From contig CABZCN010000007.1 in assembly GCA_902524245.1 (NCBI GenBank), forward strand, positions 1-61,480: 61,480 bases of DNA, given 5' to 3'. Positions 1 through 61,480 of the stretch are shown one piece after another. Under the pieces are notes generated by a model, which saw nothing but the letters and a program-made list of their open reading frames with translations, was not told where the DNA came from and did no database searches. This stretch comes from an uncultured Alphaproteobacteria bacterium. Its GTDB lineage: Bacteria; Pseudomonadota; Alphaproteobacteria; HIMB59. Both the position numbers and the translations under genes were made by a program. The stretch's first letter is position 1. The number at the start of each line of letters is the position of its first letter.

Positions 1-2
1 TT

Positions 3-902
3 CTTTTTTGCGGTATTTCCACTTTATTAATAGTTTCATTAGATGCTACTTTTGAATTAATCAGTGGAAAGAATATTATTGGATTTTCTGGTGCTGAGTC
101 TGGACGAATAGCGAGTTTTTTCGGTGATAGATGGGTCATAGGAAGTTATTTTGTCAGAACTATTCCTATTTTAATTGGTGTTTATTTATTAAACTATAGT
201 TTAATTAGCAAAAATATTAAAAAGCTAATCAATTTTATTTTTATATTTTCTTTTTTTATAATTATTTTTTCCGGTGAGAGAAAGGCATATTTACTGCTAA
301 TATTATATGTTTTTATATTGCTAATATATTTTATTAGAACTACAAAATTTAAAAATTTAAAATTGATATTACCATCTTTGTTAATTTTTTTTTCTTTACC
401 TTTTCTATTGGAGTTTTCAAATGAGAGATTACTTCACCAAATTAAACATCACACAACTAATCTCAATGTTTTTGAAAATCAATATTATGCACTATTTACT
501 ACATCAATAAATATGTTCAAAAAAAATCCAATAATTGGTGTTGGACCAAATAACTTTAGAAAAACTTGCTATGATAGGGATTATATAGAGTCAAATTTTA
601 GCTGTAACACTCATCCACATAATACATTGTTGCAACTACTTTCTGAAATAGGCTTAATCGGTGCTATTATGGTTTATTCTATTTTTGTTTTTTTCTTATA
701 TAAAATTTTTATTTCAATAAAAAAATCTAATAAATTTGAGTTTGATACTTTTGGTCTTATTTCTATTAAATCTGCAATTATTATAAATCTTTGGCCAATA
801 ATACCAACTGGTAACTTTTTTTTAAGCTGGTATGGATGGATTTATTTTTTACCAATAGCTATTTATTTAGTATACATTGAAAAACAAAACTATGATCAAT
901 AA
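3..902 (+). CDS. O-antigen ligase/polymerase-family membrane protein (5' end cut by window)
   Basis: The frame is open from the first bases of the window, so the true start lies to the left; 299 residues are visible. It is a very hydrophobic polytopic inner-membrane protein. Wzy_C-type hallmarks can be seen: a Gly-Arg-rich loop with GDRW near visible residues 41-44, a GERKA turn at 91-95, and further on NPIIGVGPNNF followed by THPHNTLLQLLSEIG, the conserved periplasmic-loop signature of O-antigen ligases and polymerases. By family knowledge it joins or polymerises lipid-linked glycans for LPS or a related surface polysaccharide. Whether it is WaaL-like or Wzy-like cannot be told from the fragment. 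MscS starts 6 bases after its stop codon, so they may be co-transcribed. Confidence 0.8.
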   Translation, partial: LFCGISTLLIVSLDATFELISGKNIIGFSGAESGRIASFFGDRWVIGSYFVRTIPILIGVYLLNYSLISKNIKKLINFIFIFSFFIIIFSGERKAYLLLILYVFILLIYFIRTTKFKNLKLILPSLLIFFSLPFLLEFSNERLLHQIKHHTTNLNVFENQYYALFTTSINMFKKNPIIGVGPNNFRKTCYDRDYIESNFSCNTHPHNTLLQLLSEIGLIGAIMVYSIFVFFLYKIFISIKKSNKFEFDTFGLISIKSAIIINLWPIIPTGNFFLSWYGWIYFLPIAIYLVYIEKQNYDQ

Positions 903-907
903 ATAAA

Positions 908-1990
908 ATGCAAGATATCTTAAATAATTTTATATTAGTTTTATATAAAGGTGTTTTTGGAATTAGTCTATTTGATATAAGTATAATTTTATTTGCTATC
1001 CTTATATCTTTATTAGTTAGAGGTTTTATTGCCAGAATTATTGTAAATAAAGTAAAAAAAATTATTCTAAAAACTGGCAATAAAATTGATGATAAGCTTT
1101 TTGAGTCATTGGTTCCTCCATTTAAATTATTACCAATAGTTATAGTATTTTTATGTATTACACTATTTCTTGAAATAGAGTCAACGCTCGGTATATACTT
1201 TCAGAAGATTAATAATACATTAGCAACAGTATTCGTATTTTCATTAATTCACCAATCTTTAATTCCATTCTCAATAATATTTCAAAAATTAGAAAGCTTA
1301 TTGACTAAAGCACTAGTCATATGGATTATTAAATCTTTAAAATATCTTATTATTTTTCTTGGGATAGTAGCTGTTCTAGAGGTATGGGGTATAAAGATTG
1401 GACCTGTTATTGCAGGATTGGGTTTATTTGGTGTAGCAGTCGCTTTAGGTGCACAAGATTTGTTTAAAAATTTAATTTCTGGCATAATGATATTACTAGA
1501 GAAAAGATTTAATATTGGCGATGTGATTTGTGTGCCAGGTCACACAGAGGGTACTGTTGAGCATATTGGTTTTAGGTCAACTTTAATAAGAAAATTTGAC
1601 TCTACCCCTATAACTTTACCAAATTATATTTTTGCTGAGGCACCAATATTAAATTACACCAATAGAAATTATAGAAGAATTAACTGGACAATAGGTCTTG
1701 AATATAACTCAACATTAGATCAAATTAAGAAACTGACTGAGGATATCTCCTCTTATTTAAGGGATAATGATAATTTTATTGTTAATGATAACTATCAATC
1801 ATATGTGAGAATTGAGAAATTTAATGATAGTTCTATAGACATACTTATAATTTGTTTTACCTCTACAAAAGAATGGGATAAGTATTTAGAAATCAAAGAG
1901 GATTTAGCTATGAAAATTAAATATAGTGTTGAAAAAATTGGTTTAAACTTTGCTTTTCCTAGTCAGTCTATATACATTGAGAAGTCATAA
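908..1990 (+). CDS. MscS-family small-conductance mechanosensitive channel
   Basis: A 360-residue inner-membrane protein. Hydrophobic segments cover roughly residues 20-40, 75-95, 105-125 and 140-160. A Gly/Ala-rich pore helix follows at about 165-195 (GLGLFGVAVALGAQD), with the MscS beta domain after it (EKRFNIGDVI at about 198-207, then an Arg-rich strand and an N-Y-I-F segment). These are the classic MscS pore and vestibule signatures. Family role: opens on membrane tension to release solutes during hypo-osmotic shock. It lies just downstream of the glycan ligase gene. The ATG is preceded by a short AT-rich gap without a clear Shine-Dalgarno. The family call is secure; the gating specificity is not known. 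Confidence 0.9.
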   Translation: MQDILNNFILVLYKGVFGISLFDISIILFAILISLLVRGFIARIIVNKVKKIILKTGNKIDDKLFESLVPPFKLLPIVIVFLCITLFLEIESTLGIYFQKINNTLATVFVFSLIHQSLIPFSIIFQKLESLLTKALVIWIIKSLKYLIIFLGIVAVLEVWGIKIGPVIAGLGLFGVAVALGAQDLFKNLISGIMILLEKRFNIGDVICVPGHTEGTVEHIGFRSTLIRKFDSTPITLPNYIFAEAPILNYTNRNYRRINWTIGLEYNSTLDQIKKLTEDISSYLRDNDNFIVNDNYQSYVRIEKFNDSSIDILIICFTSTKEWDKYLEIKEDLAMKIKYSVEKIGLNFAFPSQSIYIEKS

Positions 1991-2054
1991 AGTATATTAA
2001 TTAGAATTTAAATTTAATAATAGGTAGTATTAATGTATAAAATTCATTTTTAAT

Positions 2055-2933
2055 ATGAAAAAGCTTTTAAATATATCAGACTTAAATAAATATGATTTTG
2101 AAAGTATTTTAAAGTTTGCTGATGATTTAAAAACAGAAGAACACCAAATTCTAAAAAATAAAAATATTGGTTTAATTTTTGAAAAAAATTCAACCAGGAC
2201 AAGACTTTCATTTCAAGTTGGTATCAATCAACTACGTGGAAATTATATTGATGTAAGATTTGAGGAACTAAACTTAAATAGATTTGAGTCTTATGAGGAT
2301 ACATTTGAAGTAATTTCTTGTTATCTAGATTATTTAGTCTTTAGAACTACTGATCACAAAAAATTAGATTTAGCTTACAAATACTTTAAGAAACCTATAA
2401 TTAATGCATTATCTGATTTGTCTCATCCATGCCAGGCAATTTCAGATATTTATACATTAAAAGAAAAATTTGGAACTATAGAAAATTTAAATATTGTTTG
2501 GATGGGTGACATGAATAATGTCTTATTTAGTTTAATAGAGGTCATAGCTTTCACAAAGAGTACTAAAATTGATGTATTTACAGATAGAAAAATATATTTA
2601 CAAAATAAAGATAATTTTATTGAAAATAATCATATCAATTTTCATTTTGAAATTAATGAAAGTATCATTTCAAAAGCTAATTGCATAATGACTGATGTTT
2701 TTACTTCAATGAATGATAAAGAGGATAAAGAAAAAATATTAAGTAAATTTCAAGTTAATGATAAAATTATGTCTATGACAGATAAAAAATCTGTATTTAT
2801 GCATTGTCTTCCTGCAAAAATTGGTTCCGAAGTGACCGAAGATGTAATTAAAGGTAAAAAGTCTATCGTGCTTACTCAAGCAAAAAATAGGCTAGTAGCT
2901 CAAAAAGGTATTCTTAAATGGCTAAGCATCTAA
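2055..2933 (+). CDS. argF: Ornithine carbamoyltransferase
   Basis: Forms citrulline from ornithine and carbamoyl phosphate in cytoplasmic arginine biosynthesis. The carbamoyl-phosphate loop STRTR is at residues 46-50, HPCQ at 123-126, and the ornithine-side catalytic HCLP motif at about 249-252 (in MHCLPAK). At 292 residues it is slightly shorter than the usual 305-320, but all key motifs are present. The HCLP motif argues for OTCase over aspartate carbamoyltransferase. No other arg gene is adjacent. Its 3' end overlaps the next gene, a lipoprotein, by 16 bases. Confidence 0.95.
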   Translation: MKKLLNISDLNKYDFESILKFADDLKTEEHQILKNKNIGLIFEKNSTRTRLSFQVGINQLRGNYIDVRFEELNLNRFESYEDTFEVISCYLDYLVFRTTDHKKLDLAYKYFKKPIINALSDLSHPCQAISDIYTLKEKFGTIENLNIVWMGDMNNVLFSLIEVIAFTKSTKIDVFTDRKIYLQNKDNFIENNHINFHFEINESIISKANCIMTDVFTSMNDKEDKEKILSKFQVNDKIMSMTDKKSVFMHCLPAKIGSEVTEDVIKGKKSIVLTQAKNRLVAQKGILKWLSI

Positions 2934-3400
2934 GCTTACTTTTATTTGTTTTATTTATTGGATGCGAAATAAATAGCGAGCAACTAATTAAATCTGAGAA
3001 TATAAATTTTGAAAATATTAAATTTAATGCTGTTTCTAAGGAATTAAAGTTTACAAATATTGAAGAAGGTCCAGAGGTAGAAACAACAAAAAAATTAGTC
3101 AAAGATTGGTTTAATAATAATGTTAAGATTGATGGTTTTGATGGAAATTTAAGCATCAATGTGACCTCAATTGAAATTTATAAGATAAAAAAAGATGAAT
3201 ACTATAGATTTGAGATAAATATAAGTGTTGAATTTTTGGAAACTAATGAGTTATTAAATAAAAGAAAAATTTATAAAATTAATTCTATAGAATATGGTGA
3301 CATTAAGGGAAGTTTTTCAATAAAAGATACAGAAAATTTAAATAAGAATATTATCGCAAATAGTCTAAAAAGTATTAATCAAAAAGTATCAAAAATGTAG
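2918..3400 (+). CDS. Putative lipoprotein of unknown function
   Basis: A 160-residue protein with a lipoprotein-type N terminus: a short positive start, a Leu/Phe-rich core, and a lipobox ending in Cys at residue 15 (LFIGC). I recognise no domain in the remainder, which is charged, Asn/Lys/Glu-rich and probably mixed alpha/beta. The ATG lies inside the 3' end of argF, with a 16-base overlap in a different frame, suggesting translational coupling. It ends immediately before the convergent trkH stop. Function unknown; it is probably exported and membrane-anchored. The lipobox is what makes the ORF credible. Confidence 0.7.
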   Translation: MAKHLSLLLFVLFIGCEINSEQLIKSENINFENIKFNAVSKELKFTNIEEGPEVETTKKLVKDWFNNNVKIDGFDGNLSINVTSIEIYKIKKDEYYRFEINISVEFLETNELLNKRKIYKINSIEYGDIKGSFSIKDTENLNKNIIANSLKSINQKVSKM

Positions 3401-4849
3401 TTAGTCCTTCCAGAATGATGGAAGAAGTAGAACTAAGATTGTGAGCAGTTCTAGTCTTCCTAAGAACATAGTTGCAATTAATATTATTTTTGAATAACTA
3501 TCTAAAATTGAATAATTTCCATCTGGCCCAATTATTGGTCCAAGTCCTGGACCAACATTAGATATAGTAGAAGCTGCTGCTGATATACTTGTTAAAAAAT
3601 CAAGTCCGCTAAAAGATAGTAACAATGCAGATGTAAAAAAAGTTAAAATATATAGAAAGAAAAAACTCATTACAGATTCGTATGTAGTTTCATTAATTTT
3701 TCTTCCATTGAATCGACTAGCAATAATTGAATGAGGTTTAAGCATCTTCTTGAGGTGTAAATTTATATATTTGAATAGTATTTGGAATCTGAAAATTTTT
3801 AAACCTCCTGTTGTTGATCCGGCACAACCGCCAATAAACATTAGTATTAAAAATAAAACAGATGCATAATTGCCCCAATTTTCAAAATTATCACTTACAT
3901 AACCTGTGCCTGAAATTATAGAAATAGTATTAAATGATACTGCTATTACTTTATTTAAAAAATTCCCATCAATATAATTATTTGCAAAATAGAAAATGAG
4001 TAGAATGGCTATGAATAAAATTAATATAAAAACTCTTACTTGATGGTCTTTTAAAATAGCAAATAAATTTTTTTTCGAAGTTTGTACAAGCACTAAAAAA
4101 GGAAGGCTTCCTAAAATCATAAAGATTATTGCTACAAAAAGAATTTTATCATTATTAAAAAAAGCAAATGAATTATCATATGTAGAAAAACCACCAGTAG
4201 AAATAGTAGTAAAACTGTGAGAAATAGCATCAAATGGCATCATTCCACATATGTAGTAAAGAAATATAAGTGCCACAGTGAGTGTTGCATAAATAACAAA
4301 TATCTTTTTTATCACAGATGATATCTTTGGAAGAGACTTATCATAAGGATCATCTCCTTCTAAGTGAAATAATTGCATCCCCCCAATTCTTAGAAATGGC
4401 AATATAAACAAAGCTATTACAACGATACCAATGCCACCAAGCCATTGTAAAAATGCTCTCCATATTAAAATTCCTTTCGGTAGTGACTCTAAGTTGCTAA
4501 GTGTAGTTGCCCCTGTTGTAGTCACTCCACTCATTGACTCAAATAAGGCATCTACAATACCTAAATTCACTTCAGTGTATAAAAAAGGTACCGCACATAA
4601 AAAAGTCAATAATAACCAAGACAAAACAGTAATTATAAATGCTTCTTTCAGAGATATTTTTAAATCTACACTTCTATTTGTAATTACTAGAGAACCTCCA
4701 ACGATTAAATAGAGCAATATTGGAACAGCATATGATTGCCATGACTCACTCTGATAAATAATTTCAACAATTAGTGGTATAAATAAAAAAAAACCAACAG
4801 CACATGTAACTGTTCCGCTTACCAGTGCTATAGGTTTAAGATTAAACAT
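3401..4849 (-). CDS. trkH: Trk-type potassium uptake membrane subunit TrkH
   Basis: A 482-residue polytopic membrane protein with the four pore-loop repeats of the TrkH/KtrB/HKT superfamily. The first loop has TTGAT at about 111-115; others have STGGFS and GTGYVS, and the last runs SNVGPGLGP near the C terminus. A Gly-rich GGCAGSTTGGLKIFRF-type segment precedes the C-terminal helices, as in TrkH. It moves K+ into the cell together with a cytoplasmic NAD-binding TrkA subunit, which is not in this window. It lies 12 bases downstream of apaG on the same strand and could be in one transcript with it. Confidence 0.93.
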   Translation of the reverse strand: MFNLKPIALVSGTVTCAVGFFLFIPLIVEIIYQSESWQSYAVPILLYLIVGGSLVITNRSVDLKISLKEAFIITVLSWLLLTFLCAVPFLYTEVNLGIVDALFESMSGVTTTGATTLSNLESLPKGILIWRAFLQWLGGIGIVVIALFILPFLRIGGMQLFHLEGDDPYDKSLPKISSVIKKIFVIYATLTVALIFLYYICGMMPFDAISHSFTTISTGGFSTYDNSFAFFNNDKILFVAIIFMILGSLPFLVLVQTSKKNLFAILKDHQVRVFILILFIAILLIFYFANNYIDGNFLNKVIAVSFNTISIISGTGYVSDNFENWGNYASVLFLILMFIGGCAGSTTGGLKIFRFQILFKYINLHLKKMLKPHSIIASRFNGRKINETTYESVMSFFFLYILTFFTSALLLSFSGLDFLTSISAAASTISNVGPGLGPIIGPDGNYSILDSYSKIILIATMFLGRLELLTILVLLLPSFWKD

Positions 4850-4861
4850 ATTGACGTTATT

Positions 4862-5272
4862 TTAATGAATGTTTTTTTTGTTATATGGGCTATCAAGAGA
4901 AAACGCAGGTATATCTATTTTTAGCTTTTCACCATTATCTTGAGAAACTAAGTAGAAGCCCTGCATAATACCATTGTTCGTTTTTAATGGAGTACCGCTT
5001 GTGTACTCAAATGACTCTCCAGGCTCAATTGTTGGGAATTCTCCCACAACTCCTTCACCTTGAACATTTATAACCTTACCATTAGCATCAATGATTAACC
5101 AATTTCTATGATTTAGTTTGATAGAGGAGTTTCCAGAATTTTTTATATTAACTTGGTATGCCCAAACGAAATGGCTTTCCTGAGGGGATGACTGATCGTC
5201 TAAAAAATATGGTGTTACAGTTACTGTGACCCCATTAGTTGTCTTAGAGTACATGAAATTAATATACCCCAT
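4862..5272 (-). CDS. apaG: ApaG-domain protein
   Basis: A single ApaG domain (fibronectin-III-like beta sandwich). It shows the characteristic order: VTVTPYFL strand, HFVWAYQVNIKN, LNHRNWLIID, the GEGVVGEFPTIEPGESFEYTSG loop, then MQGFYL. ApaG proteins are linked by genetics to Co/Mg homeostasis, but the biochemical role is not settled. Two starts are possible. The ATG at 5272 sits inside a perfect 22-base inverted repeat (5263-5284). The in-frame ATG at 5254 (residue 7, MYSKTT) starts just past it and fits family starts better, so the real protein may be 130 residues. It lies 30 bases after fhs on the same strand. Confidence 0.9.
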   Translation of the reverse strand: MGYINFMYSKTTNGVTVTVTPYFLDDQSSPQESHFVWAYQVNIKNSGNSSIKLNHRNWLIIDANGKVINVQGEGVVGEFPTIEPGESFEYTSGTPLKTNNGIMQGFYLVSQDNGEKLKIDIPAFSLDSPYNKKNIH

Positions 5273-5284
5273 AAATGGGGTATA
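5263..5284 (-). promoter_or_regulatory. Perfect 22-bp inverted repeat between fhs and apaG
   Basis: Ten-base perfect arms (TATACCCCAT and ATGGGGTATA) flank a two-base centre. It lies 19 bases after the fhs stop and overlaps the upstream candidate apaG start. No clear U-run follows, so it is not a textbook terminator. It may be an RNA hairpin that attenuates or protects the transcript, or a dimeric-protein operator. Confidence 0.5.
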
Positions 5285-5302
5285 TAGAATTAAATTGATT
5301 AA

Positions 5303-6973
5303 TTAAAAAAGACCCTGAATTAATCCTTTTTCATCTAACATTATTGAATTAGCACTTGGTACTTTAGGTAGACCTGGCATTGTCATAATTTGACCTGTTA
5401 CAACAACTATAAATCCTGCTCCAGCTGAAAGCCTAACTTCTCTAACTGGGACAGTAAAACCATTTGGAGCACCTCTTAAAGCGGGGTTTGTTGAAAAACT
5501 ATATTGTGTTTTAGCTATGCAAATAGGAAGGTTTCCATAGCCACTCTCTTCAAATCCTTTAAGTTGATCACTGACAGATTTATCTATTACAATATCATCG
5601 GCTCTATAGATTTTTTGAGCAACAGAGCGAATTTTTTCTTCTAATGAAATGTTATCTTCATACATAAATTTAAATTTACTTGGATCACTTGACTCACAAA
5701 TTTTAACTACTTCTTTGGCCAACTCTAAAGTGCCTTCACCACCATTTGCCCAGTGTGAACATAGTATTGCTTTTACTCCCAATTTTTCACAACCATCTGA
5801 GATAACTTTACCCTCAGCTTCAGTATCTAGGGTGAAACTATTAATAGCCACAATTGGTTGAAGCCCAAAAGATTGGATATTTTCAATATGGCGTTGTAAA
5901 TTTTCAAATCCTTTTTCAACTGCAGTAATGTTTTCATTATTAAGGTCTGCTTTTTCAACACCCCCATGAGATTTCAATGCTCTCACTGTTGCCACAATAA
6001 CTACTACACTTGGTGTTAAGCCTGCTTTACGGCATTTAATATCTAAAAACTTTTCAGCTCCTAAGTCAGCACCAAACCCAGCTTCGGTTACTACATAATC
6101 GGCAAGTTTTAAGCCAGCTTTGGTCGCAATTACTGTGTTACAACCATGAGCAATATTTGCAAAAGGACCTCCGTGAATAATCGCGGGATTGTTTTCCAAT
6201 GTTTGAACTAAGTTAGGCATTAAAGCATTTTTTAATAAAACTGTCATGGGGCCATCAGCTTTTACATCTCTGGCATATATAGGGGATTTATCTCTTTTAT
6301 ATGCAATAATAATATCACCAATTCTTTTTTGAAGATCGTTAATATCATTTGCTAAACAAAAAATAGCCATGATTTCACTAGCAACCGTTATGTCGAATTT
6401 ATCTTCTCTTGGAAATCCATTTGAAACGCCCCCAAGATTGACATTTACTTTTCTTAAAGACCTATCACCTAAATCAACAACTCGGCCCCAGGTAATTCTT
6501 CTTTGATCTATTTGTAATTCATTTCCCCAATAAATATGATTATCAATTAATGATGATAAAAGATTGTGAGCAGCTGTGATTGCGTGAAAATCACCCGTGA
6601 AGTGAAGATTTATTTCCTCCATAGGCACAACCTGAGCATATCCACCTCCAGCAGCACCACCTTTCATACCAAAACATGGACCAAGGCTAGGTTCTCTGAG
6701 ACAAACAATAGATTTCTTTCCAATTTTATTTAGGCCATCATTTAAGCCAACTGATGTAGTCGTTTTGCCTTCGCCTGCAGGTGTCGGATTAATTGCTGTA
6801 ACTAAAATTAATTTTCCATCAGGGTTAGACTTACTTTTTTCAATAAAATCAAAATTTATTTTAGCTGCATCATGACCATAAGGAATAAGATTTTCCTCTG
6901 GAATATTTACTTTAGCGGCAACATCTCTTATGTGAATTTTTTTAGCAGCTCTTGCTATCTCAATATCTGACAT
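5303..6973 (-). CDS. fhs: Formate-tetrahydrofolate ligase
   Basis: ATP-dependent formation of 10-formyl-THF from formate and THF, feeding one-carbon units into purines, fMet and serine/glycine metabolism. The 556-residue length is normal. The nucleotide-binding loop [12 protein letters not shown] begins at about residue 63, followed by the family blocks [22 protein letters not shown] (in part), HFTGDFHAI and [13 protein letters not shown] usable Shine-Dalgarno (AAGGA) lies about 11 bases upstream of the ATG, and a GntR-like palindrome sits 29 bases upstream (7002-7018). No folD or other folate gene adjoins it here, although a 5-formyl-THF cyclo-ligase gene occurs at 41.7 kb. Confidence 0.97.
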
Positions 6974-7001
6974 CTAACTCTGGATCCTTTCCAAAAAAAA
7001 C

Positions 7002-7018
7002 TGGTATACAATATACCA
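7002..7018. promoter_or_regulatory. Operator-like palindrome upstream of fhs
   Basis: Perfect seven-base arms, TGGTATA and TATACCA, separated by CAA, 29 bases upstream of the fhs ATG in the 184-base divergent gap to the UDP-sugar dehydrogenase gene. The TGGTATA-CAA-TATACCA form resembles operators of GntR-type dimeric repressors. That link is inference; no regulator gene is adjacent. Confidence 0.4.
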
Positions 7019-7157
7019 ATATCTTTTTAAATTTTAAGCTATTTAAGATAAAAAAATTAGAATTTCCCTACTATTTTTAAGCCTATGTGTCGCATTAGAA
7101 ATTTTATTTAACAAAAAAGTCATTGTTCAATAATAAATTTATAATAATTTAAAAATA

Positions 7158-8324
7158 TTGAAAATATTAGTAATAGGGCTTGGTTATGTTGGTACTGCAA
7201 ACGCGGTCCTTTTATCACAAAATAACGAAGTTACCTGCTTCGATCTAGATGTCTCAAAATCAAATAATTTAATAAATGGTATTTCGCCTATAGAAGATAA
7301 AGAAGTATCAGAGTATTTATCTTCAAAAATATTAAATTTAAAATTAGCAGAGAGCTTTCCTATTGAAATTGATGATTTTGAGTTTGTGATCATAGCTACA
7401 CCAACAAATTATGACATTGAAACAAATAAATTTAATACTTCCTCAATAGAACAATCATTAGAAAATATTCAAAATTCTAAATCAAATCCAACAGTAATTA
7501 TTCGATCTACAGTTCCAGTTGGTTATGTAAATATAGTGCAAAAGAAATTCCCTGCTCTTGAAATTATTTTTGTGCCTGAATTTTTAAGAGAGGGAAGAGC
7601 TTTAAATGACAGTCTTTATCCTTCAAGAATTGTAATAGGCTCACATTCTAAAAAAGGAAAAGAGTTTGCAAAATTATTGATTGAGGCATCGCTAAATACA
7701 GATGTACAAACTATTTACACAAATTCTACAGAAGCAGAGTCATCAAAATTATTTTCTAATGCTTACTTAGCAATGCGAGTAACATTCTTTAATGAACTAG
7801 ACTCATTTGCAATGTCAAAAGGTTTAAATACAAAAGAAATTATTAAAGCTGTAAGTCTAGATCCTAGGATAGGGGATTTTTATAACAATCCCTCATTTGG
7901 ATACGGAGGATACTGTTTACCTAAAGATACAAAACAATTATTAGCAAACTTTGATAAAGTCCCTCAAAAAATTATGGAGGCAATCATTGAGTCAAATTCA
8001 ATGCGAAAAGATTTCCTAGTATTAGAGATTGCAAAATTAAAACCTAAAACAGTTGGTGTTTATAAACTCATTATGAAAGAGGGATCAGACAATATAAGAG
8101 AGTCCAGTATGCAAGGCATTATGAAAAGAGTTAAAGCCAAAGGTATAAGAGTAATAGTTTACGAACCTTTAATCAAAGACAAACAATTTTTCAACTCAGA
8201 TGTTTATCAAGATTTAGAATTATTCAAAAAAGATGCTGATTTAATTCTTTGTAATAGAAGCCATTCAGAGCTAAATGATGTACAAGACAAGATCTTTACA
8301 AGAGACTTGTTTAACCAAGATTAA
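7158..8324 (+). CDS. UDP-glucose/GDP-mannose dehydrogenase family protein (probably UDP-glucose 6-dehydrogenase)
   Basis: NAD-dependent four-electron oxidation of a nucleotide sugar to the uronic acid, giving precursors for surface polysaccharides. The N-terminal Rossmann motif GLGYVG is at residues 7-12, PEFLREG at about 140-146, and the catalytic Cys253 lies in GYGGYCLPKD (with Lys256 and Asp257). The 388-residue size fits compact UDP-glucose dehydrogenases. The start is TTG: MKILVIGLGYVGT begins there naturally and no upstream ATG fits. UDP-glucose is the likeliest substrate, but related sugars are possible. No glycosyltransferase gene is adjacent. Confidence 0.88.
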   Translation: MKILVIGLGYVGTANAVLLSQNNEVTCFDLDVSKSNNLINGISPIEDKEVSEYLSSKILNLKLAESFPIEIDDFEFVIIATPTNYDIETNKFNTSSIEQSLENIQNSKSNPTVIIRSTVPVGYVNIVQKKFPALEIIFVPEFLREGRALNDSLYPSRIVIGSHSKKGKEFAKLLIEASLNTDVQTIYTNSTEAESSKLFSNAYLAMRVTFFNELDSFAMSKGLNTKEIIKAVSLDPRIGDFYNNPSFGYGGYCLPKDTKQLLANFDKVPQKIMEAIIESNSMRKDFLVLEIAKLKPKTVGVYKLIMKEGSDNIRESSMQGIMKRVKAKGIRVIVYEPLIKDKQFFNSDVYQDLELFKKDADLILCNRSHSELNDVQDKIFTRDLFNQD

Positions 8325-8424
8325 GACAAAGACTATAATTTCTATAAATTTATTAAAAAAACATAGGAAATACATAGTATTTTTATATTTTAGTTTCACT
8401 CCAGATAGGTCTATACTGCGCGAA

Positions 8425-8442
8425 CTTATATATATAAGGAGG
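8425..8442 (+). promoter_or_regulatory. aapJ leader: AT palindrome plus a full Shine-Dalgarno
   Basis: A 14-base palindrome (CTTATATATATAAG, 8425-8438) runs into AAGGAGG (8436-8442), five bases before the aapJ ATG. This is the closest match to the anti-Shine-Dalgarno sequence that I noticed in the window, in keeping with strong expression of a periplasmic binding protein. A TATACT hexamer at 8412-8417 is a possible -10, but no good -35 pairs with it. Confidence 0.6.
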
Positions 8443-8447
8443 AAACG

Positions 8448-9464
8448 ATGACGATAATTAAAACATTATTTGCTTCTATGATACTAACATTAGGTTTGGC
8501 GACAGCAAACGCTGGAACACTAGATGTTGTTAAAGAAAGAGGCAACTTAATATGTGGTTCTAACACAGGACTTGCTGGTTTTGGAAATCCAAATGATGCA
8601 GGTGTATGGGAAGGAATTGACGTTGATGTATGCCGTGCAGTTGCTGCTGCGGTTTTCGGTGATGCTTCAAAAGTTGAATATGTACCACTAACTTCGAAAG
8701 TAAGATTTACTTCATTACAATCTGGTGAAGTTGATATGCTCTCTAGAAATACAACATGGACATTACAAAGAGATGTTGAATTAGGATTAGAATTTGTCGG
8801 CGTAAACTATTACGACGGACAAGGTTTCATGGTTAGAAAAGATCTTGGTGTATCAAGTGCTACTGAGCTTGATGGAGCATCAGTTTGTATTCAAGTTGGA
8901 ACTACAACTGAAATGAACCTAGCTGACTATTTTAGTGCAAACGGAATGTCCTATGAGTCCATCCCAGTTGAAACTAATGCTGAAGCTGATGCTGCATATT
9001 TAGCAGGTAGATGTGATATTTACACAACTGATGCATCAGGTTTATACGCGAGTAGAGCAGGTTATCCAGATCCATCCGCACACATTGTCTTACCCGAGAT
9101 TGTATCTAAAGAGCCTTTAGGTCCATCAGTAAGAGGAAATGATAGCGAGTGGGCTGATGTTGTTAGATGGTCTTTAAATGCAATGATTATTGCTGAGGAA
9201 AAAGGAATTACTTCAGGAAACGTTGATGACATGATTGCTAATTCCCCAGATCCAGAAACCCAAAGACTTCTTGGTGTGAAAGCTGGTTATGGTGCTTGGT
9301 TGGGCTTAAGTGATGATTGGGCAGCAAACATTATCAGACAAGTAGGTAACTACTCTGAGAGCTTTGAAAAGCACATCGGTGTTAATACTCCTATCAATAT
9401 TGCAAGAGGATTAAACGCTCTTTATAAAGATGGCGGTATTCTATACGCACCTCCATTTAGATAA
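8448..9464 (+). CDS. aapJ: General L-amino acid ABC transporter, periplasmic binding protein
   Basis: A 338-residue family-3 solute-binding protein with a cleavable signal peptide (about residues 1-22, ending in ATANA). The mature part opens with the typical LDVVKERGNLICGSNTGLAGF. It also has GVWEGIDVDVCRAVAAAVFGD and, in the second lobe, the ASVCIQVGTTTEMNLADYF block typical of AapJ/BztA. It captures a broad range of L-amino acids for the AapQMP membrane complex encoded immediately downstream. It has a full AGGAGG ribosome-binding site and a somewhat GC-richer, more regular codon use than its neighbours, consistent with high expression. A hairpin follows the stop and probably sets the ratio of binding protein to permease. 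Confidence 0.96.
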   Translation: MTIIKTLFASMILTLGLATANAGTLDVVKERGNLICGSNTGLAGFGNPNDAGVWEGIDVDVCRAVAAAVFGDASKVEYVPLTSKVRFTSLQSGEVDMLSRNTTWTLQRDVELGLEFVGVNYYDGQGFMVRKDLGVSSATELDGASVCIQVGTTTEMNLADYFSANGMSYESIPVETNAEADAAYLAGRCDIYTTDASGLYASRAGYPDPSAHIVLPEIVSKEPLGPSVRGNDSEWADVVRWSLNAMIIAEEKGITSGNVDDMIANSPDPETQRLLGVKAGYGAWLGLSDDWAANIIRQVGNYSESFEKHIGVNTPINIARGLNALYKDGGILYAPPFR

Positions 9465-9475
9465 AAATCTCTTAT

Positions 9476-9503
9476 GTGGGCTATTACATGAAAAATAGCC
9501 CAC
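9476..9503 (+). terminator. Hairpin between aapJ and aapQ (partial terminator/processing stem)
   Basis: Ten-base perfect arms GTGGGCTATT (9476-9485) and AATAGCCCAC (9494-9503) with an eight-base loop, 11 bases after the aapJ stop. Only a weak AT stretch follows, so partial termination or mRNA stabilisation is more likely than a full stop. This position is typical for uncoupling binding-protein and permease levels. Confidence 0.7.
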
Positions 9504-9538
9504 GTATTTAAAAAACTTAAGCTAAAATACCAATAGAT

Positions 9539-10708
9539 ATGGAACAAAATTTTATTAGAAAGCTTATTTTTGATGAAAAAACAAGGGCTTTACTCATACA
9601 GACTTTAGTTATTGGTATATTTGCAGTTTTAATTTACTTAGTAACAAAACAAACAGCATATAATTTAGAAAAAAGGGGCATTGGCACTGGTTTTGAATTT
9701 CTGAATATTGCTGCAGGATATGACATTAGTATTAGTCTCATACCCTACGATAGCAATGACACTCACTTAAGAGCTTACTTTGTTGGATTACTTAACACTC
9801 TAATGATAGCAGTTTGTGGTTGTTTCCTCGCAACCATAATGGGTTTTTTAGTTGGCATAATTAGGTTATCTAGTAATTGGCTATTTAGAAATATAGCTTA
9901 TGTGTATGTAGAATTTACAAGAAATGTTCCTGTTCTTCTTCAGATAATTTTATACTACACAATTCTTTTACATCTTCCCAAGGTGAAACAGTCAATAATA
10001 ATTTTTGATAGTTTTTACTTATCAAACAGAGGTCTTTTTTCACCAGCGCCTATTTTTAAAGATGGATTTTCAGTTGTAATTGGGAGCTTAATAGTAATGA
10101 TTATTTTTACTTTTTTTTTAAAGAAATTCTTAAAAAAAAAACAAGAACTTACTGGTAAGCAGTATCCCATATTTTTAATTAATTCAGCTCTGATTATTTT
10201 TACTCCAATAATTTTTTATTATTTAATGGGAATGCCACTAGAATTTGATCATCCTGTAATGAAGGGTTTTAACTTTAAAGGAGGAATGGTTATAAGACCT
10301 GAATTTCTTGGAATGTTATTTGGATTATCTATTTACACAGCTGCATTTATATCTGAGACTGTCAGGTCAGGAATTATATCTGTCTCTAAGGGTCAAAGAG
10401 AAGCCGCGCAAGCAATAGGTCTTAAAGCTAATTTCATCATGCGATTAATTATCATTCCTCAAGCTTTAAGAGTGATAATTCCACCTCTTACCTCTCAATA
10501 TCTAAATCTTACCAAAAATTCATCTTTAGGAATTGCCATTGGGTATGCAGATTTAGTTCATGGATTTGGAGGTATTTCCTTAAACCAAACTGGAAAAGCA
10601 ATAGAAATAATGCTTATTGTTATGTCTACATATTTAACTATAAGTCTAACAATTTCTTTTTTTATGAATTTATATAATAAAGCAGTCCAATTTAAAGGAA
10701 ACATATGA
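9539..10708 (+). CDS. aapQ: General L-amino acid ABC transporter permease AapQ/BztB
   Basis: A 389-residue inner-membrane permease of the His/Glu/Gln/Arg/opine family. A membrane segment near residues 18-40 precedes the long periplasmic stretch specific to AapQ. The TM bundle begins at about 80 (LNTLMIAVCGCFLATIMGF), followed by the FTRNVPVLLQI block. The ABC-coupling EAA loop is near the C-terminal third (REAAQAIGLKA). It forms the heteromeric channel with AapM. Its last four bases overlap the aapM start. It lies 74 bases after aapJ, across the hairpin. Confidence 0.94.
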   Translation: MEQNFIRKLIFDEKTRALLIQTLVIGIFAVLIYLVTKQTAYNLEKRGIGTGFEFLNIAAGYDISISLIPYDSNDTHLRAYFVGLLNTLMIAVCGCFLATIMGFLVGIIRLSSNWLFRNIAYVYVEFTRNVPVLLQIILYYTILLHLPKVKQSIIIFDSFYLSNRGLFSPAPIFKDGFSVVIGSLIVMIIFTFFLKKFLKKKQELTGKQYPIFLINSALIIFTPIIFYYLMGMPLEFDHPVMKGFNFKGGMVIRPEFLGMLFGLSIYTAAFISETVRSGIISVSKGQREAAQAIGLKANFIMRLIIIPQALRVIIPPLTSQYLNLTKNSSLGIAIGYADLVHGFGGISLNQTGKAIEIMLIVMSTYLTISLTISFFMNLYNKAVQFKGNI

Positions 10709-11817
10709 CACCGAACACATCTCCATATCTAAGCCCTAACAAAATGTTAAATTGGTCTAAGAAAAATTTATTTTCGTCATGGGTAAATACCATTATGACA
10801 GTTATTGCCTTAATATTCCTATACGAAGTTGGGACTTTTTTCTTAAATTGGGCAATTTTTAAAGCTGACTTCATAAATAATTTTAGAGGAGAAACAATAA
10901 CCGATAGAACTTTTTGCTCCAAAAATATTGAGGTTGGCCAACATGGAGCTTGTTGGGCAATTATATTCGTGAGGTTTCATCAGTTTATGTATGGTTTCTA
11001 TCCAGTTGAAGAGGCTTGGAGAGTTAATTTAGTATATGCATTTCTCCCATTTGCATTAATTGGAGTTTTGTTTGATAAGTTACCTTTAAGAAGAGTTTTT
11101 CTTTATTTCACTTTTGCCTTTCCATTTATAGCTTATTTCATGCTTTATGGAGGCCCAGGCCTGAGTGTAGTTGCAACAAACAAGTGGGGAGGATTGCTAG
11201 TTACCCTATTTTTAGGAGTCACAGGGATAGCCTTGGCTTTTCCATTAAGTATTCTATTAGCTCTAGGAAGAAGATCAAATATGCCTATTGTAAAATCTAT
11301 TTGTGTCGTATTTATCGAATTTATAAGAGGCGTGCCTCTAATTACGCTTCTATTTACAGCTAATGTCATGTTACCATTATTTTTGCCAGAGGGTGTAAAG
11401 CCAGACAACCTTTTAAGAGCTTTAGTTGCTGTTACCCTTTTTCAATCTGCATATATGGCTGAAGCTATTAGGGGAGGGCTTCAAGCTATACCCAAAGGTC
11501 AGATTGAAGCTGCCCAATCTTTAGGTTTGAATTACTGGCAAACTACTCGCAAAATAATCTTACCCCAAGCGCTCAAAATAGCTATTCCTCCTATAGTAAA
11601 CACATGTATTGGTCTGTTTAAGGACACCTCTTTGGTATTGATTATTGGTTTATTTGATCTACTAGGAATTGGTAGAGCTGCTCTATCTGATATTACTTGG
11701 ACAAAACTTTATTACGAAGTTTATGTTTTTGTATCATTAATATTTTTCATATTTTGTTTCGGTATGTCTCGCTATAGTTTATATTTAGAAAAGAAATTAA
11801 AAACGGACAACAGTTAA
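10705..11817 (+). CDS. aapM: General L-amino acid ABC transporter permease AapM/BztC
   Basis: A 370-residue partner permease of AapQ. A TM segment at about residues 28-50 is followed by a Cys-containing periplasmic loop and several TM helices. The conserved [12 protein letters not shown] segment and the EAA coupling loop [13 protein letters not shown] are visible in the C-terminal half. It overlaps aapQ by four bases (ATGA-type) and is four bases from aapP, so the importer is one operon. The ATG gives a normal AapM N terminus. Confidence 0.94.
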
Positions 11818-11821
11818 AAAA

Positions 11822-12559
11822 ATGGAACAAGTTATTCAATTAGAAAAAGTGAATAAATGGTTTGACGATTTTCACGTACTTAAAGATATTGATTTAACAG
11901 TCACTAAAGGCCAAAAAATTGTAGTTTGTGGACCTAGTGGATCAGGTAAATCCACTATGATCAGATGTATAAACAGATTAGAAGCTCATCAAAAAGGTCA
12001 AATAGTCGTTCATGGAACTGAATTAACCAATGACTTAAAAAATATTGATATGATAAGAAAAAATGTTGGAATGGTTTTTCAACAATTTAATCTGTTTCCC
12101 CACTTATCAGTTATTGATAACATTACACTTGCTCCAATCTGGGTAAAAAAACTACCAAAAAAAGAGGCTGAGAATATAGCCATGACATATCTTGAAAAGG
12201 TAAAAATCCCTGAACAAGCTCAAAAATATCCCGGGCAGCTGTCTGGTGGTCAGCAACAACGAGTTGCTATTGCGAGGTCACTTGCAATGAACCCAGATAT
12301 AATGTTATTTGATGAACCAACATCAGCTCTAGATCCAGAGATGATCAAAGAGGTGTTGGATGTGATGATACAATTAGCAGAAGAGGGTATGACTATGTTA
12401 GTTGTCACGCATGAGATGGGATTTGCCAAAACTGTAGCTGATCAAATGATATTTATGGACGAGGGAAGAATTGTTGAACAAGCAACCCCAGATGAATTTT
12501 TCAATAATCCTAAAAGTGATCGAACCAAACTTTTCTTAAGTCAAATTCTTAATCATTAA
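11822..12559 (+). CDS. aapP: General L-amino acid ABC transporter ATPase AapP/BztD
   Basis: A 245-residue ABC ATPase. Walker [10 protein letters not shown] is at 37-45, the Q-loop at [10 protein letters not shown], the signature LSGGQ at 140-144, Walker B MLFDEP at about 161-166 and the switch His in VTHEMGF. It powers uptake through AapQM. It follows aapM by four bases and is probably the last importer gene. The RhtB-type exporter gene starts 11 bases on, so import and efflux of amino acids may share a transcript. Confidence 0.96.
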
Positions 12560-12570
12560 AGTAATCTAAG

Positions 12571-13197
12571 ATGAATGAAGTTGTTATGGCTTTATTATCT
12601 GGGTGGATAATATTTTATTTTGCTGTATTTTTGCCAGGACCTAACACGTTTTTTGTAGCATCTGTTGGCATTAGTGGACAGAAAAAACAAATTTGGGGTG
12701 CTGCAGTTGGCACTGCTATTGGTTCTTTTACTTGGTGCTTACTTGCTACAACAGGTATTTCTTTTCTAATTTCAAATTTAATGGGGTGGGGTTTTGTTGT
12801 TTTAAAGGTCTTAGCTAGTCTTTATATGATTTATTTAGCATATCAAATTGGCAGCCAATACTTTAGCTCTGAAAATCAACTCATAAAACTATCTAATGAA
12901 AGAAATTTTTTAAATAGTATGAAGAAAGCAATAATTGTTGCTTATACCAATCCCAAAGCTTTCGCATTTTGGTCTGCTCTAGCAACTTTACAATTCAGTG
13001 AAAATCTAAATTTTAGTATCGCTCTAATTTTTGCAACAGGTAGTTTTTTTATTTCAGCAATGAATTATTCAATTATCGGCCACTTTTTTGGTATAAAAAA
13101 GTTTTCAAATTACTTCAATAGACCTAAAAATATTGTCAATTTAATATTTGCTGGACTTTTTATATTTGTAGCAATTGAAATTTGGGTGTTAGGCTAG
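12571..13197 (+). CDS. LysE/RhtB-family amino-acid exporter
   Basis: A 208-residue inner-membrane protein with about six hydrophobic segments and the RhtB N-terminal signature (FLPGPNTFFVASVGISG at about residues 20-36). Also present is the conserved AYTNPKAFAFW segment in the middle. Family role: efflux of amino acids such as homoserine, threonine or leucine; the substrate cannot be predicted here. It lies 11 bases after aapP on the same strand and is followed by a strong terminator, so it is probably the last gene of the aap transcript. An exporter directly after a broad-range importer may prevent toxic accumulation (inference). Confidence 0.88.
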   Translation: MNEVVMALLSGWIIFYFAVFLPGPNTFFVASVGISGQKKQIWGAAVGTAIGSFTWCLLATTGISFLISNLMGWGFVVLKVLASLYMIYLAYQIGSQYFSSENQLIKLSNERNFLNSMKKAIIVAYTNPKAFAFWSALATLQFSENLNFSIALIFATGSFFISAMNYSIIGHFFGIKKFSNYFNRPKNIVNLIFAGLFIFVAIEIWVLG

Positions 13198-13199
13198 GC

Positions 13200-13223
13200 A
13201 AAAAGCCCTAGATAGGGCTTTTT
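13200..13223. terminator. Bidirectional intrinsic terminator
   Basis: Perfect 11-base arms AAAAAGCCCTA and TAGGGCTTTTT around a two-base centre, with an A-run on one side and a T-run on the other. It sits between the convergent exporter gene and a small minus-strand gene whose stop codon touches its edge. One of the clearest terminators in the window. Confidence 0.9.
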
Positions 13224-13386
13224 AAAATTTTCTAATAAATCTTCTATCTATCTCTTTTTGTCTTCTTTCAAGATCAATCATGTCGATAGCTTGAGATAAA
13301 TATACCTGTTCTTTGTAAGACCTTGATTTTTGGTCATTTTTTCCATTAATAATTATTTTTCTAATAGATTTAAATAGATTGCTCAT
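13222..13386 (-). CDS. Small DUF3563-like protein
   Basis: A 54-residue ORF. Its centre reads YLSQAIDMIDLERRQKEIDR, which matches the core of the DUF3563 small-protein family of proteobacteria (YLA..D..DLERRMR.LD pattern). DUF3563 has no established function. The ATG shares its A with the TAA of the preceding 59-residue ORF (TAATG), so the two are translationally coupled. It ends at the terminator shared with the RhtB gene. The family match is from memory and needs a profile search. Confidence 0.7.
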   Translation of the reverse strand: MSNLFKSIRKIIINGKNDQKSRSYKEQVYLSQAIDMIDLERRQKEIDRRFIRKF

Positions 13387-13565
13387 TAGGCAGCCTCTTT
13401 TAAGCTATTTGGAAATGACTGATTTCTTTGATACTCGGAGTAAGCCCATTGCCAATCAGGGCCATATTCAACCTTACAAAAATTTATAATACTGTCTTCT
13501 TTTTTAGTAAATAAAGATAACCAGAATTTTAAAGATCTTTCTGTAAATCCAAAAATTTTATTCAT
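13386..13565 (-). CDS. Small hypothetical protein coupled to the DUF3563-like gene
   Basis: A 59-residue ORF starting with ATG at 13565, preceded by a good Shine-Dalgarno (AAGAAAGGA, about eight bases upstream). It begins MNKIFGFTERSLKFWLSLF and contains an aromatic stretch EYGPDWQWAYSEYQ. Its TAA overlaps the next ATG by one base. I recognise no family. The ribosome-binding site, the coupling and the Trp/Tyr-rich composition (rare in random AT-rich ORFs) support it as a real gene. Confidence 0.65.
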   Translation of the reverse strand: MNKIFGFTERSLKFWLSLFTKKEDSIINFCKVEYGPDWQWAYSEYQRNQSFPNSLKEAA

Positions 13566-13625
13566 AATTTTTTTTCCTTTCTTACATATATATAGTTTTA
13601 AAAAGAAGTTTTACTTTTGCTAAAT

Positions 13626-13644
13626 ATAGACAGCTGATGTCTAT
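13626..13644. promoter_or_regulatory. Inverted repeat in the divergent promoter region
   Basis: Arms ATAGACA and TGTCTAT around GCTGA, in the 160-base gap between the divergent small-gene pair and the dipeptidase gene. An operator for a dimeric regulator or a 5' hairpin are both possible. The rest of this gap is AT-rich and shows nothing clear. Confidence 0.35.
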
Positions 13645-13725
13645 TTATGAGACTTCAAACAAATTCATTAAATATTTTTAATTTGCATGTAGTCTAAGTA
13701 ACAAAAAAAATGATAAATTTATGAC

Positions 13726-14802
13726 ATGGATTATAAAATTTTCGATGGTCATAATGATGTATTATTTAGACTATTTTTAAAGAACAAACCTGACTCCTAT
13801 CTTGATTTTATCGATGGAGATAAAGAAGGACATTTAGATCTTCCTCGAATGAACCAAGCTAATTTTAAAGGAGGTTTATGCGCCATATATGTTCCTACCC
13901 CAGAACAAGATATCTCTGACTCTGATAAGTTAGTCAACTATAAAGATATGGAGCAAGATGAGTATTTATTACCACTTCCAAGGCCCGTAGACGTAAACGA
14001 TGCATTACCAGTTGTTTTAAATCAATTGTCTATCCTTTCAAAAATTGAAAGAAACTCAAAAAATAAAGTTAAGATTTGTTTATCTGGCAAGGATTTGGAA
14101 AACTCGTTTAAACATGATGACCAATTATCTGTAGTAATGCATATAGAGGGTGCAGAATGTATAGATAAAAATTTTTATAATCTCGAAACTTTATTTCGAG
14201 CTGGTCTTAGATCAATTGGGCCAGTTTGGTCAAGGCCTACTATTTTTGCAGAGGGCGTTCCCTTTGCTTTTCCAACTTCACCAGATATTGGAGATGGTTT
14301 AACCGAAATAGGAATAGAACTAATAAAAAATTGTAATTCACTAAATATGTTAATTGACACCTCTCATTTAAATGAAAAAGGCTTTTGGGATATAGCAAAA
14401 TATTCAAATTCGCCCCTAGTAGCCACGCATAGCAATGCTCATCAGATTTGCCCACATTCTAGAAACCTTACAAATAAGCAATTAGATGCAATCAAAGAAA
14501 CTCAAGGGATGGTTGGAGTTAATTTTGCCCCAGCTTTTTTAAGGAAAGATGGAAAAATGGTTTCTGATACAGATTTACAAATAATAGTTGATCATTTTAA
14601 GTACCTTATTGACTATTTGGGAGATGATAAAGTTGGATTTGGCTCAGATTTTGACGGTGCAATGATGCCAAAAGATCTAAATAGTGTTCTAGGTATGCAC
14701 AAATTAATCGATCTATTAATTTCACAGGGTTTTAATGAAAACTTAATGATTAAAATTTCACATTTAAATTGGATTAATCTTTTAAAAAGAGTTCTAAATT
14801 AA
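13726..14802 (+). CDS. Membrane-dipeptidase-type peptidase (family M19)
   Basis: A 358-residue zinc metallo-dipeptidase of the amidohydrolase fold. The first metal motif DGHND is at residues 7-11 (His9, Asp11) and HIEGAEC carries the bridging Glu. IDTSHLN and ATHSNAHQICPHSRN carry the following His ligands, and GSDFDG is the C-terminal active-site Asp motif. M19 enzymes hydrolyse dipeptides, including D-residue-containing ones. No signal peptide is visible, so it is probably cytoplasmic. Dipeptide recycling next to an amino-acid importer and exporter fits a nutrient-scavenging role (inference). The substrate cannot be resolved. Confidence 0.92.
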   Translation: MDYKIFDGHNDVLFRLFLKNKPDSYLDFIDGDKEGHLDLPRMNQANFKGGLCAIYVPTPEQDISDSDKLVNYKDMEQDEYLLPLPRPVDVNDALPVVLNQLSILSKIERNSKNKVKICLSGKDLENSFKHDDQLSVVMHIEGAECIDKNFYNLETLFRAGLRSIGPVWSRPTIFAEGVPFAFPTSPDIGDGLTEIGIELIKNCNSLNMLIDTSHLNEKGFWDIAKYSNSPLVATHSNAHQICPHSRNLTNKQLDAIKETQGMVGVNFAPAFLRKDGKMVSDTDLQIIVDHFKYLIDYLGDDKVGFGSDFDGAMMPKDLNSVLGMHKLIDLLISQGFNENLMIKISHLNWINLLKRVLN

Positions 14803-14843
14803 TAAATTTTCAATGAAGTGAAACTTTAGTATCAAAAAAATTC

Positions 14844-14852
14844 TGATATAAT
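14844..14852 (+). promoter_or_regulatory. Perfect extended -10 promoter, probably giving a leaderless mRNA
   Basis: TGATATAAT is a perfect extended -10 (TG-N-TATAAT) ending only six bases before the ATG at 14859. A start site about seven bases downstream would fall on the start codon, and no Shine-Dalgarno is present. The -35 region is poor, as extended -10 promoters allow. Confidence 0.6.
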
Positions 14853-14858
14853 CTTTTT

Positions 14859-15044
14859 ATGGGACTTCACTTTGACTATAAATCAAAAGCTGGTGAAAGA
14901 GCTATGGAGAAAGAGCGTAAGCGCCAAGAAAAACTTGCCGCTAAAAAGGCTAAAAGAGAAGCAAAAAGAGAAGCAGAAGAGTTAGCCGAATTAGAGCGCC
15001 TTACAGATCCAAATGCTCCAGCTGAGGGAAATCAGGAACAGTAA
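14859..15044 (+). CDS. Small highly charged helical protein of unknown function
   Basis: Sixty-one residues: a short GLHFDYKSKAGERAME head, then a Lys/Arg/Glu/Ala-rich helix (about residues 14-48) with alternating charge, then a short acidic tail. There is no membrane segment. The composition suggests a long single helix that binds nucleic acid, ribosome or a protein partner; that is inference. A perfect extended -10 lies so close upstream that the transcript is probably leaderless, which supports ATG 14859 as the true start. I recall similar small proteins in other alphaproteobacteria but cannot name a family. Confidence 0.7.
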   Translation: MGLHFDYKSKAGERAMEKERKRQEKLAAKKAKREAKREAEELAELERLTDPNAPAEGNQEQ

Positions 15045-15073
15045 TCTGATTACCTTCAAATATATTAATTTTT

Positions 15074-15090
15074 TCGATCGCTAGTATCGA
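15074..15090. terminator. Hairpin between convergent genes
   Basis: Arms TCGAT and ATCGA with a seven-base loop, nested in a longer possible stem (AATCTGA near 15043, TCAGATT near 15092). It lies between the convergent 61-residue gene and the DUF3445 gene. T-rich stretches lie on both sides, so it is probably a weak bidirectional terminator. Confidence 0.45.
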
Positions 15091-15091
15091 C

Positions 15092-15805
15092 TCAGATTCT
15101 TTTTATCTTATAAATTTTTTGATCCTCTGTCATAGATCTGACTTGCTTTTTATACCATTCCTTAAAATCATTTGATGTGTCATCATAAAACATCACTTTC
15201 TTTCGAATTAAGAAAATACCAATATCACTCTCTGGAATTCCAATAAAAGTCTGTCTTTCTGTGTGCATCACTTTTACACTTTCTTGCAAAGGTTCATGCT
15301 CACATAAATAATAACCATAATGCTCTCCCCAAACATATCTTATAATAGGAGTTGTTGCTTCAATCATCATCTGAACATATTTATCCTCATTTTTTAAAAA
15401 ATTTTCCATACCTGGTACAGGTTGATGGATTTGAGCAAAACTAAGACCAATTTTTTCTTTAGGCACCCAAACGGAGGGAAATGAAACATGTAAAGCTATA
15501 AGTTTGTTACACCTGTGAAAAATGGCTATATCCTCTTGAAGAGTATAACCAAGTTCTACAAAGTTATTAAAGTTAGAGTTTTTAGATGGGTATTCTTTTT
15601 TTAATATAGAATTTAACTTCTCGCATACAGCTATATCAATTTCTTTTGTAAAATAATCATCAATAAAAATATTTTCTTTACATTTTTGTTTCAAACTTAA
15701 ATATCTTTCTTCATGCTCATCATATTCAATGATTGGAAGGTCTTTTATTTTTTTTATTCCAGGAGCTACAGAGTAAATAGGTCCATATGGTTCCCAGTCG
15801 ATCAT
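15092..15805 (-). CDS. DUF3445 protein: heme-dependent oxidative N-demethylase alpha-subunit-like
   Basis: A 237-residue protein. It carries the core signature of the HODM alpha-subunit-like family: LQEDIAI, then FPSVWVPKEKIGLSFAQIHQ followed by PVPG, and later HTERQTFIGIPES. In the studied members this fold binds a PAS-like heme and oxidatively demethylates secondary amines such as dimethylamine, in complex with flavin and iron-sulfur subunits. None of those partners is adjacent, so the electron donor and substrate are unknown. The protein is shorter than the roughly 300-350-residue homologues I know. Its start is coupled to the upstream TauE/SafE-type permease by an ATGA overlap (15802-15805), so the two are one operon. 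Confidence 0.78.
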   Translation of the reverse strand: MIDWEPYGPIYSVAPGIKKIKDLPIIEYDEHEERYLSLKQKCKENIFIDDYFTKEIDIAVCEKLNSILKKEYPSKNSNFNNFVELGYTLQEDIAIFHRCNKLIALHVSFPSVWVPKEKIGLSFAQIHQPVPGMENFLKNEDKYVQMMIEATTPIIRYVWGEHYGYYLCEHEPLQESVKVMHTERQTFIGIPESDIGIFLIRKKVMFYDDTSNDFKEWYKKQVRSMTEDQKIYKIKRI

Positions 15806-16515
15806 TTTGTAAATAAAATCAATACTCCTATCAAAGTGATAGCAATAATAATAAGTTTTTTAAATAGGATTTCCGGTATTTGTTTATGTATAAAATAACC
15901 AAGCCAAACACTTAACATAACTAAAAGAGCTATTGGATAGTATATTTTCACTATCTCTAAATAGCTTCCTCCCAAAAACATAAAAAATATTGCTCTCAAA
16001 GAGTTTATAATAAAAAAATATCCAGCCATAGTTGATCGCAACTCTTGTTTTGAGGAGAAATAATCTTTATACCCCATTAATACAAATGGTCCTCCAATAG
16101 TATAAATTCCTTGAATAAATCCACCTAGAATTACAAAAAAATTTTTCAAGAGTTGAGGAAACCTGATATCAGGAAAGAATAAGTTAAAACATCCATAAAT
16201 AATTAAAATTATTGCAAATATTTTTATTAAAATATCTGATGCAAAATAACTGATAAAGTATGTTCCAATTAGTGCACCAGGAATTGTATAAATTAAAATT
16301 TTGATCAGATGATTTAAAGAGACATATTTGTATGATTGAATTAAAACAGCTAAACCGGAGGATAGCCCAACAATCATTGCAAGCTTTAACAAAGAATTAA
16401 AGTCAAAGAAAAATCCACTAATTCCCAGAAAGATTATCGTACCACCAAAACCAAAAATACTTTCAATGGCGTATGCAAAACAAGCTATTAATGCAATAGT
16501 TGAAAAATTTGGCAT
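15802..16515 (-). CDS. TauE/SafE (TSUP) family membrane permease
   Basis: A 237-residue inner-membrane protein with about seven or eight hydrophobic segments. The N-terminal block AYAIESIFGFGGTIIFLGISG (in part) and its internal repeat counterpart GGFIQGIYTIGGPFVLMG are the two inverted halves typical of the TSUP family. Members move sulfite, sulfoacetate, taurine-derived or other small organic anions, usually outward. The four-base overlap with the DUF3445 gene suggests that they handle one compound, either exporting a product or admitting a substrate (inference). Confidence 0.82.
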   Translation of the reverse strand: MPNFSTIALIACFAYAIESIFGFGGTIIFLGISGFFFDFNSLLKLAMIVGLSSGLAVLIQSYKYVSLNHLIKILIYTIPGALIGTYFISYFASDILIKIFAIILIIYGCFNLFFPDIRFPQLLKNFFVILGGFIQGIYTIGGPFVLMGYKDYFSSKQELRSTMAGYFFIINSLRAIFFMFLGGSYLEIVKIYYPIALLVMLSVWLGYFIHKQIPEILFKKLIIIAITLIGVLILFTK

Positions 16516-16561
16516 TTAATTCTATTTAACAATTTAGAATGTTTTATGTTAAAAGTAATCT

Positions 16562-17143
16562 ATGTATTTAAAAGTAATATTTTCTCTTATTGTAATATTA
16601 TTTCTTAAAACGAATTTATTGTTTGCCCTTTCTCAAGATATTTCTTTAACAATCATGGTTCGTTCTACATTGGGAACAGAATATATTCTAGCTAAAAGTA
16701 TTTGCAAAGTATTGGACAGGGAACTTGAAATATCTCATAGTTATGGTGGTTCTAACACGTTAGAATGCAATACACGCCTCGATGATAGCGTTGATGAAAT
16801 AATTAAAAAAATTGAACAAAATCAATTTCAATATGCAATTATTAAAAAATCAGATTTACTCAATCGTCCCTCTAATTTATCGCTTCGTTCAATTTTAAAT
16901 TTTCCCGCAGATAATGATTACGTTTTTATTTCAAACCAGAATGTAGATCCTAATGTGATTAAAGATATAAACTTTGGAATTATGAATCATTTGCTTGAGT
17001 TTCGCTATCTTCATAAATCTTTTTTTGAATTTTCGGAAAATAATTTAATTGTTAAAGAAAAAATACCGTTACACTTAGGGACTTTAAAATTTAGTGATGA
17101 GTGGAGTAGTGGTAAAAGAAGAAGGTTTACAGAGGTAGACTAA
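16562..17143 (+). CDS. Short periplasmic solute-binding-like protein (TAXI-type resemblance)
   Basis: A 193-residue secreted protein with a signal peptide (about residues 1-22). The mature region has GTEYILAKSICKVL, a GGS turn, and an NQFQYAIIKKSDL strand that recalls TAXI/TRAP-type binding proteins. Those are normally about 320 residues, so this one covers little more than one lobe, and no TRAP permease genes are adjacent. It could be a degenerate binding protein, a sensor subunit, or an unrelated protein with a similar fold. It is divergent from the TauE/DUF3445 operon (46-base gap), so the two may share a promoter region. The real-gene call is fairly sure; the family call is weak. Confidence 0.5.
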   Translation: MYLKVIFSLIVILFLKTNLLFALSQDISLTIMVRSTLGTEYILAKSICKVLDRELEISHSYGGSNTLECNTRLDDSVDEIIKKIEQNQFQYAIIKKSDLLNRPSNLSLRSILNFPADNDYVFISNQNVDPNVIKDINFGIMNHLLEFRYLHKSFFEFSENNLIVKEKIPLHLGTLKFSDEWSSGKRRRFTEVD

Positions 17144-17216
17144 TTTTTACAAAACCATCAGTTACAACAAAAATAAATATTAAAGCAAAAAATACACCAC
17201 CAACTAAAACTTTCAT
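17127..17216 (-). CDS. Possible 29-residue single-span membrane peptide
   Basis: A short ORF from ATG 17216, starting MKVLVGGVFFALIFIFVV, whose middle is one hydrophobic helix followed by a short tail. It overlaps the 3' end of the solute-binding-like gene on the other strand. There is no convincing ribosome-binding site. It is offered only because it fills the gap before the LysE gene and looks like a single-pass membrane peptide; chance is a serious alternative in such AT-rich DNA. Confidence 0.3.
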   Translation of the reverse strand: MKVLVGGVFFALIFIFVVTDGFVKISLPL

Positions 17217-17274
17217 AACACAAACTTACTAAATAGATTTTAGGTGTAAAGTATATAAACTGTGCAAAATTGTC

Positions 17275-17886
17275 ATGAACGAGTTTATTTTTGGTTTTTC
17301 AACAGGTTTAAGTTTAATACTTGCTATAGGTGCACAAAATTTATTTGTTATAGAGCAAGGTATAAAAAAAAATAATATTTTTTTAGTAACTTCAATATGT
17401 ATAGTTGGTGATTTCTTATTGATTTTTTTTGGAATTTTCATATTTCACTTTATTAAAAATTTCATCAACGATCTGATCAATTTACTATTATCTATAGGGC
17501 TTGTCCTCTTTCTCTTAAATTTTATATGGTCAAAAATAAAAACATTTAAACATGATATTGTATTTTCACAAACACATACACAATCGTCAAAGTTAAAAAT
17601 AGCCCTCCAGACACTTGCCTTTACTTTTTTAAACCCACACGTTTACTCAGATACTGTTTTTATTTTAGGAAATTTATCAAAAAATTTCCTTACTATTTCT
17701 GACAAGATTTTATTTGGATTAGGTGCAAGTCTAGCGTCATTGATTTTTTTTTATTTTTTAGGCTATGGTGCTCAATCACTAAGATTATATTTTTTGAACA
17801 AGCAAGTTTGGAAATTAGTTAATATAATAATAATTCTTTATTTACTTATACTTACCTTATCTATTATTTTCTTGGAAATAATTTGA
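17275..17886 (+). CDS. LysE/ArgO-family amino-acid exporter
   Basis: A 203-residue, six-TM exporter. The N-terminal signature GLSLILAIGAQNLFVIEQG (about residues 12-30) and the mid-protein FLNPHVYSDTVFILGN are diagnostic of the LysE/ArgO branch, which exports basic amino acids (lysine, arginine). It is a different branch from the RhtB-type exporter at 12.6 kb. LysE-type genes are often driven by a divergent LysG/ArgP regulator; none is present here. A stem-loop follows at 17931-17949. Confidence 0.88.
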   Translation: MNEFIFGFSTGLSLILAIGAQNLFVIEQGIKKNNIFLVTSICIVGDFLLIFFGIFIFHFIKNFINDLINLLLSIGLVLFLLNFIWSKIKTFKHDIVFSQTHTQSSKLKIALQTLAFTFLNPHVYSDTVFILGNLSKNFLTISDKILFGLGASLASLIFFYFLGYGAQSLRLYFLNKQVWKLVNIIIILYLLILTLSIIFLEII

Positions 17887-17930
17887 TAATTAATTTTTAT
17901 TTATAAATTATTTCATCAGCTGTCTGTAAG

Positions 17931-17949
17931 TTGCATAGTTGTTATGCAA
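17931..17949. terminator. Stem-loop downstream of the LysE/ArgO gene
   Basis: Perfect seven-base arms TTGCATA and TATGCAA with a five-base loop, 44 bases after the exporter stop. A T-run (GTTTTTT) follows about ten bases further on, so it could be a terminator, though the spacing is longer than usual. Confidence 0.4.
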
Positions 17950-17993
17950 TCATAACACGAGTTTTTTAAATTATTATATGTATAAATTTATTA

Positions 17994-18074
17994 GGAGCAG
18001 TTTTTAAAGTTTCGATTAACTCCGTGTTGACATAGATACTTAGTTATTCCCTCCTAGTTATAACAAACTGCTCC
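17994..18074 (+). ncRNA. Structured leader closed by a ten-base stem, upstream of the DUF2721 gene
   Basis: GGAGCAGTTT (17994-18003) pairs perfectly with AAACTGCTCC (18065-18074), closing a 61-base interior with further short complementary pieces (TAACT/AGTTA and GTTATAAC). The closing arm ends nine bases before the ATG at 18084, so the fold would sit over the ribosome-binding region. It may be a cis-regulatory leader or a small RNA gene. I could not match it to a known riboswitch or to 6S or SRP RNA. Confidence 0.4.
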
Positions 18075-18083
18075 ATAAATAGT

Positions 18084-18497
18084 ATGCCAAGCTTCACAAC
18101 ACTTTATCCTGCACTTTTGTTTCCAGCTATACCGTTAATGATGATATCGTTTGGTAATAGATATACTTCTCTTGCTTCATTAATCAGAAAGATCCATGAC
18201 ACAATAATTACAAATAGACCAACTAGCAATGTGGTTCAACATCACTTAGATCAAATTAAAGTACTTACAACCCGTTTAACATTAGTAAGGTCAGTTCAAA
18301 CCCTCTCTGGGATCAGCTTCTTGCTGAATTTAATATCTATTTTTTTTAGCTATATCAAGATTTATGACTTAGCCTTAAACTTTTTTGGTTTAGGGATATT
18401 GATATTTTCAATAGCTATAGTGTTATTTATCTATGAAATACAATTATCTACAAAAGCTCTTAGTAAGCATTTGGAAGACCTGAAAGATTTTAGTTAA
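18084..18497 (+). CDS. DUF2721-family membrane protein
   Basis: A 137-residue protein with hydrophobic segments at about residues 5-25, 70-95 and 100-120. The family opening is recognisable: PALLFPAIPLMMISFGNRY, then LASLIRKIHD, and the conserved Arg-rich linker after it. DUF2721 proteins have no established function. It is preceded by an unusually long 197-base gap holding a long-range RNA stem. Its stop overlaps the convergent MATE gene by four bases, so no terminator fits between them. Confidence 0.78.
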   Translation: MPSFTTLYPALLFPAIPLMMISFGNRYTSLASLIRKIHDTIITNRPTSNVVQHHLDQIKVLTTRLTLVRSVQTLSGISFLLNLISIFFSYIKIYDLALNFFGLGILIFSIAIVLFIYEIQLSTKALSKHLEDLKDFS

Positions 18498-19840
18498 TTT
18501 ATTAAGATACTGGATTCTTTTTTAAATAAATATTTCATATGAAAAAAAACAAACACTGAGCCTAGTAAATTTGTAAAAAATATAGCCCACCAAATACCAA
18601 TTAGGCCTTTTTCAAGAGTCTCAGAAAATAAATAAATTACAAATGGGGGAAGAAATACCAATCTAATAAAAGTGTAGAACACATTTACAGAAGGTTTTCT
18701 TAAACCAGAAAGTACAGAGTCACACCTATCAATAACTTGATATATAAATGCCAAAAAAGCTACCATAAACAAGTAACTGCCAGCTATAATTATCACTTCG
18801 CTGTCTCTTGAAAAAAAACTAGCAATCCTTTCACCCGCAAATATAAGCACTAATGCTCCAAAAATCATCATTGTCATAGATAACTTTAATGAAATTAAAA
18901 AAGCTTCATAAATTCTATCAAAATTCTTCGAACCAAAATTTTGTCCTACCATACTTAATAAAGCACTACTAAATCCTATGGCAGGTAATAAAATAATTTG
19001 CTCAATTCTTAAAGCTATACCATAAGCTGCACTAGCTGAGGCACCATAACTTGTAACAAACTTTTGCATTATGAAGAAACCAACTGCAATCATGAACATA
19101 TTCATACTAGAGGGTATAGATTGTCTTAGAATTCTTAATACGAATTTAGATTCTAACCAAATATAATTGTAATTGAAATACTTAAACAAAGGACTGCGAA
19201 TAGCATAATAGCTTAAAAAGAAAAAATGAAATAGTTGAGATATGACTGTTGCAAGAGCTATGCCGAGAGTTCCCATTGCAGGAAAAGGACCATAACCTAA
19301 AGATAAGAAAGGACTAAATATTAAATTAATAAAAAAGCTTATGATTAATGCATTTCTATTTTTTTTTGTATCTCCTTGTGCATATAAAAGAGAATTAACA
19401 ACAAAAGAAACAATAAAAATTGGAGCACCAATTGAGAGTACTTTTATGTATCTTAGACCATTGTTAAGAAAAATACCTTCTGCCCCAAAATATAAAAATA
19501 CAGGTCTAGATAATAGAAACGTTGTTAGCCCTATGGCTATTGAAACCAATAAAGTGATAACTAAAGCTTGAGTATGTATCTTAATTGCCTCATTAAATTT
19601 TTTTTTGCCAATAGCTATTGAAACAAGAGCTGTGGTGCCTTGTCCAAAACCTACAGCGAAGGCTAATAAAATAAAATACAAGGGGTAAGATATTGATAAG
19701 CCTGCAATAGCCTCTGTGCTTATGAGACCTGCATAAAAAGTATCTACTACATTGTACAGAGTATAAAACAAAAGACCTGTTCCTGCTGGAACAGCCATAC
19801 CGATTAATTGTTTTTTTATATCCCCTTGGGTAAGATCCAT
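18494..19840 (-). CDS. MATE-family efflux transporter
   Basis: A 448-residue, twelve-TM cation-coupled exporter. Conserved points include PAGTGLLFYTLYNVVDTFYAG near the N terminus (in part), QGTTALVSIAIGKKKF, and in the second half the PSSMNMFMIAVGFF segment and GLRKPSVNVFYTF. It belongs to the NorM/DinF superfamily; the exported compound cannot be predicted. It follows hemJ by four bases on the same strand, so it may be the last gene of the heme operon. MATE proteins are not known porphyrin exporters, so that link is positional only. Confidence 0.9.
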   Translation of the reverse strand: MDLTQGDIKKQLIGMAVPAGTGLLFYTLYNVVDTFYAGLISTEAIAGLSISYPLYFILLAFAVGFGQGTTALVSIAIGKKKFNEAIKIHTQALVITLLVSIAIGLTTFLLSRPVFLYFGAEGIFLNNGLRYIKVLSIGAPIFIVSFVVNSLLYAQGDTKKNRNALIISFFINLIFSPFLSLGYGPFPAMGTLGIALATVISQLFHFFFLSYYAIRSPLFKYFNYNYIWLESKFVLRILRQSIPSSMNMFMIAVGFFIMQKFVTSYGASASAAYGIALRIEQIILLPAIGFSSALLSMVGQNFGSKNFDRIYEAFLISLKLSMTMMIFGALVLIFAGERIASFFSRDSEVIIIAGSYLFMVAFLAFIYQVIDRCDSVLSGLRKPSVNVFYTFIRLVFLPPFVIYLFSETLEKGLIGIWWAIFFTNLLGSVFVFFHMKYLFKKESSILIN

Positions 19841-19844
19841 AAAA

Positions 19845-20261
19845 TTAAAAAGGTCTTACAACTACAAGTATTACAATAAAAATTAGAAGAACAGTAGGCA
19901 CTTCATTGATTATTCTTAGATATTTTGAGGTATAGTCTCTAAAATTACTCTCTAGACTTTTTCTAATTTTACTTAAATACATATGAAATGCAGAGAGAAT
20001 AAGAACTAATATAATTTTCAAAAAAAGCCATAATTCAAAACCTACATAATGGATAAGGGCTAAACCAAATACCCAAGTCAATATCATTGCTGGGTTCATT
20101 ATAATTTTTAGCAATTTATATTCCATTTTTTGAAATACACTATTTATTTCAGGATTGGTTATGTTTTCTACATGATAAACAAAAAGTCTTGGTAAATAAA
20201 ATAACCCTGCAAACCATGATACAAAAGATATGATATGTAAAATTTTTAATAACTCATACAT
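19845..20261 (-). CDS. hemJ: Protoporphyrinogen oxidase HemJ
   Basis: A 138-residue inner-membrane protein with four helices. The conserved His10 in KILHIISFVSWFAGL, the LFLKIILVLILSAFH helix and the terminal INEVPTVLLIFIVILVVVRP block match the HemJ family. HemJ oxidises protoporphyrinogen IX to protoporphyrin IX and binds heme itself; it replaces HemG/HemY in most alphaproteobacteria. It lies four bases after hemF (minus strand). Position beside hemF and hemH, the enzymes before and after it in the pathway, supports the call. Confidence 0.92.
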   Translation of the reverse strand: MYELLKILHIISFVSWFAGLFYLPRLFVYHVENITNPEINSVFQKMEYKLLKIIMNPAMILTWVFGLALIHYVGFELWLFLKIILVLILSAFHMYLSKIRKSLESNFRDYTSKYLRIINEVPTVLLIFIVILVVVRPF

Positions 20262-20265
20262 TTTT

Positions 20266-21081
20266 TCACCATTTAGCCTCTGGAGGCATTGACATTAATA
20301 TAGCATCAATATTACCACCGGTTTTTAATCCAAATAATGTCCCTCTATCATAAAGCAAATTAAATTCTACGTAACGAGATCTTTTTTTTGAGAGAGCATC
20401 TAAGTCATCTTGATTAAAGTTAAAATCTTTTTTTCTTTTTGAGTTTTCAATTACAAAATTAACAAAGAATTGCCCAACATCTTTTATAAATGATAAATCC
20501 TTATCAAAGTCTGTATTGATATAATCAAAAAAAATCCCTCCTATGCCTCTACTTTCTTTTCGATGCTCTAAATAAAAGTATTCATCACATTGTTTTTTAA
20601 ATTTTTCATAATAAGTTGAATTATGTTGATCACATGTTCGTTGGAGACCTTGATGAAAATTATCTGTTTCTAATTTTTCAGGTATTGCAGGGGTTAAATC
20701 ACAACCACCACCAAACCATTGTTTTCCTTTTGTGGTTATGTACCTAGTGTTAAAATGAGCTGCAGCAATTTTCGGGTTTTTCATGTGAGCTACGACTGAG
20801 ATACCACTGGCCCAAAAGCTTGGATCCTCTTCGGTTCCCGGCATTGATTTTTTAAATTCTTCAGTAAAATTACCATGCACTGTTGAAATATTTACTCCTA
20901 CTTTTTCAAATATTTCTCCTTTTAGTAAGGACATCAAACCTCCACCACCACCAGGTCTTTGCCACTCCTTTTCTATAAATTCAGACCCATCAAGCTTTTT
21001 TATTGATCCAACCATTTGATTTCGAAGTTCTCGAAACCACTTTTCTGCTTTAGTTTGTTGATTTTTTATTTGATCACTCAT
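20266..21081 (-). CDS. hemF: Oxygen-dependent coproporphyrinogen III oxidase
   Basis: Converts coproporphyrinogen III to protoporphyrinogen IX using O2 in the cytoplasm. Recognisable blocks: RPGGGGGLMSLLKG, NISTVHGNF, ARFNTRY-like AHFNTRYITTKGKQWFGGGCDLTP, HRKESRGIGGIFFDY, and the C-terminal RYVEFNLLYDRGT plus LMSMPPEAKW. The chosen ATG at 21081 overlaps the hemH stop as ATGA; a GTG two codons upstream is the alternative. The aerobic enzyme points to an oxygen-living cell. 271 residues, normal for compact HemF. Confidence 0.96.
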   Translation of the reverse strand: MSDQIKNQQTKAEKWFRELRNQMVGSIKKLDGSEFIEKEWQRPGGGGGLMSLLKGEIFEKVGVNISTVHGNFTEEFKKSMPGTEEDPSFWASGISVVAHMKNPKIAAAHFNTRYITTKGKQWFGGGCDLTPAIPEKLETDNFHQGLQRTCDQHNSTYYEKFKKQCDEYFYLEHRKESRGIGGIFFDYINTDFDKDLSFIKDVGQFFVNFVIENSKRKKDFNFNQDDLDALSKKRSRYVEFNLLYDRGTLFGLKTGGNIDAILMSMPPEAKW

Positions 21082-22100
21082 ACCCACCCATGCAGTTCGT
21101 TTTCTATCAACGAAGTGAGTAGGAGTATATGATCTTCTCGATCATTTAGACAAGGAATATATCCAAATTCCTTTCCACCATTTTCCATGAATATTTCTCT
21201 ATTTTCCTCGTTAAGTTCTTCTATTGTCTCGAGACAATCTGAGGAAAAAGCAGGACTTATAACATGAATGTGGTCTGTACCATTTTTTGCTAAGCTCTCT
21301 ATAGTTTTATCTGTGTAAGGTTGAAGCCATTCTGCTGGTCCAAATCTAGATTGAAATGTGGTCATATAACTTTCCTCTGGTAAGCCCATGGTCTCTGCAA
21401 CCAGCCTAGTAGTTTTTCTGCAAAAACAATGATACGGATCCCCTTTATCTAAATATTTTTTTGGAACACCATGATAGCTAAATATGATTTTTTTTGGTTT
21501 TGAATTTTTAGTCCAAAATTCTTCAATGCTATTTTTTAGAGCTTTAATATAAAGTTCATTTTCGTAATATCCTCCAATAAAACGAAGAGATGGTACCCAA
21601 CGCCAACTTTTTAATTCTTCTGCAACAGCATCAAACGTTGAGCCCGTTGTAGCCGCACAATATTGAGGGTATAAAGGTAAAATAATAATACGATCACAAT
21701 TTTGATTTCTAAGATTATTTAAACCCTTCGAGATGCTAGGATTCCCATAACGCATTCCAATATCAAATACGATATTTTGATATTTCTTATTAATAAATTC
21801 TTTTATTTTCGATAATTGGTTTTTTGTGTGGAATAGAAGAGGTGAACCATCCTCTGTCCAAACAGATTTGTAATTTTTAGCTGACTTTGCTGGTCGAGTA
21901 TTCAAAACTATCCCATTAAGAATAGGCCACCAAATAGCTTTTGGCGTTTCTATGACACGTTCATCTGATAGAAATTGTTTTAGATAAGTCTTTAAAGATG
22001 ACTTAGTTGGTTCATCTGGTGTTCCTAAATTTGTGATCAAAATACCTGTCTTAAGACCAGAGCCATGAACGTAGAGATTATTACCTTTAAATGAAGCCAT
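21078..22100 (-). CDS. hemH: Ferrochelatase
   Basis: Inserts Fe2+ into protoporphyrin IX, the last step of protoheme synthesis. The N-terminal ILITNLGTPDEP strand is visible. So are RYGNPSI and LPLYPQYCAATTGS, the catalytic His region FSYHGVPKKYL, and the C-terminal ISPAFSSDCLETIEELNEE with the conserved acidic chain. 340 residues, standard. It is coupled to hemF by an ATGA overlap and lies 18 bases after hemE on the same strand. Cys residues are few, so I would not assume an iron-sulfur cluster. Confidence 0.96.
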   Translation of the reverse strand: MASFKGNNLYVHGSGLKTGILITNLGTPDEPTKSSLKTYLKQFLSDERVIETPKAIWWPILNGIVLNTRPAKSAKNYKSVWTEDGSPLLFHTKNQLSKIKEFINKKYQNIVFDIGMRYGNPSISKGLNNLRNQNCDRIIILPLYPQYCAATTGSTFDAVAEELKSWRWVPSLRFIGGYYENELYIKALKNSIEEFWTKNSKPKKIIFSYHGVPKKYLDKGDPYHCFCRKTTRLVAETMGLPEESYMTTFQSRFGPAEWLQPYTDKTIESLAKNGTDHIHVISPAFSSDCLETIEELNEENREIFMENGGKEFGYIPCLNDREDHILLLTSLIENELHGWV

Positions 22101-22118
22101 TGAAAAACATTACGATTT

Positions 22119-23135
22119 TTATGATAACTTAGTTCTTATCTTTTCTATGAATAAATGAACATTAGCCTCAGGAGTAGTTTTTTTTACACCGTGATCGAGG
22201 CTAGCAATCCACCCAGATCTATGAGAAGGCTCACTCTGTAAGCATTTCTCAATATATTTATCAATATAATCAGAAAAGGATTTAGTGTCCTCCATAGCTA
22301 ACAAATCATTTGAAAAATTCCCCTGTAAAGATAAATGTGTCTTTGGTAATTCAGTGAAAACCTCCAAATTAGTGCCTAAAACTGTAAGTTTTAAATTTTT
22401 TAAATTTTGTAATTTATTAAATTTAGTTTGAGAAATTTCTTTAGTGAAATATCCAATTTTATTTGGATAACTATTTGAAATTTTAACTAAAAAAGGAATA
22501 ACGAATTCATCAAAATCTTTATCATTTAGTTTATTAGCCTCAGTATCAAATATCATTAACAAATCAATGTGATTTTGTAATTGAATTTGTATATTTTTTT
22601 GTATTAACATTTCTAAAACGGGCAGGGTTTGTTGAAATAGTGTTTGTGATACAGGATTATTCCTCGTTGCAAAATAGTATAAGGTTACAGGTCCACCAGT
22701 AAATCCAATTAAGGATTTATCATTTGATAGTTCATTTCTAATATGTTTTAGAGATATATTCTGAAAATCTATAAAACTTTCAAATTCATCAATATTAAAT
22801 TCGGATATCATTTTTGAACTTAAATTTTTTTCAAATATTGGTCCAGGATTAAACTTCAAACTCATACCTAAATAATCTAAAGGAAAAAGAATATCACTAA
22901 ACAATATTGCAGCATCAAAATCGAATTCAACAATAGGTCCAAGAGTTACCTCACAAGCAAGCTCAGGCTCTTTACATAATTGTTCAAAAGAATATTTTTC
23001 TTTTAATTTTCTGTAATGCTGATGATATCGACCAGCCTGTCTCATAAACCAAATTGGAGGAATTTTTTGTTCAACTTTATTTAAGGCATTAAAAAAATTT
23101 TTGTTATAGGTATTTTGCAATATCTCTAGCTCCAT
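22119..23135 (-). CDS. hemE: Uroporphyrinogen decarboxylase
   Basis: Decarboxylates the four acetates of uroporphyrinogen III to give coproporphyrinogen III. The signature PPIWFMRQAGRY with the catalytic Arg residues is at about residues 26-37; AILFSDILFPLDYLG and GFTGGPVTLYYF follow, and the C-terminal SLDHGV segment is present in the normal place. The ATG at 23135 lies 32 bases inside hemB; a TTG at 23120 is an alternative start with a shorter overlap. It is in the minus-strand heme operon. 338 residues, normal. Confidence 0.95.
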   Translation of the reverse strand: MELEILQNTYNKNFFNALNKVEQKIPPIWFMRQAGRYHQHYRKLKEKYSFEQLCKEPELACEVTLGPIVEFDFDAAILFSDILFPLDYLGMSLKFNPGPIFEKNLSSKMISEFNIDEFESFIDFQNISLKHIRNELSNDKSLIGFTGGPVTLYYFATRNNPVSQTLFQQTLPVLEMLIQKNIQIQLQNHIDLLMIFDTEANKLNDKDFDEFVIPFLVKISNSYPNKIGYFTKEISQTKFNKLQNLKNLKLTVLGTNLEVFTELPKTHLSLQGNFSNDLLAMEDTKSFSDYIDKYIEKCLQSEPSHRSGWIASLDHGVKKTTPEANVHLFIEKIRTKLS

Positions 23136-24027
23136 AAGTAATAATAAAATCTGCTTGAGCTCTTTTGAGTACCGTTAAAGACTCTAGGAGCAAATCAACA
23201 TAATTGCCAAATTTAGCTTTGCTGAGCATTTGTAGACTAGCATACTCACCACTTACTTGGTACGCACCCGTGGGAAGCAGCGTCTCCTTTTTTATATCTC
23301 TTATTAAATCTATTGAAGTCATTCCAGGCTTAACCATTAAATAATTTGCACCTTGAGCTGCATTATTAATTGAGCTTTTAATCGCCTTTACTTTGTCTTC
23401 AACAGGTAATTGATATGATGATCGATCAAATCCCTTTGGTGATGATTTTGCAACATCTCTAAACGGGCCGTAGAAGTGACTTTTAAATTTTGTTGAGTAA
23501 CTCATTATTTGAGAATTTGAAAAACCATTTTGAACAAATATTTTTCTTAAATATTTAGTCGTATTTTTCATCATGTCACTTGGTGCAATTATATCAGCTC
23601 CGGCCTCAAGATATGTATTTGCAGCTAATCCTAAAGAGTAATGTGTCTTATTAAGGTCAATTGATTTTTTATGAGTAACTCCACAATGCCCATCAACAGT
23701 TATTGAGCATAAGCATGTATCTATAAGTAAAACTATATCTTTTCCAAAATAATTTTTAATTTTTCTTATAACTTCATAGTGAAAGCTAAAATCCTCTGGA
23801 TGTTTTTGTTTTTTATTTGGAACGATAAAAAGAAGAAAATTTTTGATACCTTTTTTTAAATCCTTTTCAATTGCCTTAATAATAGATGAAGATGACCAAC
23901 TCTTATTATCACCTAATCCTTTAATTTCCTTTGAATTTTTTACCTTTTGATCCACAAATAAAGGTTGAATTAAAATTTTCTTATTAAGAGATTTTGATTG
24001 ATCAATAGGAAAATAATTTTTAATCAT
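23104..24027 (-). CDS. hemB: Porphobilinogen synthase (delta-aminolevulinate dehydratase)
   Basis: Condenses two 5-aminolevulinate molecules to porphobilinogen. The two Schiff-base lysines are visible: Lys180 in SYSTKFKSHFYGPFRD and Lys233 in MVKPGM. A Zn-type cysteine set Cys105/Cys107/Cys115 is present (DTCLCSITVDGHCG), so this copy looks zinc-dependent rather than of the Mg-only type common in alphaproteobacteria. At 307 residues it is shorter at the N terminus than usual (about 325-335). It overlaps hemC by four bases and hemE by 32. Confidence 0.95.
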   Translation of the reverse strand: MIKNYFPIDQSKSLNKKILIQPLFVDQKVKNSKEIKGLGDNKSWSSSSIIKAIEKDLKKGIKNFLLFIVPNKKQKHPEDFSFHYEVIRKIKNYFGKDIVLLIDTCLCSITVDGHCGVTHKKSIDLNKTHYSLGLAANTYLEAGADIIAPSDMMKNTTKYLRKIFVQNGFSNSQIMSYSTKFKSHFYGPFRDVAKSSPKGFDRSSYQLPVEDKVKAIKSSINNAAQGANYLMVKPGMTSIDLIRDIKKETLLPTGAYQVSGEYASLQMLSKAKFGNYVDLLLESLTVLKRAQADFIITYGARDIAKYL

Positions 24028-25502
24028 TTAAGTTCAAAATTTTTAAAATCATCATAAGTAAGATATACATTTAATTGATTTTTAGGAATAAATTTAGAAA
24101 TTTGAAGATACGTTTGACCAGGTCCACAAGAATTACGCTTATTTAGTATTTCTGGTCTTAGTTGTATAGCTAATTTAAATGCAGAGAAGCTCATCCAATA
24201 AAAACTCTCCGCTACAAACAAATTATCAATCGTATTGTCATTAATCAAAGGGACTAAACTATAGTGTGATATAACAGGGAATTTTTTATTTAGCATATTT
24301 CCTTCATATGTAAGTTTATAAGTAGGTTTTTGATTATCTTTATAAAAATTTTTAATTTCTCGATAATTTTCACCAAAACTATCGAGAGAAGAATTTACAA
24401 GAATGCCCATTTTACTTATTTTTTTCCAAGAACTAACGCCGGAAGTTATAAGATTTGATACACTTTTCAAAGATTTAAACTCTTTAAATTCTGATCTTGT
24501 GGCCAAAACATTTTTATTTTTTACTGTTTTATTAAATTCATGCAAATTTCTCTGAAACATTTGATATTTTGATAAGCTTGAAGGAAATATATTTTTAACC
24601 TTTTTAACTTTTTTATTATTTAGATATTTTTTTTCTTTAAAATATTTTTTTGTTTGATTATCTTTCCCTTGTGCAAATAAGATTTTTTCATTTAGAATAT
24701 TTTCAATAGTTACACCTACATCTAAATTGCAACCACCTCCCCATTTGTATAAATATTTTCTCTCTCTTTGACAATCATCTAACGAAGGTAAATGATTAAT
24801 TTTTTTCAATATTTTTTCTGTTTTAAGATCACCTCTCCTATATTCCAAAGCAATACACCCTTGTGCTGCAGCACTAGGAAATTCAGAAATTGGTAAAATT
24901 ATTTTTTCAAACTTTTTAAATTTCAATTTAAAGTTTCTATAATCTTTTTTATTAATTTTTTCTCCATAATTAAAAATTCTATCTATAGCAGCTTTTGCCA
25001 TAAACACCCCGTCCTCTTTTGAGGAATTTAATATTTTTTCCAGCCTAGATGGTACGTTTCCCCTAATGTCGAATGGCTTCAATTCTTCAAAGGGTAAAAA
25101 CTCTCTTAATTTTTTTAAATAATATTTTCTTCTAGGAGAGGATGTCCCTATAACTAATTTTTTTTTATTTAATGAAGTCTTTTTAATAAGAATAACATCT
25201 CTTGGATCATCTCTTTTGAGACAAATAAAAGAGGTCTTATTAAGATTTTTAACAGGGAGATCTTTGAATGAATGAACTACCACATCTACATCTTTTAAGA
25301 TTAATTTTTTTGAGAGTGAATTTGTAAATATTCCAAATCCATGTTTTTCCCAAGCTTTAGCTGACATGTCCGTGTCACCAACGCTTGATGAGTAATGCGT
25401 ATCAATTATATTTTTTTGTATTTTATTAATTTCTATTTCCGCAATGTGTGTCTGAATTTTAGCGAGAAAACTTTTTCTTGATAATAAAACAATCTTTTTC
25501 AT
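24024..25502 (-). CDS. hemC: Porphobilinogen deaminase (HemC) with a long C-terminal extension, possibly a HemD-like part
   Basis: Residues 1 to about 290 are hydroxymethylbilane synthase. They show VHSFKDLPV with the catalytic Asp (about residue 81 from this start), GTSSPRRKYYL, FDIRGNVPSRL, FPSAAAQGCIALEYRRGD, and WGGGCNLDVGV carrying the dipyrromethane-anchoring Cys (about 258). HemC is normally about 310 residues; this one has about 200 more. The extension includes an ATRSEF strand, SFYWMSFSAFKLA and SCGPGQTY. These recall the end of uroporphyrinogen-III synthase-like folds, but I cannot confirm it. No separate hemD is in the cluster. ATG 25502 is preferred; in-frame upstream ATGs at 25508 and 25538 would add a non-family N terminus. 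Confidence 0.88.
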   Translation of the reverse strand: MKKIVLLSRKSFLAKIQTHIAEIEINKIQKNIIDTHYSSSVGDTDMSAKAWEKHGFGIFTNSLSKKLILKDVDVVVHSFKDLPVKNLNKTSFICLKRDDPRDVILIKKTSLNKKKLVIGTSSPRRKYYLKKLREFLPFEELKPFDIRGNVPSRLEKILNSSKEDGVFMAKAAIDRIFNYGEKINKKDYRNFKLKFKKFEKIILPISEFPSAAAQGCIALEYRRGDLKTEKILKKINHLPSLDDCQRERKYLYKWGGGCNLDVGVTIENILNEKILFAQGKDNQTKKYFKEKKYLNNKKVKKVKNIFPSSLSKYQMFQRNLHEFNKTVKNKNVLATRSEFKEFKSLKSVSNLITSGVSSWKKISKMGILVNSSLDSFGENYREIKNFYKDNQKPTYKLTYEGNMLNKKFPVISHYSLVPLINDNTIDNLFVAESFYWMSFSAFKLAIQLRPEILNKRNSCGPGQTYLQISKFIPKNQLNVYLTYDDFKNFELK

Positions 25503-25619
25503 AACCATTGATGACATTAAGAAATAACAAATAATCAACGCTAATACAATTTAAGCGAGACTTATTGGTCAATATGTACTTATTTTAAAATATGTTATAT
25601 CTAAATAACGTTTGAAATT

Positions 25620-26297
25620 ATGACACAAAAAGCAGTTTTAATTGTCGGAGCAGGATCAGGTTTAAGTGCTTCTTTGGCTAGAGCATTTAATTCGAAGGGG
25701 ATGAAAATTGTACTTGCTGCCAGAAACATAGACAAACTTGATAGTTTAAAAAAAGAGATCGACGCTTTAGTTTTTAAGTGTGACTCAACGGAAAATAAAA
25801 GTGTTCAAAATTTATTTTTGCAGACTGATTCAATTATAGGCACTCCAGAAATTGTTATCTATAATCCATCTCTTAGAATTGTAAAACCTTTTATTGAATA
25901 CGATCCTGATGAAATGCTTCAATCAATAAAAGTAAATAGTTATGGGGCTTTTCTAGTAGCGCATGAATCAGTAAAAAGAATGTTAAAAATAGGAAAAGGT
26001 AATATTTTTTTCACAGGATCATCTGCAAGTGTAAAGGGTTTTGCCAAATCTGCGTCCTTTGCTATGGGAAAGTTTGGTTTGAGAGGCTTAGCACAATCTT
26101 TGGCAAGAGAGCTGCACCCACAAAATATTCATATAGGTCATTTCGTTATAGATGGAGGAATTGGAAAAGAACCAGTTGGAAATTATCAAATGATACACCC
26201 TGATGAAATTGCAAAACAATACCTAAATTTTTATTTACAGGATAAAAAAGCTTGGTCTTGGGAAATTGAAATTAGAACAAACACTGAAAAATTTTAG
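25620..26297 (+). CDS. Atypical short-chain dehydrogenase/reductase lacking the active-site Tyr
   Basis: A 225-residue single-domain Rossmann protein. The N-terminal glycine motif GAGSGLSASLARAF is at about residues 10-23 and GSSASVKG carries the catalytic Ser. The usual YxxxK is FAMGK: Phe replaces Tyr while Lys remains. The C-terminal block GLAQSLARELHPQNIHIGHF and VIDGGIG match an atypical SDR subgroup (cd05373 type) that lacks this Tyr throughout. So it is probably a functional member of that subgroup, possibly with altered or no dehydrogenase activity, rather than a damaged gene. It lies nine bases before a luciferase-like oxidoreductase gene, suggesting a pair. Confidence 0.85.
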   Translation: MTQKAVLIVGAGSGLSASLARAFNSKGMKIVLAARNIDKLDSLKKEIDALVFKCDSTENKSVQNLFLQTDSIIGTPEIVIYNPSLRIVKPFIEYDPDEMLQSIKVNSYGAFLVAHESVKRMLKIGKGNIFFTGSSASVKGFAKSASFAMGKFGLRGLAQSLARELHPQNIHIGHFVIDGGIGKEPVGNYQMIHPDEIAKQYLNFYLQDKKAWSWEIEIRTNTEKF

Positions 26298-26306
26298 AAG
26301 AACACC

Positions 26307-27326
26307 TTGGAAATCGGTATAGACAGTTTTGCAGATAAAAGAGAAGGCTCAGATAGTGTTAAAGCCATTAATAATGTTATTGATAGGATTATTTTTGCAG
26401 ATGAAGTTGGATTAAATTCATTTGGTATAGGAGAGCATCATAGAAAAGAATTTTTAGACTCAGCACCATTTATGATATTATCTGCTGCTGCAGCACAAAC
26501 AAAAAATATTAAGCTAATAAGTGCTGTAACTGTTTTAAGTGCAGCAGATCCTGTTCGTGTATTTCAAAACTTGTCTACTCTTGATCTGATATCTGGAGGT
26601 AGGGCAGAAATGGTTGCTGGAAGAGGATCATTTTCTGAAGCCTTTCCATTGTTTGGTTTGGATTTCAAAGATTACGATGAGTTGTTTATTGAAAAGCTCG
26701 GTTTACTTTTAAAAATTAGAGAAAATGAATTTGTTAGTTGGTCTGGTAAATTTAGACCTTCGATAAATAATTTACCTATTTATCCAAGACCCATTCAAAA
26801 CCCTGTCCCAATTTGGTTAGGTGTTGGTGGCACACCTCAATCTTTTGCTAGAGCAGGCTCAATGGGCTTACCTTTAATGATTGCTATAATAGGAGGTAAT
26901 ACTCATCGCTTTAAGCCCTTGGTAGATATTTATAGACAGGCAGGTAAAGAAGCAGGACATCCCCCAGAAAAACTCTCAGTAGGACTTCATTCATTAGGAT
27001 ATGTCGCATATAGTATGGATGAAGCAATAGATTTGTATTATGAGGGTTATCATAAAATGTTTACAAAAATTGGAAAAGAAAGAGGTTGGGGCCCTGTGAC
27101 GAGAGACCAATTTGACAATCAAATTGGTCCATTAGGCGCTATAGTTTTAGGAGATCCAGATCAGGTTGCTGAAAAGATTATGAGACATAGTCAAGCCCTT
27201 GGAGGTATTGATAGATTCCAATTTCAAATGGATATTGCTGATATTACCCATGAAAATTTAATCAAATCTATTGAACTGATTGGCAAAGAAGTAATTCCTA
27301 GGATAAATAGGACAAAAAGCCCCTAA
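26307..27326 (+). CDS. LLM-class (luciferase-like) flavin-dependent oxidoreductase
   Basis: A 339-residue TIM-barrel F420/FMN-dependent monooxygenase-like protein. Visible landmarks: the start MEIGIDSFADKREG, FGIGEHHRKEF (conserved His pair), SAVTVLSAADPVRVFQ, GRAEMVAGRGSF, IYPRPIQNPVPIWLG and PLGAIVLGDPDQVAEK. The substrate is unknown. It starts with TTG, nine bases after the SDR stop, and no ATG gives the family N terminus. Its stop codon lies inside a terminator hairpin. The SDR/LLM pair is inserted between the two arms of the heme locus; I see no direct sequence link to heme chemistry. Confidence 0.87.
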   Translation: MEIGIDSFADKREGSDSVKAINNVIDRIIFADEVGLNSFGIGEHHRKEFLDSAPFMILSAAAAQTKNIKLISAVTVLSAADPVRVFQNLSTLDLISGGRAEMVAGRGSFSEAFPLFGLDFKDYDELFIEKLGLLLKIRENEFVSWSGKFRPSINNLPIYPRPIQNPVPIWLGVGGTPQSFARAGSMGLPLMIAIIGGNTHRFKPLVDIYRQAGKEAGHPPEKLSVGLHSLGYVAYSMDEAIDLYYEGYHKMFTKIGKERGWGPVTRDQFDNQIGPLGAIVLGDPDQVAEKIMRHSQALGGIDRFQFQMDIADITHENLIKSIELIGKEVIPRINRTKSP

Positions 27327-27337
27327 TTAGAGGCTTT
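27316..27337 (+). terminator. Terminator hairpin overlapping the LLM gene stop
   Basis: AAAGCC (27316-27321) pairs with GGCTTT (27332-27337), with an inner CTA/TAG extension broken by one mismatch. An A-run precedes and a T-run is included in the second arm. The TAA stop lies within the stem-loop. It separates the SDR/LLM pair from hemA. Confidence 0.65.
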
Positions 27338-27389
27338 ATGCGTCTTTATTGCAGTATCTTTTAAATTAGTAAAAAATAAATTAATATTT

Positions 27390-28658
27390 GTGAAAAATCA
27401 TAATTGGAAATCTAATTATTTAAGCACCCTTCAATCTGAAATTGATAAAATTAAGGATGAAGGCCACTACAGAGTATTTAACAACATAGAAAGAAAAGCC
27501 GGACAGTATCCCAAAGCTACAAGACATAGTAATGGTCAAACCGAAGAGATTGATGTCTGGTGTTCAAATGATTACTTAGGCATGAGCCAGAACAAAGAAG
27601 TTATTTCCGCAATGCAATCTGCTGCTGAAAAGTTAGGAGCTGGAAGCGGAGGAACAAGGAACATATCAGGTACTACTAATTTCCATATTCAACTCGAAAA
27701 AGAAATCGCACTCTTACATAAAAAAGAAAGAGCTCTAGCATTTAATTCTGGATATAGTGCTAATGAGTCTGCACTAAAGTCTATTATATCTGCTTTTGAT
27801 AATTGTTTAGTTTTAAGTGATGAACTAAATCACGCATCACTTATAGAAGGAATTCGTACAAGTAAAAAAGAAAAAGCTATTTATCGTCATAATGATGTAA
27901 AACACCTAAAGGACATTCTAAAGGGAGTAGATTTTTCTCGACCAAAAATCATCGTCTTGGAGTCTGTCTATTCAATGGAAGCTGATTTTGCACCACTAGA
28001 AGACATTATTCAGGTTGCTCAGGATAATGGAGCATTAATATACTTAGATGAAGTTCATGCTGTAGGTTTATACGGTCCCAACGCAGCAGGTGTAGCAGAT
28101 CAAAAAGGATTATCTGAGCATATTGATATTATCAATGGAACATTGGCAAAAGCATTTGGTCTAGCTGGAGGCTACATAGCCTCGACTGAGACAATAATTG
28201 ATTTTGTTAGAAGTTTTTCAAAAGGATTTATTTTCACAACATCCATGTGCCCAGCAGTAGCTGCTGGAAGTCTAGAGAGCATTAGACAAGTAAAGAAAAA
28301 CGATGAAATTCGATCTTCATTCTTTGAGAATGTTGATTTTGTTAAAAAAGAACTACGAACCGCAGGTATTCCTTTTTTAGACTCAGGTTCACATATAATC
28401 CCAGTATTAATTGGAGATAGCAAATTATGTAAAGAGATTAGTGATTTTCTTTTAAATGAGCACCAGGTTTATGTTCAGCCTATTAATTATCCAACAGTCC
28501 CAAAAGGAACTGAGAGAATAAGAATAACTCCCACTCCATGTCATGACTCAGAGTCTACTGAAAAATTTGTAGAAGCTTTGAAAGATGCTTGGTTTAAATT
28601 TATGCCTCAGTTAGTTAAATTTGAAAATCAATTTACTAATAAAATCAAAGTAATTTAA
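27390..28658 (+). CDS. hemA: 5-Aminolevulinate synthase (C4 pathway)
   Basis: PLP-dependent condensation of glycine with succinyl-CoA, the committed heme step in alphaproteobacteria. The glycine-rich AGSGGTRNISGTTNFH is at about residues 84-99, LDEVHAVGLYG at 219-229, and the PLP Lys254 lies in NGTLAKAFGLAGGY. The C-terminal PTVPKGTERIRITPTPCH is diagnostic of ALAS rather than of KBL or BioF. 422 residues, slightly longer than usual. The start is GTG. It lies on the plus strand, opposite to the other heme genes, with its own promoter region downstream of a terminator. Confidence 0.96.
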   Translation: MKNHNWKSNYLSTLQSEIDKIKDEGHYRVFNNIERKAGQYPKATRHSNGQTEEIDVWCSNDYLGMSQNKEVISAMQSAAEKLGAGSGGTRNISGTTNFHIQLEKEIALLHKKERALAFNSGYSANESALKSIISAFDNCLVLSDELNHASLIEGIRTSKKEKAIYRHNDVKHLKDILKGVDFSRPKIIVLESVYSMEADFAPLEDIIQVAQDNGALIYLDEVHAVGLYGPNAAGVADQKGLSEHIDIINGTLAKAFGLAGGYIASTETIIDFVRSFSKGFIFTTSMCPAVAAGSLESIRQVKKNDEIRSSFFENVDFVKKELRTAGIPFLDSGSHIIPVLIGDSKLCKEISDFLLNEHQVYVQPINYPTVPKGTERIRITPTPCHDSESTEKFVEALKDAWFKFMPQLVKFENQFTNKIKVI

Positions 28659-28702
28659 ACGCCTTATTTGATCAATCTATACATTTGTTATAAAACATAC
28701 TA

Positions 28703-29566
28703 ATGAGAGTAATTGCGTTTTATAGTTTCTTTAACGTATCCAATCCCAGATTATTAAAAGAGAGGTTAAATTTACACTTTCTTTTAAAACAAATAAAAGG
28801 TTCGATTATTGTCAGTGAGGAAGGTTTAAATGGTACAATAGCAGTCTCTTCAAAATTAGAAAAAAAAATTATCGACTATTTAATGTCTTTAGGAGTCACT
28901 AAAGAAAATATAAAAATATCAGACTTTAATGGCCAAAGAATTTTTAACGAGTTTAAAATTAAACTTAAAAAGGAAATAGTTACATCTGATTTTGGATTAA
29001 AAATTTCAGATATTAAAAAATCTAAATTTATTGAACCAAGTGATTGGGATAAATTTGCTAATGATAAAAATGTAGAAATTCTTGATACAAGAAATGATTA
29101 TGAATTTAAAATTGGTCATTATAAAAATGCTATCAACCCTAAAATTGAGACATTTAAAGATTTCAAAAATTATATAAAGAATAACAAAGAAAAATTTCAG
29201 AATAAAAAAGTTGGTATTTATTGTACAGGTGGTATTAGATGTGAAAAAGCAGGACCTTTAATGGAAAAATATGGTATTGAGACATATCAACTTAAAGGAG
29301 GAATATTAAAATATTTTGAAACCACATCTGCTGACTCATGGAAGGGTGAGTGCTTTGTTTTTGACTACAGAGTATCTTTGAACAAGCAACTTTCTCAAGG
29401 TACGAGTAAGCTCTGTTACGGGTGTAACATGCCTTTAACTCCAAGAGAGAGAAAATCTCCTAAATATGAAGAGGGATATTCATGTTCCATCTGTTTTGAT
29501 AATATGACAAAAAAAAAGAGACGTTCTCTCAAAGATAAGCGAGAACATTGGAAAAAAGTTCTTTAA
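28703..29566 (+). CDS. trhO: tRNA uridine(34) hydroxylase TrhO (rhodanese-type)
   Basis: Oxygen-dependent hydroxylation of U34 to ho5U in tRNA. The N-terminal domain runs to about residue 105 (VSEEGLNGTIAVS near 38-50), followed by a rhodanese domain with the active-site loop YCTGGIRCEKAG (Cys174). The C-terminal tail carries a CYGC and CSIC cysteine pair plus a Lys/Arg-rich end, as in bacterial YceA/TrhO. 287 residues. It lies 44 bases after hemA and 52 before rpmG. The ATG gives the family N terminus MRVIAFYSFF. Confidence 0.93.
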   Translation: MRVIAFYSFFNVSNPRLLKERLNLHFLLKQIKGSIIVSEEGLNGTIAVSSKLEKKIIDYLMSLGVTKENIKISDFNGQRIFNEFKIKLKKEIVTSDFGLKISDIKKSKFIEPSDWDKFANDKNVEILDTRNDYEFKIGHYKNAINPKIETFKDFKNYIKNNKEKFQNKKVGIYCTGGIRCEKAGPLMEKYGIETYQLKGGILKYFETTSADSWKGECFVFDYRVSLNKQLSQGTSKLCYGCNMPLTPRERKSPKYEEGYSCSICFDNMTKKKRRSLKDKREHWKKVL

Positions 29567-29618
29567 TTTCATTAAATATCAATGTTGACCAAATTCAAAA
29601 TTAGTTTAGTTTACGCCA

Positions 29619-29813
29619 ATGGCTAAAAAGTCTACATACCAACTTAAACAGCTAATACCTGAAGAAAAACCTGAAACCGGCACAAAATATATTGTACGTA
29701 AACCCACTAAAGGATTGAAAGTTTCTGACAAACTTCGCCAGAGAAAGTATGACCCTGTTTTGAAACAGCATGTTTGGTTTGTAGAAAAGAAAATGCCTCC
29801 TCATAGTAAATAA
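29619..29813 (+). CDS. rpmG: 50S ribosomal protein L33
   Basis: A 64-residue basic protein. The C-terminal DKLRQRKYDPVLKQHVWFVE and KK match the L33 core (KMTKRKYDPVAKKHV pattern). The N-terminal MAKKSTYQLKQL is also L33-like. It is longer than the usual 50-56 residues, with a short insertion (EEKPETG) and a PPHSK tail. It lacks the Cys pairs of zinc-binding L33, so it is the C-minus form. Its stop is followed in the same frame, 18 bases later, by the photolyase coding region. Confidence 0.88.
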   Translation: MAKKSTYQLKQLIPEEKPETGTKYIVRKPTKGLKVSDKLRQRKYDPVLKQHVWFVEKKMPPHSK

Positions 29814-29831
29814 TTTTGTTATTATTTTATC

Positions 29832-31238
29832 ATCGAAAATAGAACTTTATATTGGCTGAGAAGAGACTTTAGGATTACTGATAATCCCTGTCTGGAATTT
29901 ATATCAAAACAAAAATCCCCAGCATTACTTGTTTATATATATGATGACATTGAAAAGAAAGCCACTGGAGATGCTGGTCAATGGTGGTTAAATAAAACTC
30001 TTCATTTGCATTCCAAGAATTTAGAACAAAAATTTAATGTAAAGCTTATTATCACTGATGGTGAAGCAAAAAAAAATCTCTCACACCTAATTGAAAAATA
30101 CAAAATTTCATCATTAATTTGGAATAGGCTCTACTCAGACCAATCTATTAAAAGAGACACTGAGATAAAGAGTTTTTTTAAAAATAAAAATATTCATGTT
30201 GAAACTTTTAATTCACACTTACTTAATGAGCCCTGGGAAATACAAAATAACTCTGGTCAGTTCTTTAAAGTTTTTACTCCTTATTGGAAAACTGCTTTTA
30301 AAGTTTATTTGAACAAGAAATTTTCTTACCAAAAAAATTCATTAATCAAATCATTTAAACACAATGAAAAAACTAAAATCGATTTTTTATCAAATAGAAG
30401 TTGGTATGAGAAGTTTAATAATTATTGGAGTCCAGGAGAGGATGCAGCTTTGAAAAAAATTGAGACTTACATTTCTTCTCATATAGATAAATATGATGTA
30501 AATAGAAATAGGCCTGATTTTGATCAAACATCAAGAATATCTCCTCACTTAAGATTTGGAGAGATATCCCCGCGGGTAATAGTTGAAAAAATCCAAAATT
30601 CAAAAAAATCTAATAATGCTGTAAATACTTATTTATCAGAAATTGGCTGGCGAGAATTTTCTTATTCATTGTTGTATTATTCTGAAGATTTATCAACTAA
30701 ACCGATTAACCCAAAATTTAAAAAATTCCCATGGAGAAGTAGTAAAAAAGATTTTGCTTTATGGACTGAGGGTAAAACAGGCATACCTCTTGTAGACGCT
30801 GCAATGAGTCAAATTTATGAAGAGGGATGGATGCATAATAGGCTTAGAATGGTTGTTGGAAGTTTTCTTGTGAAAAATTTATTATTAAACTGGACATTAG
30901 GTGAGCAGTATTTTCAAAAAAGTTTACTAGATTATGATGAAGCTAGTAATGCAGCTGGATGGCAGTGGATAGCAGGCTGTGGCGCAGATGCTTCCCCATA
31001 TTTTCGTGTATTTAATCCTGTGCTTCAGTCAGAGAAGTTCGATCCACAGGCTCAATTTATCTTGAAGTATATTCCACAATTAAAAATATTTAATTCATCA
31101 AAAACAGTATTTGAGCCATATTTAGATAAAAAATTATTAGATAGTTTAGTCAAAGAAAAAAAATATGTTAATCCAATCGTTGATTTGAAAGATTCCCGCA
31201 ACAGAGCACTTGATGCCTATCAACAAACGAAATCATAA
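29832..31238 (+). CDS. phrB: Class I CPD-type deoxyribodipyrimidine photolyase, start codon not standard
   Basis: Light-driven repair of cyclobutane pyrimidine dimers with FAD. Family blocks: LYWLRRDFRITDNPCL at the very N terminus, GDAGQWWLNKTL, EIGWREFSYSLLY, GWMHNRLRMVVGSF, and DYDEASNAAGWQWIAGCGAD with the FAD and electron-chain Trp residues. About 468 residues, like E. coli PhrB. The reading frame is open from 29814 but has no ATG, GTG or TTG before the LRRD motif. The most natural start is ATC at 29832 (next to ATC at 29829). The first conventional start, TTG 30006, would delete the antenna-domain N terminus. It heads the COG2907/DUF1365/CFA-like block. Confidence 0.85.
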   Translation: MENRTLYWLRRDFRITDNPCLEFISKQKSPALLVYIYDDIEKKATGDAGQWWLNKTLHLHSKNLEQKFNVKLIITDGEAKKNLSHLIEKYKISSLIWNRLYSDQSIKRDTEIKSFFKNKNIHVETFNSHLLNEPWEIQNNSGQFFKVFTPYWKTAFKVYLNKKFSYQKNSLIKSFKHNEKTKIDFLSNRSWYEKFNNYWSPGEDAALKKIETYISSHIDKYDVNRNRPDFDQTSRISPHLRFGEISPRVIVEKIQNSKKSNNAVNTYLSEIGWREFSYSLLYYSEDLSTKPINPKFKKFPWRSSKKDFALWTEGKTGIPLVDAAMSQIYEEGWMHNRLRMVVGSFLVKNLLLNWTLGEQYFQKSLLDYDEASNAAGWQWIAGCGADASPYFRVFNPVLQSEKFDPQAQFILKYIPQLKIFNSSKTVFEPYLDKKLLDSLVKEKKYVNPIVDLKDSRNRALDAYQQTKS

Positions 31239-32505
31239 TTTGAAAAAAAGCATAGCTATAATTGGATCTGGTATAGCGGGATTATCTACAGCATATTTTT
31301 CACAAGAATATTTTGATGTAACACTATTTGAGAAAAATGATTATTTAGGTGGGCATGCAAATACAAGAGAAGTCAAAGATAGTAATGGAAATACTATACC
31401 AATAGATACAGGTTTTATTGTCTACAATGAACTGACATACCCAAATTTAACAAAATTTTTTGATCTTCTCAAAGTCGAAACTGTTAATAGCAATATGTCC
31501 TTTAGTTTTCTTAATGAGGAAAACAAATTCGAGTACGGGGGAGGAAGTTTAAGTGCATTATTTGCAGATCATAAAAATTTTTTTAATTTAAAATTCTACA
31601 AAATGTTAAAAGACATCATTATTTTTTATAAAGTTTATCAAAAAAAAAATATTACATCAGATATTTCAATTAGAGATTTTCTTAAAACAAAAAATTACTC
31701 TGATGAATTTATTAATTTCCATCTTGTTCCTTTAATTTCAAGTATTTGGTCAACTCCCGATCAAGACTCTCTTAATCAGCCATTAAAAAGTATTATTAAT
31801 TTTTTTCAAAATCACAAATTGTTTAATTTCACGAATAGACCACAATGGAAAACAATAAGAAATGGTTCTAAACAATATATCAATTTATTAATTAATTCTG
31901 CAAAATTTAAAGTCAAAAAGTCATGTAGAATTCAAAAAATTTCAAGAAATGACAAGATTGAAATTTTCTTTGAAGGAAAAAAATCTGTTTTTGACATTAT
32001 AATATTTGCATGTCCTCCCAACCATTTTTTTCCTCTTTTAGATAAAATACATCAGAAAGAGCATGAGGTTTTAAATGAATTTGATTTTCAAAAAAATTTA
32101 GCACAATTGCATCAAAATAACTCTCTTATGCCAACTCATTTAAAAGCTTGGTCAAGTTGGAATTTTCATACGAATTTAAATAATAAATGCACTTTAAGTT
32201 ATTGGATGAATAAATTGCAACCACTAGAAACTAATGACAATTTCTTTGTCTCTTTAAATCAGGATCAAAATCAGAATCACTATCAAACAATTTACGAACA
32301 TCCAATATTCTCACCTAAAACTTTAAATGCCCAAAAAAATATTTCACAAATTCAAGGCTATGAGAATTCTTATTATGTTGGTAGTTATCTTGGCTATGGT
32401 TTTCATGAAGACGGTATTCAATCTGCTATAAAAGTTTGTAAAAGGTTAAATATTGATTTGAAGGAGTTTAAAAATGCGGATACATCAAGAGTGCAATGGA
32501 ATTAA
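31213..32505 (+). CDS. FAD/NAD(P)-binding amine-oxidase-like protein (COG2907)
   Basis: A flavoprotein of about 430 residues. The dinucleotide motif IAIIGSGIAGLSTAYF is near residues 13-28, LGGHANTREV and IPIDTGFIVYNELTYPNL follow, and the C-terminal GSYLGYGFHEDGIQSA closes the FAD site. This is the COG2907 group that sits with DUF1365 and CFA-synthase-like genes in many proteobacteria. There the module acts on membrane fatty acids during light or singlet-oxygen stress; the exact reaction of this member is inference. Starts: ATG 31213 (26-base overlap with phrB) or TTG 31240, which would begin MKKSIAIIG; both are plausible. Confidence 0.85.
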   Translation: MPINKRNHNLKKSIAIIGSGIAGLSTAYFSQEYFDVTLFEKNDYLGGHANTREVKDSNGNTIPIDTGFIVYNELTYPNLTKFFDLLKVETVNSNMSFSFLNEENKFEYGGGSLSALFADHKNFFNLKFYKMLKDIIIFYKVYQKKNITSDISIRDFLKTKNYSDEFINFHLVPLISSIWSTPDQDSLNQPLKSIINFFQNHKLFNFTNRPQWKTIRNGSKQYINLLINSAKFKVKKSCRIQKISRNDKIEIFFEGKKSVFDIIIFACPPNHFFPLLDKIHQKEHEVLNEFDFQKNLAQLHQNNSLMPTHLKAWSSWNFHTNLNNKCTLSYWMNKLQPLETNDNFFVSLNQDQNQNHYQTIYEHPIFSPKTLNAQKNISQIQGYENSYYVGSYLGYGFHEDGIQSAIKVCKRLNIDLKEFKNADTSRVQWN

Positions 32506-33248
32506 TTTCCTCTCATTGTTTTGGAATAGGTAAAATAATTCATAAAAGAACAAGGGATACTGATAATTTTTTTCAATATAATGCACCTTACTTAAGTATA
32601 AATCTAAGTAACACAATAAATATCCATCCATTTATATCTCTAAATAGATTTAATTTTTTTTCAATTTTTTATAAACAGCACGGATTTAGAAATAAAAAAA
32701 AGAGTTTATATGATTTTGCAAAAAATGTTGCTGAAAAACACAATATTAATTTTAATAGTATTCAATTTATATGTATCCCATCAATTGTTGGTTATTCTTT
32801 TAATCCTATTAGCTTTTATTTATATCTTGATAGTAAAAATAAAGTTAAGTCGATCATATATGAAGTGAAAAATACATTTGGAGACCAAGTTCATTATTTA
32901 ACTTTGAACAAGTTTAAAGATAAAGAGTTTAAAAAAAATATGTATGTATCACCATTTATTGAAATGGACTGCACTTATAAGATTTCTTCAAAAAATAAAA
33001 GAAAAGACCATTTTTTTTGTAATATTAATCAATTTAACCTTAAAAAGGAGCAAATATTTTATGCCTCTATAGATTTAAATTTAAAAGAAATAACTTTCTA
33101 TAATTTTATTTTGTTTTTAATTTTAAATATTTTTGGGAGTGTAAAAACAATCACTCTTATTCACTATCAGGCAATCAAGCTTTTTTTAAAAAAAAGTAAA
33201 TTCTTTAAATATTCCAATAGAATAAAAGATAATCTATACTTAGATTAA
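32496..33248 (+). CDS. DUF1365-family protein
   Basis: A 250-residue protein. Family landmarks: HCFGIGKIIHKRT, APYLSINLSN, YKQHGFRNKKKSLYDF, IPSIVGYSFNPISFYLYLD and the strongly conserved IIYEVKNTFGDQVHYL. A hydrophobic segment near the C terminus suggests membrane association. DUF1365 has no proven reaction, but it is almost always between the COG2907 and CFA-like genes, as here. It overlaps the COG2907 gene by ten bases and lies 18 before the CFA-like gene. Confidence 0.88.
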   Translation: MELISSHCFGIGKIIHKRTRDTDNFFQYNAPYLSINLSNTINIHPFISLNRFNFFSIFYKQHGFRNKKKSLYDFAKNVAEKHNINFNSIQFICIPSIVGYSFNPISFYLYLDSKNKVKSIIYEVKNTFGDQVHYLTLNKFKDKEFKKNMYVSPFIEMDCTYKISSKNKRKDHFFCNINQFNLKKEQIFYASIDLNLKEITFYNFILFLILNIFGSVKTITLIHYQAIKLFLKKSKFFKYSNRIKDNLYLD

Positions 33249-33266
33249 TTAAATTTAGGTAAAATC

Positions 33267-34436
33267 TTGTTTATTGATAGATATATAAAAAAAGTTTGTT
33301 CTAAAATCAGATATGGATCTTTGACTTTAAATGTTAAGGGTAAATCTTATGAGTTTTACGGTGAATTAGGGGGTCCTTCAGTGCATTTAACAATTAGTAG
33401 TATCTCTATGATATGGGATTTGTATTTTCGTGGTTCAGTCGGGCTTGGTGAAGCTTATATAAAAAAGAAATTTGAAGCAGACGATTTAAGTAAATTCTTA
33501 GAATTTGGCGCACTAAATGAAAGAGCTTTTGGTAACGAAATGAGTGGATCTAAGTTTTACAGATTTTTATCAAAAAAATATATGAATAAAACTAAAAACT
33601 CATTATTTCAGAGTAAAAAAAATATTCATGCTCACTATGATCTTGGTAACGACTTCTATTTGGAGTGGCTGGATGATACTTTAACTTATTCCTCAGGTTT
33701 TTTTAAAACAGGCTTGGAAACGTTATCTGAGGCACAAAAAAATAAATTTGAAAGTCTTATTGAGGGTAATGAGCCTAGACCAGGCGATCATGTTTTAGAA
33801 ATTGGGTCTGGATGGGGAAGTTTTGCTTTTTATTTAATTTCAAAATTCCCTGATATCAAAATCGATACTTTAACTATCTCAAAAGAGCAATACGAATTTG
33901 TAAAAACAAAAATTAGAGAACATCATTTAGAAAATAAGCTAAATGTCATATATAAAGATTACAGAGAACATCAAGGAGAATATTCTAGAATTTACTCCAT
34001 TGAAATGTTTGAGGCTGTTGGAATACAATATTGGCAAACTTATTTTGAAAAAATTAAAGACTTGTTAAAACCATCGGGAGTCTTTTCAATGCAAACTATT
34101 GTAATCTTTGAAGATTTCTTTGAGAGGTATACTCGAAAAATTGATTTTATTCAAAAATATATTTTTCCTGGTGGAATGTTACCATCAGTAAAAGCTTTAG
34201 AAAAAATAGCTAATCAAAAAAAATTCGACTTCCAAATTAAAAATCAAATGGCCGATAGTTATTATCAAACACTTGAGATGTGGAGAAAAAATTTTAACAA
34301 TAAATGGGATATAATTAAAAATTTAGGTTACTCTGAAGATTTCAAAAGAATGTGGAATTTTTACTTATCATATTGTTCAGGAGGTTTTAAGGCAAAAACT
34401 ATTGATGTATATCAGATAGATTTTATCAATAAGTAA
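33267..34436 (+). CDS. Cyclopropane-fatty-acyl-phospholipid synthase-like methyltransferase
   Basis: A SAM-dependent lipid methyltransferase, 389 residues. NIHAHYDLGNDFYLEWL and LTYSSGFF open the catalytic domain (about 115-145), VLEIGSGWGSFAFYL is the SAM site, and SIEMFEAVGIQYWQTYF carries the conserved Glu. The Cys that binds bicarbonate in E. coli CFA synthase (YSCAYW) is Ser here (YSSGFF), and the His after FE is Ala. So it belongs with the CFA-like paralogues of photolyase clusters and may methylate rather than cyclopropanate unsaturated fatty acids (inference). The start is TTG. It is followed by a DUF3833 lipoprotein. Confidence 0.88.
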   Translation: MFIDRYIKKVCSKIRYGSLTLNVKGKSYEFYGELGGPSVHLTISSISMIWDLYFRGSVGLGEAYIKKKFEADDLSKFLEFGALNERAFGNEMSGSKFYRFLSKKYMNKTKNSLFQSKKNIHAHYDLGNDFYLEWLDDTLTYSSGFFKTGLETLSEAQKNKFESLIEGNEPRPGDHVLEIGSGWGSFAFYLISKFPDIKIDTLTISKEQYEFVKTKIREHHLENKLNVIYKDYREHQGEYSRIYSIEMFEAVGIQYWQTYFEKIKDLLKPSGVFSMQTIVIFEDFFERYTRKIDFIQKYIFPGGMLPSVKALEKIANQKKFDFQIKNQMADSYYQTLEMWRKNFNNKWDIIKNLGYSEDFKRMWNFYLSYCSGGFKAKTIDVYQIDFINK

Positions 34437-34487
34437 ATTAAATCTGTTAAAGATCTACTTTCATCAATGAGCGTATTGATTGTGTGT

Positions 34488-35012
34488 ATGAGAAATGTAT
34501 TAATAGCGAGTATTTTATTAATATTTGTCAGTGGGTGCAATAACATGAAACTTGAAGACTTTGCCAACAAAAAACCAATATTCAAAATAGAAGAGTATTT
34601 TTTAGGAAAAACAACAGCGAGTGGTCTTTTTATTGATAGACTTGGAAAGGTAAGGCGACAATTTACTGTTGAAATGGAAGGTATTCAACAGGAAGATAAT
34701 TTTATTCTCAATGAGACCTTCCTCTATGATGATGGAGAGGAAGAATTCAGAAGATGGGAAATAAAAAAAACTGGTGAAAATACTTACGAAGGAATTTCTG
34801 ATGATATTATAGGAGTAGCTTTAGGTGAAAGTTCAGGTAATGCTTTAAATTGGCATTACACATTAAAACTCAAGTATGGTGATGGAATAATGAATGTTAA
34901 ATTTGATGATTGGATGATTATGCAAGATGAAAAAAATGTTTTCAACAAAGCTACTATGAAAAAATTTGGTATAAGATTAGGAGATGTTTATTTATTCTTC
35001 ACTAAGCAGTAG
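34488..35012 (+). CDS. DUF3833-family lipoprotein
   Basis: About 174 residues, beginning MRNVLIASILLIFVSGC with a clear lipobox (VSGC) at residues 14-17. ATG 34488 is preferred over ATG 34467, which would place extra residues before the signal. The rest has the DUF3833 pattern: LEDFANKKP, IEEYFLGKTTASGLFIDRLG, FVLNETFLYDDGE-like FILNETFLYDDGEEE, WHYTLKLKYGDG and DDWMIMQDEKNVFN. DUF3833 is an unassigned outer-membrane-type lipoprotein that commonly accompanies the CFA-like/DUF1365 genes. It ends 11 bases inside the convergent trcR gene. Confidence 0.85.
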   Translation: MRNVLIASILLIFVSGCNNMKLEDFANKKPIFKIEEYFLGKTTASGLFIDRLGKVRRQFTVEMEGIQQEDNFILNETFLYDDGEEEFRRWEIKKTGENTYEGISDDIIGVALGESSGNALNWHYTLKLKYGDGIMNVKFDDWMIMQDEKNVFNKATMKKFGIRLGDVYLFFTKQ

Positions 35013-35586
35013 TAGACTGTAATTTTTCTGCCTTTTCTTTTGCTTTTCTCTCGCGTTCTGCTTTTCGCTGACCTTTTTCAACAAGTGCTTCGAGCTCTTC
35101 ATAAGTACATAAACCAAGATCAGTGGGGTTTCTAAATTCTGTGATTGGTTGAGATTGATTTCCAGCTCTTATATTAGCAACAGTAGGCTTAGTAGAACTT
35201 GTAAGTTTAGCTATTTGTGTATCTGTTAGTATTTGTCCATACTCACGAATTAGCCAAGCTATAGCCTTAGGTCTTTCTTGTCTTACTGATAATGGTAAGT
35301 ATTTTTTTGTTTTAACACTCGATTGAATGGACTCAGATTTTTTATTTTGCAATTGAAGTTCAAGTGAATGATCTCCCTCACAACGTTTAATCTCATCCAT
35401 AGTCAATTGACCACTGGCTATAGGGTTTAATCCTTGCATACGATAAGCGTCCTCACCATCTGCAATACTTTGAACTTCTAGCTCATGTAATTGACAGAAT
35501 TGAGATATTTGGGAAAAACTTAAAGCAGTATTGTCTACCAACCATACGGCCGTAGCTAAGGGCATTAAAGGTTTATTGTCAGACAT
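35002..35586 (-). CDS. trcR: DUF1013 transcription regulator TrcR
   Basis: A 194-residue cytoplasmic protein of a family almost confined to alphaproteobacteria. Landmarks: KPLMPLATAVWLVDNTALSF at the N terminus, IASGQLTMDEIKRCE, RPKAIAWLIREYGQILTD, a helix-turn-helix-like AKLTSSTKPTVANIR, and a Lys/Glu-rich C-terminal helix. In Caulobacter, TrcR travels with RNA polymerase at sigma-70 promoters and affects the cell cycle. The conserved N terminus and HTH are intact here. It lies 15 bases after rpmE on the same strand. Its 3' end overlaps the DUF3833 gene by 11 bases. Confidence 0.9.
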   Translation of the reverse strand: MSDNKPLMPLATAVWLVDNTALSFSQISQFCQLHELEVQSIADGEDAYRMQGLNPIASGQLTMDEIKRCEGDHSLELQLQNKKSESIQSSVKTKKYLPLSVRQERPKAIAWLIREYGQILTDTQIAKLTSSTKPTVANIRAGNQSQPITEFRNPTDLGLCTYEELEALVEKGQRKAERERKAKEKAEKLQSTTA

Positions 35587-35601
35587 GGTCTTATTAAAAT
35601 A

Positions 35602-35823
35602 TTAAATATTAAATGACTTATATTTATTTTTAAAACGTGCAACTCTTCCACCTGAGTCAACCATTTTTCCAGATCCTTGATTCCAAGCTGGATGAGATAA
35701 TGGGTCAATTTCAAGCTTCATAGTATCGCCAGCTTTACCCCAAGTAGATCTCGTCTTATATGTTGATCCGTCAGTACGTTCTACAGTAATTTCATGGTAA
35801 TCAGGATGTATTTTTTGTTTCAT
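35602..35823 (-). CDS. rpmE: 50S ribosomal protein L31
   Basis: A 73-residue protein with the L31 pattern: [19 protein letters not shown], a YKTRSTWGK segment, and [20 protein letters not shown] then [10 protein letters not shown]. No CxxC zinc pair is present, so it is the C-minus form. In many alphaproteobacteria rpmE neighbours the DUF1013 gene, as here, suggesting co-expression. Confidence 0.95.
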
Positions 35824-35869
35824 GGTTATGAGAAAATAGAGATCAAAGGTTAAAAAATCAAGTAAATAT

Positions 35870-36664
35870 TTATAGGCTTTTCAGCAATTCGCCGCTAATC
35901 GCTGCACTAGAAGCTATTAAACTTTCATCTTTTAAGGGATCAAAAACATTACCTTTTTCATTTAGGCATATCCCGCCCGCCTCATTTACCAAAATAATAC
36001 CTGCTACGATATCCCAAAGATTTAATCTTAATGACCAAAATCCATCAAATTTTCCTGATGCCACATTTGCTAAATCAAGAGCTGAAGAACCAAGTATTCT
36101 GACACTTGTTTTCCTTTGAAGCGATCCTATTTGAGCAATTCCTTTTTCAAGAATATCTTCATGCTTTATTTGCACACCAGATGTAAACAAACATCCATCT
36201 AACTTATCTCTTTGGGAAACCCTGAGCCTTTGGTTGTTAATCCAAGATCCAGAACCCTTATGAGCCCAAAATAATTCATTCAAAATTGGGTTATATGTAA
36301 CACCAGCAATAATCTCTCCTTTTTGCATCAATCCAATGGTTACTGCAAAATAACCATTTCCATGTATGAAATTTTTTGTTCCGTCAAGTGGGTCTGAGAT
36401 AAACACAGGAGTATCACCTTTAAGCTTATCTAAATCTTCAGTACTAAAAGTCTCCTCGTCAATTTGAAGAAAATCAGGTCTATCTTTTCCCAAAGTATAA
36501 CTGATAGTTTCAGATGCTCTAATATCTGCAGAGGATACAAAATCATTTTTATCTTTTTTAGAAATTTGAAGTTTCTCAAGCTCTCCAAAATCTCTTATTA
36601 AAGATTTAGCAGCATTCCTACATGCCTTTTCCATAACAACAATTACTGGTGGGACAATAGCCAT
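35870..36664 (-). CDS. suhB: Inositol-monophosphatase-family phosphatase
   Basis: A 264-residue Mg-dependent, Li-sensitive phosphatase fold. The metal site is shown by the DEE pair at about 69-71, DPLDGTKNF at 91-99, and a C-terminal [20 protein letters not shown] (WD.AAG type). IMPase-family members dephosphorylate inositol phosphate, PAP/bisphosphate (CysQ), histidinol phosphate or sugar bisphosphates. The NF(I/V)HG after DGT is like SuhB, so that symbol is the best guess, not proof. It lies nine bases after efp, within a translation and central-carbon operon. Confidence 0.8.
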
Positions 36665-36672
36665 AGAAAAAG

Positions 36673-37239
36673 TTATTTTGCTTTTTCTATGTAAGTTAAT
36701 TCAGACGTATTTATTCTAATTTTGTCACCCGTTTCAATGTGAGGTGGAACTGTAACTCTTACACCGTTAGTTAACAATGCTGGTTTATATGATGAAGAAG
36801 CTGTTTGTCCTTTAACAACAGCCTCTGTTTCGGCTATTTGTACTGTAAGACTTTCAGGAGGATTAACATTCATTGGTTTTTCATCATAAAACTCAATAGA
36901 GACTTCCATTCCATCTTCAAGAAATTTTGCTGTATTTTCATTCAATTGGCTAATATTCATAACTATTTGCTCATAGGTTTGGTTATTCATAAAAGTAAAA
37001 TCCTCTCCACTACGAAATAAAAATTGATGATCTATCTCTTCAGCGCGAATTTTTTCAAGAGACTCAGAACTTCTAAATCTTTCATTTAATTTTGACTGGT
37101 TTGAAATATTTTTCAACTCAGCTTGAATATATGCCCCACCTTTTCCAGGTTGTGTATGGGATAATTTAGCGACTTTCCAAAGCGAATTATTATGCTGAAT
37201 TATATTTCCTATCTTTAAGTCGTTAGCATTAATTTTCAT
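36673..37239 (-). CDS. efp: Translation elongation factor P
   Basis: A 188-residue, three-domain beta-barrel protein that relieves ribosome stalling at polyproline. The KOW-like N domain has the modification loop TQPGKGGAY with Lys33 at its tip (the residue modified in EpmA-type systems). The OB domains follow, ending GVRVTVPPHIETGDKIRINT. Overlap with fba is four bases. No epmA or epmB is adjacent, so the modification state is unknown. Confidence 0.96.
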   Translation of the reverse strand: MKINANDLKIGNIIQHNNSLWKVAKLSHTQPGKGGAYIQAELKNISNQSKLNERFRSSESLEKIRAEEIDHQFLFRSGEDFTFMNNQTYEQIVMNISQLNENTAKFLEDGMEVSIEFYDEKPMNVNPPESLTVQIAETEAVVKGQTASSSYKPALLTNGVRVTVPPHIETGDKIRINTSELTYIEKAK

Positions 37240-38153
37240 TTAGATTTGTAAATTTGAATCATTCGCTCCAATAAAGCCAATGCATCTACTCTCGATCTTT
37301 GAAAACAATTTCTTCCAATAATCGAGCCGTTTCCATCTCCCTGGTGAATTGCAAGCACTTCATCCATTAAAGATTGATCATCTTTTGCATCACCACCTGA
37401 AAATACCACTAAGCGTTTTCCATCAAATGCAACTTTTTTGATATGAGCCACACGATCCTTTAAAGTGCTTATAGGTATATTATTATCTTCAAATGCTTTT
37501 TTGGTTGGATCTTCTTCTAAAAAATCACTAGGTAGTTTTACTTTAATAATATTTGCCCCCAATAGAGCAGACATGTGTGCTGCATATGAAATTATATTCA
37601 TTGCCGTTTCACCTTTTTTGCTAATCTTTGAACCTCGCGCATAAGCCCATAAAACAACAGCAAGTCCTTTTTCTTTGGCCTCGAAACTAAGTCTTTTAAA
37701 TTCTTCCATTAATTCAAAATTATGATCAGACCCAGGATAAATCGTAAAACCTATAGCAGCACATCCTAATTTTAATGCATCATTTACACTCCCAGTAATA
37801 GCTTGATCAAGAGATGTTGCAAGAGTATTAGAACTATTAATTTTTAATATAGTTGGAATTTGACCATTATAATACCCAGAACTCATTTGCAGTAAACCAA
37901 GAGGAGCAGCATAAGCAGATAAACCAGCATCTATTGCAAGTTGGTGATGATAGTTTGGATCGTATGCTGGGGGATTTACAGCAAAACTTCTATCGGGCCC
38001 GTGTTCAAAACCTTGATCGACAGGTAAAATTATCATTCTTCCAGTTCCGCCTAATTTTCCATGTCCCAAAATTTTCATAAGATTTGATCTCACTCCAATA
38101 TTTTCGTGAGTGTAGTTTGATATAATTTTTCTTGTAGTATTTGTAACTTTCAT
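37236..38153 (-). CDS. fbaB: Class I fructose-bisphosphate aldolase (DhnA/FbaB type)
   Basis: Splits or forms fructose 1,6-bisphosphate by a Schiff base. A 305-residue TIM barrel with ILPVDQGFEHGPDRSF at the N terminus, VVLWAYARGSKISKKG, the catalytic Lys strand NIIKVKLPSDF, and the phosphate loop VVFSGGDAKDDQSL. This archaeal-type (DhnA) class I aldolase is unrelated to metal-dependent class II FbaA. It is directly after gap and tkt, so the operon covers the lower Embden-Meyerhof and pentose-phosphate junction. Confidence 0.9.
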   Translation of the reverse strand: MKVTNTTRKIISNYTHENIGVRSNLMKILGHGKLGGTGRMIILPVDQGFEHGPDRSFAVNPPAYDPNYHHQLAIDAGLSAYAAPLGLLQMSSGYYNGQIPTILKINSSNTLATSLDQAITGSVNDALKLGCAAIGFTIYPGSDHNFELMEEFKRLSFEAKEKGLAVVLWAYARGSKISKKGETAMNIISYAAHMSALLGANIIKVKLPSDFLEEDPTKKAFEDNNIPISTLKDRVAHIKKVAFDGKRLVVFSGGDAKDDQSLMDEVLAIHQGDGNGSIIGRNCFQRSRVDALALLERMIQIYKSK

Positions 38154-38161
38154 AATAGCTC

Positions 38162-39178
38162 CTATAAATTACACACTTGAGCGGTTGTCTCAAGCATTCT
38201 ATTTGAAAATCCCCACTCGTTATCATACCAAGTCAATACTCTACCAAAATTATCTGACACCGTTGTTGTTTCATTTAAATCTAAAATAGAACTCCTTGCG
38301 TCATGATTATAATCACTTGATACTTTAGGGTCTGTATTCACTCCTAAAATACCTTTAAGAGGGCCATTTGCATATTCTTGAAATTTATTATTTAAATTTT
38401 CAATTGTGATATTTTTTTTCGTGTTAAATTTAAAATCTACTAGAGATACATTTGGCGTTGGGACTCTTATAGCTGTGCCATCTAATTTTCCATTTAAATG
38501 AGGAAGGACGAGACCGACAGCTTTTGCTGCACCTGTGCTTGTTGGTATAATGTTAGCTGATGCTGCTCTTGCTCTTCTAAGATCTTTATGAAACGTGTCT
38601 ACTGTATTTTGATCTCCTGTAAAAGAGTGAATAGTTGTCATATATCCATTTTCAATTCCGAACTCTTTATCAATTACAAAAGCTACAGGAGCCAGACAAT
38701 TAGTTGTACACGAGGCATTAGAGATTATTTGATGATCTATATTAATATTTTTGTTATTAACTCCTTGCACAACCGTTATATCAGCACCAGAACATGGAGC
38801 AGAAACTATAACTTTACTTGCTCCGCTTTCGATATGAGACATTGCCTTTTCTTTAGATGCAAAAACACCTGTGCACTCTAAGATAATGTCGACTTTCTTA
38901 TCTTTCCATTTCAAATCAATAGGGTTTTTCTCAGATGTAACAGTAACTGTATTTTCCCCTATTGAAAATTGCTCATTGGAGATTTTATTAATTTCTTTTT
39001 TTAGAGATCCATGAATACTATCATATTTAAGTAGGTGAATATTTGAGTCAATATCAGCCAAGTCGTTTATATAGCTTATCTCATATTGATTACTAAATTC
39101 ATTTAATCTCTCCAAAAATGCTCGATAAACAAGCCTACCTATTCTACCAAAACCATTAATAGCTACTTTTTTTTTCAT
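38162..39178 (-). CDS. gap: Glyceraldehyde-3-phosphate dehydrogenase
   Basis: A 338-residue NAD-dependent enzyme of glycolysis and gluconeogenesis. The Rossmann motif NGFGRIGRL is at residues 8-16 and the catalytic Cys157 in ISNASCTTNCLAP. SFTGDQNTVD and RARAASANIIPTSTGAAKAV follow, and the C-terminal WYDNEWGFSNRM is present. It overlaps tkt by four bases and is nine bases before fba. pgk, which often follows gap, is not in this operon. Confidence 0.97.
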   Translation of the reverse strand: MKKKVAINGFGRIGRLVYRAFLERLNEFSNQYEISYINDLADIDSNIHLLKYDSIHGSLKKEINKISNEQFSIGENTVTVTSEKNPIDLKWKDKKVDIILECTGVFASKEKAMSHIESGASKVIVSAPCSGADITVVQGVNNKNINIDHQIISNASCTTNCLAPVAFVIDKEFGIENGYMTTIHSFTGDQNTVDTFHKDLRRARAASANIIPTSTGAAKAVGLVLPHLNGKLDGTAIRVPTPNVSLVDFKFNTKKNITIENLNNKFQEYANGPLKGILGVNTDPKVSSDYNHDARSSILDLNETTTVSDNFGRVLTWYDNEWGFSNRMLETTAQVCNL

Positions 39179-41106
39179 TTTGTTTTTATTTTCTTTATTA
39201 TTTTATTAGATACGGTTTCTGTTGTTAAACCAAATTTTTTAAAAACTTCATTCCCAGGTGCACTAGCACCAAAATTATCTAATCCAAATATATTTTCATA
39301 TTTTGTGTACTTATTCCAATACATTGTTGATCCAGCTTCAATAACAAAAGTTTCACTAGATTTTGATTTTAATAAATTGTTTTTAAAAGTTTTTGATTGT
39401 TTTTCAAAAACAGAAGTTGATGGCATTGAAATGACTTTTGAAATAATACCATCGCCTCTAATTTTTACAGCTACGTTTACAGCTAAAGACACTTCTGAAC
39501 CAGTAGCTATAATAGTAATATTATTATTTTTTTTTGGACCATATATAACGTAAGCACCTTTAAATTTTTTTGAGTCTAATTTTTTATTTGAAATTTGTGG
39601 CAGATTTTGCCTTGAAAGACAGATAAATGAGGGTGCATCATTAATTTTTAAAGCCTCTCTCCAACATACAATTGTTTCCTTAAGATCGCAGGGTCTAAAT
39701 ACATAACTATTTGGTATAAGTCTTAACATATTAATTTGTTCAATAGGTTGATGAGTAGGACCATCTTCACCTAATCCAATAGAGTCGTGTGTGAAAACTT
39801 GTATAGGATTAATTTTCATTAGTGCAGCTAAACGAAGACTTGGCTTCATATAATCAGCAAAGCTCAAAAAAGTTCCTGAATATGTTTTGTAAATTTTGGT
39901 AGCGGCAATACCATTCATTATTGCTGCCATACCATGCTCTCTTACACCATAATGGATATATTGTCCTGTTGCGTTCACGCTATCCAGAACAGACATTTGT
40001 TTACCTTTTGTATTATTGGAGCCTGTTAAGTCTGCAGAGCCTCCAAGTATAGAATGATCTTCTTTAAAATAATGTAATATTGCTTCAGAGGATTTTCTAG
40101 TAGCCTGATCAGACTTAAAATCTTTTAAATCTATTTCTATTTTATTAAATAACTTATCTATGTCTTTATTTGATAAAGTTGTGTGAGATATTGATTTAGT
40201 TTTTTTGTATATTTGTAAATTTTTGGTGGATGAATTTCGCCAAATTTTTAAAAGTTTATCTGGAATTTGAAAAGGTTTTTCATTCCAAGATAATTTACTT
40301 CTCGTTAATTTCACTTCCTCTGAACCTAAGGGTGAGCCATGTGATGATGCTTTTGCAGATTTATTTGGAGAACCAAATCCAATAGTAGTTTTAAAATTTA
40401 GCAAACAAGGGACTTTTGATATTTGTGCTTTTTTTAAAAGTTTATAGATATTTTTATGATCATGACCTTTTCCACTATGTACCTCCCAATTAACTGATTT
40501 AAATCTAAGGTTTGTGTTATCACTAAAAGCCAGGTCTGTAGATCCGTCAATACTAATGTTGTTGTTATCGTATATTAGTATCAAATTATTAAGTTTTAAG
40601 TGCCCAGCTAGACTAATTGCCTCTTGGCTTATCCCCTCCATTAAACAGCCATCACCACAAAAAACATATACCTTTGGTGCTTTAGACAATTTTTTCTCTT
40701 TTGAAAGCTTTTTAAGTGCTATGGCCAATCCTACCGCATTCGAAATTCCTTGTCCAAGAGGACCAGTTGTTATTTCTATACCAGCATCTGGTTCATATTC
40801 AGGATGTCCCGCTGTAATATAGCCCAATTGTCTAAAATTTTTAATTTGAGATATTGTCATTTTTTTATAACCGGTGAGGTATAAAAGTGAATAAAGCAAC
40901 ATCGAACCATGTCCATTAGATAAAACGAATCGATCTCTAAGTAACCAGTTCGGGTCCTTGGGATTATGAATAAGAAAATCGTGAAAGAGCACTGTGGCAA
41001 TGTCAGCCATTCCCATCGGCATACCAGGATGACCAGATTTTGCTTTTTCTACCGCATCAATTGATAAAAATCTGATACAATTCGCTAATTTGGTATAATT
41101 TTTCAA
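39175..41106 (-). CDS. tkt: Transketolase
   Basis: A ThDP-dependent two-carbon transfer enzyme of the pentose-phosphate pathway, 643 residues. Marks: the N-terminal AVEKAKSGHPGMPMGMADI block, GHPEYEPDAGIEITTGPLGQGI, the ThDP/Mg site GDGCLMEGISQEA, THDSIGLGEDGPTHQPIEQ in the PYR domain, and a C-terminal GSEVSLA segment. It heads the minus-strand operon tkt-gap-fbaB-efp-suhB-rpmE-trcR and is divergent from the cell-division gene pair at 41.14 kb, with only 35 bases between, so promoters must overlap. Confidence 0.96.
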   Translation of the reverse strand: MKNYTKLANCIRFLSIDAVEKAKSGHPGMPMGMADIATVLFHDFLIHNPKDPNWLLRDRFVLSNGHGSMLLYSLLYLTGYKKMTISQIKNFRQLGYITAGHPEYEPDAGIEITTGPLGQGISNAVGLAIALKKLSKEKKLSKAPKVYVFCGDGCLMEGISQEAISLAGHLKLNNLILIYDNNNISIDGSTDLAFSDNTNLRFKSVNWEVHSGKGHDHKNIYKLLKKAQISKVPCLLNFKTTIGFGSPNKSAKASSHGSPLGSEEVKLTRSKLSWNEKPFQIPDKLLKIWRNSSTKNLQIYKKTKSISHTTLSNKDIDKLFNKIEIDLKDFKSDQATRKSSEAILHYFKEDHSILGGSADLTGSNNTKGKQMSVLDSVNATGQYIHYGVREHGMAAIMNGIAATKIYKTYSGTFLSFADYMKPSLRLAALMKINPIQVFTHDSIGLGEDGPTHQPIEQINMLRLIPNSYVFRPCDLKETIVCWREALKINDAPSFICLSRQNLPQISNKKLDSKKFKGAYVIYGPKKNNNITIIATGSEVSLAVNVAVKIRGDGIISKVISMPSTSVFEKQSKTFKNNLLKSKSSETFVIEAGSTMYWNKYTKYENIFGLDNFGASAPGNEVFKKFGLTTETVSNKIIKKIKTK

Positions 41107-41141
41107 TGGAATAACTTTTCTTAATAACTAATAATTAAAGT

Positions 41142-41402
41142 ATGAACGAATTTCAACAACAAATACTTCAAAAAATTGAGCAAATTGCATCAAAACTTCA
41201 GAATTATAAAACTAATAATCAAGAATTAATCAATGAGAGACAAGAATTAAAAGCCAAGATAGAATATTTAGAGAGAAGAGAGTCAGAATTACTAACTGAA
41301 TTAGAAAATAACAAACTTGAGCTATCTGAAAAATCTCAACTTATTGATCAAGCAACTAATAAAATTGAGGAATTACTCGGATCAATAGATATAGATGGCT
41401 AA
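41142..41402 (+). CDS. Small coiled-coil protein, ZapB-like partner of ZapA
   Basis: Eighty-six residues predicted as one continuous coiled coil: heptad-like Leu/Ile with Glu/Lys/Gln/Asn (residues about 5-78), no membrane segment, and a short acidic tail. It overlaps zapA by eight bases. Its size and composition resemble ZapB, which bundles FtsZ via ZapA in gammaproteobacteria. Sequence similarity to ZapB is only compositional, so the role is inferred from position. Confidence 0.65.
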   Translation: MNEFQQQILQKIEQIASKLQNYKTNNQELINERQELKAKIEYLERRESELLTELENNKLELSEKSQLIDQATNKIEELLGSIDIDG

Positions 41403-41727
41403 TTTAACTTTAACAATTGGAGGAAGACCACTAAAAATACAATGCTCCGATGATAATGTTGAAACAGTAAAAGAGATCGCTTCCTCAATTAGTAAACTCA
41501 TAGATGATGAGAAGAAAGAGAATGTACCTTTTTTAACATCCACACTTATTGCCTATCTTAAATCTATGGAAGATGTTTTGAAAAAAGAAAAAATATTGCA
41601 AGACTCTTTGAACAAGAAATTATTTTATGAGAGCCGTATTCAAGAATTACAAAATGAAAATAATCATCTAAAATCTGACATTGAGCAAATTTTCAAAAAA
41701 CTAAATGATAATATAATCATTGAATAA
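41395..41727 (+). CDS. zapA: Cell division protein ZapA
   Basis: A 110-residue FtsZ-ring stabiliser. The N-terminal LTIGGRPLKIQCSDDNVETV globular domain, an LIAYLKSMEDVLK central helix and a long C-terminal coiled coil (about 70-105) are typical. Overlaps: eight bases with the coiled-coil gene upstream and eight with fau downstream. In many bacteria 6S RNA lies between zapA and fau; here there is no room for it. Confidence 0.88.
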   Translation: MANLTLTIGGRPLKIQCSDDNVETVKEIASSISKLIDDEKKENVPFLTSTLIAYLKSMEDVLKKEKILQDSLNKKLFYESRIQELQNENNHLKSDIEQIFKKLNDNIIIE

Positions 41728-42283
41728 AAAACAAATTCGAAAACATCACCTGGACCTAAGAATGCAACTAAGCACTTCGGATTTAGATATTTTTTCCAAT
41801 AAAATAAATTCAAAAATAATAGATTTAATTGAAAAGATTAATCCAAATAGATCTGTGGGATTATTTTATCCATATAAAAATGAGGCAGATGTATTGAGAA
41901 TTTCTAATGATTTAATAAATAAAAATATCAAATGTTCACTTCCCAAAGTAATATCAAAAGGGTGCTCTTTAAAGTACTTTGAATATAACCCTCATAATCC
42001 AAATTTAGAAAAAGGATTTGGCGGTATCATGGAACCCAAAGGTGAAAAGACATTAGATCCTGATATAATTATAGCATCATGCTCTGCATTTAATGAAAAA
42101 GGATTTAGGGTGGGCTATGGAGGAGGTTTTTTTGATAGAACTATTGAAGAATTGAAAAAAAAAGGAAATTTAAAAACTATTTTAGCTGCTTTTGAAATTC
42201 AAAAAACCAACTACAATTTTCAGGAGAGTTTTGACCAAAAAGTAGATTACATTTGTTCAGAACAAAAAATTTATTCTTTATGA
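41720..42283 (+). CDS. fau: 5-Formyltetrahydrofolate cyclo-ligase
   Basis: ATP-dependent conversion of 5-formyl-THF to 5,10-methenyl-THF, salvaging folate. A 187-residue protein with KKQIRKHHLDLRMQL at the N terminus and VGLFYPYKNEADV. GFGGIMEP and the signature GFRVGYGGGFFDRTIEELKK (phosphate and ATP loop) follow. It starts with TTG inside the end of zapA. It is the second folate gene of the window, with fhs at 5.3 kb. Confidence 0.92.
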   Translation: MNKKQIRKHHLDLRMQLSTSDLDIFSNKINSKIIDLIEKINPNRSVGLFYPYKNEADVLRISNDLINKNIKCSLPKVISKGCSLKYFEYNPHNPNLEKGFGGIMEPKGEKTLDPDIIIASCSAFNEKGFRVGYGGGFFDRTIEELKKKGNLKTILAAFEIQKTNYNFQESFDQKVDYICSEQKIYSL

Positions 42284-43095
42284 ATTTTTTAGTTATAGGA
42301 GATGTTGTAGGAAGATCAGGTAGGACAGCTCTCAAAGAAAATTTAAAAAAGATACAAAATCAATTTAATATTAGCTTTACAATAATTAATGCTGAAAATT
42401 CAGCTGGTGGTTATGGACTTACAGGAAAAATTTACGAAGAGCTTATAAGCTGGGGAGCTGATGCTATAACTTTAGGAAATCATGCTTGGAAACAAAAAGA
42501 GATCATAGAATATATGGATCAAAACCCAGATCATAATATTATCAGACCTTTAAATTTCGAAGTTGGATCTCCTGGTAGGGGGTTTAAAATTTTTACTCAT
42601 AACAATGGAAAAAGAATATTGGTAAGCCAAGTTCACGGTCAAACATTTATTGACCTTCCCTTAAGCAATCCTTTTAATTCTATTGATACACAACTTTTAT
42701 CTATAATTAATGACCATAAAATAGATTATTCATTTTTAGAGGTACATGCTGAAGTAACATCTGAAAAAAATGGTATAGCGCAAAATTACGATGGAAAATT
42801 TACAGCTATATATGGGACTCATGTTCATATTCCAACCTCGGACGCTAGGGTATTAGAAAAAGGCACTTGTTTTCAAACCGATATTGGAATGACAGGAGAT
42901 TATAATTCTGTTATTGGTATGAAAAAAGAAAGTGCCATCAAAAGAATGAGAACTGGGTCAAACTCTCACAGACTGGAACCCGCAGATGGATTGGCAACTA
43001 TTTCTGGAGCGGTTATTACTACAAATGTGGGGAATAAAAATTCAATTCAATCTATTCAAATAGGTGGTGTTTTGGATAGTAATTTATTATCTTAG
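42280..43095 (+). CDS. YmdB/TIGR00282-family metallophosphoesterase
   Basis: About 271 residues, beginning MNFLVIGDVVGRSGR at the ATG overlapping the fau stop (ATGA); the upstream in-frame start at 42253 would add a non-family leader. The di-metal site is shown by GDVVGR, INAENSAGGYG, LGNHAWKQKE, HAEVTSEKNG and GTHVHIPTSDARV. Members are cyclic-nucleotide or RNA-linked phosphodiesterases; in Bacillus YmdB affects RNA turnover and biofilm. The physiological substrate here is unknown. Placement before yebC is common in alphaproteobacteria. Confidence 0.9.
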   Translation: MNFLVIGDVVGRSGRTALKENLKKIQNQFNISFTIINAENSAGGYGLTGKIYEELISWGADAITLGNHAWKQKEIIEYMDQNPDHNIIRPLNFEVGSPGRGFKIFTHNNGKRILVSQVHGQTFIDLPLSNPFNSIDTQLLSIINDHKIDYSFLEVHAEVTSEKNGIAQNYDGKFTAIYGTHVHIPTSDARVLEKGTCFQTDIGMTGDYNSVIGMKKESAIKRMRTGSNSHRLEPADGLATISGAVITTNVGNKNSIQSIQIGGVLDSNLLS

Positions 43096-43098
43096 CTC

Positions 43099-43839
43099 AT
43101 GGCAGGACATTCAAAATTTAAAAATATTCAATATCGTAAAGGTGCTCAGGACAAAAAAAGGGCAAAACAATTTGCAAAAATAGGAAGAGAAATTCAAATA
43201 GCCGTGAAGATTGGAGGAACAGACCCAGAGTCCAATCCAAGATTGAGACTAGCAATAACAAATGCTCGAAGTGTAAATATGCCAAAGGATAATGTAGATA
43301 GAGCTATTAATAAAAATAATAATGAAGCTTCTGATTATTCAGAAGTTCGCTATGAGGGGTATGGTCCTTTTGGAACAGCTTTTATAGTTGAGGCCTTAAC
43401 AGATAATAAAAATAGAACAGCTTCAGAAATTAGATCTATTTTTTCAAAGAATGGGGGGAATTTGGGGGAGACAGGAAGTGTGAGTTTTAATTTTAATAAA
43501 GTAGGAGAAATACAAATCAAAAAAGAAATAGATGATAGTGCACTGGAGGATTTACTTGACCATGGTTTAGAGGATTACAATACAGATGACGATGTAACAT
43601 ATCTTTATTCTTCTTTTGAGGAATTAGCATCTTTTGAGAAAATACTAGTAGATAAGAAATTTGACATTGAAAGTGCAAATATTATTTGGAAGCCAAATTT
43701 AACTGTAAAAATTGAAAAAAAGGAAGATCTTGACAAGCTTATTAGATTAAATGAAGAGTTAGAGGATAACGATGATGTTCAAAATTGTTTTTCAAACCTT
43801 GATTTTGATAGCGAATTACTAGAGGTTAATAATGCCTGA
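43099..43839 (+). CDS. yebC: YebC/TACO1-family protein
   Basis: A 246-residue, three-domain protein. Starts MAGHSKFKNIQYRKGAQDKK, contains NPRLRLAITNARSVNMPKDN, GYGPFGTAFIVEALTDNKNR and the acidic final domain. The family has been described as transcription regulators and, more recently, as factors helping ribosomes through proline-rich stretches. Three bases after the ymdB-type gene, and eight overlapping with the nuclease-like gene. It is often followed by ruvCAB; here it is not. Confidence 0.95.
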   Translation: MAGHSKFKNIQYRKGAQDKKRAKQFAKIGREIQIAVKIGGTDPESNPRLRLAITNARSVNMPKDNVDRAINKNNNEASDYSEVRYEGYGPFGTAFIVEALTDNKNRTASEIRSIFSKNGGNLGETGSVSFNFNKVGEIQIKKEIDDSALEDLLDHGLEDYNTDDDVTYLYSSFEELASFEKILVDKKFDIESANIIWKPNLTVKIEKKEDLDKLIRLNEELEDNDDVQNCFSNLDFDSELLEVNNA

Positions 43840-44158
43840 TAAAGCTTGGAAAAATAGGGAAAGACTTGTTGCAAAGTTTTTTGGAGGTATGAGAAATGCC
43901 CTTAGTGGAATCAATTCAAAAGTTACTCATTCAGATGTAATTCACGATAATTTATTTATTGAGTGTAAGTTAAGAGCTAAACATACTGCTATTAAGTTAT
44001 GGGATGATACAAAATCTTTAGCAGACAAGGAAAAAAAGACCCCAGTCATTGCATTATGTGAAAAAAATAGACCTGGTTTTTGGATAATGGTACATTCAGA
44101 TGACTTTGAAAAAGTCTCAAAAGAACTTAAAAATAAAAAGATAATTGATGAAGAGTAA
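43832..44158 (+). CDS. Small PD-(D/E)XK nuclease-like protein in the usual ruvC position
   Basis: A 108-residue soluble protein. N-terminal AWKNRERLVAKFFGG helix, then RNALSG, SDVIHDNLFIECKLRAKH, PVIALCEKNRPGFWIMVHSD. The D-x(n)-ECK arrangement (Asp in SDVIHD, then IECK) with a preceding conserved Glu helix is the core of archaeal Hjc-type and phage PD-(D/E)XK resolvases, which are 110-140 residues and dimeric. It overlaps yebC by eight bases and lies three before tolQ, exactly where ruvC(AB) often occurs. A Holliday-junction resolvase role is inference. I cannot say whether ruvC exists elsewhere in the genome. Confidence 0.6.
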   Translation: MPDKAWKNRERLVAKFFGGMRNALSGINSKVTHSDVIHDNLFIECKLRAKHTAIKLWDDTKSLADKEKKTPVIALCEKNRPGFWIMVHSDDFEKVSKELKNKKIIDEE

Positions 44159-44161
44159 TTC

Positions 44162-44860
44162 ATGGAAGAAGTAGTAAACTTAGCATCCCTTGAGGGTTCA
44201 GTAGATTTCTCAATGATGGGAATGTTTCTAAAATCTGACTGGGTTGTTAAATTTGTAATCATATTGTTAGTGATTTTTTCAATCCAATCTTGGAAGACAA
44301 TCATTCAAAAAATATTGTTAATAAATAAACTCAAGAAAATATCAAAAAAATTTGAAAACCATTTTTGGTCTGGTGTATCTTTAGATGAGCTTTACAAACA
44401 AATTGACGAATTCGATCAAGAAAGTTTCTCAAATATATTTAGAAATATAATGAACGAATATGAAAAATCTCGTATTCAGAAAAATAGTATAGACTCAGCT
44501 TTCATTCAAAGACTTTATACATCCCTTGATTTAAGTATTGCTGATGAAGATACAAATTTAAATAAAGGATTGTCCTTTTTAGCTTCTTCTGGATCTGTAG
44601 CTCCTTTTATTGGATTATTTGGAACAGTTTGGGGAATTATGAATAGTTTTCAAGCAATAGCAATTGCTCAAAATACTAATCTCGCTGTGGTGGCACCTGG
44701 TATTGCAGAAGCTTTATTTGTAACTGCTTTGGGCCTCTTCGTTGCCATTCCTTCAACCGCTTATTACAACCACATAACTTCAAAAATTGATAACTATTTG
44801 TCAGAGGCTGAAAGTTTTGGGAAGGATTTAGTTAATATAATTTCACGCCAAGTTAAATAA
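44162..44860 (+). CDS. tolQ: Tol-Pal system proton channel subunit TolQ
   Basis: A 232-residue inner-membrane protein. TM1 is at about residues 24-40; a long cytoplasmic loop carries the LDLSIADEDTNLNKGLSFLA region; TM2 and TM3 (GLFGTVWGIMNSFQAIA, and APGIAEALFVTALGLFVAIPS) hold the conserved Thr and Pro residues of ExbB/TolQ. With TolR it uses the proton gradient to drive TolA and outer-membrane constriction at division. First of a five- to six-gene tol operon. Confidence 0.95.
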   Translation: MEEVVNLASLEGSVDFSMMGMFLKSDWVVKFVIILLVIFSIQSWKTIIQKILLINKLKKISKKFENHFWSGVSLDELYKQIDEFDQESFSNIFRNIMNEYEKSRIQKNSIDSAFIQRLYTSLDLSIADEDTNLNKGLSFLASSGSVAPFIGLFGTVWGIMNSFQAIAIAQNTNLAVVAPGIAEALFVTALGLFVAIPSTAYYNHITSKIDNYLSEAESFGKDLVNIISRQVK

Positions 44861-44864
44861 TTAT

Positions 44865-45260
44865 ATGAGAAAAAAACATCGACCTGTTTCAAATATAAAT
44901 GTAACGCCTATGGTTGATGTTATGTTGGTTTTACTTATTGTGTTTATGGTCACCGCTCCCCTTCTAACTGTAGGTGTTCCTGTAAACTTGCCAAAAGTTG
45001 AGGCTAATTCTTTAGATGCACAAAAGGAACCACTTGAAATTTCGATTAATGAGAATAATGAAATTTATTTAGGTGAGGAACTAATTGCTTTTGATGAGTT
45101 AATTTTAAAAGTTAAAACTATCGCAGGTTCCAATAATGACATAAGAATTTTTTTAAGAGCTGATAGCACAATTAATTATGGAGAAGTGATGAAGGTTCTT
45201 GGTGCTCTCAACACATCTGGTTTTTTAAAAATTGCTCTTGTAACGAAAAAACCAAGTTAA
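44865..45260 (+). CDS. tolR: Tol-Pal system protein TolR
   Basis: A 131-residue, one-TM protein. INVTPMVDVMLVLLIVFMV is the N-terminal TM with the essential proton-carrying Asp (Asp18 in PMVDVML). The periplasmic domain follows (FLRADSTINYGEVMKVL). Five bases after tolQ and directly abutting tolA. Confidence 0.95.
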   Translation: MRKKHRPVSNINVTPMVDVMLVLLIVFMVTAPLLTVGVPVNLPKVEANSLDAQKEPLEISINENNEIYLGEELIAFDELILKVKTIAGSNNDIRIFLRADSTINYGEVMKVLGALNTSGFLKIALVTKKPS

Positions 45261-46265
45261 GTGTCTACTATTTCACTATTTAATCCTTTCAGAAATTTAA
45301 TCTTATTCATTGAAAATTTCAGTTATAAAAAAAGCGATTTTTATTTCCAAATATTTTCTTTTCTTATACATCTATTAATTTTAATACCGATGATAAATTT
45401 TACTTTTGAAAAAAAAATCAGTGATATTCCAATGATTTTACCAGTCGAAATGTTCATTATTGAAGAAAAGACAGCTGCGCCTGAATTTGTTGAGGAGATA
45501 AATGAAATTATTCCAACATTTGAAGAAGAGTCTCCAAAGCAGAGTGAAATTGAGGTTATTGAACCAGAATTAAAAAAAATAACATCTCAAGAGTCAAATG
45601 ATCCAATAATCCAGGATACTAATGAAGAAGTATTGGTTGATAACTCCCTAGACAAAACAAACGAGTTCATAATTGATGAGAAAGTAAAACCTGAAATTAA
45701 AAAACCAGAAGAGGAGACACCTCCGCCAATTGAAAATGATTTTGAGATCGAATTAAAACAAAAACCTGAACCTAAAGAAATACCTGAGCCTAAAGAGGAT
45801 ATTGAGATTGTTGTTAAGAAAAAACCTGTAAAAAAAACTTTCAATGTTAGTACTGTTTTAAAAGATTTAGAAAATCAAGATAAAGAATTTAAAAAAGAAC
45901 AGGAAGCATCTGAAGTCAAACAAGAGGAAGTTTTCACAGAAAAAGTTGGACCAACGATGACTATTTCAGAAATTGATTTATTAAGGCAACAGTTACATGG
46001 CTGTTTGAATCTTAATGTTGGTGTTGCTAACTTAAAAGAAATAAAACCTGTTATTTATATTGAAGTTAACCCTGATCGAACTGTAAAAAGTTCTAAAGTA
46101 GTTAATAAAGAAAAATTAAATGATCCATCATTTAGAACAGCTGCTGAAGCCGCAATGAGAGCAGTAAATAATCCAGATTGTAGTCCTCTTTTATTACCCG
46201 CAGATAAATATGAACAGTGGAAAGAAATTAACTTTACTTTTGATTTCAGCTGGATGTTTGATTAA
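45261..46265 (+). CDS. tolA: Tol-Pal system protein TolA (energy-transducing bridge)
   Basis: A 334-residue protein: one N-terminal TM helix (about residues 32-47), a long Glu/Lys/Pro-rich periplasmic rod (50-240), and a small C-terminal globular domain with LNVGVANLKEIKPVIYIEVN, AAEAAMRAVNNPDCSPLLLP, and WKEINFTFD. These are TonB-C/TolA-III-like. It starts with GTG next to the tolR stop. The rod is rich in Pro-Glu/Glu-Pro steps rather than the Ala-rich helix of E. coli TolA, as is usual in alphaproteobacteria. Confidence 0.9.
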   Translation: MSTISLFNPFRNLILFIENFSYKKSDFYFQIFSFLIHLLILIPMINFTFEKKISDIPMILPVEMFIIEEKTAAPEFVEEINEIIPTFEEESPKQSEIEVIEPELKKITSQESNDPIIQDTNEEVLVDNSLDKTNEFIIDEKVKPEIKKPEEETPPPIENDFEIELKQKPEPKEIPEPKEDIEIVVKKKPVKKTFNVSTVLKDLENQDKEFKKEQEASEVKQEEVFTEKVGPTMTISEIDLLRQQLHGCLNLNVGVANLKEIKPVIYIEVNPDRTVKSSKVVNKEKLNDPSFRTAAEAAMRAVNNPDCSPLLLPADKYEQWKEINFTFDFSWMFD

Positions 46266-46309
46266 TTAAAATTTAAGATATAAATTGCGTAATTGGTTAA
46301 AATATTTTT

Positions 46310-47629
46310 ATGATTAAAAAAATCTTAATAATTTTGTTTTTTTCATTTAATGCAAACGCTGCATTAGAGGTAACTATTGCTCAAGGAAAAGTTGAACCCA
46401 CTCCCATAGCTATTACTCAAATTTTTGGAGCAGACTCGGACACAGCTAGATACGGAAACACACTTAGACAAATTATTTCAAATAATCTCACAAATTCTGG
46501 ACTTTTTTATACTGTAAATGAAGACCTTTATATCCAATCTGACAATTTAGTTGAAAAAGTTCCACGATTTGAAGACTGGAAATTAATAAAAGCACAATTT
46601 TTATTAAGTGCGGATGTCAGTAAAACTGACAAAGGGATTAGACTACGAATGAGACTTTATGATGTCTTTAATGCAAAAGAGATAGAGAAATTACAATTAA
46701 CAATACCCGATGAAAATTTAATTAGAAGAGTGGGTCATACAGTAAGCGACATTGTTTATGAAAGGATTACTGGTGAAACAGGTTACTTTGATACAAGAAT
46801 TGTTTATGTCTCTGAAATTGGCCCTTTAGACCAAAGAGTAAAAAGATTAGCAATTATGGATCAAGATGGACATATAGATAGTCATCAATTTTTAACAGAT
46901 GGTAAAAATATGGTGCTAACTCCGCGTTTCGCACCAAATAAACAATTAATAACATATATGGAATACAAAAATAATCTTCCAAGAGTTTATATTTACAATC
47001 TTAAAACAGGTGAAAGAGAAATTGTTGGAGATTTTCCTGGAATGACTTTTGCACCAAGATTTTCACCAGATAGCCAGAGTGTAGTAATGTCTTTTTCAGA
47101 TCCTAACAATGCAGCTAATTCTGAAATATATCTAATGGATTTAAATACCCGATCTCGTTCAAGATTAACAAATGATTCTGGAATAGATACATCGCCCTCT
47201 TTTTCTCCTGATGGAAATAAAATTGTTTTTAATTCTGATCGTGGTGGCAGCCCTCAGTTATTTGTTATGGATAAGAATGGAGATAATATAAAAAGAATTT
47301 CAAAAGGTAGGGGTGTATATGGAAACCCAGTTTGGTCTCCAAGAGGGGACTTGATAGCTTTTACAAAGTTAACTCAGGGTAATTTCCATATAGGTGTTAT
47401 GGACATAAATGGAAATAATGAGAGAGTTATTGTGAGGGATTTTGCTTTAGAGTCACCTGCTTGGTCCCCAAATGGTAGATATTTAATATTTCATAGACAA
47501 AAAAGGTCAAATCTTGATGGCACTGGTGGGGAAGTAACAATTCATTTTATTGATATTACTGGATACAATGAGAGAGTTATTCCGACTCCAAGGGATGGGA
47601 GTGACCCTGCTTGGTCACCTTTGTTGTAA
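46310..47629 (+). CDS. tolB: Tol-Pal system periplasmic beta-propeller TolB
   Basis: A 439-residue secreted protein: a signal peptide (about 1-17), an alpha/beta N domain, and a six-bladed propeller with repeated FSPDG or SPNG-type turns (FAPRFSPDSQSV, PSFSPDGNKIVF, PVWSPRGDLIAF, PAWSPNGRYLIF). The repeats are regular and complete, ending DPAWSPLL. It binds Pal and the TolA C domain. There is a 44-base gap after tolA and 122 bases before pal, so pal may have its own promoter. Confidence 0.96.
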   Translation: MIKKILIILFFSFNANAALEVTIAQGKVEPTPIAITQIFGADSDTARYGNTLRQIISNNLTNSGLFYTVNEDLYIQSDNLVEKVPRFEDWKLIKAQFLLSADVSKTDKGIRLRMRLYDVFNAKEIEKLQLTIPDENLIRRVGHTVSDIVYERITGETGYFDTRIVYVSEIGPLDQRVKRLAIMDQDGHIDSHQFLTDGKNMVLTPRFAPNKQLITYMEYKNNLPRVYIYNLKTGEREIVGDFPGMTFAPRFSPDSQSVVMSFSDPNNAANSEIYLMDLNTRSRSRLTNDSGIDTSPSFSPDGNKIVFNSDRGGSPQLFVMDKNGDNIKRISKGRGVYGNPVWSPRGDLIAFTKLTQGNFHIGVMDINGNNERVIVRDFALESPAWSPNGRYLIFHRQKRSNLDGTGGEVTIHFIDITGYNERVIPTPRDGSDPAWSPLL

Positions 47630-47751
47630 AAATTCTTGAGAAATCAACAAAATATAATTAATTTAAATAAGAATTATCTTGATTTCCAAAAAATTCAGTG
47701 TTTATTTACCTAAACTATAGTAAGAATATATTTACGCGGAGATTTATAATA

Positions 47752-48246
47752 ATGTTAAAAAAATTGTTTATGCTTATTGTTGCGGGTTTTTTCCTTGCTT
47801 CATGTGCTGCTACTAAGACTGAACAGGGTGGTGATGTTGACGCAGCATCAGCCAGTGCTAGTTCATCATCAGGTGGTGAAATTACAGCTGGTACTCAAGA
47901 AGATCTGATTGTAAACGTGGGTGACAGAGTGTTCTTTGAATTTGATAGCTCAGAATTAACTGTTGATGCGCAAGCTACACTTGATGCACAAGCAGCTTGG
48001 TTAATGCAATATCCAGACACTAACATAACTGTTGAAGGCCATGCTGATGAAAGAGGTACTCGTGAGTACAACTTGGCTCTAGGAGATAAAAGAGCATTTT
48101 CTGTGTACTCTTATCTAGCCCAAGCAGGAATTGACACCAATAGAATGGAATATGTAAGTTGGGGCAAAGAAAGACCAGAAGTTGTTGGATCTGATGAAAC
48201 TGCTTACAGTCAAAATAGACGCGGCGTAACCCTAGTAAGTAATTAA
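47752..48246 (+). CDS. pal: Peptidoglycan-associated lipoprotein Pal
   Basis: About 164 residues. The ATG at 47752 gives MLKKLFMLIVAGFFLASC with a lipobox Cys at 18; GTG 47698 would only add a non-signal leader. A Ser/Ala-rich linker follows, then an OmpA-type peptidoglycan-binding domain: FFEFDSSELT, VEGHADERGTREYNLALGDKRA (in part) with the conserved Asp and Arg that hold meso-DAP, and QNRRGV. A GGAG ribosome-binding site lies ten bases upstream. A strong hairpin follows the stop codon (48261-48285). Confidence 0.96.
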   Translation: MLKKLFMLIVAGFFLASCAATKTEQGGDVDAASASASSSSGGEITAGTQEDLIVNVGDRVFFEFDSSELTVDAQATLDAQAAWLMQYPDTNITVEGHADERGTREYNLALGDKRAFSVYSYLAQAGIDTNRMEYVSWGKERPEVVGSDETAYSQNRRGVTLVSN

Positions 48247-48260
48247 TCAAAATTTCATTA

Positions 48261-48285
48261 GGGTGCTCTTCTTAAAAGAGCACCC
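48261..48285 (+). terminator. Terminator/attenuator hairpin after pal
   Basis: Perfect ten-base arms GGGTGCTCTT and AAGAGCACCC with a five-base loop, followed by GAATTTTTC. It lies just before the cpoB ATG (48295), so cpoB is either read by escape or has its own promoter. It fits the high demand for Pal relative to CpoB. Confidence 0.8.
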
Positions 48286-48294
48286 GAATTTTTC

Positions 48295-49323
48295 ATGAAA
48301 AAAATAAACATAATTTTGGTTATTTTTTTCCTAATCCTTTTTAGTAACCAATCTAATTCTGAAAATCACAATCAAGTATCTGTAGAATTAGACAGAATTA
48401 AAAATGACATAATTGATCTTCAAAAGTTTGTTTATAAAAATGACTCATCACAAAATAATAATGTTAACTCAGATGCAAAAAATGATTTAGATGAATTAAA
48501 AATATTAATCAATGAGATTTCAAAAAGTATCATTTCATTAGAAAAACAAATTTCAGATATTAAAGATGATGTAAAAAACCTATACTCTTTATACACATCA
48601 TCTGACTCTGACACAAAAAAAATTATTAATGCATCTGATCAATTAAATATAGAAGAGAGCTCCTCAAACATCGTAGAGAATTCAGAGGATGATCAGATAT
48701 TAGGACAAATCAGCCTGTCTGACCTTGATAAAGATGAAATAAAAAAGATAGAAATACCAAATGAAGAGTCTGATGAGGCAATTTCTTCATTAGATTTTGA
48801 AAAAGATGAATTAGATGAAATAGAGATAAAATCTATTTCAGAAGTGAATACCTCAATGCTTAATGATTTAGAAATGCTGATAGAAGAGAGAGAAATAGAG
48901 CTTAATAAGCCAATAATTGACGTTGAATTAGAGTTAAAAAATGCAAAAAAAAGCTTTGCAAGTTTTGATAACAAGTCTGCAATTGAAAGTTTACTGTTGA
49001 TAATTAATTCAAATACTGATCAAGATGAATATCTAGCTGAGTCTTATTATCTTCTTGGCAGGACTTATTTTATGGAGAATGAAATCATTGAAGCTGTAAA
49101 ATATTTTGGAATAAGACACAGAGATTTCTCATCATTTTCTAAATTTAAGTCTGAAAATTACTTTTGGCTTGGAAAATCTCTTTTTAGTATTGGAGATCAA
49201 GAAAATGGATGTTTAATCATGGAAGATTTAATTTTTTCAAATGCTTATTTAGAAAGTAAAGAAGTAATTGAGTCTGCAAAATCTCTCCAATCAGAAAAAG
49301 ATTGTGGTTTAATTATTGACTGA
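48295..49323 (+). CDS. cpoB: Tol-Pal accessory protein CpoB/YbgF
   Basis: A 342-residue periplasmic protein: signal peptide (about 1-21), a trimerising coiled coil (about 25-100), an unusually long acidic Ser/Glu/Asp linker (about 105-205), then a C-terminal TPR region (AKKSFASFDNKSAIESLL, AESYYLLGRTYFMENE, SENYFWLGKSLFSIGD). CpoB coordinates Tol action and peptidoglycan synthesis at constriction. The linker is much longer and more acidic than in E. coli. It overlaps tilS by eight bases. Confidence 0.85.
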   Translation: MKKINIILVIFFLILFSNQSNSENHNQVSVELDRIKNDIIDLQKFVYKNDSSQNNNVNSDAKNDLDELKILINEISKSIISLEKQISDIKDDVKNLYSLYTSSDSDTKKIINASDQLNIEESSSNIVENSEDDQILGQISLSDLDKDEIKKIEIPNEESDEAISSLDFEKDELDEIEIKSISEVNTSMLNDLEMLIEEREIELNKPIIDVELELKNAKKSFASFDNKSAIESLLLIINSNTDQDEYLAESYYLLGRTYFMENEIIEAVKYFGIRHRDFSSFSKFKSENYFWLGKSLFSIGDQENGCLIMEDLIFSNAYLESKEVIESAKSLQSEKDCGLIID

Positions 49324-50269
49324 AGAAGTATCCCTTTCTCATAGTGTAAAGAATTACCTTCAAAATAATACTAAAGCTAACGACAAAATATTGATTTCAA
49401 TTTCTTGTGGTTTGGATAGTACAGTCCTATATGATGCAATAATTAGATCAAAATATTTTAATAAAAAAAATATTTATTATATGATATTTGATCACCAAAT
49501 AAGACCTGAGGGAAAATATGAAATTAAACAATTTATTAACATTTATAATCTTACAAATAAGAATCTTTTCGTTAAGAGATTGTTTTTAAAGGATAAATCA
49601 AAAGGTTTTCAAAATAAATCAAGATCTATAAGATATGATTTTTTATATAAATTTTCAAAAAAAAAAGATGTAAAGCACATTTTTTTGGGCCACCATCTCG
49701 ATGACTTAAATGAAACTTATTTCTTGAGAAAAACCCAACAATCTAGTGCTACTGGATTATCAAATATTTTTTTAGATAAATACAAAAGTCTCAAATTACA
49801 TCGACCATTAAAGAAATACACAAAAAAGCAAATCAAAAGTTATGCTATATTTAACAGACTTACATGGTTTGATGATAGAAGTAACTTAGAGTTAGGTTAC
49901 ACAAGAAACAAAATAAGAAATTTTTTGTATTCAAATAAACTCTTTAATCAAATTAATAATGAAAGACTAAAATTCTTTAAAATATTCCATTTGCATCAGC
50001 TACACAAAAATTTTTTTAAAAGAAAAAGAAATAACATTTTTGAAATTGACACAATAAAGTTCAACTATCTGAATGAAAATCTTAAATTTATCGTAGTACA
50101 GTCATTTTATTACGAATATCGTCATCTATTAAAAAAACAAATTAGAGATGAAAACATCAAGAATTTTTTAAAAATACTTAAAAATCACCTTATTAGCAAT
50201 AAAGAAAGGTCAGTATTTTCAGGGAAAATTGGTGTCTTTAATAAAAAAACATGTATAAATCTTACTTAG
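49316..50269 (+). CDS. tilS: tRNA(Ile)-lysidine synthase
   Basis: Makes lysidine at C34 of tRNA-Ile2 so that AUA is read as isoleucine. The PP-loop is SCGLDST at about residues 30-36, where the family usually has SGGxDS. Further N-type ATPase blocks: [13 protein letters not shown], and [16 protein letters not shown], then RNKIRNFL. At 317 residues it is a short TilS lacking most of the C-terminal domain. The TTG start lies inside the end of cpoB. AUA is common in this AT-rich DNA, so the enzyme should be essential. Confidence 0.92.
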
Positions 50270-50306
50270 TACTTTAAACGTAAGTAACACTAACTATATT
50301 AAATAT

Positions 50307-52235
50307 ATGAAAAATTTTTCAAAAAATATCTTTGTCTGGATAATAATAAGCCTTATTTTGCTTGGATTATTCAATGTTTTTAAAAACTCTCAAAGAGATT
50401 ACTCCGCAGTAACATACACATATTCAACATTATTAGACAAAGCTCAAAAAGGTGAAATTAAATCTGTTGAAATTCAGGGAAACAATATTTTTGGTCAAAC
50501 TATGGATGGCGTTGACTTTTCAACTTACGCTCCTAGGGATCCTAATTTAATAGAAACTCTTAACGAAAATCAGGTCGCTATCAACGCAAAACCCGAACAA
50601 AACGGTATGCACCCTCTACTTAGTATATTTGTATCTTGGTTCCCAATGTTACTTTTAATTGGCGTTTGGATATTTTTTATGCGTCAAATGCAATCAGGTA
50701 AGGGTGGTGGAGCACTAGGTTTTGGTAGATCAAAAGCAAAGTTACTCAATGAAAATAAACAAAGAGTTACTTTTAACGATGTTGCAGGTATCGATGAGGC
50801 CAAACAAGAGTTAGAAGAGGTTGTTTCTTTCTTAAAAGACCCGCAAAAGTTTCAAAGATTGGGAGCTAAAATACCAAAAGGCGCTCTTTTGGTTGGACCT
50901 CCCGGTACCGGAAAGACACTTCTTGCTCGAGCAATAGCTGGGGAAGCTGGGGTGCCATTCTTCTCGATTTCCGGATCAGATTTTGTGGAAATGTTTGTAG
51001 GTGTCGGAGCTAGTAGAGTTAGAGATATGTTTGAACAAGGTAAGAAGAACGCACCTTGTATTATATTTATTGATGAAATAGATGCTGTTGGAAGGCACAG
51101 AGGTGCCGGATTAGGCGGTGGTAATGACGAGAGAGAACAAACTCTTAATCAGCTCCTTGTTGAAATGGATGGTTTTGAAGCTAATGAAGGAGTGATTATT
51201 GTTGCAGCAACTAACAGGCCAGATGTTCTTGACCCAGCATTATTAAGACCAGGAAGATTTGATAGACAAGTGGTAGTACCTGCCCCTGACATTATTGGAA
51301 GAGATAAAATTTTAAAAGTACATACAAGAAAAATTAAAATGGATAAATCTGTTAAAACTATAGCTATTGCCAGGTCAACTCCTGGTTTCTCTGGAGCTGA
51401 TTTAGCTAATATTGTTAACGAAGCCGCACTTATAGCAGCTAGAAAGAATAAGAGAATTGTCACTATGGATGATTTTGAAGATGCTAAAGATAAAGTAATG
51501 CTTGGAACACAAAATAAATCAAAAATAATTTCAGATAGCGAGAAGGAAGTAATAGCTTACCACGAAGCTGGACATGCCTTAGCAAACTTACATTGTAAAC
51601 ATGCAGACCCAATATATAAATCATCAATTATTCCGACGGGTAGGGCTTTAGGTTTTGTTATGAGTGTCCCTGAGCAAGACAAAGTAATTCATCGTAAAGA
51701 TGAATATTTAGACAAATTAGTGGTAACTGTCGCAGCACGAATTGCTGAAGAATTGATATTTGGTCCTGAAAAAATAGGTTCTGGAGCAGCTGGTGATATT
51801 CAACAGGTCACAAACTTGGCTAGAGCTATGGTAACGCAAATGGGTTATAGTGATAAGTTGGGAAGAGTGAGATATACTGGTAATCAGGAGGAAGTATTTT
51901 TGGGTCACTCCGTTACTCAATCTAAAAATATTTCTGAGGAAACTGCAAGAATCATTGATCAAGAGGTCATACACCTCGTTGAAGATGCAGAGTCAAAAGC
52001 TAGAAAAATACTTACAGAAAATATCAAAGATCTTCATACTATAGCTAAAGGACTTTTAGAATATGAAACACTAACAGGCGAAGAAATTAAAAACTTAATA
52101 AAGGGAATTAAACCAAAAAGGGATGACGATTTAACATCTGATAGCTCAGATGATTCTGATAATCAAAAAGAGACAGTAAAAAAAGGCCCTTTACCATCAT
52201 TTACAAAAGATCAAGATTTTCCTCTTCCAAATTAA
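50307..52235 (+). CDS. ftsH: ATP-dependent zinc metalloprotease FtsH
   Basis: A 642-residue membrane-anchored AAA protease. Two TM helices (about 8-24 and 105-125) flank a periplasmic domain. The AAA module has Walker A GPPGTGKT at 197-204, Walker [10 protein letters not shown], and the SRH region RPGRFDRQ; the zinc site HEAGH is at 419-423. It degrades sigma-32 and short-lived membrane proteins; rpoH is 3 kb downstream here. The tilS-ftsH-glmM order is common in proteobacteria. The C-terminal tail is acidic and disordered-looking. Confidence 0.98.
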
Positions 52236-52262
52236 CGATAAGTCCAATATTAAATATCTCTT

Positions 52263-53615
52263 ATGAGGTTATTTGGTACTGATGGGATAAGAGGCGAAGT
52301 AGGTAAGTATCCTCTGACGCCTGAAAACGTACTTAAACTGGCTAAAGCCTCATCAATTGTTTTGAGAAAGAAAAATTCAATCTCAAGAGTCGTTATTAAT
52401 AAAGATACTCGATTATCCGGCTATATATTTGAACCAGCTTTAACGTCAGGTTTCTTATCAATGGGAATAGAAGTAATTTTGGTAGGGCCTTTACCAACAC
52501 CGGCTCTGACAGTTTTAGGTAAGTCATTAAGAGCAGATTTTTCAGTAATGATTACGGCTTCTCATAATCCATACAAAGATAACGGACTAAAATTCTTTAC
52601 TGGTCAAGGTTTAAAAATTTCCCCAGAGGAAGAAAATAAAATTGAGGATTTATTTTTTAACTACGACTTTGATAACTTTAAAATAAAACAGTCAAATTAT
52701 GGTAAAGCTATAAGACTTAAAAATGCGTTAGGAAGATATTCCGAAGCTCTTAAACATAGTGCAGATAGAAATCTTAATTATAGTCAATTAAAAGTAATGT
52801 TAGATTGTGCAAATGGAGCATCCTATAAGGTAGCGCCAGAGGTTCTGTTTGAATTAGGTCTAGACTTACATACCATAGGCAATAATCCCTCTGGCACAAA
52901 TATTAATCAAAACTGTGGCTCCTTATTTCCTCATAAGGCATCAGATTTAGTTAAAAAAAAAAGATGTGATATCGGAATTTGTTTAGATGGAGATGGCGAT
53001 AGAGTTATTATTATTGACGAAAAAGGCAATGTGTTAAGTGGAGAGGAAATAATTTTTATTTTTGCCAAATATTATTTATTTGAAAAAAAAATTAAAAAAG
53101 GCTCTGTTTTAGTTACTAACGAAGTCGCAAATCATGGACTTGACATAGCCTTAAAAAAATTAGGTCTTAAATTAAAACGAGTAAAAGTTGGTGATAAAAA
53201 TATTTTAAAGGAAATTCTGGATAATAAATATTTTTTTGGAGGCGAACCATCTGGACATTTTATATTTAAAGATGATATTTTAATTGGTGATGGTATGGCA
53301 ACTGCCATTAGATTACTTACACTAATTCTTAAAGAAAAGAAAAAGTTATCAGTATTGAGAAATGGTATCGATTTACTTGAAGAATTGAACATAAATCAAA
53401 GAATAGATCGCGAAAGATTCTACCTAAATCAAGAGAGTATTTATAAGAAACTAAATAATTTAATAAAAAATTTAGATATTTATTACAATATTCGTCCTTC
53501 AGGAACAGAGTCACTATTAAGAGTGAACTTGCAATATCAAAAAAGAAATATAAAAGTAATTACTCTTAATAAATTAAAAAAACAAATAATAAAAGTAATT
53601 TCAGATGCTTGTTAA
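52263..53615 (+). CDS. glmM: Phosphoglucosamine mutase
   Basis: Converts glucosamine-6-P to glucosamine-1-P for UDP-GlcNAc, feeding peptidoglycan and LPS. The phospho-Ser loop MITASHNPYKDNG is at about 96-108 (Ser100), the metal loop is LDGDGDRV, the sugar loop GGEPSGHF, and the C-terminal phosphate loop IRPSGTESLLRV. 450 residues, normal. It follows ftsH and overlaps the HisZ-like gene by 11 bases. Confidence 0.97.
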   Translation: MRLFGTDGIRGEVGKYPLTPENVLKLAKASSIVLRKKNSISRVVINKDTRLSGYIFEPALTSGFLSMGIEVILVGPLPTPALTVLGKSLRADFSVMITASHNPYKDNGLKFFTGQGLKISPEEENKIEDLFFNYDFDNFKIKQSNYGKAIRLKNALGRYSEALKHSADRNLNYSQLKVMLDCANGASYKVAPEVLFELGLDLHTIGNNPSGTNINQNCGSLFPHKASDLVKKKRCDIGICLDGDGDRVIIIDEKGNVLSGEEIIFIFAKYYLFEKKIKKGSVLVTNEVANHGLDIALKKLGLKLKRVKVGDKNILKEILDNKYFFGGEPSGHFIFKDDILIGDGMATAIRLLTLILKEKKKLSVLRNGIDLLEELNINQRIDRERFYLNQESIYKKLNNLIKNLDIYYNIRPSGTESLLRVNLQYQKRNIKVITLNKLKKQIIKVISDAC

Positions 53616-54312
53616 TTCTTTTGACACAAAATACTCTCTAACAGCAAAAAAATATGAAAGTTTGGATAGCTCATTTACAAAAACTGTAAGTGTAAACAAG
53701 AAATTTACAAGAATTTTCACATCTGTAATTGAAGATAAATCTTTAAAGTCACTATCAGATGTAAATATTCGTTCAGACATTACAGGCCAGGTTATTAATA
53801 CAATTTTAACTCATGACTCAAAATCTAAACACTTCCTTTATTACATGGGAGATGTATTTAAAAAAGATAAAATGAATTCTGATAATATCAAGCAGTTTAG
53901 ACAACACGGTGTTGAAATTATTAATTTATCTAAAAATGACTCATTCAAACAAGCGTTACAGATCTTAGACAAGTTTCTAAAAAAAATTATTAAAAAAAAT
54001 TATACTTATGTCTTTACTGATCCAAAAATATCAAAAAATAAAAGCTACCTTTTAGACAGTAATAGCTATAAAAATAATATTTCTAAATTTATCAATATCT
54101 TTAAAAATAAAATTGATGCTCCTTTTGAATTAAACTTAGAAAAAGACTTTTTTTCTCAAGACTATCATCAAGATATTTTTTTTTATGTTTATTCAAATTT
54201 AACAAAAAAAATATTAGCCCAAGGTGGTGGCTATAAATACAAAAAAAATACAAAAAAAATTGAGGGTTTTGGCTTCTCATGCAATGTTGATTACATTGCT
54301 GAATTAATTTAA
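53605..54312 (+). CDS. HisZ-like (HisRS-fold) protein, probable ATP phosphoribosyltransferase regulatory subunit
   Basis: A 235-residue protein between glmM and purA, the site of hisZ in many alphaproteobacteria. The class-II aaRS-like core can be traced: IRSDITGQVINTI (the R-x-D-x-T-x-Q-V motif), HFLYYMGDVFKKDK, FRQHGVEIIN, and the C-terminal ILAQGGGYKY with GFSCNVDYI. HisZ is normally 320-390 residues, so this is a strongly shortened, diverged form. No hisG is adjacent. Role by family: with short HisG it forms the first histidine enzyme. An unrelated aaRS paralogue cannot be excluded. It overlaps glmM by 11 and purA by one base. Confidence 0.62.
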   Translation: MLVNSFDTKYSLTAKKYESLDSSFTKTVSVNKKFTRIFTSVIEDKSLKSLSDVNIRSDITGQVINTILTHDSKSKHFLYYMGDVFKKDKMNSDNIKQFRQHGVEIINLSKNDSFKQALQILDKFLKKIIKKNYTYVFTDPKISKNKSYLLDSNSYKNNISKFINIFKNKIDAPFELNLEKDFFSQDYHQDIFFYVYSNLTKKILAQGGGYKYKKNTKKIEGFGFSCNVDYIAELI

Positions 54313-55565
54313 TGAACACAGCTGTTATAGGACTTCAATGGGGCGATGAGGGTAAGGGTAAGATAGTTGATTATCTCTCAGAAGACTTTGATTTGGTTGT
54401 AAGATATCAAGGTGGCAATAACGCGGGCCATACTGTTATTGTTGATGACACTACTTATAAATTAAACCTTATCCCATCCGGCATAATTCGTGGAAAAGTT
54501 TGTTATTTAGGTCAGGGTGTTGTACTTGATCCCAGTCATTTTTATAGTGAGTTTGATCAAATTACCAAAAAGATTGAGAGTCCTAAGATATATTTATCTT
54601 CAAATATATCTCTTATCTTAGAATATCATAAGCAACTAGATAAAATTAATGAATTAATTTTAAAAAACGAAAAAAAAATTGGAACTACCTCTAAAGGCAT
54701 TGGACCTGCATACCAAGATAAAGTTGGAAGAAAGAGTATCAAACTTTATGATTTAAAATCTAAAAATTTAATTGAAGAAAAATTAGAAACACTCAAGAAG
54801 TTTTATGATCCTATTCTTGAGAGTTTTGATGAACGTAAAATTAATGTTGATAAAACAGTCCAAGAATTATTGAGTTTTTATGGTTTAATTAAAGAATTAA
54901 TTGTTGATAATTCTTTTATTAAAAAAGAATTTAAAAATAAAAAAATATTATTTGAAGGTGCTCAAGGGGCACTGCTTGATTTAGATCATGGCTCTTACCC
55001 CTTTGTAACTTCATCAAACACTGTCTCATCAAATATTGTTATAGGTTCAGCATTGCAGGTTGATTATAAAACTGTTGGTATATTTAAAGCCTATGCTACT
55101 AGAGTTGGCAATGGTCCATTCCCATCTGAATTATTTGATAATGTTGGTGATTATATCGCTGAGAAAGGTGTTGAAATTGGCACAGTTACAAAAAGAAAAA
55201 GAAGGTGTGGTTGGCTTGATTTAGTGTCTTTAAAGTATAGTTGTGAAATAAATCGTGTTAATGAACTTTGCATAACTAAAGCTGACATATTAAATAATCT
55301 CTCAGAAATCAAAGTATGCAAAAGCTATAATTCAAAAAAATATGATGAAGTAAATTTTAGTGATAGTAACATTTTGGAGTCATTGTCTTTAGACGATAAT
55401 GACTTTGAGTCATTTTCAAGTTGGGGCGAAATTAAAGATTTGAGTAATTATGATAATTTACCTGAAAATCTTAAAAAATTCATTTCATATATTGAGGACT
55501 ACTTAAGTATTCCAATTAAAATTATTTCATTAGGTCCTGAACGAAATCAAACAATCATTAAGTAA
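54312..55565 (+). CDS. purA: Adenylosuccinate synthetase
   Basis: GTP-dependent first step from IMP to AMP. 417 residues, normal. The P-loop-like GLQWGDEGKGKIVDYL is at about 7-22, then NNAGHTV, TTSKGIGPAYQDK, GAQGALLDLDHGSYPFVTSS and KRKRRCGWLDLV. The ATG shares one base with the preceding stop. It ends seven bases before the convergent rpoH stop, with no clear terminator between them. Confidence 0.97.
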   Translation: MNTAVIGLQWGDEGKGKIVDYLSEDFDLVVRYQGGNNAGHTVIVDDTTYKLNLIPSGIIRGKVCYLGQGVVLDPSHFYSEFDQITKKIESPKIYLSSNISLILEYHKQLDKINELILKNEKKIGTTSKGIGPAYQDKVGRKSIKLYDLKSKNLIEEKLETLKKFYDPILESFDERKINVDKTVQELLSFYGLIKELIVDNSFIKKEFKNKKILFEGAQGALLDLDHGSYPFVTSSNTVSSNIVIGSALQVDYKTVGIFKAYATRVGNGPFPSELFDNVGDYIAEKGVEIGTVTKRKRRCGWLDLVSLKYSCEINRVNELCITKADILNNLSEIKVCKSYNSKKYDEVNFSDSNILESLSLDDNDFESFSSWGEIKDLSNYDNLPENLKKFISYIEDYLSIPIKIISLGPERNQTIIK

Positions 55566-55572
55566 TTTAAGA

Positions 55573-56460
55573 TTATGTTAAAAGTTTTTGATCTGTAATA
55601 ATTTTGATTTCTTCTTGAAGTTTTTTAATTGCTTTATTCTCTATTTGCCTAACCCTTTCTCTACTTATTGAATATTTCTGGCTAAGGTCCTCTAATGTTT
55701 TAGGCTCTTCATCTAATCGTCTTGCAGTTAAAATTTCTATTTCTCTTGGTTCAAGTTTTGTTACAGCTTGATTATAAAGTGCTTTTCTTTTTTTTAATTC
55801 ATCACTTTGTTCAACTTTTGAGACAGTATCAATTCTTTCATCTTCTACTTGATCAATCCATTCTGAGTCATTTTCATCATTTAAGGGAGTGTTTAATGAG
55901 AAATCTTGATTAAATACTCTTCCTTCCATTTGCTTCACCTCTTCTTCAGTTACTCCAAGATCATTAGAAATAGATTTAATCTGATCATTAGTGAGGTAAC
56001 CATCTTCATATTTTTTAATTTGATTTCTAAGTCTTCGAAGATTGAAAAAAAGTTTTTTTTGGGCTGCAGTAGTTCCTATTTTAACAAGAGACCAACTATG
56101 TAAGACATACTCCTGAATAGAAGCTCTAATCCACCATATTGCATAAGTAGCTAACCTAAAACCTTTTTCAGGATCAAATTTTCTTATTGCTTGAATAAGT
56201 CCTAAATTACCCTCAGAAATTAAATCAAATAATGGTAACCCATAACCTTTATAGCCCATAGCTATTTTTGCAACTAGTCTTAAATGACTTGTCACAAGTT
56301 TTTGAGCAGCTCTTGTATCACCATTTTTAAGCCAATCTATCGCAAGCCTTTTTTCTTCTTCATCTGTCAAAATAGGAAACTGATTAATTTTTTTTAAATA
56401 GGGATAAACATCATTTTCAGAGGTAATAACAGGCAGTAAATTTTTATTTTCAATAGTCAT
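55573..56460 (-). CDS. rpoH: RNA polymerase heat-shock sigma factor RpoH (sigma-32)
   Basis: A 295-residue sigma-70-family factor. Region 2 has YGLPLFDLISEGNLGLIQAI and the -10-binding FRLATYAIWWIRASIQE. The RpoH box QKKLFFNLRR lies at about 134-143 and distinguishes it from RpoD. Region 4 has the helix-turn-helix SQKYSISRERVRQIENKAI. Overlap with the pseudouridine synthase gene is four bases. The rluA-type gene next to rpoH is a conserved alphaproteobacterial order. Confidence 0.95.
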   Translation of the reverse strand: MTIENKNLLPVITSENDVYPYLKKINQFPILTDEEEKRLAIDWLKNGDTRAAQKLVTSHLRLVAKIAMGYKGYGLPLFDLISEGNLGLIQAIRKFDPEKGFRLATYAIWWIRASIQEYVLHSWSLVKIGTTAAQKKLFFNLRRLRNQIKKYEDGYLTNDQIKSISNDLGVTEEEVKQMEGRVFNQDFSLNTPLNDENDSEWIDQVEDERIDTVSKVEQSDELKKRKALYNQAVTKLEPREIEILTARRLDEEPKTLEDLSQKYSISRERVRQIENKAIKKLQEEIKIITDQKLLT

Positions 56461-57206
56461 TGCAAATTTGCTTTTAAATCTCTCATGTCATCAGGTAAAT
56501 CGCAAGTTATTTTAATATGTTTTTCTATAATTGGATGATCAAATTCTATTTTATGGGAGTGTAATGCTTGTCGTGGAAATAATAAAATATAATCCTTTTG
56601 ACTATTAGCCATATTTGATAATCGAAATTTTTCCTCTTTGTTTAGCTTATAATCTTTATCACCAACAATTGGTAGTCCCAAACTCAAAAGATGAACTCTA
56701 ATTTGATGAGTTCTACCAGTTATAATTTCACAATTTAGAAGACTAATTGAGCCGTGAAAAGTTTTTACATTAGAAACTTTTGTGATCGCTTGCTTTCCAA
56801 GATTATCAGATACATTAAATTTTGTCCTTTGAATTTTATTCCTGGATATATTTTTATTGATTTCAACTTGTCTTTGATTAAGTACACCATATGTAAAAGC
56901 TAAATAATTTTTTTTTATATTTCTTTTTTTAAACATTTCCTTAAATTTATTTTTTGAATTATGATTTTTAGTAATTACTATTACGCCACTTGTATCTTTA
57001 TCAAGACGATGAACAATCCCCTCCTTTAAATACTCGTTATCGTCTATTGTAAATTGGTCTTTAAGACTTTCCTGTAAGTTAGGGCTATTATCTAATCCAT
57101 TTTTTTTATGTGTTAAAAGCCCAGTGGGTTTATTTAATATTGCTATATAGCTATCCTCGTATAATATTTCTATTTTAAAGTCTTTGTAATTATAAGATTT
57201 AATCAT
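56457..57206 (-). CDS. RluA-family 23S rRNA pseudouridine synthase
   Basis: A 249-residue enzyme. The catalytic motif GIVHRLDKDTSGVIV is at about 63-77 (Asp69), with NKPTGLLTH before it and CEIITGRTHQIRVHL downstream. The N-terminal S4 domain of RluC/RluD is missing, so it is a short RluA-like form, although its place before rpoH is that of rluD. The target site in rRNA or tRNA cannot be deduced. The gene is coupled to rpoH and divergent from the next gene by seven bases. Confidence 0.88.
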   Translation of the reverse strand: MIKSYNYKDFKIEILYEDSYIAILNKPTGLLTHKKNGLDNSPNLQESLKDQFTIDDNEYLKEGIVHRLDKDTSGVIVITKNHNSKNKFKEMFKKRNIKKNYLAFTYGVLNQRQVEINKNISRNKIQRTKFNVSDNLGKQAITKVSNVKTFHGSISLLNCEIITGRTHQIRVHLLSLGLPIVGDKDYKLNKEEKFRLSNMANSQKDYILLFPRQALHSHKIEFDHPIIEKHIKITCDLPDDMRDLKANLQ

Positions 57207-57213
57207 TGGATAT

Positions 57214-57489
57214 ATGTTAAAAAAAAAAATTCTAATTAGTTTAGTTATAATTCAAGGCTTATTAATAATTGCAGGGATAATAGCAATTATTTTTGGTGTT
57301 TTCTATAAAATGAGTAATAACGATAATAAAACAATTATTATGAATAAAAATATTGGCTTAAATGATGTTTATTTGATCAATGAAAATCAATATCAACAAA
57401 AATTAGTAAAAGATAACAAGGCAATTTTTCAAATTATAGATATTGAAACAAATAAAGTATTGAAAGAAATAGTTATTGAAAAAGATTAA
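57214..57489 (+). CDS. Small single-span membrane protein (possibly DUF6476-like)
   Basis: A 91-residue protein with one hydrophobic N-terminal helix (about residues 5-32) and a short soluble domain: IGLNDVYLINENQYQQKLV, then FQIIDIETNKVLKEI. The layout recalls small alphaproteobacterial proteins next to RluA-type genes (DUF6476), but I am unsure. It overlaps murG by 14 bases. The single TM and short beta-rich domain suggest an inner-membrane accessory factor. Confidence 0.6.
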   Translation: MLKKKILISLVIIQGLLIIAGIIAIIFGVFYKMSNNDNKTIIMNKNIGLNDVYLINENQYQQKLVKDNKAIFQIIDIETNKVLKEIVIEKD

Positions 57490-58474
57490 ATATATTGTGA
57501 TTGCAGGATCTTCAGGTGGTCATATCTTACCTGCATTAGCGTATATAAATAACTTAAGTCTTGTGAAAGATCCAAAAAGCATTCTTTTTGTCACAAACGA
57601 AATAGGAAAAAATTATTTAGAAAAAATTGAAAGTAATAAAATAAATAAAATTATTTTAAAATCTAAAAATAAATTTTTTTTTATTCTTAATTTATTATTA
57701 AAAGTATCCTTTGTATTTTTATCTAATAGGAGAATAATTTTGATGGGTTTTGGTGGCTTTATTACAACTCCTGTTTTGATAATTTCAAAATTATTTAATA
57801 TTTTTCTTCTATGTTTTAATAAAATATATATTCATGAGCAAAATGTAATATATGGATTAGCAAATAAAATAAACTATTTTATCGCTAAAAATGCTTTTAT
57901 TTCATTTCCAAAAGATAATATGCGTAGTAAAGAAATATTTGTTGGTAATTTTTTTATTAATAGAAATAAATTTAGAGAAAAACTCGATCATAACTTTATA
58001 AATGTTTTGCTAATGGGTGGAAGTGCTGGTTCATTAGATTTGAATAATATGATGCTAAAAGAAATAACAAATTTTAAAAGGGTATATTTAAAAAATATTA
58101 AATTCTTTATTCAAATACCTGAGTCTCATATAAATGTTTTAAAAAAAAAATATACAGATCTTGTAGATAATAATTGCAAATTCTTTTCTTTTAAAGATGA
58201 TTTGAATCCACAGGAATATGATATAATACTTTCAAGATCTGGCTCAGGTTCTATAAATGAAATCTTGTATTACACTAATAATGTTCATTTTGCTCCTCAT
58301 TTAATATCAAGAGATCAACACCAAAAATTTAACTTAGACTATTTTCTTTCTCATGATATGAGTCAAAAAAATTTTTACATTCCAAATAAGAAAAACTTAA
58401 CTAGTCAATTTTATTTTAATCCACTTATCAATCCTCATTCTATCCAAAAAATCATTTGTTATATTACAAGATGA
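57476..58474 (+). CDS. murG: UDP-GlcNAc:undecaprenyl-pyrophosphoryl-MurNAc-pentapeptide GlcNAc transferase MurG
   Basis: Adds GlcNAc to lipid I to give lipid II on the cytoplasmic membrane face. 332 residues, slightly short. The N-terminal G loop is AGSSGGHILPALAY, where the family usually has GGTGGH. Also visible: MGFGGFITTPV, IHEQNVIYGLANK, MGGSAGSLDLN, and a C-terminal LSRSGSGSINEILY. The start is TTG inside the preceding gene. It opens the run murG-murC-murB-ddl. Confidence 0.9.
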   Translation: MKKIKYIVIAGSSGGHILPALAYINNLSLVKDPKSILFVTNEIGKNYLEKIESNKINKIILKSKNKFFFILNLLLKVSFVFLSNRRIILMGFGGFITTPVLIISKLFNIFLLCFNKIYIHEQNVIYGLANKINYFIAKNAFISFPKDNMRSKEIFVGNFFINRNKFREKLDHNFINVLLMGGSAGSLDLNNMMLKEITNFKRVYLKNIKFFIQIPESHINVLKKKYTDLVDNNCKFFSFKDDLNPQEYDIILSRSGSGSINEILYYTNNVHFAPHLISRDQHQKFNLDYFLSHDMSQKNFYIPNKKNLTSQFYFNPLINPHSIQKIICYITR

Positions 58475-59850
58475 AGTTCTCAGATCTATCTTCAATCAAA
58501 GTACATATTATTGGTATAAATGGCATCGGTATGAGTGCTCTGGCTATTTATTTAAAAAAAAACAATGTGGACATCACAGGTAGTGATATTACTTACAACG
58601 TAAATACTATTAACTTAGAAAAATATAAAATTCCTGTTTATATTGGTCACAAAATCTCAAATATAAAAGATAGAGAAGTAATATTTTATTCCACTGCTAT
58701 TAAAAATAATCCTGAAATTAAAGAGGCCAAAAAAAATAAAATACCATGTTATAATAGATCTAAACTTCTCCAGCTTATTTGTAGAGATAAATTCACAATT
58801 GTAGTATCTGGCTCACACGGAAAAACTTCAACCACATCTTTTTTAGGGCATTTATTAGTTTGTGCTGGTCTAAATCCAACTGTTATTTCAGGGGGAGTTA
58901 TGCAAAATTTTGGTCAAAATATTTACCTTACTAATAGTAAATATGTTGTAGTTGAAGCAGATGAAAGTGATGGAACAGTATTTAAGTTAAGTCCAAAATA
59001 TTTAATATATTTAAATGTCGATAGAGAGCATATAGATTTTTATAAATCATATTCAAATTTTAAATCAAAAATAGAAAAATATATTTACATACAAAGTCAA
59101 AAAGACTCTAAAATTTTTATTAATAATGATGATCATTTTTTATCCTCATTAAAAAAATATTCTGGAAATATAAAAACGTTTGGTTCAAATTCGAATGCAA
59201 ATTATAGCTACAAATTAATAAATTTGACTAATAAAAGGTCATATTTTAATTTTTTAAAAGGCAAAAAAATTTTATTTAAAAATTTATCCACTAATCTATT
59301 AGGAGAACACAATGTCCAAAATTTAACCGCAGTCCTCTCTATTATAGACGACTTGGGATATGAAATAAAAAAATCACATATACTTAGTTTTAAAGGAACA
59401 AAAAGAAGAATGAATATTCTTGGTAAATTAAAAAAAACAATATTTATTGATGATTATGCACATCATCCTACTGAAATAGAAAAGTTAATTAATGTCATAT
59501 CTTTATATAAAAAAAAGAATATTTGTTTAATTATAGAACCACATAGATATTCAAGATTAAATGATTTATATAACGAATATTTAAGCGTATTAAAAAATAT
59601 AAATAATTTAATTATATTAAAAACTTATGAGGCTGGAGAAAGCTATAAGAAGGGTATGAAAAATTCAAAAAACTTAGTTAATGATTTGAATGTATTATAT
59701 AATCAAAAAACTAAATATATTGATAATTATAGTGATTTATTTAGTTTATTAGATCAATATGTGAAAAATAAAAGAGAAAATATAATTATTTCTGCTGGAG
59801 CAGGTGAAATTTCAAACCAAATCCGTTTTTTTTATGACTCTAAAAAATAA
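58471..59850 (+). CDS. murC: UDP-N-acetylmuramate-L-alanine ligase
   Basis: First peptide-adding step of peptidoglycan precursor synthesis. About 459 residues from ATG 58471, whose ATGA overlaps the murG stop; TTG 58456 is an unnecessary alternative. The N-terminal Rossmann IHIIGING-like VHIIGINGIGMSALA, the Mur-ligase P-loop VVSGSHGKTSTTSF, EADESDGTV and IFIDDYAHHPTEI are all intact. It is followed by murB with a short overlap. Confidence 0.96.
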   Translation: MKFSDLSSIKVHIIGINGIGMSALAIYLKKNNVDITGSDITYNVNTINLEKYKIPVYIGHKISNIKDREVIFYSTAIKNNPEIKEAKKNKIPCYNRSKLLQLICRDKFTIVVSGSHGKTSTTSFLGHLLVCAGLNPTVISGGVMQNFGQNIYLTNSKYVVVEADESDGTVFKLSPKYLIYLNVDREHIDFYKSYSNFKSKIEKYIYIQSQKDSKIFINNDDHFLSSLKKYSGNIKTFGSNSNANYSYKLINLTNKRSYFNFLKGKKILFKNLSTNLLGEHNVQNLTAVLSIIDDLGYEIKKSHILSFKGTKRRMNILGKLKKTIFIDDYAHHPTEIEKLINVISLYKKKNICLIIEPHRYSRLNDLYNEYLSVLKNINNLIILKTYEAGESYKKGMKNSKNLVNDLNVLYNQKTKYIDNYSDLFSLLDQYVKNKRENIIISAGAGEISNQIRFFYDSKK

Positions 59851-60709
59851 AAACTTAGTTACCAATTATTCATCAGCAAAATTTTCATGGCTGAAATCTG
59901 GAGGAAATATTAGCCATCTCTATAAAGTTCATAATCAAGTCGAATTAAATAAGCTATTTAGTCAAAATTGTATCAAAGCAAAATCATTTCTAGTGATAGG
60001 TAATTTATCAAATACATTAATTAAAGACGATGGTTTTAATGGGATAGGTATAAAGCTTTTAGGAGATTTTACAGATGTTCAAATAAATTCTGATCACATG
60101 TTAGTTGGTGCTGCAGTTTTGGATAACTACTTTTCTAAATTTTGTTATCAAAAATCTATAGCTGGTTATGAGTTCTTATATACAATTCCAGGCTCAATTG
60201 GAGGTAATATATTTATGAATGCAGGCTGTTACAATCAAGAAATTAAAGATAAATTAATCAGTGTTATTTATTATGACATAAATCATAACAAAATATTTGA
60301 AAAAAATATTAATGATTTAAATTTTGATTACCGAAAGGGTTTTCAAAAAAATAATTCTATAATTTTATATGGAAAATTTAAAATTTCATATAAAGATCAA
60401 GACCATATTAAAAGTTTAATGCAAGAGTACGACACAATTAGAAAAGAAACACAACCCCAGAAAGTGAATTGCTGCGGTAGTATTTTTAAAAATCCAAAAA
60501 ATCAAAGTGCATGGAAACTTATAAAGTCCTCTATAGATGAGAGTTTCTATGATGGACCAGTAAAATTATCTAAAACACATTCTAATTTTTTTGAAAATGA
60601 TCCTAATATTAGTGCCAATAGTATTAGTTCATTTATTTCCAAAATACAAAAAAGAGTAAAAGAAAAACATAATATATTACTTGAAAAAGAATTAATAATT
60701 ATAGATTGA
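59834..60709 (+). CDS. murB: UDP-N-acetylenolpyruvoylglucosamine reductase
   Basis: An FAD enzyme completing UDP-MurNAc. About 291 residues from ATG 59834, 17 bases inside murC; GTG 59804 is possible but adds a leader. Marks: SWLKSGGNISHLYKV, GNLSNTLIKDDGF, AGYEFLYTIPGSIGGNIFMN with GCYNQEI, KVNCCGSIFKNPKNQSAWKLI, and a late SKTHSNFFEN. The C-terminal active-site Glu region is present (RVKEKHNILLEKEL). It overlaps ddl by four bases. Confidence 0.95.
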   Translation: MTLKNKNLVTNYSSAKFSWLKSGGNISHLYKVHNQVELNKLFSQNCIKAKSFLVIGNLSNTLIKDDGFNGIGIKLLGDFTDVQINSDHMLVGAAVLDNYFSKFCYQKSIAGYEFLYTIPGSIGGNIFMNAGCYNQEIKDKLISVIYYDINHNKIFEKNINDLNFDYRKGFQKNNSIILYGKFKISYKDQDHIKSLMQEYDTIRKETQPQKVNCCGSIFKNPKNQSAWKLIKSSIDESFYDGPVKLSKTHSNFFENDPNISANSISSFISKIQKRVKEKHNILLEKELIIID

Positions 60710-61480
60710 TAGATAAAAAAAATAAATTTCTTAAAATTGTTGTAGTTGCTGGTGGATGGTCAGACGAAAGAGAAATATCTCTTATGTCAGGGAAAAATGT
60801 TTATTCTTGCCTTCGAAAAAATAAATTTAACGTAAAGTTTTTTAATTTAAAAAAAAATAATATTCAGGAAATTTTACTTTACAGGCCCGACATTATATTC
60901 AATTCTCTTCACGGGGAATATGGAGAAGATGGAGGATTAAATTCCCTAGCAAATAAAAATAATATTGTTATTTCACATTCTAGTGCTATTTCATCCGCTC
61001 TATGTTTTAATAAGCGTTTATTAAAAAAATTTCTAAAAAAAGAGATTAATGTTTTGTCACCTAAAGAGGTAATTAATGAAAATCAAGTTAATTTTCCTGT
61101 AATATTGAAGCCAAATTGGGGAGGTTCCTCAAAAGGTATCAAATTTTTAAAAAATAAAGAAGACCTTAAAAAGAAAATTAATAATCCTAAATATTTAATT
61201 GAGGAAATTATTTATGGTAAAGAGCTAACAGTCACTGTTATTGAAAACAATAAGAAAATTGAGGCTCTAGGTGTCACAGAAATTGAATTCAAAAATAAGC
61301 ATTATGACTACAAAGCAAAATATAAAAAAAATGAAAGCTCCCATTTTTTACCAGCGCGTATTTCTAAATCTGATTATAAATTTTTGATTAAAATTTCAAA
61401 AGAAATATTTCGTGTATGTAATTGTAAAGGAATTGCAAGAATAGATTACATAATGAGTAATAAAAATAGAAAAGTATATT
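60706..61480 (+). CDS. ddl: D-alanine-D-alanine ligase (3' end cut by window)
   Basis: An ATP-grasp enzyme making D-Ala-D-Ala for the pentapeptide. About 258 residues are visible before the edge. VVVAGGWSDEREISLMSG is the N-terminal loop with the conserved Glu, FNSLHGEYGEDGGLNSL the substrate loop, and VILKPNWGGSSKGI the ATP-grasp strand with its Lys. The start is TTG 60706, overlapping the murB stop. The reading frame is clean to the last base. In alphaproteobacteria ftsQ, ftsA and ftsZ often follow. Confidence 0.92.
   Translation, partial: MIDKKNKFLKIVVVAGGWSDEREISLMSGKNVYSCLRKNKFNVKFFNLKKNNIQEILLYRPDIIFNSLHGEYGEDGGLNSLANKNNIVISHSSAISSALCFNKRLLKKFLKKEINVLSPKEVINENQVNFPVILKPNWGGSSKGIKFLKNKEDLKKKINNPKYLIEEIIYGKELTVTVIENNKKIEALGVTEIEFKNKHYDYKAKYKKNESSHFLPARISKSDYKFLIKISKEIFRVCNCKGIARIDYIMSNKNRKVY

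Follow-up and report, generated by a model that had tools for sequence, protein, structure and literature searches.

A phage-type putative Holliday junction resolvase gene in the place of ruvCAB in RuvABC-less Alphaproteobacteria

Gene organization between yebC and tolQ

The window, i.e. the whole stretch of 61,480 nucleotides analysed here, belongs to the genome (1.37 Mb, 94.6% complete) of an uncultured alphaproteobacterium of the order HIMB59. On its forward strand, yebC (43099..43839; Pfam YebC) and tolQ (44162..44860; Pfam TolQ (MotA_ExbB)) form the upstream and downstream borders of a slot that is occupied by a single ORF of 108 amino acids (43832..44158, forward strand). According to the ORF, a PHROG match and a profile comparison with archaeal Hjc, it encodes an Hjc-like PD-(D/E)XK nuclease and putative Holliday junction resolvase, referred to as HJR in the following. 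The first 8 bases of HJR overlap the end of yebC, and a gap of 3 bases separates it from tolQ. The motif AGAGG (43821..43825, forward strand), located within the end of yebC and 6 bases 5' of the ATG, is by its sequence a possible ribosome-binding site of HJR. The other neighbours were assigned by Pfam to TolR and TolB and, upstream, to YmdB and a 5-FTHF cyclo-ligase. All eight scanned neighbours are cellular genes, with no phage genes among them, and the interval from yebC to tolQ of the window is free of ruv genes.

A previous sequence-only reading had proposed this 108-residue gene together with a D...ECK core and a glutamate in an N-terminal helix, and both the gene with its Pfam-named neighbours and the motif were recovered. 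In the alignment, the codons of E10 (43859..43861; the glutamate of the N-terminal helix), D35 (43934..43936; the motif aspartate) and E44-C45-K46 (43961..43969; the E-x-K motif), all on the forward strand, lie opposite E9, D33 and E46 plus K48, respectively, of Hjc from Pfu. E10, R11, R21, D35, E44 and K46 are invariant in an alignment of 28 sequences with identities down to 39–40%. The core D..H..L[FY][IV]E.K.R.K is present in 104 of 106 distinct homologues, and the other two keep D, E and K and differ after these. When the count was confined to the 99 rows beginning at the protein start (7 of the 106 were dropped), positions 10, 11, 21 and 46 (E, R, R, K) were invariant in all rows, and D35 and E44 were conserved in 98; the remaining row has a gap of 3 residues ahead of both.

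HJR was detected in 53 of the 60 genomes of the relatives set, the window's own genome included, and in all 17 of those which are at least 90% complete; the seven relatives with no HJR match are 50–87% complete. Its position is likewise constant: in all 45 genomes examined for it, yebC and tolQ flank HJR within 400 bases and share its strand; these genomes comprise 30 relatives, one more member of the genus, ten genomes of family f2 (of the window's order) and four of family f25 (of another order). The same flanks were present at 79 of 80 loci kept from 139 of a genome-contig scan, which overlap with the 45 genomes and in many cases represent the same species; the one exception possesses yebC and has no match to tolQ. 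Matches to RuvA, RuvB or RuvC did not occur at any of these HJR loci, neither in the 45 genomes nor at the kept contig loci.

Median pairwise dN/dS values (NG86, 30 genus members) were 0.044 for HJR, 0.082 for YebC and 0.021 for TolQ; they were calculated with an own script from pairs with a dS of 0.1–1.5 (287 of 435 for HJR, 308 for YebC, 276 for TolQ), which are not independent of each other. HJR is a real gene under purifying selection. It would be very surprising if it were a stray phage or prophage gene (a moron or remnant) with no cellular role in a region that had lost ruvCAB earlier. Such a gene would agree with the observation that, beyond the host groups, HJR has its closest relatives among phage genes (up to 78–83% identity), but not with its occurrence in every near-complete relative, the same place in all 45 genomes, the low dN/dS and the cellular nature of the scanned neighbours.

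The ancestral occupant of the slot

The sequence-only reading had further stated that many proteobacteria carry ruvC(AB) at this place, which agrees well with the RuvC-bearing members of the class. Among the best-scoring 30 of 353 RuvC-bearing genomes, yebC was found within 1.5 kb of flanking sequence of ruvC at 28 of 30 loci. Twelve RuvC regions were fetched; five show the complete order yebC-ruvC-ruvA-ruvB-tolQ, in five more ruvC lies beside yebC with tolQ out of reach, and two contain ruvC without yebC. Since ruvCAB is located between yebC and tolQ in RuvC-bearing alphaproteobacteria, HJR sits in the place of ruvCAB. An association of yebC and ruvC across bacteria at large is reported in PMC3403352.

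Absence of RuvABC and presence of RecG and YqgF

Neither RuvC (PF02075) nor RuvA_N (PF01330) was matched in any genome of the relatives set (0 of 60 each); of the 14 controls, 8 were positive for the first model and 10 for the second. The relatives set includes the window's own genome at 94.6% completeness and the single-contig, 99%-complete relative G029, both of which were negative for RuvC and RuvA. Of 18 genomes examined with the strict RuvB model TIGR00635, two, both RuvC-bearing controls, scored over the cut-off of the model (449–453 bits); the other 16, all RuvC-less, did not and reached at most 39 bits. The domain model RuvB_N (PF05496) matched in all 60 relatives (59 over the cut-off), yet with 20–32 bits in other AAA+ proteins, and these matches were rejected as RuvB. 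Those listed are mostly located in frames that are about 420, 540 and 815 amino acids long, which we take to be the lengths of ClpX, DnaX and Lon. An intact ruvCAB elsewhere in the genome, named in the sequence-only reading as the observation that would contradict a replacement, was therefore not detected: RuvC and RuvA were found in none of the 60 genomes, RuvB in none of the 16 RuvC-less ones tested.

Among 385 genomes sampled across the class, HJR was detected in 9, RuvC in 353 and RuvA in 345; of the genomes without a match in the RuvC and RuvA scans, 12 and 20, respectively, were identified by elimination. All nine HJR carriers are devoid of RuvC and RuvA, and RuvC is missing in 23 of the other 376 genomes (Fisher 6e-11, uncorrected for kinship); as the HJR carriers belong to only two orders, this test overstates independence.

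RecG gave a full-length best match of 582–710 bits in all 18 genomes tested, two RuvC-bearing controls included. It scored over the curated cut-off in seven of them and below it in eleven, among them the window's genome (587 of 659 bits). YqgF was found in 17 of the 18 genomes, again including both RuvC-bearing controls. YqgF was considered as a replacement of RuvABC and rejected, because its presence in the RuvC-bearing controls means that it does not explain the loss of RuvABC.

Relation of HJR to Hjc and other nuclease families

PHROG_2002, labelled 'Holliday junction resolvase', matches the window protein over residues 3–102 (E 6.7e-9) and was matched by 27 of the 28 aligned HJR members at E 0.001, the label itself being an annotation. 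The other collections do not name the protein: in Pfam only a chance-level match was obtained, no NCBIfam model matches, and RuvC (PF02075) does not match the window protein. Searches of PDB sequences for a relative of solved structure, a profile search included, yielded chance matches only and did not reach Hjc.

A direct comparison of the HJR and archaeal Hjc profiles by hhalign gave a match with P 3.6e-5 and a probability of 71.5% over 72 columns with 24% identity, in which E10/E9, R11/R10, R21/R25, D35/D33, E44/E46 and K46/K48 of HJR and Pfu Hjc are paired. In a script version, the profiles scored 31.4; 200 shuffles of the Hjc columns reached at most 18.4, 200 shuffles of HJR at most 21.7 and the reversed profile 10.2. 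YebC, used as a control against the Hjc profile, gave P 0.44. The restriction-nuclease core like that of Hjc, which had been assumed from the letters of the window, is supported by this profile match with its column-aligned catalytic residues. With archaeal Hjc (Pfu 1gef and relatives), HJR thus appears to share the E, the D, the E-x-K and two arginine residues in matching columns; it differs in that identity is only 24% over the 72 columns and in that HJR is a bacterial and phage protein known from sequence alone. Furthermore, PHROG_244 ('RusA-like') was weakly matched by 10 of the 28 HJR members, and the PDDEXK_15 profile gave P 0.04 against both HJR and Hjc. A distant tie between HJR and the PDDEXK_15 proteins via PHROG_244 is possible.

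Nucleases of the PD-(D/E)XK type with a similar size are involved in other tasks, too. HJR might accordingly have a flap-, mismatch- or restriction-type task, with RecG, YqgF and XerCD alone handling junctions after the loss of RuvABC. This explanation gains some ground from the presence of RecG in 18 of 18 and of YqgF in 17 of 18 genomes, from the missing Pfam and NCBIfam name and from the fact that the resolvase role is deduced from sequence comparison. We nevertheless regard it as unlikely: RecG and YqgF also occur in the two RuvC-bearing controls and hence are not what changed, HJR is a member of PHROG_2002 with an Hjc-like motif, and it occupies the slot of ruvCAB, where other RuvABC-less lineages have genes of other resolvase families (see below).

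Phage relatives and origin of HJR

The window protein matched 54 loci on viral contigs with up to 77% identity; searches with the f25 protein (25 viral loci) and with a wider alignment (best 80 of 102 kept) added more. Of 75 distinct viral sequences, 70 have a large terminase gene (TerL) no more than 800 bases downstream of HJR, and a portal gene was seen in 64; a small terminase gene (TerS) precedes HJR by no more than 1.5 kb in 31 of the 37 distinct sequences with enough upstream DNA (families named by PHROGs). The possibility that the viral contigs are mislabelled pieces of host DNA was rejected; none matches yebC or tilS, none of the first 54 loci matches tolQ, and most contain TerL and portal genes. 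A resolvase beside the terminase suits the trimming of branched DNA before packaging. The phage resolvases of PHROG_2002 belong to the same sequence family as HJR; the phage members precede TerL, whereas HJR has become fixed as part of a chromosomal operon in RuvABC-less bacteria.

Among named phages, the closest TerL (77%) belongs to Pelagibacter phage EXVC032P Baldr, in which a different gene precedes TerL; this gene was tried as a divergent HJR and is not HJR. The annotated phage collection contains only two records with HJR, at 41–44% identity. As a separate observation, a 330-aa protein of Bacteroides phage BS162P1 (L101 5323-6315), annotated as homing endonuclease I-HmuI, has an HJR-like domain as its C-terminal third and might be a fusion.

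The best pairs show that HJR of family f2 is closer to phage proteins (83%) than to those of f1 (76%), and f1 reaches 78% to phage. HJR of f25 shares 74% with phage, 66% with f1 and 69% with f2. In the gene tree, which is based on 100 columns, f2 is placed beside the phages L349 and L353 (99/96) and f1 apart from them (100/100), while the f25 group is weakly held (57/0). Topology tests did not reject a clade of f1 and f2 (p 0.24) and rejected a clade of f1, f2 and f25 (p 0.0077). Omission of five long branches left this outcome in place (p 0.27 and 0.0039, respectively; f2 with L349/L353 96/88), although f25 was no longer one group in the reduced tree, whose bootstrap had not settled. In the host tree, HIMB59 and f25 as sister orders obtained p 0.53, so that this tree is compatible with either relationship. 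A pull between AT-rich lineages is warned of in PMC3815206.

Within the limits of 100 columns, these trees suggest that HJR moved at least twice between phages and these bacteria and arrived in the same slot, and we infer that the direction of transfer was from phages to bacteria. A donation in the reverse direction, from a marine alphaproteobacterial lineage that held HJR first, is improbable. It would fit the near-basal position that f25 takes in the gene tree after rooting on two distant phage sequences. Against it stand the greater diversity of the phage HJR sequences, the nesting of f2 beside L349 and L353 and the finding that other phage-type families fill the slot as well.

Other occupants of the slot in RuvC-less lineages

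Altogether 32 genomes of the class-wide sample are RuvC-less. Nine of them have HJR, and among the other 23, yebC was found in 16. In family f50, a protein of 168 amino acids of the PDDEXK_15 type is encoded directly after yebC and is followed by tilS (L223 2259-2765, L224 1745-2251, L225 966-1472). Two of these three proteins were scanned and matched PF24608 (E 2.7e-22 and 2.3e-21) and PHROG_244; in the fourth f50 genome, G326, yebC was not matched. A viral relative with 67% identity adjoins SbcD- and SbcC-like genes (PHROG_100 and PHROG_77; L250 1180-4522), and the named relatives of the f50 protein are 15 records of large phages with 35–46% identity.

In four genomes of family f99, which is probably a SAR11 family, a protein of 164–165 amino acids is located between yebC and tolQ; two of the four carry one further slot gene, taken for ybgC, so that the neighbour is either ybgC or tolQ (L226 995-1492, L230 1009-1503, L232 2233-2727). 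Both scanned proteins matched PHROG_1770, labelled 'Holliday junction resolvase' (E 4.8e-36 and 4.9e-37), as did the slot protein of the single f119 genome (L235 981-1481; E 7.7e-22). Phage relatives of the f99 protein are found in epsilon15 (38%) and on the viral contig L251 (46%). That the f99 and f119 proteins are a decayed cellular RuvC is disfavoured, since their best four phage matches each scored 73–129 bits and RuvC 20–30 bits (29 of 30 RuvC rows, one having been dropped due to a stop codon).

RuvC and RuvA are absent from 18 of 18 genomes with a slot resolvase, i.e. nine slot-gene genomes of f50, f99 and f119 and the nine HJR carriers, and RuvB is absent from all 16 of these that were tested. 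The PDDEXK_15 (PF24608) and PHROG_1770 proteins thus resemble HJR as phage-type resolvase families located after yebC in RuvABC-less genomes. They differ from it in that PDDEXK_15 is a separate family, although also of the PD-(D/E)XK type, and PHROG_1770 is of the RNase-H type. From these family matches, it seems that further phage-type resolvase families have come to occupy the slot in other RuvABC-less lineages, PDDEXK_15 in one host family and PHROG_1770 in two.

No resolvase-like slot gene was recognised in the remaining 14 RuvC-less genomes; the slot has therefore not been refilled in every RuvC-less lineage. Six of them have no yebC match, and in the other eight yebC is followed by a contig end, by no ORF, or by ORFs that are unlike resolvases or unidentified (two scanned). 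In family f108, about 2 kb after yebC contain no ORF of at least 60 amino acids (L273 4538-6662 in G358; L274 5144-7300 in G269). Both genomes are devoid of RuvC and RuvA, and it looks like the ruv genes were lost there without replacement.

Proposed role of HJR

Taken together, HJR is likely a small Hjc-type PD-(D/E)XK resolvase of tailed-phage origin that took the place of the entire ruvCAB block between yebC and tolQ, the slot having been refilled by other families elsewhere. The non-homologous replacement of the resolvase that the sequence-only reading had suggested is thus supported as a sequence-level interpretation, with RuvABC gone and an Hjc-like gene in the ruv slot. We also consider it probable, with less assurance, that at least three phage resolvase families were plugged at least four times into the yebC-tol socket of streamlined alphaproteobacteria, with RuvABC lost and RecG kept in every case. 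The entries counted here are the HIMB59 order, f25, f50 and the SAR11-type family f99, with f119 perhaps apart.

RuvC acts together with RuvAB, whereas enzymes of the Hjc type need no partner to bind and cut junctions. The loss of RuvA, RuvB and RuvC at once with retention of RecG is what would be expected if a self-sufficient resolvase took over. An HJR dimer would cut four-way junctions without the RuvAB motor, and RecG would move branches and regress forks alongside it; in the phages, the same enzyme might trim branched replication products ahead of packaging. This arrangement would parallel in nature what is seen with the rus suppressor of E. coli, where a prophage resolvase together with RecG makes RuvABC dispensable. 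RusA is a phage resolvase that replaces all of RuvABC with the aid of RecG, as is proposed for HJR; it belongs to a different nuclease family, however, and rus suppression is a laboratory mutation.

RuvA and RuvB occur in all but less than 2% of sequenced bacteria, the exceptions being mostly parasites with small genomes, as stated in a section of PMC3403352. The same section describes that RecU replaces RuvC in Firmicutes and Mollicutes, where RuvAB is kept and recU lies far from ruvAB, and the replacement of ruvC by recU is cited as a known displacement in a passage of PMC4224334. Like RecU, HJR would represent a non-orthologous displacement of RuvC, but the HJR lineage is also devoid of RuvA and RuvB and has the new gene in the ruv slot. 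A 'Putative Holliday junction resolvase' is mentioned among the SAR11 core in one table line of PMC3686209. The main texts of PMC3815206 and PMC10308909 contain neither 'ruv' nor 'Holliday', and no prior report of this displacement of RuvABC was found among the open-licence papers and passages listed; an earlier report elsewhere is possible.

These are free-living ocean bacteria which lack RuvA, RuvB and RuvC and possess one small phage-type nuclease at the same place in the operon. They may therefore serve to test cleanly to what extent a branch-migration motor is required for recombination in bacteria, and several lineages are available for the study of RecG with a lone resolvase. In addition, phages would appear to have supplied a core repair enzyme, and an annotation gap is filled for a protein unnamed by Pfam and NCBIfam. 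A minor observation concerns genomes such as G076, G207, G142, G166 and G177, in which RuvC is present and RuvA_N was unmatched, which might indicate either a divergent RuvA or a partial loss of the complex.
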